DNA from: Oscillospiraceae bacterium
Lineage (GTDB): Bacteria; Bacillota; Clostridia; Oscillospirales; Ruminococcaceae
NCBI GenBank assembly: GCA_017548485.1
Contig: JAFYZY010000106.1
Coordinates: 1-36,836 of the forward strand
DNA length: 36,836 nt
Reading direction: 5' to 3'
The position numbers and the translations under genes are program-made. The notes below the pieces were generated by a model, which worked only from the letters and a program-made list of their open reading frames with translations, was not told the DNA's origin and did not search any database. The first letter of the stretch is position 1; every line of letters begins with the position of its first letter. Positions 1 through 36,836 of the stretch are shown here, one piece after another.

Positions 1-492
1 CTCGCCCAGACTGCTCATCCCCATCTCCAGGATCGCGAGCCTTGTATCGTCGTCCATGCGGAAAACGGTCTCGGGCAGGCCGATCTCGTTGTTCCTGTTC
101 TCATAGTTCTTGAGAGTGTTCCTGTCAAATGATGTGAATATCGCGGCGACCATCTCCTTGGTCGTTGTCTTGCCGACCGAGCCGGTCACTCCTACGACGA
201 GAGGATGGAACTGATCGCGGTAATTTCCCGCCATGGCGCACAGAGCGTCCTTGGTGTCGTCCACCAGGATCATGCCTTCCCCTTCGCCTCTGGATACGAC
301 TGCAGCAGCAGCTCCGCTGTCAAGTGCCTGCCGCGCGTAGTCGTTTCCGTCGAAGTTGTCTCCGACGATGGCCACGAACACGCATCCGGGGGTGACCTGT
401 CTGGAGTCGGTGACGACCGTGTCGACTGTGATGTCCGGAACGAACGAATCAGTCAGTCCGTTCATCAGCACTTTGAGACTGGTAGGTTTCAT
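1..492 (-). CDS. murF: MurF, UDP-N-acetylmuramoyl-tripeptide--D-Ala-D-Ala ligase (N-terminal part)
   Basis: The gene runs off the left edge; 164 N-terminal codons are visible. MurF is the cytoplasmic ATP-dependent ligase that adds D-Ala-D-Ala to the UDP-MurNAc-tripeptide. Residues 1-95 form the Mur ligase N-terminal domain. The ATP-binding loop GVTGSVGKTTTKEM is at 101-114, followed by NNEIGLP at 134-140 and LEMGMSSLGE at 155-164. The SVGKTTTKEM loop and the EMGMS motif are typical of MurF; MurE has TNGKTTT instead, so MurE is unlikely. The ATG at 492 is preceded by AGGA with a 6-base spacer. It follows the PBP gene after 85 bases and is probably its operon partner. Confidence 0.93.
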   Translation of the reverse strand, partial: MKPTSLKVLMNGLTDSFVPDITVDTVVTDSRQVTPGCVFVAIVGDNFDGNDYARQALDSGAAAAVVSRGEGEGMILVDDTKDALCAMAGNYRDQFHPLVVGVTGSVGKTTTKEMVAAIFTSFDRNTLKNYENRNNEIGLPETVFRMDDDTRLAILEMGMSSLGE

Positions 493-562
493 CTGCAGTC
501 CTGCTCCGCGTGGATCCGCTGAGCTCTCTCCTTCTCAGTAGTTGTATCGAATATCATGAAAT

Positions 563-575
563 GCGGGTATCCCGC
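563..575 (-). other. Short inverted repeat after the PBP gene
   Basis: GCGGG-TAT-CCCGC lies just past the PBP stop codon, in the 85-base gap before murF. The stem is only 5 bp and no T-run follows on the minus strand. It could be a weak attenuator or RNA-processing site, or be without function. Confidence 0.25.
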
Positions 576-577
576 CG

Positions 578-2797
578 TCAGTCGTTCATATCCGGGAGTA
601 TTACACCGAGCTCTATCACAGTGCCTTCCGGCACGCTCTCCCCTGCTGCTACGCTCTGAGACATGACCTCGGCGGAGTTGGATGACGACCCGCTCGTCTT
701 GATATTCAGTCCCAGAGACTCGAATACTGATCTCACGTAACTGACAGTATAACCTTTCACATCCGGTACCGTGACGGTCTTTGGCGTGGAATCATCGGTG
801 TAAAGGAATACCGTGGATCCCTTGGGAATATAGATGCCGCCCTGAGGCGACTGGGACACGACGACAGTGCCGTCGCCCACCACTTTGTAGTTGAGTCCCT
901 TCTTCTGCAGCTGGGCCTTCGCGTTGGTCAGCGAGATGGTGTTCAGCCAGGGCTCATATACGTCCACCGTCTCCATCTCATCGTCGGAATACACCGCCTC
1001 AACACCGATGTAAGGGAGAGTGTACGACATGACCGATGCGACGACAGGAGCCACGATATTGCCTCCGAATATGGAGTAGCTGTGAGCTCCGTCATAAAGG
1101 ATCAGGCAGATGACTTCCGGTGAATCGGTAGGTCCGAATGCGCAGAAGGAAGCGACATAGTCGTTGGTGTCGCTGTTGAGCTTTTCCGCCGTACCGCTCT
1201 TTCCGCCGAGACGGAAACCGGAAACGTACGCGTTGCTGTTCTCTGCGACCTGCTCCAGCACCTGACACATCGTCCTGGACGTCTCTTCGCTTATGACCTG
1301 GCGTCTGACAGAAGTGTTCTTCTGCTCTACGATGTTTCCCTCGGTATCCAGTATCTCTCTGACCACATGAGGCTCAACGAGATACCCTCCGTTCACCGCA
1401 GCAGCGAATGCCGTTATCAGCTGGATCGGCGTTATGGCGTTGGACTGTCCGAATGAGCAGCTTGCCAGCTCGACCGGTCCCATCTGGGAAGCCTTGTAGT
1501 AACTGCTCGACGACTCGGCGGGAAGATCTATCCCGGTCTTTTCAGTCAGCCCAAAGGCTTTGAAATAGTTGTAGAAGGTCTCGCGTCCCATAGCCAGACC
1601 GATCTGAATAAAGGCTGAGTTGCAGGAGTTGATCGTAGCGTGGGTGAAGTCCTGATCGCCGTGGGCACGGGAGTTCGCGTCTGAGATATAGATGCTTCCG
1701 GTGATGTGTGTGCTTCCGTAGCATGTGAATCTGCTCTCGGTCGTGCAGGTGCCGCTTTCAAGAGCTGCGCTTGCCGTGACTACCTTGAATACGGATCCGG
1801 GCTCGTAGATATCGCTTATCGCCTTGTTGCGCCACTGGAACTCCTGCGCCTTGCTGAGAGCGGCCAGGTACTCGTCGGCGTCTTCTATGCCCTCGAGCTT
1901 TCTGTTGAGAAGATCCGTGTATATCTCCAGCGGATCGTTGGGGTCGAAGTCCGGCTTGGAAGACATCGCATAGATGGATCCGTCGTTGACGTTCATCACG
2001 ATGCCGCAGGCGTAGTTCGCGATATTGTGCTCCTTTACCGCCTCTTCCAGCGCCTGCTCAAGATATCTCTGTATATTGGTATCGATCGTCAGAACGAGAT
2101 TGTATCCGTCCTCCGCCTCGGTGACGCTCTCCATCTGATAATACATATCCTTCCCGTTGGCGTTGACCGCGGTAAGGATCCTGCCTGAGAGTCCGGAAAG
2201 ATATCTCTCGTAATACGCCTCCAGTCCGTAGAGACCGTTGTTGTCGGTGCCGACGAAGCCGATCACCTGGGAAGCCAGGTTTCCGTAAGGATAGTATCTC
2301 TTGGTGTCCTGAGTGAACGTGATCCCTGATATCTTGTTCTCGTTTATGAATTCCTCGATCTGATCCTTGACCGGTTTGTCAACTTTCCTTTTTACGATGG
2401 AGTAATAACTGTCTTCATCGCACTTGCTGCGGACGGTCTCATACGGCACGTCAAGGACCTCGCTGAGAAACACGGAGATCTTCTCCCTGTCATCCTTGGT
2501 CTGGTCCTTGTCGTCCTTCTTTATATGTTTGGGGTCGAGCGCCACGGTCCATACCGTCGCGCTTCTCGCCAGGACATTCATGTTGGTGTCATAAATGGTG
2601 CCGCGGTCTGCCGAGATGATAGTGTCTCTCAGCTGCTGCGACGTGGCGAGTTCTCTGTAGTAATCGTGCCTGATTAAAGAAATATACGCAAGCCTCAGAG
2701 TCAGGGCGATGAAGAGAGTTACAACCACTGCGGTGAAGATCATCAGGTTGTTCTTCATGTTCCCCGTTTGGGACTTGCGTCTATCAGTCTTTTTCAT
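578..2797 (-). CDS. ftsI: Class B penicillin-binding protein (FtsI/PbpB or SpoVD type) with two PASTA domains
   Basis: This is a D,D-transpeptidase that cross-links septal or spore peptidoglycan outside the membrane; 739 residues. A short basic N-terminus is followed by one membrane anchor (about 16-38), a PBP dimerisation region, then the transpeptidase domain with EPGSVFK (catalytic Ser335, Lys338), SCN at 391-393 and KSGT at 533-536. Two PASTA domains close the protein (about 614-668 and 673-734). The position directly after mraZ-rsmH-ftsL is where division PBPs sit in Firmicutes. Bacillus carries pbpB and spoVD in tandem, but here there is only one gene, so it may serve division, sporulation or both. 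The ATG at 2797 has GGGAGA nine bases upstream. Confidence 0.93.
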   Translation of the reverse strand: MKKTDRRKSQTGNMKNNLMIFTAVVVTLFIALTLRLAYISLIRHDYYRELATSQQLRDTIISADRGTIYDTNMNVLARSATVWTVALDPKHIKKDDKDQTKDDREKISVFLSEVLDVPYETVRSKCDEDSYYSIVKRKVDKPVKDQIEEFINENKISGITFTQDTKRYYPYGNLASQVIGFVGTDNNGLYGLEAYYERYLSGLSGRILTAVNANGKDMYYQMESVTEAEDGYNLVLTIDTNIQRYLEQALEEAVKEHNIANYACGIVMNVNDGSIYAMSSKPDFDPNDPLEIYTDLLNRKLEGIEDADEYLAALSKAQEFQWRNKAISDIYEPGSVFKVVTASAALESGTCTTESRFTCYGSTHITGSIYISDANSRAHGDQDFTHATINSCNSAFIQIGLAMGRETFYNYFKAFGLTEKTGIDLPAESSSSYYKASQMGPVELASCSFGQSNAITPIQLITAFAAAVNGGYLVEPHVVREILDTEGNIVEQKNTSVRRQVISEETSRTMCQVLEQVAENSNAYVSGFRLGGKSGTAEKLNSDTNDYVASFCAFGPTDSPEVICLILYDGAHSYSIFGGNIVAPVVASVMSYTLPYIGVEAVYSDDEMETVDVYEPWLNTISLTNAKAQLQKKGLNYKVVGDGTVVVSQSPQGGIYIPKGSTVFLYTDDSTPKTVTVPDVKGYTVSYVRSVFESLGLNIKTSGSSSNSAEVMSQSVAAGESVPEGTVIELGVILPDMND

Positions 2798-2833
2798 TTA
2801 TGGTTATCTCCCGTGACGGAAGTAGTACGAGAG

Positions 2834-3298
2834 CTAATTCTCAAAAAACTGCATCACAGTTGAAAGGAACGTCGATACGTTCAGCTGAAGAGTCTCTGTC
2901 TCCTCCTCGACGATCTTGTTGCTGTTCTCCAGGTTGACATACTCGATCTGTGCAGGAGAAAGGCGCACCAGTCCGAGTTCGTTTTCTGCGAATTCCTCCG
3001 CAGTTTTCATGGACACCATGCTCTCTATCTGATAGTCGAGATATACGTTCTCGCTCTGTATCTCGACAAGCTCAGAGTTCTTTTTCTCGATCAGCGCTTT
3101 TGTCTTTGTAAGCATCATATTGCTGTAGACAGTATACACTGCGAGGACAGCAAGGACAACCGTCAGAGCGACGAGTTCGATGACGAACTTCCTGTCTGCG
3201 GCTGCTTTAAGTTCCTTCCCGGTCTTGACCACGCGGATGCGCTGCTGCCGGGGTTCTCCCTCGAAGCGGGAGATATCGTAAGCGACACTGGTTTCCAT
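2834..3298 (-). CDS. ftsL: FtsL-like cell division protein
   Basis: This 154-residue bitopic membrane protein has a cytoplasmic N-terminus of about 37 residues rich in basic residues. One transmembrane helix follows (about 38-58), then an extracytoplasmic coiled-coil region (about 62-100) and a tail with ELGLVRLSPAQIEYV, a phrase typical of Firmicute FtsL/septum initiators. FtsL assembles with DivIB and DivIC and recruits the transpeptidase of the septum. Sequence conservation in this family is low, so the call rests on topology plus position between rsmH and the PBP gene. The ATG at 3298 is preceded by AGAGGA, and the gap to rsmH is 10 bases. Confidence 0.85.
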   Translation of the reverse strand: METSVAYDISRFEGEPRQQRIRVVKTGKELKAAADRKFVIELVALTVVLAVLAVYTVYSNMMLTKTKALIEKKNSELVEIQSENVYLDYQIESMVSMKTAEEFAENELGLVRLSPAQIEYVNLENSNKIVEEETETLQLNVSTFLSTVMQFFEN

Positions 3299-3308
3299 GC
3301 TTTCCTCT

Positions 3309-4238
3309 CTATATCTTCTCTATAATTCTCAGTTTTGCGCTCCTGGATCTCCTGTTTGCTTCAAGCTCATCGCTGTCCGCAGTGATGGGCCTTTTAGTTA
3401 CGGCGACGGCTTTCGGCGTACCGCCGCAGACACATACGGGAAATTCCGGAGGACAGGTGCAGCCTGTCATCTTTTTGCTGAAGAACTGCTTCACTATGCG
3501 GTCTTCTATGGAGTGGAAGGTGATCACGCAGAACCTTCCTTTCGGTGCCAGGAGCTCGAATATGCCTTCCAGCCCTTCGGTCAGAGCGTTCATCTCGTCG
3601 TTCACGGCGATCCTCAGCGCCTGGAAAGTCTTCCTGGAAGGATTCTTGTCTTTGCGTCTGACTGCCGGCGGCAGTGATGAGATCACTATCTCGCTGAGCC
3701 TCGTGGTGCTGTCTATCCACTCGTTCTCTCTTGCCGCGATGATCTTGTCGGCTATCTGCGCCGCGTAGCGCTCTTCACCGTAGTCCCTGAGGATCCGGCA
3801 CAGCTCCTCGAAAGTCGCCGTGTTGACTATATCCGCCGCGGTCTGCCCGCTGTCGGACATCCTCATATCCAGCCGGCCTTCCCTGCTGTATGAGAATCCT
3901 CTCTCGGCCGTATCCAGCTGATGGGAAGAGACTCCAAGATCCAGGAGTGCTCCGTCGATCCTTCCGATGTATCCGGGGAGAGTCTGGAGCGCGTCCCTGA
4001 AATCGGACCTTATTACTCTCGCGTTCGGAAAGGAACTGAGTCTGGCCGAAGCGGCTTCGACCGCTTCCGGGTCTTTGTCCAGACATATCAGTTCACCCTT
4101 TGAGGAGAGTTCGGACGCTATCCTGAACGAGTGCCCTGCGCCTCCCGCAGTGCCGTCCAGATAGATGCCGTCCTTTTTTATCCTCAGACCTTCGATCGTC
4201 TGTTCAAGGAGCACCGGGACATGTCCGAATCCGTCCAT
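3309..4238 (-). CDS. rsmH: RsmH, 16S rRNA N4-cytosine-1402 methyltransferase
   Basis: RsmH (MraW) is a cytoplasmic SAM-dependent enzyme that methylates N4 of C1402 in 16S rRNA; 309 residues, normal for the family. It begins with the family signature GHVPVLLEQ (5-13), followed by the SAM loop DGTAGGAGHS (28-37), the acidic strand LDKDPEA and DLGVSSHQLD. The C-terminal half has the RKTFQALRIAVN and FHSIEDRIVK signatures. Its ATG shares one base with the TGA of mraZ (TGATG), indicating translational coupling. Confidence 0.97.
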   Translation of the reverse strand: MDGFGHVPVLLEQTIEGLRIKKDGIYLDGTAGGAGHSFRIASELSSKGELICLDKDPEAVEAASARLSSFPNARVIRSDFRDALQTLPGYIGRIDGALLDLGVSSHQLDTAERGFSYSREGRLDMRMSDSGQTAADIVNTATFEELCRILRDYGEERYAAQIADKIIAARENEWIDSTTRLSEIVISSLPPAVRRKDKNPSRKTFQALRIAVNDEMNALTEGLEGIFELLAPKGRFCVITFHSIEDRIVKQFFSKKMTGCTCPPEFPVCVCGGTPKAVAVTKRPITADSDELEANRRSRSAKLRIIEKI

Positions 4239-4657
4239 CAGATCTCGTTCTCCTCAAGCCTCTGCTCGAAGGACTTGCTGTCGTATCCTTTCTTGGTCTC
4301 AAGCCAGCGTTCTTTGTCCCATATCTCGGCCCTGTCCATTACGCCTATGACCGCTACGTCCCGGTCGAGATTCGCGCCTTCCCTCAGGTTCTGCGGAAGG
4401 AGGATCCTTCCCTGCTTGTCCGGTTCCACCATGCAGGCGTTCGGGAAGATGAAGTGCTGCAGTTTGCTGGCCTGTGCAAGAGGAAGGTTCCTGATCCTGT
4501 CGCAGATCCTCTCCCATTCGGTCATGGAGAAGACTGCCAGACAGTCATCGGACCAGAGGGTTATGCAGAAGCGTTCGCCGAGGTCGTCTCTCATCCTCGC
4601 GGGCATGTTCATCCTTCCCTTCGCGTCGATGTTGTGAAAGAACTCTCCGAACAGCAC
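4238..4657 (-). CDS. mraZ: MraZ transcriptional regulator of the division/cell wall operon
   Basis: MraZ is a DNA-binding AbrB-like protein that represses its own dcw operon by binding GTGGG-type repeats. With the GTG start at 4657 the protein has 139 residues and begins VLFGEFFHNIDAKGRM, the normal MraZ start. GGAGG lies 8 bases upstream. An alternative start 33 bases further up would add 11 residues that the family lacks. The two swapped-hairpin repeats each carry the DxxxR motif, Asp11-Arg15 and Asp80-Arg84. It is the first gene of the operon and overlaps rsmH by one base. Confidence 0.96.
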   Translation of the reverse strand: MLFGEFFHNIDAKGRMNMPARMRDDLGERFCITLWSDDCLAVFSMTEWERICDRIRNLPLAQASKLQHFIFPNACMVEPDKQGRILLPQNLREGANLDRDVAVIGVMDRAEIWDKERWLETKKGYDSKSFEQRLEENEI

Positions 4658-4715
4658 GGCTTCCCCCTCCTTCCTTGTGTTTTTTGTCAAAAACTGTGTT
4701 GAAACTGTTGAAAAC

Positions 4716-4762
4716 TACCCACTTTAAACCTTTTTAAGGTTTTTTAAGGAATATTTACCCAC
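4716..4762 (-). promoter_or_regulatory. Two putative MraZ boxes (GTGGGTA)
   Basis: On the minus strand GTGGGTA occurs at 4762-4756 and again at 4722-4716. The start-to-start distance is exactly 40 bases, close to four helical turns, so both boxes face the same side. The upstream box directly abuts the -10 element of the mraZ promoter. Known MraZ operators are TGGG-core repeats with roughly 10-base periodicity, so two boxes 40 bases apart are an atypical arrangement. Confidence 0.6.
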
Positions 4763-4791
4763 ATTATCCTTTTTTTCGGGTTTTATGTCAA
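4763..4791 (-). promoter_or_regulatory. Sigma-A promoter of the mraZ-rsmH-ftsL-PBP-murF operon
   Basis: A perfect -35 TTGACA (4791-4786) is followed by a 17-base spacer and -10 GATAAT (4768-4763), five of six consensus bases. The predicted start near 4756 leaves a leader of about 100 bases before the mraZ GTG. Confidence 0.8.
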
Positions 4792-4840
4792 TAGGAAAAC
4801 CTTGCAAAAAACGATGTAAAACTAAAAAAAGACACAAAAA

Positions 4841-4863
4841 AAGCCCGGATCCGATCCGGGCTT
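4841..4863 (-). terminator. Rho-independent terminator after the coiled-coil gene
   Basis: A perfect 10-bp stem AAGCCCGGAT/ATCCGGGCTT with a 3-base loop is followed on the minus strand by a run of T. It lies about 20 bases after the stop of the gene at 4884-5357 and separates that unit from the mraZ promoter. Confidence 0.9.
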
Positions 4864-4883
4864 AAATGTGTCTGTTTCCTGGC

Positions 4884-5357
4884 TTATTTATCCTTCTCTT
4901 TTTCCCTGGCTGGCACGTTTCCTCTGACGCTCAGTCTTGCCGTTTTGACCTGATTGAAAACGACCATAAGAGCGTCTTCCGCTTTCTTCAGAGCGTTCTC
5001 GGAGAACTCCTGCGCCTGGCGCTCGCTCTCCTTCGCCTTCTGCTGCGCGGCGGAGACCATTTCATTGGAAGCCTTCTTCGCTGCCTTGAAGATCTCTTCC
5101 TCGCTGATCATCTGTCTCGCGCGGACTTCCGCCTTCTGGATGATATCCTCGGCCTGGTTCTCGGCCTGCTCGAGGATCGAGTCGCGGTCAAGGACCACTC
5201 CCTTGGCATCCTTTATCTCCTGGGGCAGATTGCGCCTCAGTTCATCAAGAAGATCCTGCATCCTGTCCACATCCACCAGCTTGCGGTTGGAAAGAGGCAG
5301 CGAGACGCTCTCGCTGAGCAGATCATCCATCCTGTCCAGAATCTTATCCAATGTCAT
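4884..5357 (-). CDS. Coiled-coil protein of unknown function
   Basis: A 157-residue soluble, highly charged protein with no signal peptide or membrane helix. The first 50 residues contain MTLDKILDRMDDLL and a region rich in Leu/Asp. From about 55 to 140 there are long Ala/Glu/Gln/Lys heptad-like helices (AENQAEDIIQKAEVRARQM and similar), then a basic-acidic tail EKEKDK. Such sequences resemble the b subunit or E/H stalk subunits of rotary ATPases, but no ATPase genes are near, so that label would be misleading. The start codon shares a base with the coaD stop (TAATG), so it is coupled to coaD and ends at a strong terminator. Its function cannot be told from sequence; a scaffold or septum-related role (DivIVA-like) is conceivable. 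Confidence 0.8.
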   Translation of the reverse strand: MTLDKILDRMDDLLSESVSLPLSNRKLVDVDRMQDLLDELRRNLPQEIKDAKGVVLDRDSILEQAENQAEDIIQKAEVRARQMISEEEIFKAAKKASNEMVSAAQQKAKESERQAQEFSENALKKAEDALMVVFNQVKTARLSVRGNVPAREKEKDK

Positions 5358-5848
5358 TATTTTTCCCCGCCTTTCACCAGTTTTTCAGTAATCTCAGCGC
5401 TTATGGGTTCCGGAACGAAACGGGAAACATCGCCTCCGAACGAAGCCACTTCCCTGACGACGCTGGAACTGAGGAACATGTATTCCTGAGCCGTGTTGAT
5501 GAATACCGTCTCTATCTCCGGATTCAGTTCTTTATTGATCAGCGACATCTGGAACTCATACTCGAAATCTGATACCGCTCTCAGTCCCTTGACGACCGCC
5601 ACCGCGTTGTGGATGCGGCAGAAATCCATAAGCAGACCGTCATATGAATCGACGGTGACGTTCTCAATGTCTTTTGTTGATTCCTCGATGAAATGAACGC
5701 GTTCCTGCAGCGAGAACGTGGATGTCTTCGCAGTGTTCTGGAGAACGACGACGATGACTCTGTCGAACAGTTTGGAAGCTCTCCTGATTATGTCAAGGTG
5801 TCCCTTCGTGACGGGATCGAAGCTTCCGGGGCATACCGCAGTCTTCAC
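5357..5848 (-). CDS. coaD: CoaD, pantetheine-phosphate adenylyltransferase
   Basis: CoaD transfers AMP from ATP to 4'-phosphopantetheine, giving dephospho-CoA in the fourth step of coenzyme A synthesis; 163 residues, as usual. The nucleotidyltransferase signature PGSFDPVTKGH (7-17) holds the TxGH motif. VVKGLRA at 85-91 and LSSSVVRE at 126-133 match the family's ATP-binding segments. The GTG start at 5848 lies 10 bases after GGAGG and overlaps the rsmD stop by four bases (GTGA). The rsmD-coaD pairing is widespread in Firmicutes. Confidence 0.96.
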   Translation of the reverse strand: MKTAVCPGSFDPVTKGHLDIIRRASKLFDRVIVVVLQNTAKTSTFSLQERVHFIEESTKDIENVTVDSYDGLLMDFCRIHNAVAVVKGLRAVSDFEYEFQMSLINKELNPEIETVFINTAQEYMFLSSSVVREVASFGGDVSRFVPEPISAEITEKLVKGGEK

Positions 5849-6399
5849 CTGTCCATATCCTCCTTCCTGGCGTAGAGCCAGATGGATGTATTGCCGTAAT
5901 CGTATCTCTTCTTCAGGATAAGCTCGTCGCTCTCCTCCGGCAGGACCGCTCCCTTCTCGGCCTCAACGGCGGCGAACCCGCCTTCATCCAGCATCCTGCC
6001 CAGGTACTGCACCAGTCCCCCGGCTATATTCTTTCTGTACGGCGGATCAGCATAGATGAATCCGAATCTGTTCCGGTTGCGCTGGATGTATCTCAGCGCG
6101 TCGGTCTCGGCAACGGAGGCGGACTTGAACAGTCCCGTCCTGTTGAGATTTCTCTTGATCACTCCTATCGCGTCCCGCGAGTTATCCACGAACACGCAGT
6201 GGGAAGCTCCCCTGCTCAGCGCTTCGATCCCCATCTGCCCGCTTCCCGCGAACAGATCCAGCATCGTCGTGCCGGGTATCTGAAACTGAAGAGCCGAGAA
6301 GATGGCTTCCTTGGCCTTCTGGGACGTCGGGCGGACTATATCCTCGCCCGGCAGCGTCTCCAGCGCCATGCCTCTGGCTGTTCCTGTGTTGACTCTCAT
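5845..6399 (-). CDS. rsmD: RsmD, 16S rRNA N2-guanine-966 methyltransferase
   Basis: A SAM-dependent methyltransferase of 184 residues that modifies G966 of 16S rRNA during small-subunit assembly. It starts MRVNTGTARG and has RPTSQKAKEAIF at 23-34, the SAM loop LDLFAGSGQMGIEAL at 47-61 and the catalytic ADPPY at 117-121, all diagnostic. GAGG lies five bases before the ATG. It overlaps coaD by four bases and follows uvrC after 58 bases. Confidence 0.95.
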   Translation of the reverse strand: MRVNTGTARGMALETLPGEDIVRPTSQKAKEAIFSALQFQIPGTTMLDLFAGSGQMGIEALSRGASHCVFVDNSRDAIGVIKRNLNRTGLFKSASVAETDALRYIQRNRNRFGFIYADPPYRKNIAGGLVQYLGRMLDEGGFAAVEAEKGAVLPEESDELILKKRYDYGNTSIWLYARKEDMDR

Positions 6400-6433
6400 T
6401 GTGACCTCGAAATTTCTGTATCTAAATATAAAG

Positions 6434-6461
6434 TTTATCTGCCGCCGCAGATCTCCGTCAA
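6434..6461 (-). promoter_or_regulatory. Possible rsmD promoter, or weak terminator of uvrC
   Basis: On the minus strand TTGACG (6461-6456), a 16-base spacer and GATAAA (6439-6434) could form a sigma-A promoter for rsmD. The same spacer contains the perfect inverted repeat ATCTGC-GGCG-GCAGAT (6437-6452), followed by an A/T-rich stretch without a solid T-run. The two readings compete and neither is strong. Confidence 0.3.
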
Positions 6462-8269
6462 GTGTGAAAATGGCTCCATACGGAAGCTGCCGCCTTCTTC
6501 GTCATACCCGGAGCAGCAGCGAGTTCCTCCTCCGAAGCGCGGCTTACGGCGGAGATGGTCTTAAAGTGCTTCAGGAGCGCTTTTGCCCTGGTCTCTCCTA
6601 TCCCGTCTATATCCAGCAGAGAGGACCGCAGCGCCCTGCTGCTGTGGCTTTTGCGCTCATATCCTATGGTGTATCTGTGCACCTCGTCCTGCATCTTTGA
6701 GATCAGCGAAAAGACGCTCTTGTGCATCGATACCGCGATCTCACCTTCCGCCGAGACGATGGCTCTTGTCCTGTGCTTTGAGTCCTTTACCAGCCCGAAC
6801 ATCGGCACTCCGGAGAAAGAACTTCCCGTGAGCGCTTCCGTGAGCGTGTCAAGATGCCCTTTCCCGACGTCCAGCAGGATCAGGTCAGGCTTTTCAGAGA
6901 AGCCCTTAGAGCCTTCGTCGAAACGCGCGATCCTTCTGGTGAGCACCTCAGTCATGGACGCGTAGTCGTCTATTCCTTCGACAGTCTTGATCCTGAACCT
7001 GCGGTACTCAGACTTGCGTGGTTCCCCGTTGATGAATACCGCCATACCTCCGACGGCTTCCTCTCCGTAGTTGGAAATGTCATACAGCTCGACTCTCGTC
7101 GGGAAATCGTGCATTCCGAGCATGTTCGCCAGTTCCCCGAGAGCTGCTTCGTTCTTGGTCTTCCTGCCGGATTCCCTCTTTATCCTGTCAGCGGCATTGC
7201 TGTAGGCCATATCGACGATCGCCCTGCGCTCTCCCCTTGAAGGAACGGAGATGGAGCAGGCACCGGAACGGTGCTCTGCCAGCCACATGCGCAACTGCTC
7301 CTGGTATTCCAGCGGGCTGTCGCAGAGTATCTCTCTCGGTATCTCGTTTCCGGTCAGGTAATAGTGGGTGACGAACTCCTCTCTGGCCTCATCGATATCG
7401 GAAGTGTCGTATATCAGCGTCTCGTCTTTGTCCACAAGGATGCCGTCGCGGAACTTGAGCACGTCGGCGCATACCATCCTCTCGTTTGCGGCGAACGCAA
7501 AGACGTCCATGTCCCTGTCGCTCTCGTTTTTGACGACCTTCTGCCCCTCTTCCAGTTTCCTGATGGAGATCATGCTGTCGCGGTAGCGCGCGGCCCTCTC
7601 GAACTCAAGGTCCTCGCTTGCCTGTTTCATCCTCTCATCCAGGATCTTCAGTATCTCTCCGCTGCCCTTGAGCAGCATCGTCACTGCGCTGTCCACCAGT
7701 TCGCGGTAGGCTTCCGCGGAGATCCTTCCCACGCACGGGGCGCAGCATCTTCCGATATGCGCGTTGAGGCATGGCCGGCTGCGTCTGTTCCTTTCGAAAT
7801 CAGCTGAGCAGGTCGGCAGACGGAAGGCTTCATTGACCGTATCGGTCATCCTTTTTACAGCGAAAGAACTGATATAGGGACCGTAATAAGAGGCCCCGTC
7901 ATCGTGTTTTTGCAGCTCTGCGGTGATCTTTGGCCAGGTCCCGTCCGATACCCTGATGTATGAGAAGCCCTTGTCATCCCTCATCATGATGTTGTACTTC
8001 GGGCGGTGCTGCTTGATCATGGAGCATTCCAGAGTGAGCGCCTCAAACTCGCTGTCCACAACGATCACGTCGAAATCCTGGACATTGGAGACCATCTTCT
8101 CGACTTTCGGCGTATGGGAAGCGCCGGGTCTGAAATAACTGGAGACCCGGTTCTTAAGTTTTTTGGCTTTTCCGACGTAGATCACTTCCCCCCTGCGGTC
8201 CTTCATGATGTAGATGCCGGGGAGCAGAGGAAGTGACAGCGCCTTTTTCTGCAGTTCCTTCAGAGTCAT
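6458..8269 (-). CDS. uvrC: UvrC, excinuclease ABC subunit C
   Basis: UvrC makes both incisions in nucleotide excision repair after UvrAB load on damage; 603 residues. Domains in order: GIY-YIG nuclease (GIYIM at 18-22, YVGKAKKLKNR at 31-41), a Cys-rich stretch (CSADFERNRRSRPCLNAHIGRCCAPC), the UVR domain that binds UvrB (near 210-245), the RNase H-like C-terminal nuclease (DISNYGEEAVGGM) and paired helix-hairpin-helix motifs (LLDIDGIGETRAKALLKHF). The ATG at 8269 has no recognisable Shine-Dalgarno and lies only 23 bases after the HPr terminator stem. Its transcript source is therefore unclear. Confidence 0.96.
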   Translation of the reverse strand: MTLKELQKKALSLPLLPGIYIMKDRRGEVIYVGKAKKLKNRVSSYFRPGASHTPKVEKMVSNVQDFDVIVVDSEFEALTLECSMIKQHRPKYNIMMRDDKGFSYIRVSDGTWPKITAELQKHDDGASYYGPYISSFAVKRMTDTVNEAFRLPTCSADFERNRRSRPCLNAHIGRCCAPCVGRISAEAYRELVDSAVTMLLKGSGEILKILDERMKQASEDLEFERAARYRDSMISIRKLEEGQKVVKNESDRDMDVFAFAANERMVCADVLKFRDGILVDKDETLIYDTSDIDEAREEFVTHYYLTGNEIPREILCDSPLEYQEQLRMWLAEHRSGACSISVPSRGERRAIVDMAYSNAADRIKRESGRKTKNEAALGELANMLGMHDFPTRVELYDISNYGEEAVGGMAVFINGEPRKSEYRRFRIKTVEGIDDYASMTEVLTRRIARFDEGSKGFSEKPDLILLDVGKGHLDTLTEALTGSSFSGVPMFGLVKDSKHRTRAIVSAEGEIAVSMHKSVFSLISKMQDEVHRYTIGYERKSHSSRALRSSLLDIDGIGETRAKALLKHFKTISAVSRASEEELAAAPGMTKKAAASVWSHFHT

Positions 8270-8292
8270 TTGATAACGTAAACAAACTAAAA

Positions 8293-8314
8293 GCCGCCTC
8301 CGTTAAGAGGCGGC
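8293..8314 (-). terminator. Rho-independent terminator after HPr
   Basis: An 8-bp stem GCCGCCTC/GAGGCGGC with a 6-base loop lies 14 bases past the HPr stop. On the minus strand it is followed by TTTTAGTTTGTTT. Confidence 0.87.
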
Positions 8315-8328
8315 CCGATCAGAATATC

Positions 8329-8592
8329 TTACTCGTTGAATCCGGACTCGATAAGCTTTACGAGGCCTTCGATAGCCTGCTGCTCATCCACACCGTCGGC
8401 GATAAGGCGGATCGTCGTCCCGCCAACGATACCGAGTGAAAGAACGCCGAGCAGGCTCTTCGCGTTGGCACGTCTCTCGTCTTTCTCGACCCAGATGGAG
8501 CACTTGAACTCGTTCGCCTTCTGAATGAAGAAAGTAGCGGGACGGGCATGAAGGCCGACCTGGTTCTCAACTGTAATGTCCTGTACGCACAT
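8329..8592 (-). CDS. ptsH: HPr phosphocarrier protein
   Basis: HPr relays phosphate from enzyme I to sugar-specific EIIA in the PTS. In Firmicutes it is also phosphorylated on Ser46 by HPr kinase to drive CcpA-mediated repression. The ATG at 8592 gives 87 residues and places the active histidine at position 15 (GLHARPA) and the regulatory serine at 46 (NAKSLLG), exactly as in known HPr. A longer upstream reading would shift both. GGAGA lies 8 bases before this ATG. The gene is monocistronic, with its own promoter and terminator, and no enzyme I or EII gene is near. His15 argues against a Crh-type protein, which lacks it. Confidence 0.95.
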   Translation of the reverse strand: MCVQDITVENQVGLHARPATFFIQKANEFKCSIWVEKDERRANAKSLLGVLSLGIVGGTTIRLIADGVDEQQAIEGLVKLIESGFNE

Positions 8593-8667
8593 GCTTATTA
8601 TCTCCGTTTCAAAAATCAAATATATGACTAAAGAATAGTTCTTTACTGACCTCTTTTCAGCAAATTC

Positions 8668-8695
8668 ATTATAACAAAAATGTGCATAACGTCAA
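8668..8695 (-). promoter_or_regulatory. Sigma-A promoter of ptsH
   Basis: TTGACG (8695-8690), a 16-base spacer and a perfect TATAAT (8673-8668). The start site near 8661 leaves a leader of about 70 bases before the HPr ATG. Confidence 0.8.
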
Positions 8696-8775
8696 GAAAA
8701 TGAGGTGCCGTTTTTGCTTTTTTACTAAATGCCCATGGATACGGGCGGCAGCGCGCCGCGGTTGGTGCATATTGC

Positions 8776-9492
8776 TTAATCGGGAAGTTTCTCGTCGGGA
8801 TGATCCTTAATATACTGTTCATACATATCGGGACGGCGCTCTCTGGTCCGCCTGAGAGCCTGCTCCTTCTTCCACTTCACGATGTTCGCGTGATGTCCGC
8901 TGCGCAGGACCTCCGGGACCTCCCTGTCATTCCAAATGTAAGGTCTGGTGTACTGGGGATACTCCAGCAGTCCGCTGAAGTGGCTCTCGTCGGTATAGCA
9001 TTCCTCGTCAGAAAGAACGCCGGGACACAGCCTCGCGACTGCGTCGGTCAGTATGAGCGCGGGCATCTCTCCTCCTGTCACCACATAATCGCCTATGGAG
9101 ATCTCCTCGTCTACTATCTCGTCCAGGACCCTCTCGTCGACGCCTTCGTAGTGTCCGCACAGGATGCATATGTTCTCCATCTCCGAGAGTTCTTTCACTC
9201 TCTGCTGCGTCAGCACCTTGCCGGACGGGCTCATATAGATCAGATGGGGACGCGTTCCTCTCTGTTCGCAGACGGCCCTGAAACAGTCGTATACAGGCTG
9301 GCAGTACATCACCATGCCCATACCGCCCCCAAAAGGAGCGTCATCGGTCTGTTTCTGCTTGTTGAGAGTGTAATCCCGTATATTGTGGCATCTGACGTCC
9401 AGTGCCCCTTTTTTGATCGCTCTGCCTATTATGCTCTCACCGAGATAAGTCTCGCACATTCCGGGAAAGAGCGTCATAATGTCAATCTGCAT
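8776..9492 (-). CDS. trmD: TrmD, tRNA (guanine-37-N1)-methyltransferase
   Basis: TrmD methylates N1 of G37 next to the anticodon and prevents +1 frameshifting; it is a SPOUT enzyme with a trefoil knot. The ATG at 9492 gives 238 residues starting [12 protein letters not shown], typical of the family. A TTG two codons upstream is possible but not needed. Visible signatures are [39 protein letters not shown] (knot), PQYTRP and [11 protein letters not shown]. It overlaps the end of rimM by 11 bases. The usual downstream partner rplS is absent; the ptsH unit follows. Confidence 0.97.
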
Positions 9493-9997
9493 CGTCAAAC
9501 AGTCCTTTGATTGGTTCTATCACTACCTTCCCGCCTTCTATGTCCACCGACTTGATGAATGCGGGAACGGCAGGGACCAGTCTCACTTCTCCGCTGTCCA
9601 GCCTTATATGGTAAAGATCCTGGGATCCGGTGTTCGTGACATCAGTGAGCGTTCCGATATGCGCACTGTCGGCGCTGTCCACGGCTTCCAGCCCGATCAG
9701 ATCCACGACGAAATACGAACCGTTCCTGCGGACGATCTCGTTCCTGTCCGCGTAGATGGTCCTGTCTATGTATCTGTGAGCATCCTCGATCGAATCCACT
9801 CCTTCCAGTTTGAGAAGAAGCATGTTCTTGTGGACGCGGGCAGACTGGACCTTCGTGGAAGATGTCCCAGAGAGATCCCAGAACACGCTGCGCATTTTGT
9901 TGAGCGCGGAAGCGCTGTCGGCCCAGGGATAGACCTTGAGCTCCCCGTTGATCCCGTGAGTCGAGACGATCTTGCCGGCCTCCAGATATCTCTGCAT
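9482..9997 (-). CDS. rimM: RimM, 16S rRNA processing/30S maturation factor
   Basis: RimM helps 30S head assembly by binding S19 and acts before or alongside RsgA; 171 residues. The N-terminal beta-barrel begins [24 protein letters not shown], the RimM signature, and the C-terminal PRC-barrel covers about residues 95-168. GGAGG lies six bases before the ATG. It is coupled to trmD by overlap but separated from khpA by a stable hairpin. Confidence 0.95.
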
Positions 9998-10020
9998 ATT
10001 GATCCTCCGATAAAAGAAAT

Positions 10021-10043
10021 GCGGGGCGAAACACCCGCCCCGC
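10021..10043 (-). terminator. Intra-operon hairpin between khpA and rimM
   Basis: A perfect 8-bp all-G/C stem GCGGGGCG/CGCCCCGC with a 7-base loop is followed on the minus strand by ATTTCTTTTA. It looks like a leaky terminator or a processing barrier that would lower rimM-trmD relative to rpsP. Confidence 0.65.
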
Positions 10044-10056
10044 TAAAGAATCTGAA

Positions 10057-10296
10057 TCAGTCGATCTCCACCATAACGTGGGCGCCGCTCTTGACTGCGG
10101 CGGAACGTATGACGGTCCTGATGGCCTTGGCTATGCGGCCCTGCTTGCCGATCACGCGCCCTACGTCATCTTCCGCTACGTTGAGGTGGTAAACGGTGAT
10201 GCCTTCTTCATTGGGTTCATCGACAGTGACGCTGACGGAATCCTTGTCCTCGACAAGGCCTCTAGCCATCACTTCCAGAAGCTCTTTAAGATTCAT
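10057..10296 (-). CDS. khpA: KhpA, KH-domain RNA-binding protein
   Basis: A 79-residue single KH-domain protein (YlqC family) starting [15 protein letters not shown], with the RNA-binding loop GKQG at 50-53 ([16 protein letters not shown]). In other Firmicutes it pairs with KhpB to bind many transcripts and affects cell elongation. Its ATG overlaps the rpsP stop by four bases (ATGA). This start is preferred over one 69 bases upstream because the extra residues are antisense-like, Arg-rich and absent from the family. Confidence 0.93.
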
Positions 10297-10538
10297 TCGA
10301 TAACTCCGTTTTTCTTGAGGAGCACGCGGACGGTCTCTGTGGGCTGCGCGCCGTTTGCCATCCACTGCTTGACTTTGTCAGCATCCACCTTGAATGCTGT
10401 GGGTTCGACTGTAGGATCGTAGGTTCCGATCTCCTCGATGAAACGTCCGTCACGGGGTGAGCGGCTGTCCGCGACCACTACGCGATAGAAAGGTGCTTTC
10501 TTGGCGCCCATGCGGCGCAGTCTGATCTTAACTGCCAT
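10293..10538 (-). CDS. rpsP: Ribosomal protein S16
   Basis: S16 binds 16S rRNA early in 30S assembly. The ATG at 10538 gives 81 residues beginning [19 protein letters not shown], the family signature, with [19 protein letters not shown] following. GGAGG lies 8 bases upstream. An in-frame ATG five codons earlier is less likely, since it would place the Shine-Dalgarno inside the gene. It overlaps khpA and follows ffh after 55 bases. Confidence 0.97.
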
Positions 10539-10575
10539 TATTTTTTCCTCCAAAACTATTTATCTGTTATATTGT

Positions 10576-10591
10576 CCGGACTCCGGTCCGG
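10576..10591 (-). other. Hairpin between ffh and rpsP
   Basis: CCGGAC-N4-GTCCGG, a 6-bp perfect stem, lies directly after the ffh stop. No T-run follows, so a transcript-processing or attenuation role is more likely than full termination. Confidence 0.35.
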
Positions 10592-10593
10592 TG

Positions 10594-11922
10594 TCATGAG
10601 AACGGGAAGCCTTTGAGAGGATTTCTTCCTCTCTTGCTGAGTTTGGTCATCTGCTTCATCATCTTGTTGGACTGTTCATACTGTTTGAGCAGACGGTTGA
10701 TATCCTCCACCTTCATGCCGCATCCGGCGGCGATCCTGCGCTTTCTTGACGCATTGAGGATATCCGGTCTTCTCCTCTCTTCCGGTGTCATGGAGAGGAT
10801 TATCGCCTCGGTCCTTGTGAATGCTTTTTCGTCTATGGCCTCATCCGGTATATTGGCACCGCCGGGCATCATTGCGATGAGCTGCCGGATATTGCCCATA
10901 TTGTTCAGCTGTCTCAGCTGATCCAGAAGATCGTTGAGATCCATACCCTTCTTGGATCTCGTCTTCTTAAACAGTTCCTCCGCGGCCTTCTCATCGAAGC
11001 TTGATGTGGCCTTCTCTATGAGAGACATGACATCTCCCATCCCGAGGATCCTGCTGGCCATGCGGTCGGGATGGAACACCTCCAGATCCTCGACCTTCTC
11101 GCCCGTGCCCGCGAACAGTATCGGTTTGCCTGTGACCGAGAGCACCGACAGCGCTGCGCCGCCTCTTGAGTCGGCATCCAGCTTGGTCAGGATGACTCCG
11201 TCTATTCCGATCCTCTTGTTGAAGGTGTCTGCCACGTTGACGGCTTCCTGTCCGGTGAGCGAGTCCACGACCAGTATCGTACGGTTCGCGAAATCCTTCT
11301 TGAGGCGCTCCAGCTCGTCCATCAGCTCCTCGTCGATCTGCAGGCGTCCTGCGGTATCTATGAGGACGATGTCATATCCGTGGTCCTTTGCCTCCATAAC
11401 GCCGCGTCTGGCTATCTCATGGGGATCTCCCTGTCCCATCTCGAAAACGGGGACTCCCGCCTTCTCGCCCATTATTTTAAGCTGTTCGATAGCTGCGGGG
11501 CGGTATACGTCGCATGCGACGAGAAGAGGTCTGTGGCCCTGATCGCGGTACATCTTGGCGAGTTTCGCGCAGTGGGTGGTCTTGCCGCCTCCCTGCAGTC
11601 CGCACATCAGTATCACGGTAGGCGGCGTGCCTTCCAATCTGAGCTGTCCGGCTCCTTTTCCCATCAGTTCAACAAGCTCGTCATTGACGATCTTGACGAC
11701 CTGCTGTGCAGGAGTGAGGCTCTTCATGACCTCCTCTCCGAGAGCCTTCTCGGAGATCTGGTCGGTGAACTGCTTGGCGACCTTGTAGTTGACGTCCGCT
11801 TCAAGAAGCGCCATGCGGACTTCCCTCATGGCGGATGCTATGTCTTTTTCGTTCAGCTTGCCCTTCTTCCTCAGGCCGGAGAATACTCCTCCCAGTCTTG
11901 AGGTCAGACTCTCAAACGCCAC
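10594..11922 (-). CDS. ffh: Ffh, signal recognition particle GTPase (SRP54)
   Basis: Ffh binds signal peptides emerging from the ribosome, together with SRP RNA, and delivers them to FtsY. It has 442 residues: N domain 1-90, G domain with the P-loop GLQGGGKTT at 108-116 (a Gly where Ser is usual), DTAGRL at 189-194 and TKLD at 246-249, then the Met-rich M domain with RKRRIAAGCGMKVEDINRLL. The start is GTG at 11922, immediately after the ylxM TAA, with AGGAG six bases upstream. No SRP RNA gene is visible in the window. Confidence 0.97.
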   Translation of the reverse strand: MAFESLTSRLGGVFSGLRKKGKLNEKDIASAMREVRMALLEADVNYKVAKQFTDQISEKALGEEVMKSLTPAQQVVKIVNDELVELMGKGAGQLRLEGTPPTVILMCGLQGGGKTTHCAKLAKMYRDQGHRPLLVACDVYRPAAIEQLKIMGEKAGVPVFEMGQGDPHEIARRGVMEAKDHGYDIVLIDTAGRLQIDEELMDELERLKKDFANRTILVVDSLTGQEAVNVADTFNKRIGIDGVILTKLDADSRGGAALSVLSVTGKPILFAGTGEKVEDLEVFHPDRMASRILGMGDVMSLIEKATSSFDEKAAEELFKKTRSKKGMDLNDLLDQLRQLNNMGNIRQLIAMMPGGANIPDEAIDEKAFTRTEAIILSMTPEERRRPDILNASRKRRIAAGCGMKVEDINRLLKQYEQSNKMMKQMTKLSKRGRNPLKGFPFS

Positions 11923-12303
11923 TTACTGCTCCTCTCCCGCGAACCGGTCGAGCTCATCGGAGGCTTCAACGATAGCCTGGGCAGCGCGCTTGATCTGGGC
12001 GGTGTATCCGCCTGAATCGATGTAGGCGAGGATGTCCTTGGCATTCCTGCGGATGGACTCGGTGAGAGATCCGAAATTGCTGAATTTGTCCTTGAAGTGA
12101 AGCTGGGACTCAAGCTCCAGCAGTACCGCTTCTCCGCGCTTGATCGTATCTCTTACGCCCTGCCTTGATATGCCCTCGAGTTCGGCGATCTCTCCGAGAG
12201 AAAGATCATCATCGTAGTACATACGGAGCACGTTGCGCTGATTATCGGTCAGAACAGCCGAATAAGTGTCAATAAGGCTGCTTATCGACAGATCTTTTGC
12301 CAT
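11923..12303 (-). CDS. ylxM: YlxM-family helix-turn-helix protein
   Basis: A 126-residue protein of the UPF0122 (YlxM/p13) family, always found next to ffh in Firmicutes. The N-terminal half resembles sigma-factor region 4: LTDNQRNVLRMYYDDDLSLGEIAE then GISRQGVRDTIKRGE, a likely DNA- or RNA-binding helix-turn-helix. Work in streptococci links it to SRP function. It is first in the operon and directly abuts ffh. A helix-turn-helix protein downstream of a palindromic promoter makes autoregulation possible, though this is inference. Confidence 0.92.
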   Translation of the reverse strand: MAKDLSISSLIDTYSAVLTDNQRNVLRMYYDDDLSLGEIAELEGISRQGVRDTIKRGEAVLLELESQLHFKDKFSNFGSLTESIRRNAKDILAYIDSGGYTAQIKRAAQAIVEASDELDRFAGEEQ

Positions 12304-12341
12304 AAGACCCTCCTTAAGTACCTGTAAAGCATTATTACTTT

Positions 12342-12371
12342 ACATAGTATACTAGCCTTTAAATACTATGT
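12342..12371 (-). promoter_or_regulatory. Inverted repeat overlaying the ylxM promoter (candidate operator)
   Basis: ACATAGTAT (12342-12350) and its exact complement ATACTATGT (12363-12371) are separated by 12 bases, giving a centre-to-centre distance of 21 bases, two helical turns. One arm covers part of the -35 and the other the -10. One arm also lies inside a perfect 10-base palindrome, TAGTATACTA. This geometry suits a dimeric repressor, although AT-rich promoter sequence makes some symmetry expected. Confidence 0.5.
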
Positions 12372-12374
12372 CAA
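12346..12374 (-). promoter_or_regulatory. Sigma-A promoter of the ylxM-ffh-rpsP-khpA-rimM-trmD operon
   Basis: Perfect -35 TTGACA (12374-12369), a 17-base spacer and -10 TATACT (12351-12346). The start near 12339 leaves a leader of about 36 bases with AGGAGGG before the ylxM ATG. Confidence 0.87.
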
Positions 12375-12385
12375 CATAAAAATAC

Positions 12386-12423
12386 AGGGGATATGCAGAT
12401 CTTTTCGGAAAAGCATATCCCCT
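12386..12423 (-). terminator. Rho-independent terminator after rsgA
   Basis: An 11-bp perfect stem AGGGGATATGC/GCATATCCCCT with a 16-base loop is followed on the minus strand by GTATTTTTATG. It ends the long yicC-to-rsgA block and lies just 11 bases from the -35 of the ylxM promoter. Confidence 0.9.
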
Positions 12424-12430
12424 CTCTGTA

Positions 12431-13324
12431 TCAAGAGTATCTGGAGCGCTCTATTCGCTGGGCCTCCTCGTAGAGATAGCAGTAATTCTCATGTCTGCTC
12501 GGGTCGATGAGCCCATCCCGGAGCGCTTCCAGCACCGAGCATCCCTTCTCCACGGTGTGCGAGCATCCGGTGAAATAGCACCCGTCGGTGTGGGCGTCTA
12601 TCTCGGGAAAATAGGATGCCAGGTCGGATTTGTCTATCTTCTCGTCGCGTTCGAAATCGAGCGCGGAGAATCCCGGAGTATCCGCTATATATCCTCCCCG
12701 GAACTCATAGAGCTCCACGGCCCTTGTGGTGTGTTTGCCTCGTCCGAGCTTCTGGCTGATCTCATTCGTCGCCAGCGACAGCCCCGGTATGAGTTTGTTG
12801 AGAAACGTGGATTTGCCGACACCGCTGTTGCCGGAAAAAACTGAGATGTGCCTGTTGCAGATCTCTCCTATCCGCTCAACGGCTCTCTCCTCATCCTGCA
12901 TGACGTCAATGACTTCATATCCGATCCCGCTGTAGATGTTCACTACATCGTCCGCTTTCTTGAGATCGGTCTTGGTGAGGAGTATGACGGGCTTTATCTT
13001 CCTCTGTTCGCACAGCACCGTCATCCGGTCTATGACCAGCAGATTCGGATCCGGTTCCACGGAAGAGACCACGAGGAAGAAGTTGTCCACATTGGAGATG
13101 GGAGGCCGCTTGAACGCGTTCTCCCTTTCATGGATGCGGCTGACGGCATAGCCTCCGCCGCTCTCTGTCACATCCACGAAATCTCCCGCCAGAGGCTTGA
13201 TCCCCTGAAGGCGGAAGATCCCTTTTGCGTTGCATTCAAGGACCTCATCGGCAGTTTTAACATAGTAGAACCCGCCGATCCCTTTCAGGATGAGTCCGCT
13301 TCTCTCCGATGCTTCGCGAATCAT
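12431..13324 (-). CDS. rsgA: RsgA, ribosome small subunit-dependent GTPase A
   Basis: RsgA (YloQ/EngC) is a circularly permuted GTPase that checks late 30S maturation; 297 residues. The OB-fold covers about 1-75. The permuted motifs are TKTDL (117-121), then GNSGVGKS (165-172), then DTPGF (215-219). The zinc site is Cys249, Cys254, His256 and Cys262. It is the last gene after prpC-prkC, the same order as in Bacillus, where the kinase phosphorylates this GTPase. AAGGA lies seven bases before the ATG. Confidence 0.97.
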   Translation of the reverse strand: MIREASERSGLILKGIGGFYYVKTADEVLECNAKGIFRLQGIKPLAGDFVDVTESGGGYAVSRIHERENAFKRPPISNVDNFFLVVSSVEPDPNLLVIDRMTVLCEQRKIKPVILLTKTDLKKADDVVNIYSGIGYEVIDVMQDEERAVERIGEICNRHISVFSGNSGVGKSTFLNKLIPGLSLATNEISQKLGRGKHTTRAVELYEFRGGYIADTPGFSALDFERDEKIDKSDLASYFPEIDAHTDGCYFTGCSHTVEKGCSVLEALRDGLIDPSRHENYCYLYEEAQRIERSRYS

Positions 13325-13328
13325 ATAT

Positions 13329-15878
13329 TTATCCTTCCGGATTCTCAGGCGGCGCGGGAGGCGGTGACTCCTTGAACACTACCGTGATGCTCACGTTTCC
13401 GGTGATGTTGGACACAGTGAGCGTCCCGTTGGAATATGTGCCGCCGGATGTACTGTCGAACTCAAATCCGTCGTCCGGTTTCACGCTGAAAGTGAGCGTG
13501 TCTCCGTAGTATGCCTTTGTGCTGACTCCTCCGGTCCCGTGTTCCACGCTGATGGTAACGGTGTATTCGTTCCTGGTGAACCTTGCCGTCACGGTGTGGT
13601 TCTCGGTGACGTTGCTTATGGTGTACTTGCCGCCGGAGACGTGGGATGTGACATCGCTGCCGTTATCGGTGACGGAGGATATCTGGTATCCGTCCGCGGG
13701 AGTGATCGTCACTTCGGCGCTCTTTCCGGAATAGACTTCCTCGGAGGAAGAAGTGACCTTGCCTTCTCCTTCTGACACTTTTCCGGTTATCAGGTATTTG
13801 CTGGGTTCTTCCATCAGGAATCCGTTGCTCTTGGCGTAATCTCCCACCACCTTGTAAGTGCCTTCCTGGAAGTTCAGGAGGACCTTCCTGTAATCCACTC
13901 CGTTGATCTTGATCAGATATGCCCTGTCTTCGGTTCCCTTGGCTGTGATAGAGAAACCGTTGGAATAGCTGACGCTTGATGTGGAGTACGAAGCGCTTTC
14001 CTCGCCCTCCGCGTACAGCGAAGCGGACATCGACATGTTTCCGCTGGGATCCCAGAAAGGCGCGTCGAACTTGAATGTCGCCTCTTTCTCCGAGAGTTCC
14101 TCCCTGATGGTCAGGCTGACAGTGGTGCCGATGGCGACTCGCGTTCCCCCTCTGATGCTCTGGGTGACCACGCATCCGGGCTCTATGTCTTCATGCCCTT
14201 CCTGCACTCCCCTGACCATCTTTATCTCGCCCTTGTTGAGTCCGTTGCTTATGAGGGCTGCGATGGCCTCCGCCGCTTTCTTTCCCACAAGGTTGGGAAC
14301 CGATGTGGAAAGCGAAGTGACCGGTGAGTTGACGTAGACCTTGACCACTGAGCCGGCTTCCACGGAGGATCCCACTTCCGGATCTGTCCTTGTGATCTGG
14401 TTGGTATCGAAATCGTCGCTCTTGTCTATCTCTCTGTATACTATGAGGCCCAGATCCTGCAGGGTCTTGACTGCATCGCCGTAGGACTCGCCCACTATGG
14501 CGGGGATCGTCACGACCTCCACGCCTTTGCTGACGTAGAGAGTGATCCTTGCGTTGTCCTTGACTGTCTTGGGGGGCTTGGGTACCTGTGAGATAACTGT
14601 CCCGATCGGTACGTCGGCGTTGTACTCCTCCTCTATGCTGAACCTGAATTTGGAGTACTCGGAAGATGACTGTATCGTTCTGATGGACTCACCTATAAAG
14701 TCAGGCAGTTCTATCTCCTCCGGAGTGGTGAAGATGCTGCTCCCGGCATTCTTCAGAGTCATATAGACCAGGAACATCGACCCGAGAAGACATATAAACG
14801 TCAGACCCATTATGAGTCCCATGCCGAAGCCGATGGTCTTTGGTCTCAGCGGCTTCTCCTTCTTGGTCTTGACCTTCTTGGTCTTTTCCTGTTTAGTGTT
14901 TTCCTTTTTAGCCATTTCGCTCTCTTCTGTCCCTTCTGTTTTTTCTCCTGCTGCGGCAGTCCTCTTCTGGGCTACCCTGGAGATATACACCGCAGGATCG
15001 GGGTCGGCATTTGATTTATAGTCGAAATTGTTCTCCGGATTCTTCCGGAAGTGTTCCAGTTCGGTAAGCATCGCTCCGGCAGACTGATACCTGTTGTTCG
15101 GATCCTTCTCCATCGCTTTCTCGATGATCCTCTGCAGCCCTTCCGGAACGTCCGGATTGATCTGATCGATCTTCTTTGCCTGTTCCGATATCTGCTTGAG
15201 AGCGATCGAGACGGGGCTGTCCGCATCAAAGGGAAGCCTTCCGGTGCACATCTCGTACATCATGACTCCGACGCTGTAGATGTCAGCGCGCGAATCGGTC
15301 TCGTCTCCCTTTGCCTGCTCCGGGCTGATGTAGTGCACAGTACCTATAGCCTTGTCGGTTATGGTATGCAGACTGCTGCGGGAGAATCTGGCGATACCGA
15401 AATCCATGACCTTGAGTTTGCCGTCATCGGTGATCATGACGTTCTGAGGCTTCATGTCGCGGTGTACGATGCCGCGGTCATGGGCATGCTGCAGCGCCCT
15501 TAGAAGCTGTTCCGAGAAGGATACCGTCTCTTTCCAGCTCAGCGCCCCGTGCTTCTCCATGTACTGCTTGAGAGTGACGCCCTCAAGATACTCCATCACT
15601 ATGTACTGAACGCTGTCGGAGTAGTTCACGTCGAGGACCTTCACTATGTTCTCGTGATTGAGCATCCTGACGGCCTTGGATTCGTTGCGGAACCTCCTGA
15701 CCAGATCGGTCACTCCGGCATATTCGTCCTTGAGGATCTTGACCGCTACGGTGCTGTTGTCGTTCAGATCTGTGGCTCTGTAGACATACGACATGCCTCC
15801 GACCCCTATCAGTCTGTCGATCTGATAGCGGCCATCCAGTTTCCTGCCTATGTACTTGTCCGTATCGTTCTTGTTCAT
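13329..15878 (-). CDS. prkC: PrkC-type Ser/Thr kinase with three PASTA domains and two InlB-like repeats
   Basis: A membrane Hanks-type kinase of 849 residues that senses cell-wall fragments. The kinase domain is about 17-280: IGVGGMSYVY loop, Lys47, Glu66, HRDMKPQN at 139-146, DFG at 159-161 and a TDKAIGTVHYISPE activation region. A Lys/Glu-rich juxtamembrane stretch (about 310-345) precedes one transmembrane helix (about 348-374). Outside are PASTA domains at about 389-451, 452-519 and 523-592, an unassigned Ser/Tyr-rich beta domain (about 600-690), two repeats resembling the divergent InlB B-repeat (about 695-768 and 771-836), and a Pro-rich end. The canonical family stops after the PASTA array, so about 250 residues are extra. 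It is coupled to prpC by an ATGA overlap. Confidence 0.96.
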   Translation of the reverse strand: MNKNDTDKYIGRKLDGRYQIDRLIGVGGMSYVYRATDLNDNSTVAVKILKDEYAGVTDLVRRFRNESKAVRMLNHENIVKVLDVNYSDSVQYIVMEYLEGVTLKQYMEKHGALSWKETVSFSEQLLRALQHAHDRGIVHRDMKPQNVMITDDGKLKVMDFGIARFSRSSLHTITDKAIGTVHYISPEQAKGDETDSRADIYSVGVMMYEMCTGRLPFDADSPVSIALKQISEQAKKIDQINPDVPEGLQRIIEKAMEKDPNNRYQSAGAMLTELEHFRKNPENNFDYKSNADPDPAVYISRVAQKRTAAAGEKTEGTEESEMAKKENTKQEKTKKVKTKKEKPLRPKTIGFGMGLIMGLTFICLLGSMFLVYMTLKNAGSSIFTTPEEIELPDFIGESIRTIQSSSEYSKFRFSIEEEYNADVPIGTVISQVPKPPKTVKDNARITLYVSKGVEVVTIPAIVGESYGDAVKTLQDLGLIVYREIDKSDDFDTNQITRTDPEVGSSVEAGSVVKVYVNSPVTSLSTSVPNLVGKKAAEAIAALISNGLNKGEIKMVRGVQEGHEDIEPGCVVTQSIRGGTRVAIGTTVSLTIREELSEKEATFKFDAPFWDPSGNMSMSASLYAEGEESASYSTSSVSYSNGFSITAKGTEDRAYLIKINGVDYRKVLLNFQEGTYKVVGDYAKSNGFLMEEPSKYLITGKVSEGEGKVTSSSEEVYSGKSAEVTITPADGYQISSVTDNGSDVTSHVSGGKYTISNVTENHTVTARFTRNEYTVTISVEHGTGGVSTKAYYGDTLTFSVKPDDGFEFDSTSGGTYSNGTLTVSNITGNVSITVVFKESPPPAPPENPEG

Positions 15879-16603
15879 ACTTTAAGTACCAGCGCCGTCG
15901 TGTTGTCATATGCCCCTTCTTCCAGGGCTCTCCTGACCAGTTCTTCAGCTGAACTGTAAAAATCCGTATCCGAGAGGATGCCGCACATCACGTCGGACGT
16001 GAGGATGTTAGACAGGCCGTCGCTGCAGAGCATGAGCATATCGCCTTTCCTGAGTCGAACGGTGTCGATGTCTATCTTGAGGCCTCTCTCCACCCCCAGG
16101 GCATTCGTGATGATGTTCTTGTTGGGATGGTTCATCGCCTGCTCGACAGTGATCTTGCCGGAATCCAGCAGATCCTGCACGATGGAATGATCCCTGGTGA
16201 TCTGAGTGAGCGTATTTCTCTGGAAATGATATGCCCTGCTGTCGCCGCAGTGAGCGATGACCGCTTCCCTGTTCCTGACGACTGCCAGGACAGCGGTAGT
16301 GCCCATCATGATATCTCCCTGCAGGCTGTGGGATTCGTCCAGCAGTCTGGAGTTCGCTTTTCTGAGCGTATATGTGATCAGCTCAGAGATGTCAGCTATG
16401 CTGTTCATCCCCGAGAGATTGTCTCTGAGTATCTCGCAGACCGTCTCCGAGACGATCCTGCTGGCGCGTTCTCCGTAAGCAAGACCGCCCATACCGTCGC
16501 ACAGGATCATCCAGTAAAGGCTGTCGTTGATCCTTCCCGCAAGGTAGCAGTCCTGATTCACCTCATATTTGAGACCTATATCCGTAAAACCGGTGACATT
16601 CAT
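15875..16603 (-). CDS. prpC: PrpC-type PP2C protein phosphatase
   Basis: A cytoplasmic metal-dependent Ser/Thr phosphatase that reverses PrkC phosphorylation. The ATG at 16603 gives 242 residues beginning MNVTGFTDIGLKYEVNQD, with the metal-binding motifs CDGMGG at 35-40, MGTTAVLAV, HCGDSRAY, CSDGLSN and DNTTALVL ending the protein (Asp233). An upstream start would add 20 Arg-rich residues encoded inside rlmN and is rejected. It overlaps rlmN by four bases before it and prkC by four bases after it. Confidence 0.96.
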   Translation of the reverse strand: MNVTGFTDIGLKYEVNQDCYLAGRINDSLYWMILCDGMGGLAYGERASRIVSETVCEILRDNLSGMNSIADISELITYTLRKANSRLLDESHSLQGDIMMGTTAVLAVVRNREAVIAHCGDSRAYHFQRNTLTQITRDHSIVQDLLDSGKITVEQAMNHPNKNIITNALGVERGLKIDIDTVRLRKGDMLMLCSDGLSNILTSDVMCGILSDTDFYSSAEELVRRALEEGAYDNTTALVLKV

Positions 16604-17649
16604 GAACTTGAATTCTCCGATATGTGATCTTCGTTTATCGTATCTCTGCGCAGCTGTCCGCATGCGGCTGAGATATCGTTTCCGAGAGTCCTGCGGACAG
16701 TCGCGTTCACCCCTCTTGAGGTGAGTTTTTCCGCAAAGCTCTCGGCCTGCTTTCTGGTAGCTCTGAAATCGCCCCTTCCGGCTTCATTTACCGGTATGAC
16801 GTTGACGTGGCTCTGGAATCCCCTGACGAGTTCAGAAAGTCTTTCCGCGTCATCGTCGCCGTCGTTGAAACCGTGTATGACCGTATACTCGAAGGATATC
16901 CTCCTGCCTGTGATCTCGACATAGCGCCTGCAGGCCGGTATGAGCTCTTCCAGAGGATATCTCAGGTTCACGGGCATAATGCTGCTTCTCTTGTCGGGGA
17001 ATGCAGCGTGCAGCGATATGGACAGTGTGAGCTGTTTTTTTAGCTCTGCGAGTCTGAGTATCTGCGGGATGATGCCGCAGGTCGACAGTGTGACCGAGCG
17101 GTTCTTCATGCCGTATCCGTCAGCGTCCGTCAGTATGTCGTAGAACCTCATCACCTCATCGAAGTTGTCCAGAGGCTCCCCTATTCCCATAAGCACCACG
17201 CTGTCCACGGGCATCCCGTACAGTTCCGACGCCGCGTAGACTTCGGCCAGCATCTCGCCCGCAGTGAGCGAGCGCACGAGCCCGTTCTGAGTGGATGCGC
17301 AGAATCTGCACCCCATCCTGCATCCGACCTGTGTGGAGACACAGACGGAGAGACCGTGCTCGTACAGCATGGCGACCGTCTCAACGCAGTTTCCGTCGGC
17401 AAACGAGAGCAGATACTTCTCCGTCCCGTCCGACGATCTCTGACGTCTCACGCATTCCGCCCTGGTGATGGTGTATTCCGACGCAAGCCAGTCACGTGTC
17501 GCCGCAGGCAGATTCGTCATCTGCGAGAAGTCCGGCACGCGTTTCCTGTGCAGCCATTCAAAGAGCTGTTTCGCTCTGAATGAAGGCTCGTTCTTTTCAC
17601 TGAAGATCTCCTTCAGTTCTGACTTGTAAAGACGGCTGATTTCCATCAT
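16600..17649 (-). CDS. rlmN: RlmN, 23S rRNA/tRNA adenine-C2 methyltransferase
   Basis: A radical-SAM enzyme of 349 residues that methylates C2 of A2503 in 23S rRNA, and A37 of some tRNAs. The 4Fe-4S cysteines are in CRMGCRFC (Cys110, Cys114, Cys117), followed by VLMGIGEPLDNFD. The methyl-carrying C-terminal cysteine is Cys330 in SAACGQL. No clear Shine-Dalgarno precedes the ATG pair at 17649/17646, which lies nine bases after the rsmB stop, so translation may depend on coupling. Cfr is a less likely alternative, because this is the housekeeping context. Confidence 0.96.
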   Translation of the reverse strand: MMEISRLYKSELKEIFSEKNEPSFRAKQLFEWLHRKRVPDFSQMTNLPAATRDWLASEYTITRAECVRRQRSSDGTEKYLLSFADGNCVETVAMLYEHGLSVCVSTQVGCRMGCRFCASTQNGLVRSLTAGEMLAEVYAASELYGMPVDSVVLMGIGEPLDNFDEVMRFYDILTDADGYGMKNRSVTLSTCGIIPQILRLAELKKQLTLSISLHAAFPDKRSSIMPVNLRYPLEELIPACRRYVEITGRRISFEYTVIHGFNDGDDDAERLSELVRGFQSHVNVIPVNEAGRGDFRATRKQAESFAEKLTSRGVNATVRRTLGNDISAACGQLRRDTINEDHISENSSS

Positions 17650-17658
17650 TTGATTTTA

Positions 17659-18966
17659 TCACAATTGGCAGAGCACTGCTATAAAGAATCCTTCCGGGCC
17701 GCCGTGTCCGGGTGTGAACGATATCATTCCGTCGATCTCCTCGGCGCCGCCGGGCAGATGTCCGGGGACGTAAAGCCCGAACCCGGGATTGTCTCTCAGG
17801 AATCTGTTTACGACCGACCTGTTCTCACGTTCGAGTATCGTGCAGGTGCTGTAGACTATCCTGCCTGAGGGAGCGAGCATGCGCGAAGCGTTGCACAGTA
17901 TCCTGTACTGCAGTTCCGGCAGATCTGCGCTGATCTCCGGATCCTTGTATCTCAGTTCGGGTTTTGACGGGATCTCCCCGTATCCGGAGCACGGTACATC
18001 GCACAGGATCCTGTCATAGACCGCACTGCTATCATAAACCGAAGCGTCACAGCAAAGTGTTTCAACTATGTTAACTTTTTCCTTTTCCGCCAGTTTTCTG
18101 ACCAGCTCAAGACGGCTCTCGCTGACATCCAGCGCCGTGATGCTGCCCTCGTTCTTCATGTCCTGAGCGATGCACATGGTCTTTCCGCCCGGAGCCGAGC
18201 ACATGTCGAGGACTTTTGAACCGGCCTCCGCCTCAAGGCAGGATGCGGCGAACTGTTCCGGAAGGCCCTGTACACGGACCGCTCCGCGGTCCATCAGTTC
18301 CGATCTCCCGCTGAATCCCGAGACTGCCCGCAGGCAATTAGCCAGGCCTGACGGTTCAGTTTCGATCCCTTCCTCTCTCAAGGCCTCTGCCGCCGATCTC
18401 TCGTCGGTCATGAGACTGTTGATCCGCAGATAAAGACCGCTTCTGCCTGACATGGCCTCCAGCACTTTTTCTGTCTGCTCGCCGTACTGTTCCGACAGTA
18501 TCTTCGCGAGTTCAGGGTTTATGCTGTATCTGACGGCCAGGTATTCGGTCCTTTCCTCTATTCCGGAAAAAGCCTCGGTGATATCTGCAGATGAACATCT
18601 GCGCAGGACGGCGTTTACCAGTCCTGACGCTGAAGTCTTCCTGAATTCCCTGCAGAGCTCTACGCTCTCGTTTACCGCAGCTCTGGCGGGTACCGAATCC
18701 ATCCAGAATATCTGGTACACTCCGGCCCTTAGGATCTCCAGCACCTCTTCATCCAGTCTGGATAGAGGCGTGTTCACATAGTTTTCCAGAAACCTGTCAA
18801 TGGTCAGTCTCCTTGAAAGCGTTCCGTATACCAGCGCAGTGCAAAAAGCCCTGTCCCTCGCATCGAACCCGCCGGAGGCAAGTTCCTGCATAAGAACAAG
18901 GTTGGAATATCCGCCGCGCTCGCAGCGGATAAGACATTCTACTGCTTTTTTTCTGATATTAGGCAT
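17659..18966 (-). CDS. rsmB: RsmB, 16S rRNA C5-cytosine-967 methyltransferase
   Basis: RsmB (Sun) methylates C5 of C967 in 16S rRNA. It has 435 residues from the ATG at 18966; a GTG two codons earlier is possible. An N-terminal NusB-like RNA-binding domain (about 1-130) is followed by the SAM domain with VLDMCSAPGGKT, the catalytic segment CDVPCSGYGEI and YSTCTI. It overlaps the fmt stop by eight bases. The fmt-rsmB-rlmN-prpC-prkC-rsgA order is common in Firmicutes. Confidence 0.95.
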   Translation of the reverse strand: MPNIRKKAVECLIRCERGGYSNLVLMQELASGGFDARDRAFCTALVYGTLSRRLTIDRFLENYVNTPLSRLDEEVLEILRAGVYQIFWMDSVPARAAVNESVELCREFRKTSASGLVNAVLRRCSSADITEAFSGIEERTEYLAVRYSINPELAKILSEQYGEQTEKVLEAMSGRSGLYLRINSLMTDERSAAEALREEGIETEPSGLANCLRAVSGFSGRSELMDRGAVRVQGLPEQFAASCLEAEAGSKVLDMCSAPGGKTMCIAQDMKNEGSITALDVSESRLELVRKLAEKEKVNIVETLCCDASVYDSSAVYDRILCDVPCSGYGEIPSKPELRYKDPEISADLPELQYRILCNASRMLAPSGRIVYSTCTILERENRSVVNRFLRDNPGFGLYVPGHLPGGAEEIDGMISFTPGHGGPEGFFIAVLCQL

Positions 18967-19879
18967 CGTCACCGATCCTGCTTCCGGCTGTCAGGCGGCG
19001 CCCTCTGGCCCACTCCGCGCCGGTCATCCTGCGGCTGCCCTGAGGAATGACTTCTCCGATGACTACGCTTCCGCCGGCGGCTGCCACCGTGAGCGGTGAG
19101 ACCGAGAGCACTTCGCCCGGTTCACCTGTCTGATCAGACAGTGATGCAGAGCACACTTTAATCCTCTTGTCTTCGTATCCGAAACTGGCGACAGGCCACA
19201 TGGAGAGGCCTCTTACCAGATTCACTATATCTTCGGCATCATCACTGAAACTGAAGTTACCTTCGGATTTCTCTATCGGAGGGGCGTATGTCGCGTCTTT
19301 GTCATCCTGGGGAGTCATTTCCGCCGTTCCTTCTTCCAGTTCCCTGATCACACGGCACAGAAAGGGTCCTCCGACCTCTCCCATCTTCCCGAACATGGCA
19401 TCTGCGTCCATGTCACCGACCGGGATCTCCACGGTATCTATGATATCGCCGGTATCCATACCGGCATTCATCATGATGGCGGTCGCTCCGGTGATCTTCT
19501 CGCCGGCTATGATCGCCCTCTGGATCGGAGCTGCGCCGCGGTACTTCGGCAACAGTGAGCCGTGCAGGTTCACGCAGCCGAGTCTGGGTATATCCAGGAC
19601 CTCCTGCGGTAGTATCTTTCCGTAGGCAACGACCGCGATGAGATCCGGGGCAAGTTCCCTGATGATCTGTGACGCGGCGCCGTTTCTGAAGCCTTTGGGC
19701 TGAAACACCGGTATTCCAAGTTCCGCTGCGAGCTGTTTTACGGGCGGCGGAGTCAGTATCTGCTTCCTGCCGACCGGTCTGTCAGGCTGACAGAACACGC
19801 CGCAGACATCGAATTCCGCGCTTAGGGCTCTCAGTATGTCCGCCGCCAGTTCAGGCGTGCCCATAAAGACTATGCGCAT
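18959..19879 (-). CDS. fmt: Fmt, methionyl-tRNA formyltransferase
   Basis: Fmt formylates Met-tRNA(i) using 10-formyl-THF, making the bacterial initiator. It has 306 residues, slightly shorter than the usual 310-315. The catalytic segment NLHGSLLPKYRGAAPIQRAI starts at Asn104 (His106), and MDTGDII carries the catalytic Asp142. The C-terminal barrel that binds tRNA is about 205-300. Its ATG shares one base with the def TGA, so formylation and deformylation genes are translationally coupled. Confidence 0.97.
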   Translation of the reverse strand: MRIVFMGTPELAADILRALSAEFDVCGVFCQPDRPVGRKQILTPPPVKQLAAELGIPVFQPKGFRNGAASQIIRELAPDLIAVVAYGKILPQEVLDIPRLGCVNLHGSLLPKYRGAAPIQRAIIAGEKITGATAIMMNAGMDTGDIIDTVEIPVGDMDADAMFGKMGEVGGPFLCRVIRELEEGTAEMTPQDDKDATYAPPIEKSEGNFSFSDDAEDIVNLVRGLSMWPVASFGYEDKRIKVCSASLSDQTGEPGEVLSVSPLTVAAAGGSVVIGEVIPQGSRRMTGAEWARGRRLTAGSRIGDDA

Positions 19880-20385
19880 CAGTCCTCGTTCTCCTCGCTC
19901 TGTTCGCTGAGCATCCGGTCCAGTTCCTCTTCCGTATACAACTCTGTCGTTAGATCCACGAACAGCGTTCCGTCCAGATGGTCTATCTCATGGCATGCGG
20001 CTCTTGCAGCCATATCCTCCAGATTTATAGAAAAACTCTTTCCCGTGCGGTCCTGAGCCTTTACTATGACCTTTCTCGGGCGCTCCAGATAGCCTCTCTC
20101 ATCGGGTACCGACAGACAGCCTTCATAGGCCCCGACGGTCTCCTGCGATCTTGCGGTTATCTCGGGGTTGACCAGTTCCAGATACTCTCCATCGTTGTTC
20201 ACGACTATGACCACCCTGCGCAGCACGCCCACCTGAGGTGCTGCGAGCCCGAGCCCGTTGGCGTCTGTCAGAGTCTCCTTCATGTCATCGATGAGGGTAG
20301 TGATCCGCTCATTGAAGTCTGTTACCGGTCTGCTCTTCTTTCTCAGAAGAGGGTCTCCTATTTTTACGATGTTTCTCAATGCCAT
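19879..20385 (-). CDS. def: Def, peptide deformylase
   Basis: Removes the N-formyl group from nascent proteins using a bound metal; 168 residues. The three family motifs are present: GLGLAAPQVG (44-53), EGCLSVP (88-94) with the metal-ligand Cys90, and HEIDH (132-136) with both ligand histidines and the catalytic glutamate. AGGAGA lies eight bases before the ATG. The C-terminal tail is acidic. Confidence 0.97.
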   Translation of the reverse strand: MALRNIVKIGDPLLRKKSRPVTDFNERITTLIDDMKETLTDANGLGLAAPQVGVLRRVVIVVNNDGEYLELVNPEITARSQETVGAYEGCLSVPDERGYLERPRKVIVKAQDRTGKSFSINLEDMAARAACHEIDHLDGTLFVDLTTELYTEEELDRMLSEQSEENED

Positions 20386-20404
20386 TTATATGCTCTCCTG
20401 TATA

Positions 20405-22642
20405 TCAAGTGTCCGATTCGTTGGTCATGTCGACATATATCCTGGTCCTGTCGGAACCGTTCTCCTCTTTGTACTCCGTCAGGCACCTTGCAAGACAGTC
20501 TCTGAATGCTTTGTCTCCCCTGCTCTTGATAAGGATCCTCCATCTGTAGGATCCGTTCACCAGCACGACTCTGAGCGGTGACGGATTCATGATCCTAACG
20601 GGAACGGAAGGATTCTCTCCGAAGACCTGAGACAGCTTTTTCTCGAACCTGTAGGCCGATGCCCTGGCGTCGTTCTCCTTTTTGGAAGAGAAGACGACCG
20701 AGCACATGGCGCAGAACGGAGGATACAGATGCGCCTTTCTGAGTATGATCTCGCTGTCGTAGAACTTCGTGTACGCCTGTTCCGCGGCGAGCTGGATGAT
20801 GTTGTTCTCCGGATCTATGGTCTGTATTACCGCTTCTCCCGCGTCTGCGCCTCTGCCGCTGCGGCCCACGACCTGTGTCAGCATGTCGAAGGTCCTCTCG
20901 TACGCGCGGTAGCTCGGCATCAGCAGCATGGAATCGACGCTCAGCACCCCGGCCAGAGTCACGTTCGGGAAATCCAGTCCTTTGGCTATCATCTGGGTGC
21001 CGATCATTATGTCGTATTTCCCGTCTTCGAAGTCCTTGAGCGACTGCCTGAGGGTACCTTTTCTGGAAGTGGAGTCCAGATCCACCCTGAGCACTCTAGC
21101 ATCGGGGAAGAGAGTCTGCAGTTCCTCCTCCACCCTCTGTGTCCCTATGCCGGTATGCCTGAGTTCGCCGCCGCAGCTGGGGCATCTGGTGATCTCTTTG
21201 ACTATCCTGCTGCAGTAGTGGCATCTGTGCGTGCCGTCGCTTTTGTGCCACACCATCGGCATGGAACAGCTGTCGCACATCACGATCTTCTTGCAGCTCC
21301 TGCAAATGGTGACGGTCCTGTATCCCCTCCTGTTCAGAAGCAGGATACACTGCTGCCCGAGATCAAGTCTCTGTCTTATCTTTTCATAAAGCACGCTTCC
21401 GATGCAGCTGTCGTTGCCCTCAATGAGCTCCTCTCGCATATCGGACACAGTCACCTCGGGCAGAGGCATGTCGTTGTAGCGCTCGTTCAGCGACACCAGA
21501 CTGTACTGTCCGCTCACGGCCCTGTAGTAGGATTCCACCGACGGTGTCGCGGAACCGAGGACCAGGCCCGCTGAATGTCCTGAGGCTCTCCTGGCAGCCA
21601 CCGATACCGCCCTGTATCTGGGAGCCTGGTCGGAATTGTAGGTGTCCTCCTGCTCCTCATCTATGATTATCAGTCCTATGTTCGAGAGCGGAGCGAAGAC
21701 GGCGGATCTGGTACCGACTACAACGTCATATGCGCCGTCCCGGATGTTCTTCCACTGGATGGTCCTCTCGGTGTCGGACAGCGCACTGTGGATGATGCCT
21801 ACGCGCTCGCCGAATCTGGAGCGGAGCCTGACGATCATCTGGGTAGCCAGAGCTATCTCCGGGACCAGAAGAATGACTCCCCTCCCCGATGCTACGGCAT
21901 CCTCTATGAGTTTGAGATACACCACAGTCTTTCCGCTGGATGTGACCCCGTAGAACAGTGTCGTCCCTGGTTTTGTCCCGCAGAGCGATACCTTCCTGAT
22001 CTCGTCGTAGGCCTTCTTCTGCGCCGGGCTCATCTCGGGAGCTCTGTCATCCGCCGTCTCCGCATCCAGGTACGGATCCGTATCCTTGAGATCCCTGGTC
22101 CTCTCGAGGGCACCGATCTTCTCCATGCGGCTGACAGTGTCCCGCGACACAGACAGCCCTTCCCTGATCTCAGAATAGGTCATCGGGCCTGTGACGAAAG
22201 AGTAGATCTCGCGCTGTCTTGCAGTAAGAGAACTGACATCGAATCCCTGGGCAGCTCTGTAGACAGTCCTGGTATGGGCTTCGCTGAACTGGACGACTTT
22301 TTGGAAGTCCCCGTCCGGGACCAGGCGGATGTTTTTTGGGAGCACGGCCTTGACGGCATCGTAATATGTACAGAATGTCGTGTCCTTGAGGTATCTGATG
22401 AGTTCTACCATCTCATCTGTGATGACGGGCTCGCCTGTCTCCGAGTCGATGATGCTTTTGTAGGAGCTGTCCGGTTCGCAGCTCCCCAGGACGATGCCCA
22501 TCCTTTTTGTGCTGCCGAAAGGCACCAGCACCCTGGAACCGATCCTGACGGTCTGCCGGAGGCTGTCGGGAACGTTGTATGAGTACAGTTTGTCAAATTG
22601 AAAAGCGGCACTGTCCACCGCTACCAATACACCGGCAAACAA
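20405..22642 (-). CDS. priA: PriA, primosomal replication-restart helicase
   Basis: PriA reloads the replisome at collapsed forks; 745 residues. The 3'-end-binding domain and winged helix occupy about 1-195. The helicase lobe has GVTSSGKT (232-239), DEEQ at 328-331 (the family usually has DEEH) and LGSATPS. Eight zinc cysteines are at 447, 450, 456, 459, 474, 477, 487 and 490, then motifs V-VI with QVVGRSGRG. The start is a TTG at 22642 with GGAGG six bases upstream; no in-frame ATG is better placed. It lies between rpoZ and def in the usual Firmicute order. Confidence 0.95.
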   Translation of the reverse strand: MFAGVLVAVDSAAFQFDKLYSYNVPDSLRQTVRIGSRVLVPFGSTKRMGIVLGSCEPDSSYKSIIDSETGEPVITDEMVELIRYLKDTTFCTYYDAVKAVLPKNIRLVPDGDFQKVVQFSEAHTRTVYRAAQGFDVSSLTARQREIYSFVTGPMTYSEIREGLSVSRDTVSRMEKIGALERTRDLKDTDPYLDAETADDRAPEMSPAQKKAYDEIRKVSLCGTKPGTTLFYGVTSSGKTVVYLKLIEDAVASGRGVILLVPEIALATQMIVRLRSRFGERVGIIHSALSDTERTIQWKNIRDGAYDVVVGTRSAVFAPLSNIGLIIIDEEQEDTYNSDQAPRYRAVSVAARRASGHSAGLVLGSATPSVESYYRAVSGQYSLVSLNERYNDMPLPEVTVSDMREELIEGNDSCIGSVLYEKIRQRLDLGQQCILLLNRRGYRTVTICRSCKKIVMCDSCSMPMVWHKSDGTHRCHYCSRIVKEITRCPSCGGELRHTGIGTQRVEEELQTLFPDARVLRVDLDSTSRKGTLRQSLKDFEDGKYDIMIGTQMIAKGLDFPNVTLAGVLSVDSMLLMPSYRAYERTFDMLTQVVGRSGRGADAGEAVIQTIDPENNIIQLAAEQAYTKFYDSEIILRKAHLYPPFCAMCSVVFSSKKENDARASAYRFEKKLSQVFGENPSVPVRIMNPSPLRVVLVNGSYRWRILIKSRGDKAFRDCLARCLTEYKEENGSDRTRIYVDMTNESDT

Positions 22643-22688
22643 AGCGCCACCTCCCTTTGATCGATCTGATGTGTCGTGATCCTTCTGA

Positions 22689-22877
22689 TCAGTCCTTCAC
22701 CTTGAATTTGTGAGCGCCGAATTCGTCGATAGCGAGACTGACGGGCTTGTCGTTGAGAGACGTACCCTTCTCCTCAGCCTTCTTGACGATATCCCTTGCG
22801 CGTTTTGCGACAGCTATGACCAGACTGTATGAACTGTCATTTTCTGTGAGAAGCTGTCCGATTGCGGGCTTAAGCAT
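22689..22877 (-). CDS. rpoZ: RNA polymerase omega subunit
   Basis: A small helical subunit that clamps the beta-prime subunit of RNA polymerase. It has 62 residues, shorter than E. coli omega (91) but common for Clostridia. It starts MLKPAIGQLL and has SYSLVIAVAKRARDI, the conserved RpoZ core, and KPVSLAIDEF. GGAGG lies seven bases before the ATG. It sits between gmk and priA as in Bacillus. Confidence 0.92.
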   Translation of the reverse strand: MLKPAIGQLLTENDSSYSLVIAVAKRARDIVKKAEEKGTSLNDKPVSLAIDEFGAHKFKVKD

Positions 22878-22912
22878 GATATTACCTCCGGTTTTCTGAG
22901 ATATGTGATCGG

Positions 22913-23491
22913 TTATTTGTTATCCGGTTCCGCCTTTTCCCAGGCGCTTATCGCTTCGAGGCACTCCCTCGCGCACTCTTCGACATCCCTGTTCACTATC
23001 ACGAGGTCGTAGTTCTGCGCGTAGAGGATCTCCTCCTCTGCGATCCTGAGGCGGGCTTTTATGCTCTCTTCGTCGACTCCTCCGCGGCCGATCAGTCTTC
23101 TTCTGAGTTCTCCGATGGAGGGCGGCATGAGGAACAGGAGCAGCGCGTTGGGATAGTACTTCTTCACGTTCCTTCCGCCGTTGACGTCGATCACCAGGAC
23201 CACTGTGGTCCCGTCTTCAAGGAATCTGTTGATGGATTCCCGGGAGGTGCCGTAATAGTTTCCCGCGTACTGGTTGTATTCCAGCATCATCCCGTTCTCT
23301 ATGTTCTCAAGGAACTGCTCTTTTGATACGAAGTGATAGTTGACTCCGTCGGTTTCGCCCGGACGCGGAGACCTGGTCGTATAGGATATGTTTGCCGCGA
23401 TGGAATCATCCAGTTCCCTGATCTTTCTGAGAACCGTATCCTTGCCGCATCCCGAAGGTCCCGAGATCACTATCAGCTTTCTGTCATCCAT
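22913..23491 (-). CDS. gmk: Gmk, guanylate kinase
   Basis: Converts GMP to GDP using ATP; 192 residues. The P-loop is GPSGCGKDT at 11-19, with Asp where most Gmk proteins have Gly (GKGT); the loop's key Lys is kept. The GMP-binding segment TTRSPRPGETDGVNYHFVS follows, and VLVIDVNGGRNVKKYYPNA and the lid RLIGRGGVDEESIKARL are typical. GAGGA lies about 10 bases upstream of the ATG, and remA ends six bases before it. Confidence 0.95.
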   Translation of the reverse strand: MDDRKLIVISGPSGCGKDTVLRKIRELDDSIAANISYTTRSPRPGETDGVNYHFVSKEQFLENIENGMMLEYNQYAGNYYGTSRESINRFLEDGTTVVLVIDVNGGRNVKKYYPNALLLFLMPPSIGELRRRLIGRGGVDEESIKARLRIAEEEILYAQNYDLVIVNRDVEECARECLEAISAWEKAEPDNK

Positions 23492-23497
23492 TACAGA

Positions 23498-23743
23498 TCA
23501 ATCCTCTTCCTCGTCATCCAGCCTTCCGGCAACCGTCTCCGGCTGTACGGCCGACAGGATCACATGATCGGAATCTGTGATAATCACAGCTCTGGTCCTT
23601 CTTCCGTACGTTGCGTCGATCAGGCAGCCTTTTTCCTTGGCGTCCTGAATTATCCTCTTGATAGGCGCCGATTCGGGGCTTACGATGGCGACTATCCTCG
23701 AGGTGGAAACGACGTTTCCGAAACCGATGTTGAGCAGCTTCAT
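23498..23743 (-). CDS. remA: RemA-family DNA-binding regulator (DUF370)
   Basis: An 81-residue protein beginning [21 protein letters not shown], with [34 protein letters not shown], the defining core of the RemA/YlzA family. In Bacillus subtilis RemA activates biofilm matrix and osmoprotection genes as a ring-shaped DNA-binding oligomer. The position between yicC and gmk is conserved. The role in this organism is unknown, because matrix targets are not in the window. AAGGA lies eight bases before the ATG. Confidence 0.93.
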
Positions 23744-23754
23744 GAGTGCATTCC

Positions 23755-24633
23755 TTATTCTATATTCTGGATCTGTTCGCGGATCTTCTCCACTTCGCTC
23801 TTGAGATCAACGACGTAACCGGTGATCTCGAGATCGGAAGCCTTGGATCCGATGGTATTTATCTCTCTGTTGATCTCCTGTACCAGGAAATCCAGTTTGC
23901 GTCCGACAGGTCCTCCGGCTTTTACGATGTCCCTGAACTGGCCGATGTGTGAATGGAGCCTGACGGTCTCCTCGTCTACGGCAGTGCGGTCCGCATAGAT
24001 CGCCGCCTCTTCGAGGATCCTCTTTTCGTCGATGTCGGTGTTGAAAAGCACATCCAGGAGTCTGTTGTACAGCTTGTTTCTGTATGCTTCGACACGGGGC
24101 TCCGACGCCGCTTCCACTTTCAGGACCAGTTCTTCGACGTTGCCGATCTTGCCGAGGACATCCTCGGCCATCTTCTCTCCTTCCGCCGCTCTCATGGAGT
24201 TGAAGTTGTCGGCGGCCGCGGTCAGCACCTGTCTGATATCGCTCCAGACCTTCTCCTCGTCGGGCACTTCTCTCGTGACGACGAATACGTCAGAGAACCT
24301 GGCCAGCATGTTCGCGTTGATCTCGGTATGCGTGCCGAGTTCCTCGTCTATCTTCTTCAGCGCGTCATAATAGCCTCTGGCCGCGGAGATATTGGGCTCT
24401 ATCTCGACCTGCTCGCCCTGAGGCTTCTGGTACGAGATGAATACGTCTATCTTTCCGCGGTTCACGCGCTTCAGCAGTTCAGCCTTAACTTTGTCCTCGC
24501 AATACGAGAGACTTCTGGGCATCTTCACGGATATATCCGCGAACCTGTTGTTGACCGAACGGATCTCGACCGTGATATCCGAGTCGTCTATATGCATAAT
24601 GGATCGGCCGTAGCCGGTCATGCTCATGATCAT
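23755..24633 (-). CDS. yicC: YicC-family endoribonuclease
   Basis: A 292-residue YicC/YloC-family protein. It starts with MSMTGYGR, after two extra residues if the first of three closely spaced ATGs is used; GGAG lies 10 bases before that ATG. Other marks are [28 protein letters not shown] and the C-terminal [22 protein letters not shown], the DUF1732 signature. E. coli YicC and Bacillus YloC have been described as endoribonucleases. It precedes remA by 11 bases and may begin its own transcript or be read from the upstream carboxyltransferase operon; no terminator is visible between them. Confidence 0.94.
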
Positions 24634-24691
24634 ATGCTGTGATCTCCGTTTCTGTAAGCTGAGCTTTGGAACGATCCCTTCCGGGAAATGA

Positions 24692-26089
24692 TCAGATGTG
24701 CAGAGTCTTGCCGTTTCTGTCGATGTGGTCTGCGTCTATCCCCAGCTCCTTATCGCGCCTCTTCTCGAAGAACTTGGTGGCGACCTGCGGGAACTGAGCG
24801 TAGCTCAGGACGTCCTCATCGCTCTTGGCGTACTGCTCGCACTCCTTGCGGAGCTTGTCCATCTCGGGCTCGAGCAGATCAGCGGGACGGCATGTGATAG
24901 GCTCCTCATCGCCGATAATGCTCTTCCTGAACTCGGGATCGATGGGAGCGGGGGTCCTGCCGTACTCTCCCCTGACCAGACCCTTGAACTCCTTTGTGAC
25001 CATGCTGTATCTCTTGCCGTTGATGACGTTGAGAACAGCCTGTGTGCCGACGATCTGGGATGTGGGGGTGACGAGCGGAGGATATCCGGCGTCTTCACGG
25101 ACGCGCGGCACTTCCGCGAGCACTTCGTCGAGGAGGTCTTCCTTGCCGGCTTCCTTGAGCTGGCTGAGGAGGTTGGAGAGCATTCCGCCGGGCACCTGAT
25201 AGAGCAGTGTGTTGGCGTCAACTCCGAGGACCTTGTGGCTGAGGCGTCCGTTATCTACGTATTTCTGTCTGAGCGTTGCGAAGTATTCGCGCACTTCATT
25301 GAGTTTGTGCAGGTCGAGTCCGGTGTCGTACTCCGTTCCCTGAAGGGCGGCTACGAGGGACTCCGTCGCCATGTGAGACGTTCCCATGGCAAGAGGAGAG
25401 ATAACAGTGTCGATGATATCCGCGCCGGCTTCCACGCCCTTGAGTATCGACATGGACGCGAGTCCGGAAGTGTAGTGGGAGTGGATATCAATCGGGATGC
25501 TGACCGTCTCCTTGAGTTTCTTCACGAGGTCATAGCAGGCATACGGTGTGAGCAGTCCCGCCATGTCCTTGATGCACAGGGAGTCGGCGCCCATGCTCTC
25601 CAGTTCCTTTGCATACTGGGCGAAGTAGTCGTTGTCGTGCACGGGGCTTATGGTGTAGGAGATGGCGGCCTGGACGTGGGCGCCTTCCTTCTTGGCTGCG
25701 TTGATGGAAGCTTCCAGGTTGCGGGGATCGTTCAGCGCGTCGAAGATGCGCATGATGTCGATGCCGTTCGCAACTATCTTCTGGACGAAATAAGAGACAA
25801 CATCGTCTGCATAGTGTCTGTATCCGAGCATGTTCTGTCCGCGGAACAGCATCTGCATCTTGGTGTTGGGCATCTCTTTCTTTATGCGTCTGAGACGTTC
25901 CCAGGGATCCTCGTCAAGGAAGCGCAGGCAGGTGTCAAATGTGGCACCGCCCCACATCTCCACGGCATTGTATCCGACCTGATCCATTGTGGACAGGATG
26001 GGAGGCATCTCGTCAAGTGTCATACGCGTGGCGATCAGCGACTGGTGAGCGTCGCGGAGCACCAACTCATTGATCTTTACTTTAGCCAT
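24692..26089 (-). CDS. Pyruvate/oxaloacetate carboxyltransferase subunit (5S/OadA/PycB type)
   Basis: A cytoplasmic TIM-barrel carboxyltransferase that moves CO2 between biotin and pyruvate/oxaloacetate. From the ATG at 26089 it has 465 residues; a GTG two codons upstream is possible. The metal site is readable: Asp13 in LRDAHQS, Lys174 in CIKDMAG (the residue that is carbamylated in the family), and His203 and His205 in IHSHYTSG. RGQNMLGYRHYADD and the PGGMLSNL motif of the conserved C-terminal domain follow. There is no fused biotin domain; that domain is the separate preceding gene. Without the OadB and OadG membrane subunits, an Na+-pumping decarboxylase is not shown, and a transcarboxylase 5S subunit fits equally well. 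Confidence 0.93.
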   Translation of the reverse strand: MAKVKINELVLRDAHQSLIATRMTLDEMPPILSTMDQVGYNAVEMWGGATFDTCLRFLDEDPWERLRRIKKEMPNTKMQMLFRGQNMLGYRHYADDVVSYFVQKIVANGIDIMRIFDALNDPRNLEASINAAKKEGAHVQAAISYTISPVHDNDYFAQYAKELESMGADSLCIKDMAGLLTPYACYDLVKKLKETVSIPIDIHSHYTSGLASMSILKGVEAGADIIDTVISPLAMGTSHMATESLVAALQGTEYDTGLDLHKLNEVREYFATLRQKYVDNGRLSHKVLGVDANTLLYQVPGGMLSNLLSQLKEAGKEDLLDEVLAEVPRVREDAGYPPLVTPTSQIVGTQAVLNVINGKRYSMVTKEFKGLVRGEYGRTPAPIDPEFRKSIIGDEEPITCRPADLLEPEMDKLRKECEQYAKSDEDVLSYAQFPQVATKFFEKRRDKELGIDADHIDRNGKTLHI

Positions 26090-26103
26090 CTGCACTCTAC
26101 CCC

Positions 26104-26490
26104 TTAACCGATAACAACGAGGGTGTCTCCGGCGTTGACCATGTCGCCCTTGGAGACGCCGATACCGGTGATGGTCCCGTCCAGAGCTGCTACGATGTCG
26201 TTCTCCATCTTCATGGACTCGAGAACGATCAGCTTGTCGCCGACTTTTACGGTGTCGCCAACTGCTACGCAGACATCGACTATGCTGCCGGGCATGGGGG
26301 CTCCGACCTTGGTTCCGTCAGCGGGAAGCGCGGCGGGGGCGGCTGCAGGTGCAGGAGCCGGAGCGGGTGCGGGTGCGGCTGCGGGAGCTGCAGGCGCTGC
26401 GGCAACGGGAGCTGCGGGGGCGGATGCGCCGGTCTCTTCAACGGCAACATCATATGTAACACCATTGACTGTTATATTGAAACGTTTCAT
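26104..26490 (-). CDS. Biotin carboxyl carrier protein (1.3S/BCCP type)
   Basis: A 128-residue carrier whose lysine is biotinylated and swings carboxyl groups between two active sites. An N-terminal segment MKRFNITVNGVTYDV (about 1-20) is followed by an Ala/Pro linker (about 22-56, with repeats of AP) and the biotinyl domain with GAPMPGSIVDV and ESMKMEN, where Lys94 is the attachment site. The size and layout resemble the 123-residue 1.3S subunit of Propionibacterium transcarboxylase, whose biotin lysine is residue 89. It lies 17 bases downstream of the 12S-like gene and 14 bases before the 5S-like gene. Confidence 0.94.
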   Translation of the reverse strand: MKRFNITVNGVTYDVAVEETGASAPAAPVAAAPAAPAAAPAPAPAPAPAAAPAALPADGTKVGAPMPGSIVDVCVAVGDTVKVGDKLIVLESMKMENDIVAALDGTITGIGVSKGDMVNAGDTLVVIG

Positions 26491-26507
26491 TCTTCGATCC
26501 TCCGATA

Positions 26508-27827
26508 TTAATATGGCATATTGCCGTGTTTTCTTGAAACATTGGTGACGCGCTTGGGTGCGAGCATATCGAGCGCTGCGGAGACGGCGGAACGGGTGTT
26601 CTCAGGCGCGATGACCTTGTCGATTATACCGTTCTCGAAAGCCTTTCCGGCAGATTCCTCTTCTGCCGCGTACTGTACCGCGAGTCTTTCTATATCGCTG
26701 TCCTTCTCTATCCTGTCCGGCCACATGACCGCTACAGCTGCTTTGGGAGCGAGCTCGCCGATGACGGCGCCGTCCCATGCAAGGCGGAGATCCGATGCGG
26801 ACTTTCCGCAGATCACCGAGAAGAGAGAACCTATGGCATTTCCGGTGACCACAGTGACCTTGACTGTCGTCGCCTGGGAAAGAGTGTGGGCGAGGATGGC
26901 TGCATTCCTGATCCCGCCGTTCATGTCATTGTCGGCGGATACGAGGAATCCTTCGCTGTCGAGGAAAGTCACGACAGGAAGCGAGAATGCATCGCACAGC
27001 TGTGCGAGGCGGGAGATCTTGAGGCTGTCGTTCCTGCATACGCGTCCGCTGACCGATACGACGCCTACCGGGCTTCCGAGCACAGTGGCGAGATATGTCC
27101 TGGACGAGAGACCTTTTCCGGCGAACAGCTCGATCTCACTGCCTGCGTCCACGGTTCCGAGGACCGCATCTTCTGCCGGGGCCTTCTCGGGCTCGGAGAA
27201 ATCGCAGAAAGGAGGAGCTTCCAGATTGTTGCTGGGAAGCATTCCGACCAGCTGTCTTGTCTTTGCGAAGAGATCCTCTTCCCCGTCGCAGACGACTGCG
27301 GCAGCCGATGCCTTCTGCGCGTATTCGGCGGTGCCGGCTATCTTTCTTGCGTCGGAGTCCGAAAGATCGTTAAAGGGAGCTGTGAGGAAGAATTCCGCTT
27401 TGCTTTCCATGAGACATACGTCCGCAAGCGAAGCGCATACCGATTCAAAACCTCCGCAGGTTCCGGCCACTACCGCGATCTGCGGGACTACTCCTGATAC
27501 TCTTGAGCAGCGATGGAGAAGTTCGGCGCAGGCGTCCAGCGTGAGGCCGCCTCCCTGAAGATCAACACCCTTGCTGTCATATACCGCCACTACCGGTGAT
27601 CCGGTCTTTTCCGCGAGGTCATACACCTTTGAAAGTTTGCCCGCTGTGGCAGTGCCGAATGCTCCGCATCCGCCTTCTACGTAGGCAAACGCTGCGGTGC
27701 CGTAAATGGTGCCGTGAGCGATCCTTGCTCCCGTGTCGGCGGAACCGTCGAGCAGTTCGTAAGCTCCGTCATCGAACAAGAGCGACAGACGCTTTAAGGC
27801 GTCAAGTTTCTGCTGTTTATCAGCCAT
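26508..27827 (-). CDS. Divergent CoA-carboxyltransferase subunit (12S/MmdA-like)
   Basis: A crotonase-fold acyl-CoA carboxyltransferase, 439 residues from the ATG at 27827 (AAGGG seven bases upstream), shorter than the usual 510-525. The first lobe keeps SGVVPQIAVVAGTCGG (about 111-126), the CoA/oxyanion region. The second lobe keeps GSPVGVVSVSG (251-261), LPVVTFLDSEGF and MNGGIRNAAILAHTLSQATTVKVTVV. The family's KAYGGAY segment is replaced by GNAIGSLF (329-336), and the N-terminal lobe is trimmed. It is first in the operon and most likely takes part in transcarboxylation or acyl-CoA decarboxylation. The substrate (methylmalonyl-, malonyl- or another CoA) cannot be read from sequence. Confidence 0.85.
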   Translation of the reverse strand: MADKQQKLDALKRLSLLFDDGAYELLDGSADTGARIAHGTIYGTAAFAYVEGGCGAFGTATAGKLSKVYDLAEKTGSPVVAVYDSKGVDLQGGGLTLDACAELLHRCSRVSGVVPQIAVVAGTCGGFESVCASLADVCLMESKAEFFLTAPFNDLSDSDARKIAGTAEYAQKASAAAVVCDGEEDLFAKTRQLVGMLPSNNLEAPPFCDFSEPEKAPAEDAVLGTVDAGSEIELFAGKGLSSRTYLATVLGSPVGVVSVSGRVCRNDSLKISRLAQLCDAFSLPVVTFLDSEGFLVSADNDMNGGIRNAAILAHTLSQATTVKVTVVTGNAIGSLFSVICGKSASDLRLAWDGAVIGELAPKAAVAVMWPDRIEKDSDIERLAVQYAAEEESAGKAFENGIIDKVIAPENTRSAVSAALDMLAPKRVTNVSRKHGNMPY

Positions 27828-27877
27828 CAAAATACCCTTCTTTCATTGCTCTCTTATAAAAAGCCCAAATTATAATC

Positions 27878-27906
27878 AATATACATTAAATGCCTGTTTT
27901 TTTCAA
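27878..27906 (-). promoter_or_regulatory. Promoter of the carboxyltransferase operon
   Basis: TTGAAA (27906-27901), a 17-base spacer and TATATT (27883-27878). A second -10-like TATAAT (27874-27869) lies just downstream without a good -35. The start near 27871 leaves a leader of about 45 bases. Confidence 0.65.
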
Positions 27907-27991
27907 CATGGAAAATGCTTCTCCGGCTACCTTCAATGTCATCTGAAGCACACCTTTTTCTCTCCCGGAGGAACTCATGCGTGCCTGCTGG

Positions 27992-28000
27992 TGGTATACT
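27992..28000 (+). promoter_or_regulatory. Extended -10 promoter of the alpha-glucosidase gene
   Basis: TGGTATACT is an extended -10 element (TGn plus TATACT at 27995-28000); no convincing -35 is seen. The start near 28007 leaves a leader of about 32 bases with GGAGGG at 28025-28030. It is divergent from the carboxyltransferase promoter, with about 95 bases between the two -10 to -35 regions. Confidence 0.55.
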
Positions 28001-28038
28001 CAATGCGGGAAGAAAACAGACTGCGGAGGGATTCGGGA

Positions 28039-29910
28039 ATGGAGATAAGCAGAGACACAAGACTGAAGGATGTGATAAAGACTGCCTCAGGGCATGATAT
28101 CATTGCAAGACTGCTGTATTCCCTGGGTCTGGATCTGGACACGGTCAGGAAGACGCCGCTGGGCCTGCTGAAGGTCAGCGCTCTCAAAAGGCTCAGTCTG
28201 GGAAAACTGAGCGGCGACTCCGTCGACGCTCTTATCGAGATCCTGAACTCGCTTAGCGACGACGAACCCTCTGAAGACGGAGAGATAAGGCAGGAATGGT
28301 GGAAGGAGGCCGTGTTCTATCAGGTCTATCCCCGCTCCTTCCGCGACAGCAACGGAGACGGCGTGGGAGATATCCCGGGGATAATAGAGAAACTGGGCTA
28401 TATCAAATCTCTCGGCGTTGACGCGATCTGGTGTTCCCCGTTCTTTGACTCGCCAAATGCAGACAACGGATACGACATCCGCGATTACAGGAAGATCATG
28501 GCGGAGTTCGGCACGCTGGACGATGTAAAGAGGCTCATAGAAGAATGCCACAAGAGAGGCATGAGGCTCATAATCGACCTCGTCATGAACCACACCTCGG
28601 ACGAGCACGAATGGTTCAGAAAGGCACTTTCCGGCGACGGGAAGTACGCGGATTACTATATCTGGAAGGATGAACCCAACAACTGGACATCCTTCTTCTC
28701 CGGTCCGGCGTGGAGATACTTCCCCGAGACCGGGAGATATGCGCTGCATCTTTTCGCAGACAAACAGATGGACCTCAACTGGGACAACCCCGAAGTGCGC
28801 AGAGAGATGTACGACATCGCCGACTTCTGGCTTGGCCTGGGCGCAGACGGTTTCAGACTGGACGTTGTGAGCTTCATTTCCAAGGCGGAAGGCCTTCCCG
28901 ACGGCGATCCGACAGTCGGCAAGCTTATCTCCTTTACAGGTATAGAACACTATTTCCACGGCCCTCATCTCGATGAATATCTCAGGGAATTCAACCGCGA
29001 GGTGCTGGAGCCTCACAAGGCGTACACCGTTGGCGAATGTCCCGGGAACGGCATCAAGATGTCCAGGATGATCACGGGAGATGACAGAGGAGAACTGTCC
29101 CAGCTGTTCTCCTTTGACCACATAGACAACCCCGGGAAAAAGAGATTCGATGTCTACGAGCTCGATATGAGGAAGATGATGCCGGAGCTGCTGAGATGGC
29201 AGACCGAGTACTCGGATCATTGCTGGCCCACCCTGTTCTTCGACAATCACGACAACCCCAGGATGTGCTCAAAGATAGACCACGAGGGCAGGTATCATGA
29301 CGAGATAAACAAACTTCTCGCCACCATCCTCCTGACGATGAAAGGGACTCCGTACATCTATCAGGGCAGCGAGATAGGTATGACGAACTATCCGTTCAGC
29401 GATATCTCGCAGTACAGGGACATAGAGTCGCTGAACTTCTATAAAGAGCACACCGGAAGCGGCATGCCGGAGAAAGAAGCGCTCAAGAGACTTCTCTACG
29501 GCTCAAGAGACCATGCGAGGGTACCCATGCAGTGGGACGGAAACCTCAATGCCGGCTTCAGCGATGCGGAACCGTGGATCGCTGTGAATCCGGATCATGA
29601 AAAGATCAACGCAGCTGATGAATACTTCGATCCCGACTCTGTGCTGAACTACTACAGATACATGATCGGACTCAGGAAAGATCACCGGAAGACACTGATC
29701 TACGGATCTTTCAGAAAGATCGGTTCCGGGAAGGATGTCCTGGCCTTCGTCAGAGAGGCCAACGAGAGATTCACCGTAGTCGTCAATCTCACCGGCAGGA
29801 CAGTCAGGCGGCCGGAAGGCATACTCGGAGACAGGATAATCTCAAACTATAAAGACACCTCTGAGAAACTGAGACCTTACGAAGCAGAAGTGTATTTCAG
29901 CAGGGTCTGA
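28039..29910 (+). CDS. GH13 alpha-glucosidase (oligo-1,6-glucosidase-like) with N-terminal helical domain
   Basis: The only plus-strand gene: a cytoplasmic glycoside hydrolase of 623 residues without signal peptide. From about 86 a GH13 barrel starts (WWKEAVFYQVYPRSF). The catalytic regions are DLVMNHTSD (180-188), GFRLDVVSF with nucleophile Asp275, VGECPG with acid/base Glu333, and FFDNHDNPR with His404-Asp405. Val after the nucleophile is associated with alpha-1,6 specificity in oligo-1,6-glucosidases. Residues 1-75 form a separate helical segment (TRLKDVIKTASGHDI then ALIEILNSL) not found in standard GH13 enzymes. The ATG at 28039 has GGAGGG eight bases upstream. An earlier GTG at 27991 lies upstream of the -10 element and is rejected. 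No transporter is adjacent. Confidence 0.93.
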   Translation: MEISRDTRLKDVIKTASGHDIIARLLYSLGLDLDTVRKTPLGLLKVSALKRLSLGKLSGDSVDALIEILNSLSDDEPSEDGEIRQEWWKEAVFYQVYPRSFRDSNGDGVGDIPGIIEKLGYIKSLGVDAIWCSPFFDSPNADNGYDIRDYRKIMAEFGTLDDVKRLIEECHKRGMRLIIDLVMNHTSDEHEWFRKALSGDGKYADYYIWKDEPNNWTSFFSGPAWRYFPETGRYALHLFADKQMDLNWDNPEVRREMYDIADFWLGLGADGFRLDVVSFISKAEGLPDGDPTVGKLISFTGIEHYFHGPHLDEYLREFNREVLEPHKAYTVGECPGNGIKMSRMITGDDRGELSQLFSFDHIDNPGKKRFDVYELDMRKMMPELLRWQTEYSDHCWPTLFFDNHDNPRMCSKIDHEGRYHDEINKLLATILLTMKGTPYIYQGSEIGMTNYPFSDISQYRDIESLNFYKEHTGSGMPEKEALKRLLYGSRDHARVPMQWDGNLNAGFSDAEPWIAVNPDHEKINAADEYFDPDSVLNYYRYMIGLRKDHRKTLIYGSFRKIGSGKDVLAFVREANERFTVVVNLTGRTVRRPEGILGDRIISNYKDTSEKLRPYEAEVYFSRV

Positions 29911-29923
29911 TCAAAAAAGATGA

Positions 29924-29952
29924 GAGAGGCTGCCGGAAAACGGCAGCCTCTC
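29924..29952 (-). terminator. Terminator between convergent rluB and the alpha-glucosidase gene
   Basis: A 12-bp perfect stem GAGAGGCTGCCG/CGGCAGCCTCTC with a 5-base loop. On the minus strand it is followed by ATCTTTTTTGA, so it ends the rluB transcript. On the plus strand no T-run follows, but the stem may still stop the glucosidase transcript. Confidence 0.88.
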
Positions 29953-29969
29953 ATGCTGTATAAACGTCT

Positions 29970-30716
29970 TTATTTGCCCTCTTTGGACCCGGTCGCGTTC
30001 CTTCTCAGTCCCGCTATCTCCGACGGTTTGAGCTGGCGGTATTCCCCCGCTCTGAGCTTTCCCAGCGTCAGAGGTCCGATCGCAGTCCTCTTGAGCCTGG
30101 TAACGCTCAGCCCGACCGCGTCGCACATCCTTCTGACCTCGCGGTTATGTCCTTCCGTGATGATGATCTCGATTGTGCCTTTTGACGATCCGTCGCCGCC
30201 CGTGACCCTTACCCTGGCGGGCTGGGTGACGAAACCGTCATCCAGTTTGACTCCGGCAGCCAGATCCACTAACTGTTCCTCGGTCGGATACGGCTCGACG
30301 CTCACGCGGTAGCTCTTTGTGATCTTTCCCGACGGGTGCGTCAGCAGGTTGGTGAACTCACCGTCATTGGTCATGATCAGAAGCCCTTCCGAATCCTTGT
30401 CCAGCCTTCCGACCGGATAGAGCCTCACTTCCTCGTTCTCCATCAGCTCCGCGACTGTCTTGTCGGCATGGGAATCTCTGAGGGTAGTGACATATCCCCT
30501 GGGCTTGTTGAGCATGAAATACAGTTTCTGGACTTTTTTCTGAAGGTGCACCCTTCTGCCGTCCACATGCAGAACATCCTTTGCCGGGTCCATCTTGGAT
30601 CCGGGTCCCGCTCTGCGTCCGTTGACGGCTATCCTTCCTTCCGCCAGCAGTTTATCCGCTTCCCTTCTGGAGCAGAAACCCTGCGCGGACAGTACTTTCT
30701 GAATTCTCTCTTCCAT
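29970..30716 (-). CDS. rluB: RluB-type 23S rRNA pseudouridine synthase
   Basis: A cytoplasmic pseudouridine synthase of the RsuA/RluB/E/F family; 248 residues from the ATG at 30716 (GGTGG five bases upstream). An N-terminal S4 RNA-binding domain (ERIQKVLSAQGFCSRREADKLL) is followed by the catalytic segment GRLDKDSEGLL (103-113, Asp106). The C-terminus has the family's GHNREVRRMCDAVGL. Position after scpAB and ytfI-gerW is usual in Clostridia and Bacillus and favours RluB over RsuA. It is the last gene of the operon. Confidence 0.93.
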   Translation of the reverse strand: MEERIQKVLSAQGFCSRREADKLLAEGRIAVNGRRAGPGSKMDPAKDVLHVDGRRVHLQKKVQKLYFMLNKPRGYVTTLRDSHADKTVAELMENEEVRLYPVGRLDKDSEGLLIMTNDGEFTNLLTHPSGKITKSYRVSVEPYPTEEQLVDLAAGVKLDDGFVTQPARVRVTGGDGSSKGTIEIIITEGHNREVRRMCDAVGLSVTRLKRTAIGPLTLGKLRAGEYRQLKPSEIAGLRRNATGSKEGK

Positions 30717-30747
30717 TGGAACCACCGGTCACTGCGCATCCGCAGGA

Positions 30748-31137
30748 TCAGTCCTCATCCTTCTTATCCGTGTTCTTTCCGGTCAGCTTGGAGATCCTGT
30801 CGACAAGATCCGGAAGCGTCCTCACGAAGTTGTCTGCGGTGCTGCCTATGGTATCCAGCTGCATGATCTTCACACTGTCGCCCTGTGTTACAAGGAATGC
30901 TATGGGAGTGATGGTGACGCCGCCGCCCACTCCGCCGCCGAACATGTCGGCCTGCTTGCTGCTGGGAAGATCGGATCCACCGGAAGCAAACCCGAATGAG
31001 ACCCTGGATACAGGAACGGTGGTGCTGCCGTTGGGAAGAGTGATGGGCTCGCCTATCACTGTTCCGGTATCCGTCAGAGCCCTGATCTTGTTGAGAGCGA
31101 CCTCTGTGAGAAGATTTACTCCGCGTTCAGTTGACAT
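30748..31137 (-). CDS. gerW: GerW (YtfJ) family sporulation protein
   Basis: A 129-residue protein starting MSTERGVNLLTEVALNKIRAL. A central Gly-rich stretch FGGGVGGGVTITPIAFLV is the YtfJ signature. In Bacillus, GerW is made in the spore and is needed for proper germination with some germinants. The last eight codons of ytfI overlap the start, and GGAGG lies eight bases before the ATG. It is a marker of spore formation ancestry, although homologs also occur in some asporogenous Clostridia. Confidence 0.93.
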   Translation of the reverse strand: MSTERGVNLLTEVALNKIRALTDTGTVIGEPITLPNGSTTVPVSRVSFGFASGGSDLPSSKQADMFGGGVGGGVTITPIAFLVTQGDSVKIMQLDTIGSTADNFVRTLPDLVDRISKLTGKNTDKKDED

Positions 31138-31858
31138 TCTTTTTTCCTCCTCTGTTCAGCAGGTTCCTGACCAGCTCGAACAGATATCCGAGCAGGAAGC
31201 CAAGCACCAGCAGAATCACTATAAGCGGCTGCACCGATATGCTGCAGCTTAATCTTTCTTTGGGTGGTTCGGAATCGTCAAAACAGGGATAAACTGTCAC
31301 ATCCCCGTATGTGACGTTCTTTCCGAACAGGTAGTTCAGTGTATTCATGAAGTTTCCGATAAGGGACCAGTGGATACCGCTTCGGAAACCTATAGACGCG
31401 GGATCAGAGCCTGTGACGCTCACTGTGATGGACACATCCCTCACCTTCACAGCCTTAAGGAGCATCCTGACCAGCCAGTAGCCCGGTCTGAACAGCGGAG
31501 AGACGAAGCGCATGATCTTCTCTATCGTTTCAGACAGAGTCGCCTCCTCTTTCTCCTTCTTTTTCTTTCTCTTCTTTTCCGGTTTCTTTTCCTCCGGTGC
31601 CGGCGCAGGAGCGCTTTCCGATACCGGTTTCTCAGACTCTGAGACATGAGCAGCCGTCGTGACGGTGTCGTCTTTCTCTTCTTTCTCAGCCTTCTTTTTG
31701 GGGCTCAGCCTGAACCGGAAAAAGATATATTTCAGATCAGCTGTAAGCACCGCGTCCTGCCAGAGCAGATCCAGCCGCACCGGGAAGAGCAGAAGTATGA
31801 GAAGCAGCCATCCCAGCACAGCGAAGACGATCTTCAGGATCCTGAAAAACAGTTTCAT
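31127..31858 (-). CDS. ytfI: YtfI-like DUF2953 membrane protein
   Basis: A 243-residue protein with an N-terminal membrane helix (about 5-26), a Lys/Glu-rich low-complexity middle (about 52-107, with KKRKKKKEKEE), a globular C-terminal part with SLIGNFMNTLNYLFGK and YGDVTVYPCFDD, and a second hydrophobic helix near 208-230. This matches the DUF2953/YtfI family found next to gerW. The function is unknown; in Bacillus it is thought to be sporulation related. It overlaps scpB by four bases and gerW by 11 bases. Confidence 0.88.
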   Translation of the reverse strand: MKLFFRILKIVFAVLGWLLLILLLFPVRLDLLWQDAVLTADLKYIFFRFRLSPKKKAEKEEKDDTVTTAAHVSESEKPVSESAPAPAPEEKKPEKKRKKKKEKEEATLSETIEKIMRFVSPLFRPGYWLVRMLLKAVKVRDVSITVSVTGSDPASIGFRSGIHWSLIGNFMNTLNYLFGKNVTYGDVTVYPCFDDSEPPKERLSCSISVQPLIVILLVLGFLLGYLFELVRNLLNRGGKKNVN

Positions 31859-32421
31859 TCGAGAGTCAATTCCTCGTACTCCTCTTCCTCCTCGGGAGCG
31901 TCAAGCACCGTCTCACCGTGGAGCGGAGGAAGATCCTCGAGGGACGTGAGACTGAAGCATCTCAGGAAGTTGTCTGTGGTCACGAAACTCACCGGTTTTC
32001 CGGGAAGATCGAGCCTTCCGGCTTCCTCCACGAGATTCCTCGAGATGAGCGTTCCGAGGGCTGACGAACTGTCCACGCCTCTGATCTCATCTATGAATGC
32101 CCTGGATACGGGCTGGTTGTATGCGATTATGGACAGGACCTCCATCGCTGCCTGCGACAGAGGAGTGTTTCTTCTGTTGTCCAGTGCTCTTACGATGAAG
32201 TCCGCATATTTCGGGCGTGTGGACAGCTGATATCTGTCCTCGAATCTGAGCAGGCACAGACCTGATTCTCTTGCGTCGAGGTCCTGTGAGATCTCCGCGA
32301 GAAGATTGAGCACGGTGCCTGTTTCTATACTTAGGGAGTCAGCCAGTTTCTGAGCCGATACCGGTTCTGCTACAGCGAACAGGACTGCTTCCAGCGCTGA
32401 TCTGTAATAGTTATTGTCCAT
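31855..32421 (-). CDS. scpB: ScpB, segregation and condensation protein B
   Basis: Partner of ScpA and SMC in chromosome condensation; 188 residues of winged-helix fold. It begins MDNNYYRSALEAVLFAVAEPVS, with LCLLRFEDRYQLSTRPKYADF and LSQAAMEVLSIIAYNQPVSRAFIDEIRGVDSSSAL, the ScpB signature. An acidic C-terminal tail (EEEEEYEELTLE) follows. It overlaps scpA by 11 bases, and the ytfI start by four bases. Confidence 0.96.
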   Translation of the reverse strand: MDNNYYRSALEAVLFAVAEPVSAQKLADSLSIETGTVLNLLAEISQDLDARESGLCLLRFEDRYQLSTRPKYADFIVRALDNRRNTPLSQAAMEVLSIIAYNQPVSRAFIDEIRGVDSSSALGTLISRNLVEEAGRLDLPGKPVSFVTTDNFLRCFSLTSLEDLPPLHGETVLDAPEEEEEYEELTLE

Positions 32422-33124
32422 CTGCCGTGTCCTCCCTTCCCTCTTTTGTATTAACCGTTCCGTCGTCGGAGACGGTTATCCTTCCGTCGCGTATCAGTTC
32501 CAGTATTCCCAGGAACGTGGCGACCGTTTCGCTCTTGCCGGACGAATTCCGGAAAAAGTCGCTTATGTGTCTGCCGTTCTTCCTGCGCAGCGCTCCGAGT
32601 ATGCTCACCACCCTGCTGCTGACCGAGACGACCGGCGCTGTGACGATGGGCTCGAACCTGCTGAGGTCCGTCTCCCGCGGAGCTCTTCCCTGGACGATGT
32701 GGTAAGCGCTGAGCAGATCCAGAGGATCGTGTTTTCTGGAATACTCCGTGCTGAGTTTGATCTTCATTGGCTGCCGCACGAAGAAGTTCACTCCTTCCGA
32801 CATATCGCGCAGCTTGGCGGCGGCCTCCTTGCAGAGAGAATACTCTATCAGTCTTCCGGTAAGTTCTCTTGTCAGTTCCTCTTTCTCCTCCTCCCTCGGG
32901 AGAAGGGCGATGGACTTCATGTAGACCAGCCTCGCGGCCATCTCTATGAATTCACTGGCAGACTCAAGTTCTTCCGGACCCACGCTCCCTATGAAGTCGA
33001 GGTACTGGTCGATGAGCTCGTAGATGTGTATATCCAGCAGGCTCATCTTGTGTACCGACAGCAGGTGGAGCAGCAGATCCAGAGGGCCTTCGAAATCCTG
33101 GATGTGATAAGTAAGTTCCTGCAC
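32411..33124 (-). CDS. scpA: ScpA, segregation and condensation protein A (kleisin)
   Basis: The kleisin subunit that bridges the two SMC heads; 237 residues. It begins QELTYHIQDFEGPLDLLLHLL with the invariant GPLDLLL, followed by VHKMSLLDIHIYELIDQYL. The C-terminal winged helix holds VATFLGILELIRDGRI. The start is a GTG at 33124 with only a weak GGA about nine bases upstream. It is the first gene of its operon, with a leader hairpin and promoter upstream. Confidence 0.95.
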   Translation of the reverse strand: MQELTYHIQDFEGPLDLLLHLLSVHKMSLLDIHIYELIDQYLDFIGSVGPEELESASEFIEMAARLVYMKSIALLPREEEKEELTRELTGRLIEYSLCKEAAAKLRDMSEGVNFFVRQPMKIKLSTEYSRKHDPLDLLSAYHIVQGRAPRETDLSRFEPIVTAPVVSVSSRVVSILGALRRKNGRHISDFFRNSSGKSETVATFLGILELIRDGRITVSDDGTVNTKEGREDTADGQ

Positions 33125-33149
33125 GGCAGATGATTCCGTTCATATGATC

Positions 33150-33168
33150 CGGACCGTATCGCGGTCCG
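33150..33168 (-). promoter_or_regulatory. Hairpin at the 5' end of the scpA leader
   Basis: CGGACCG-TATCG-CGGTCCG is a perfect 7-bp stem, starting two or three bases after the predicted transcription start. It could be a transcript-stabilising 5' hairpin or an operator. Confidence 0.4.
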
Positions 33169-33176
33169 TCAAAACA

Positions 33177-33205
33177 ATTATATTTTACGGGAGTATCGAT
33201 TACAA
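33177..33205 (-). promoter_or_regulatory. Sigma-A promoter of scpA-scpB-ytfI-gerW-rluB
   Basis: -35 TTGTAA (33205-33200), a 17-base spacer and a perfect TATAAT (33182-33177). The start is near 33170, with a leader of about 46 bases. Confidence 0.72.
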
Positions 33206-33258
33206 CTTGAATGCGATCAGCGCTGCAGTGCGAAGCATATCTTCCGGACAAAGAAAAA

Positions 33259-33284
33259 ACCCGCAATTACTGATAATCACGGGT
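33259..33284 (-). terminator. Rho-independent terminator after rpmB
   Basis: An 11-bp stem with two G-T wobbles, ACCCG outer arm and a 4-base loop TCAG, is followed on the minus strand by TTTTT. It separates rpmB from the scpA promoter. Confidence 0.85.
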
Positions 33285-33330
33285 GATGATTTCTTTCTCT
33301 TCAGCTTAACGCACTTTACAGATGATGACC

Positions 33331-33519
33331 TCAGATAGCTCTGGTAACTTTCCCGGAGCGGAGGCAACGGGTGCAGGCGTAGACGTGGGTCGGTTTTCCG
33401 TCGACTATCGCCTTGACGCGCTGAACATTGGGCTTGTAAGTACGGTTAGAGCGTCTGTGGGAATGGGAAATCTTGATGCCGAAACGGACTTCCTTTCCGC
33501 AAAAATCACATTTTGCCAT
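33331..33519 (-). CDS. rpmB: Ribosomal protein L28
   Basis: A 62-residue large-subunit protein beginning MAKCDFCGKEVRFGIKISHSHRRSNRTYKPN, the L28 signature. CDFC and CTRC form a zinc-binding four-cysteine site, so this is the zinc (C+) form. GGAGG lies eight bases before the ATG at 33519; three extra codons upstream are not supported. It is monocistronic, with its own promoter and terminator. Confidence 0.96.
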   Translation of the reverse strand: MAKCDFCGKEVRFGIKISHSHRRSNRTYKPNVQRVKAIVDGKPTHVYACTRCLRSGKVTRAI

Positions 33520-33558
33520 TAGCTGCACCTCCCTTTGCTGATTTTTGTCACGCCGATT

Positions 33559-33587
33559 ATTCTAACAAATACAAAAAACAAATGCAA
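33559..33587 (-). promoter_or_regulatory. Promoter of rpmB
   Basis: TTGCAT (33587-33582), a 17-base A/T-rich spacer and TAGAAT (33564-33559). The -35 is weak, the -10 good. The leader is about 33 bases. Confidence 0.6.
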
Positions 33588-33629
33588 GACTTATTTTCAA
33601 ATGCCGTGAACTGCCTTTCCGGGACCGTT

Positions 33630-34877
33630 TCAGCGGCTCATCCTCATCGCGGCCCTCAGCATGGCGAGCCTGGAAGCTGCAAGGCTTATGCCGCCCTGCA
33701 TATAGGCCACATAGGGCTCTCTGAGAGGACCGTCGCAGGACAGCTCTATCGACGAACCCTGGGTGAACGCTCCCGCTGCCATGATTATCCTGTCATCATA
33801 GCCCGGCATGTCATCCGGCACCGGAGCGGCAAAACTGTCAACCGGCGAGGAAGCCTGTATCTCCTCGCAGAGAGCGATCAGGTTCTCCGGGCTCTCCGTC
33901 TCGATCGACGTGATGATGTCGTTCCTGGGCTGATCATATGCCGGCACCGCAGTATATCCTATCTCTTCGAACAGCGCAGCGGCGTAGATGGACGACTTCT
34001 TGGCCTCGCAGGTAACATGAGGCGCGAAATAGAGTCCGAGATAGAAATCTCTCATCCCGGAAGGCACGCTGCCCAGTTCCCTTCCTGTTCCAGGCGCAGT
34101 CAGGCGGTGCGCGCATCTCTCCACCAGATCCGCTCTTCCTGCTATGTATCCTCCGGTCGGAGCGATGGCTCCGCCGGGATTCTTTATAAGCGAGCCCGCC
34201 ATAAGGTCTGCACCGTGGAGGACCGGCTCCTCGACGTCGGTGAACTCTCCGTAACAGTTGTCCACCAGGATCACCGCACTGCTGTTCACAGATCTGACGG
34301 TATCGGAGATCTTCTGTATGTCATCCAGGGAGAAAGCTCTTCTGGACTCATACCCTCTGGAGCGCTGTATATGCACCACATCGGCATGAACTGCCTTTTC
34401 AGCGATGCCTTCATAGTCCGGTTCACCGTTTTTGAGCGGCACCTCATCATAATCTACGCCGAATTCCTTCAGCGAACCGTATCCCTCGCCGGTCAGTCCT
34501 ATCACCGGCTGCAGCGTATCATAGGGTCTCCCGGTGGCCGCGAGAAGCTTGTCTCCCGCTCTGAGAAGCCCGAAAAGAGCTACTGTCAGAGCATGTGTGC
34601 CGCTGAGTATATGAGGTCTGCAGAGCGCGTCTTCCGCGCCGACGCAGTCGGCGAATACTCTGTCGAAGGTATCTCTTGCCGTATCTCCGTATCCGTATCC
34701 TGTGGACTGTCCCAGATGCTGCAGCCCTACCCTGTTCCTGATGAAGGAATCAAGCACCTTGAGCTGGACGGCATCCCTCACCTGATCGCAGGCGGAAAAG
34801 AGATCACGGCACCTGTCCATGATCTTCCCGTCGAGCTCGCAGTATTCCTTTGTGATGCCGTATTTTTCGAACAACAT
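33630..34877 (-). CDS. ynbB: YnbB family PLP-dependent protein (methionine gamma-lyase-like)
   Basis: A fold-type-I PLP protein of 415 residues from the ATG at 34877, one base after the murD stop. HLGQSTGYGYGDTARD, RPHILSGTHALTVALFGLLRAGD and HIQRSRGYESRRAF are characteristic of the family once called aluminium resistance protein. The PLP Schiff-base lysine is Lys232 in GSLIKNPGG. The true substrate in bacteria is unsettled; a sulfur-amino-acid or Cys/Met lyase is the usual guess. The Bacillus homolog ynbB lies near glnR, so linkage to murD here differs. No good terminator follows it. Confidence 0.9.
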   Translation of the reverse strand: MLFEKYGITKEYCELDGKIMDRCRDLFSACDQVRDAVQLKVLDSFIRNRVGLQHLGQSTGYGYGDTARDTFDRVFADCVGAEDALCRPHILSGTHALTVALFGLLRAGDKLLAATGRPYDTLQPVIGLTGEGYGSLKEFGVDYDEVPLKNGEPDYEGIAEKAVHADVVHIQRSRGYESRRAFSLDDIQKISDTVRSVNSSAVILVDNCYGEFTDVEEPVLHGADLMAGSLIKNPGGAIAPTGGYIAGRADLVERCAHRLTAPGTGRELGSVPSGMRDFYLGLYFAPHVTCEAKKSSIYAAALFEEIGYTAVPAYDQPRNDIITSIETESPENLIALCEEIQASSPVDSFAAPVPDDMPGYDDRIIMAAGAFTQGSSIELSCDGPLREPYVAYMQGGISLAASRLAMLRAAMRMSR

Positions 34878-34878
34878 G

Positions 34879-36273
34879 TCAGACAAGATCCTCTACCAGT
34901 GATTTGAAGTGTCTTCCCCTCTCCTCGAAGTTGGAGTACATGTCGAAACTTGCGGACGCGGGAGAGAACAGGACCACATCGCCCGCTTCGGCTATCTGCC
35001 TCGCCATGCTGACGCACTGGGGAACGTTTTCGAGCCTCTCTATCCTGATGTTCCCGGAGTATCCGTCGCAGCTGCGGAGCTCGCGCTCTATCGCATCCGC
35101 CGTGTCTCCGCAGAGCAGGACGGCTTTGACACCGTTTTTGATTATCTCAGGCGCAAGAGGAGCATACGAGATCTTCTTGTCGTATCCGCCGGCTATGAGG
35201 ACTATAGGTTCTTCAAAGGATCTGAGTCCCGCGATGGTCCTGGTCGGAGAGGAAGCTATGGAATCATTGTAGTAATCGACTCCGTCAAGAGTTCTCACGA
35301 ACTCTATCCTGTGCTCCACTCCGGTGAAGTCGCTGACCGTCCGCTCGAACACTTCGTCGGACACTATTCCCTTTACCGCGCAGTAGGCCGTGGAGACGTT
35401 CTCCTTGTTGTGCTCGCCCCTGAGCTTTATCTTCCTGAGATCCATGACCTCATGTTCCACACCGTTGTCTGCGCTTATGAGTTTTGAATCACTGCTTACA
35501 TATGCGCCGTTGCAGACTCTTCCGTATCTGCTGAACCATCTGACCTCGCCTCTGGCCTCACCTGCCATCTGCACGGTGATGTCGTTGGCGGCGTTGAACA
35601 CCGCGACGGAATCACTGTCCTGCCAGAGATAGATGTTCTTCTTGGCTCCGACGTACTCATCCATGTCCTTATGATGATCCAGATGGTTGGGAGTGACGTT
35701 GGTCACCACCGCTATGGAAGGGCTCTTTCTCATGGAGATCAGCTGGAAACTGGAGAGTTCCACGACAGCTATGTCTTCCGGCTTTACATCATCGATGACC
35801 GGGAACAGAGGAATGCCTATGTTCCCGCCGAGGTGCACGGTGAATCCCTGCGCCTCCAGCGTCTTTGCTATCAGCGTGGTCGTGGTGGTCTTCCCGTCGC
35901 TTCCGGTGACGCCGATTATCCTGCAGGGGCAGTGGTCGAAGAAGCTCTCCATCTCGGAAGTTATCTCCACACCGGCCGCTATCGCGTCCTGTATCTCGGG
36001 TTTGGTCCAGTCTATTCCGGGAGTCCTGAAAATGAGGTCGGCTTCTCTCAGATGGCTGAGATACTCCTCGCCGAGGCACATGGATACTCCTAGGGAAACG
36101 CATTCCCTGCCGAAATCTCCCAGCTGACTGAGGCTCTTGCGGTCGCAGAGAGTGACCGCGGCGCCTTCTCTGACGAATCGTCTGATGAGCTCTTTATGGC
36201 TGATTCCGGCCCCCAGGAAGAACACCTTCCTGCCCTTGAGACTGCTGTAATAGTTTCTGAGATCTTCTGTCAT
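34879..36273 (-). CDS. murD: MurD, UDP-N-acetylmuramoyl-L-alanine--D-glutamate ligase
   Basis: Cytoplasmic ATP-dependent ligase that adds D-Glu to UDP-MurNAc-L-Ala; 464 residues. An N-terminal Rossmann-like domain (GRKVFFLGAGISHKEL, 14-29) binds the UDP substrate. The P-loop is GVTGSDGKTTT (121-131), NVTPNHLDHHKDMDEY and HNKENVSTAYCA follow in the central domain, and VEHRIEFVRTLDGVDYYNDS is the MurD-type segment. The C-terminal FSPASASFDMYSNFEERGRHF is diagnostic of MurD. It sits away from the mraZ cluster, between galK and ynbB. Confidence 0.96.
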   Translation of the reverse strand: MTEDLRNYYSSLKGRKVFFLGAGISHKELIRRFVREGAAVTLCDRKSLSQLGDFGRECVSLGVSMCLGEEYLSHLREADLIFRTPGIDWTKPEIQDAIAAGVEITSEMESFFDHCPCRIIGVTGSDGKTTTTTLIAKTLEAQGFTVHLGGNIGIPLFPVIDDVKPEDIAVVELSSFQLISMRKSPSIAVVTNVTPNHLDHHKDMDEYVGAKKNIYLWQDSDSVAVFNAANDITVQMAGEARGEVRWFSRYGRVCNGAYVSSDSKLISADNGVEHEVMDLRKIKLRGEHNKENVSTAYCAVKGIVSDEVFERTVSDFTGVEHRIEFVRTLDGVDYYNDSIASSPTRTIAGLRSFEEPIVLIAGGYDKKISYAPLAPEIIKNGVKAVLLCGDTADAIERELRSCDGYSGNIRIERLENVPQCVSMARQIAEAGDVVLFSPASASFDMYSNFEERGRHFKSLVEDLV

Positions 36274-36284
36274 GGCAATACCCG

Positions 36285-36836
36285 TTATCTTTCTATCTCA
36301 ACAGCGCCGTATCTTCTTATGCCCGAGATAAGCACGCTGTTCTCTCCGAACACTTCCGTGAACCTGCGGCTGAATTCCTGCACCATATCATTCGGCACGA
36401 ACGCCTCAGCGGTCCCCGCGAATCCTCCGCCCTGGACCCTGCAGGCTCCCCTTCCGTCCAGAAGATGCTTTGCGTAAGCGATGCTGAACGCGAGGCTCCT
36501 GTTTGATGGATCCTCCGGAGACACGTTCTCCAGGACCTGCTGGGAAGATGCTCCGGATTCGTTGATCAGTCTGAGGAACTTATCTATATCCGATGCCTTC
36601 AGCGCGTCTTTCTCCTGCACCGCGCGCCTGTCGTCGTCAAAGAAATGCATCGCCCTCATAAGAGCACGGTCGCTTACTTTTCCCCTGAGTCTGCCGATAT
36701 TGCTGTAGAAATCATCGGGGGCCACTTCCCTCAGATAGTCCTTCCCCAGAGCCTTAGCAACAGTAAACATCTCCGCCGGAATGGACGCATACTGATCGGT
36801 CAGCGAGGCATGGCTTCCCTTCGAGTTGAGTATGCA
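36285..36836 (-). CDS. galK: Galactokinase (C-terminal part)
   Basis: The gene enters from the right edge; 183 C-terminal residues are visible. The first visible residues, ILNSKGSHASLTDQYASIP, and the glycine-rich GGGFAGTAEAFVP segment near the end match the GHMP kinase fold of clostridial galactokinase. It phosphorylates galactose at C1 in the Leloir pathway. It ends 11 bases before the murD ATG and may be cotranscribed with it. A related GHMP sugar kinase is the main alternative; the missing N-terminal substrate-binding segment would decide. Confidence 0.82.
   Translation of the reverse strand, partial: CILNSKGSHASLTDQYASIPAEMFTVAKALGKDYLREVAPDDFYSNIGRLRGKVSDRALMRAMHFFDDDRRAVQEKDALKASDIDKFLRLINESGASSQQVLENVSPEDPSNRSLAFSIAYAKHLLDGRGACRVQGGGFAGTAEAFVPNDMVQEFSRRFTEVFGENSVLISGIRRYGAVEIER

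What the first reader, a model, noticed from the sequence alone, without database searches (positions are those of the whole stretch)
13329..13800. PrkC kinase with two InlB-like repeats appended beyond the PASTA stalk
Residues about 695-836 form two repeats with the Thr/Val-rich pattern and YTVTISVEHGTGG-like spacing of divergent InlB B-repeats. They are followed by a Pro-rich tail. Standard PrkC/StkP proteins end after PASTA domains. The addition suggests an extra adhesive or cell-wall/ligand contact and so a possibly different signal for this kinase.
Basis: partly seen in the sequence, partly recalled or inferred. Interest (0 to 1): 0.55.

Follow-up and report, generated by a model that had tools for sequence, protein, structure and literature searches.

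The report
Wall-sensing kinase with exchangeable adhesin-like tip
A bacterial sensor kinase that normally feels the cell wall carries, at its outermost end, two repeats of a kind normally found in surface adhesins; related gut bacteria carry other surface modules at the same spot, so the tip looks like an exchangeable part of this sensor.

Summary
Confirmed: the 849-aa PASTA kinase at 13329-15878 (-) ends in two Pfam Flg_new_2 (divergent InlB B-repeat) units, residues 696-771 and 772-838, plus an 11-aa Pro-rich end. PrkC therefore does not normally "end after PASTA"; the repeats sit beyond an Ig-like cap.

The repeats are in frame in the stp-prkC-rsgA operon, under purifying selection, and present in 5 of 9 genus genomes. 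Three sister species carry Cys-rich repeats at the same place; one genome yielded no PrkC. In a 130-kinase tree the enclosing 13-kinase clade carries four kinds of tip module: InlB repeats, Cys-rich repeats, FIVAR-like, Big_2. InlB-type units also recur on PrkC in two distant groups: genus g88 (7 of 10 genomes) and family f67 (95 of 98). So this is a recurrent, lineage-specific exchange of tip modules, not a unique oddity.

Most likely role (inferred): a rigid, weakly adhesive extension that anchors or positions the kinase in the outer wall while PASTA domains sense wall fragments. The ligand is unknown. New variant of a known kind; interest moderate.

The parts
13329..15878 (-). prkC/stk1-type PASTA Ser/Thr kinase, 849 aa, with the post-PASTA extension
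   Evidence: NF033483 PknB_PASTA_kin 537.1 bits against cut-off 450, residues 10-591; Pkinase 200.4 bits, PASTA x3 112.9 bits; HRDMKPQN 139-146, DFG 159-161
15081..15827 (-). kinase domain, residues 18-266
   Evidence: PF00069
14760..14834 (-). transmembrane segment, residues 349-373 (by sequence)
   Evidence: hydrophobic stretch located; no TM predictor run
14106..14726 (-). three PASTA domains, about residues 385-591
   Evidence: PF03793, 3 stretches; own PASTA HMM
   Evidence: 7-strand AlphaFold2 model, pLDDT 75.6; best Foldseek hit 3py9, S. aureus PrkC extracellular region, prob 0.99 but E 0.035; VIA Z 4.8 to 3py9, tied with many Ig/FN3 folds
13566..13793 (-). InlB B-type repeat 1 (Flg_new_2), residues 696-771
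   Evidence: PF18998 36.7 bits at 13569-13775
13365..13565 (-). InlB B-type repeat 2 (Flg_new_2), residues 772-838
   Evidence: PF18998 26.2 bits at 13368-13565; 38.5 bits against best shuffle 15.3
13332..13364 (-). Pro-rich C-terminal end, residues 839-849
   Evidence: sequence
15875..16663 (-). Stp1-type PP2C phosphatase, overlaps the prkC start by 4 bases
   Evidence: NF033484 224.5 bits, cut-off 230, just under; overlap
12431..13324 (-). rsgA GTPase, starts 4 bases after the prkC stop
   Evidence: TIGR00157 210.1 bits, cut-off 100

Best explanation
This is an ordinary Stk1/PrkC-type PASTA kinase whose rod-shaped ectodomain (PASTA x3, then an Ig-like cap) has been lengthened by two surface-protein repeat domains. 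The tip is an exchangeable module site: related kinases put InlB B-type repeats, Cys-rich repeats, FIVAR-like or Big_2 domains at the same place. Most likely (inferred) the tip reaches the outer wall and makes weak, adhesive contacts with the cell's own envelope (wall polymer, surface protein, or the tip of another PrkC). It would thereby hold or cluster the kinase, while the PASTA domains keep sensing wall fragments and the kinase/Stp pair keeps its usual outputs. Shown: architecture, conservation, module exchange, recurrence. Inferred: outer location, contact, effect on signalling.
For: Two Flg_new_2 units over cut-off. Purifying selection: omega 0.011-0.078 for repeat 1 and 0.033-0.140 for repeat 2 over the three pairs with unsaturated dS, against 0.028-0.048 for PASTA. 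GC and GC3 of the tail equal those of the rest of the gene. Module exchange: 5 InlB, 3 Cys-rich and 1 genome without PrkC, of 9 genus genomes. Exactly the 13 kinases with long module tails form one clade (support 0.998) in a 130-row tree not chosen by tail. Recurrence: InlB-type tips in genus g88, 7 of 10 genomes, and family f67, 95 of 98. Non-kinase ORFs with the repeats look like secreted or membrane-anchored surface proteins (by eye). The repeat pair (694-845) matches the surface protein YwfG at Z 7.5, 134 residues, 4.0 A. Precedents: the S. aureus Ig-like cap was proposed to be adhesive and to bind peptidoglycan (PMC3601408, section 8); a hydrophobic strand of the InlB B repeat is its proposed ligand or weak self-contact site (PMC8900821, passages); the distal PASTA of StkP is said to drive septal localization and cell separation (PMC6593474, one passage citing Zucchini 2018).
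Against: No ligand, localisation or signalling datum exists for any of these proteins. All VIA Z values are under 8, and repeat 1 matched vertebrate Ig domains as well as anything. Domain orientation in the model is unreliable (pTM 0.45, PASTA part pLDDT under 52). C. difficile and B. subtilis PrkC are reported to need neither PASTA nor the C-terminal region for phosphorylation or septal localisation (PMC9674922, PMC5786024, passages), so a tip may matter little. Within g88 the module is absent in 3 of 10 genomes, so it is dispensable.
Confidence: 0.45

Rival explanations
1. Passive spacer: the modules only lengthen or stiffen the ectodomain so that the PASTA/Ig part sits at the right height in a thicker wall; any folded stalk domain would do.
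For: Four structurally different module types occupy the same place in one clade; many relatives use Pro/Thr-rich stretches there instead; g88 genomes lack the module in 3 of 10 cases.
Against: Repeats are as constrained as the PASTA domains in two of three pairs and only somewhat less in the third, and each repeat is kept in its own position across five species, more than a bare spacer needs.
Confidence: 0.27
2. Dimerisation tip: B-type repeats weakly self-associate and favour PrkC dimers, tuning kinase activation.
For: InlB B repeat has a proposed sticky strand and a proposed weak homodimer role (PMC8900821, passages read). That PASTA kinases activate through dimers is general knowledge, recalled.
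Against: InlB B-repeat homodimers were not seen even in crystals (same paper); not tested here; would not explain the other module types.
Confidence: 0.13
3. Environmental sensor: the tip binds an external polymer (mucin, plant or neighbour glycan) and changes the signal read by the kinase.
For: Three of the four named relatives come from ruminant gut by their record titles; repeat 2 resembles a domain of a Pediococcus adhesion exoprotein (2kyw, Z 6.8) and a repeat of mucus-binding MUB (3i57, Z 5.5).
Against: Fold resemblance says nothing on ligand; all Z under 8; no binding site conservation analysed; no host-range correlation tested.
Confidence: 0.15

Closest known systems
S. aureus PrkC/PknB (Stk1), PDB 3py9
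   Same: Kinase, TM, three PASTA domains and a C-terminal Ig-like domain; best Foldseek hit of the post-PASTA domain
   Different: S. aureus protein ends at the Ig-like domain (PMC3601408); the window protein adds two InlB B-type repeats and a Pro-rich end
C. difficile PrkC with Ser-Gly-Asn-rich segment
   Same: PASTA kinase with an extra C-terminal segment beyond PASTA (PMC9674922, passages)
   Different: The C. difficile segment is described as a Ser-Gly-Asn-rich stretch, not as folded repeats
   Same: PASTA kinase with an InlB B-type repeat at the tip, rsgA downstream in the two loci checked
   Different: A single repeat between Pro/Thr-rich linkers; no post-PASTA Ig-like domain seen by eye; repeats not recognisably close to those of the window
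Listeria InlB B repeat (PF18998 class), PDB 7pv9, 7nms
   Same: Profile family name; whole-model Foldseek hits prob 0.98-0.99
   Different: InlB is a surface protein without a kinase; its B repeat lies between an internalin domain and GW domains (PMC8900821)

Membership tests
Stk1/PrkC PASTA kinase (NF033483) | profile score over the curated cut-off | tested here: met
   537.1 bits against 450, residues 10-591
Stk1/PrkC PASTA kinase (NF033483) | kinase domain with catalytic motifs, single TM, extracellular PASTA repeats | tested here: met
   PF00069 and PF03793 x3; motifs and TM stretch; TM by eye only
Stk1/PrkC PASTA kinase (NF033483) | partner PP2C phosphatase gene next to it | tested here: inconclusive
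   ORF 15875-16663 matches NF033484 at 224.5 bits, just under the cut-off of 230
Stk1/PrkC PASTA kinase (NF033483) | muropeptide or lipid II sensing | not testable with these tools
   needs binding assays
Divergent InlB B-repeat domain (PF18998 Flg_new_2) | profile score over the gathering cut-off | tested here: met
   47.0 bits for the segment, both repeats over 23.6
Divergent InlB B-repeat domain (PF18998 Flg_new_2) | beta-grasp-like fold of the InlB B repeat | tested here: inconclusive
   InlB structures among Foldseek hits, repeat 2 to 2kyw Z 6.8, repeat 1 to Ig domains Z 6.9; all under 8
Divergent InlB B-repeat domain (PF18998 Flg_new_2) | adhesive or receptor-related function | not testable with these tools
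S. aureus PrkC-type C-terminal Ig-like domain | Ig-like beta domain directly after the last PASTA | tested here: inconclusive
   position fits; Foldseek prob 0.99 but E 0.035; VIA Z 4.8, 73 residues, 3.3 A, tied with others

The most novel reading that the evidence does not exclude
In these gut Clostridia the outer tip of the PASTA kinase is an interchangeable receptor module: lineages swap adhesin-type domains (InlB B repeats, Cys-rich ribbons, FIVAR, Big_2) onto a conserved wall-sensing kinase and so rewire what it touches and reports, a bacterial counterpart of receptor-kinase ectodomain shuffling.
Probability: 0.22. Interest if true: 0.75.

Novelty: new variant of a known kind. Interest (0 to 1): 0.45.

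Why it matters
What PASTA kinases really sense is still argued over. A set of natural kinases that share kinase, PASTA and cap but differ only in the tip, inside one genus, is a ready-made experiment: swapping tips would show whether the outermost domain sets ligand, position or activity. It also shows that surface-adhesion modules are repeatedly recruited to a core signalling protein in uncultured gut bacteria. If the tip is only a spacer, the matter is ordinary domain accretion.

Tried and rejected
Rejected: (a) assembly chimera, because four other assemblies have the same gene and the operon continues intact. (b) Recent foreign insertion, because GC and GC3 of the tail match the gene; the 5 species are monophyletic, 100/100 in a 30-row tree, and the genus clade has support 1.0 in the 130-row tree. 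(c) Uniqueness to this genus, which I first believed: the class survey and family f67 showed otherwise. (d) G200 and G316 places that spanned both parts of the query: both are non-kinase surface-type ORFs. (e) ~750-1000-aa ORFs of family f20, suspected kinases: of these, L207, L210 and L211 were read and are surface-type proteins with repeats; for L212 the script showed another frame, and the rest were not read.

Led nowhere: sequence search of the repeats against PDB gave one chance-level hit. The f67-repeat HMM did not find the window repeats above shuffles. Pfam missed the g88 repeat that the custom HMM finds. The phylum sample (348 genomes) showed no new clear PrkC plus repeat; partial spans in G1203, G1300, G1177 and G1029 were not read. 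Families absent from the VIA lists are not excluded.

Literature (held library only): PASTA+InlB+PrkC 0 papers; PASTA+Flg_new 0; 'InlB B-repeat'+kinase 8 papers, none on a PASTA kinase by title and start of abstract; searches gave no survey of PASTA-kinase tips among the listings seen. Most subscription papers are not in that library.

Rows dropped: the family set is 129 kinase ORFs out of 132 loci tried (3 without an ORF found); about a dozen PrkC places were not fetched; only tails of 60 aa or more went to Pfam (109; 107, with 14 shorter ones left out). L253-L257 were left out of the class set because they were picked from PASTA hits and not shown to be kinases. The tree used 30 rows chosen partly for long tails; one search repeats it with all 130 rows having 3 or more PASTA hits (two of them f67).

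Full report
WHAT IS THERE. The minus-strand ORF 13329-15878 encodes 849 residues. NCBIfam calls residues 10-591 a Stk1-family PASTA kinase (537.1 bits against cut-off 450). Pfam finds the kinase domain (18-266), three PASTA stretches and two Flg_new_2 ('divergent InlB B-repeat') stretches. Catalytic motifs HRDMKPQN and DFG are intact, and a hydrophobic segment lies at 349-373. Repeat 1 is residues 696-771, repeat 2 residues 772-838, then PPPAPPENPEG to the stop. The gene overlaps an Stp1-type phosphatase by 4 bases (224.5 bits, a little under the curated 230) and is followed after 4 bases by rsgA.

IS IT MORE THAN CHANCE. Both repeats pass Pfam's cut-off on their own (36.7 and 26.2 against 23.6 bits). 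An HMM built from 61 non-kinase repeat copies, chosen by similarity to repeat 1 only, scores repeat 2 at 38.5 bits; the best of 5000 shuffles of repeat 2 reaches 15.3. Against: an HMM from the f67 kinase repeats described below gives the window repeats no more than shuffles, so those two sets are related only through the wider family. In the window's own assembly the two kinase repeats are the only PF18998 places.

Residues 592-693 are a separate domain. AlphaFold2 gives seven strands (mean pLDDT 75.6). The top Foldseek hit in the PDB is 3py9, the extracellular region of S. aureus PrkC (prob 0.99, E 0.035). VIA-align places 3py9 at Z 4.8, 73 residues, 3.3 A, tied with many Ig/FN3-type folds. 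That S. aureus protein has a fourth, Ig-like domain after PASTA 3, proposed to be adhesive or peptidoglycan-binding (PMC3601408, section 8 read). B. subtilis PrkC constructs are also named with an Ig-like part (PMC5786024, passages). So PrkC proteins often do not end at PASTA; the oddity lies one domain further out.

CONSERVATION. Of 9 genus genomes, 5 have a match running through both the post-PASTA domain and the repeats: G000, G001, G008, G003, G002, at 100, 97, 78, 62 and 58% identity over the queried C-terminal part. G004, G006 and G007 have PrkC, but their tails after the post-PASTA domain are Cys-rich repeats (by eye; Pfam knows no such family). In G005 no PrkC ortholog was recovered. 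Nei-Gojobori omega for the three pairs with usable dS is 0.011-0.078 (repeat 1) and 0.033-0.140 (repeat 2), against 0.028-0.048 for PASTA. dS is 0.5-1.6 in those pairs for the repeats, so values are rough; in the other three pairs dS is very high or saturated. GC is 0.553 and 0.542 for the repeats, 0.544 for the kinase and 0.543 for the window.

MODULE EXCHANGE. I extracted 129 kinase ORFs from 132 loci of the family and order; 120 had complete tails, median 130.5 aa. Pfam on the 109 tails of at least 60 aa found Flg_new_2 in 5 (all own genus), PKD in 2, Big_2 in 1, FIVAR in 1 (the FIVAR hits are under Pfam's cut-off). In a FastTree of 130 kinases (kinase plus PASTA only, all rows with 3 or more PASTA hits, two of them f67) the genus is a clade (1.0). 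The next clade outward (0.998) holds exactly 13 kinases with tails of 175-316 aa: 5 InlB, 5 Cys-rich, 2 FIVAR-like, 1 Big_2. The 21 further kinases in the next clade mostly have tails of 11-160 aa (one, L181, is 195). An IQ-TREE of 30 rows, partly chosen by tail, agrees: InlB clade 100/100, 13-row clade 100/100. Order of branching among the non-genus members is open, so which tip is ancestral is not settled; Cys-rich tips in two outgroups make replacement by InlB repeats plausible only. The Cys-rich module is not private to the kinase: all 9 genus genomes have matches to it. In the window's own genome it sits on a GDSL-type hydrolase (Lipase_GDSL_2 38.1 bits, cut-off 32.9) with an N-terminal hydrophobic segment (by eye).

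RECURRENCE ELSEWHERE. The custom repeat HMM on 216 tails (109 family/order, 107 class/order) hits 8: the five genus members, L164 (genus g88 of the same family, 36.4 bits) and L260, L261 (family f67 of the same class). Pfam confirms L260 and L261 at 53.1 and 53.5 bits and gives 2 of 107 for the class set; it misses L164. In genus g88, 7 of 10 genomes carry the module and 3 stop before it; 7 of 8 fetched loci score with the HMM, and the eighth is one of the three. In family f67, 95 of 98 sampled genomes have a match running from PASTA into the repeat, by my count of the rows (exceptions G948, G953, G959). All 12 fetched loci, the query's own included, have the kinase motif. L164 lies far from the genus in the tree. 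By parsimony this is at least three recruitments; losses were not modelled. A phylum sample of 348 genomes with the f67 query gave no further clear case.

STRUCTURE. The 334-residue model (5 sequences) has pLDDT about 90-95 over both repeats, under 52 for the PASTA part, and pTM 0.45, so domain placement is not to be used. Foldseek hits include SdrD (E 3.9e-5), 3py9 (2.7e-4) and InlB with its B repeat (7pv9, 7nms; prob 0.98-0.99, E about 2.5e-3), all with low TM-scores. VIA-align matches residues 694-845 to the surface protein YwfG (Z 7.5, 134 residues, 4.0 A) and repeat 2 to a domain of a Pediococcus adhesion exoprotein (Z 6.8). Repeat 1 matches vertebrate Ig domains best (Z 6.9, 69 residues, 2.4 A). 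All are under Z 8, so only the general type (beta domains common in surface proteins) is supported.

MECHANISM. Inferred: the ectodomain of PASTA kinases is a linear rod (PMC3601408). Two more compact domains beyond the cap put a folded tip further from the membrane. The B repeat of InlB has a proposed hydrophobic ligand groove on strand beta2 and a proposed, unproven weak self-contact (PMC8900821, passages). In StkP the most distal PASTA is reported to drive septal localisation and to bear a motif for cell separation (PMC6593474, one passage citing Zucchini 2018, which I did not see). The most likely role is therefore weak anchoring or positioning within the cell's own envelope (0.45), with spacer (0.27), external ligand (0.15) and dimerisation (0.13) as rivals. 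Against any strong role: in C. [quoted passage not shown] subtilis (PMC9674922, passages), and g88 shows the module can be absent.

VERDICT. Observation confirmed; interpretation partly supported. A known kinase kind with a variant tip that recurs and is exchanged between lineages. I found no description of it in the held literature, which leaves out most subscription journals.

Noticed in passing
L357 1-1674 (G000:C124), orthologs L364, L358, L359: A GDSL-type hydrolase with an N-terminal hydrophobic segment and C-terminal Cys-rich CxxC repeats plus acidic/Pro tail; the same repeat type caps PrkC in three sister species.
   Followed up: partly
G002:C18:29936-30091, G003:C5:29893-30054, G004:C45:51077-51220: Open frames of about 10,000 codons (10266, 10023, 10350) with an Flg_new_2 match: giant surface-type proteins in the genus.
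   Followed up: no
L260, L261, L342-L353 (family f67): PrkC with a single InlB-type repeat between Pro/Thr-rich linkers in 95 of 98 sampled genomes of one family.
   Followed up: partly
L243, L244 (G768, G804, family f39): PrkC-like ORFs of about 940 aa with five PASTA hits.
   Followed up: no
L165, L132, L181, L336: Tails that look like tandem copies of the post-PASTA domain (by eye).
   Followed up: no
L190 38-700 (G027): Trp/Gly-rich short repeats at the PrkC end, reminiscent by eye of wall- or glucan-binding repeats; no such Pfam family matched.
   Followed up: no
L199 26-535 (G132): PrkC tail starting with CxxC motifs right after PASTA, then Pro/Ser/Asp-rich; weak zinc-ribbon matches only.
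   Followed up: no
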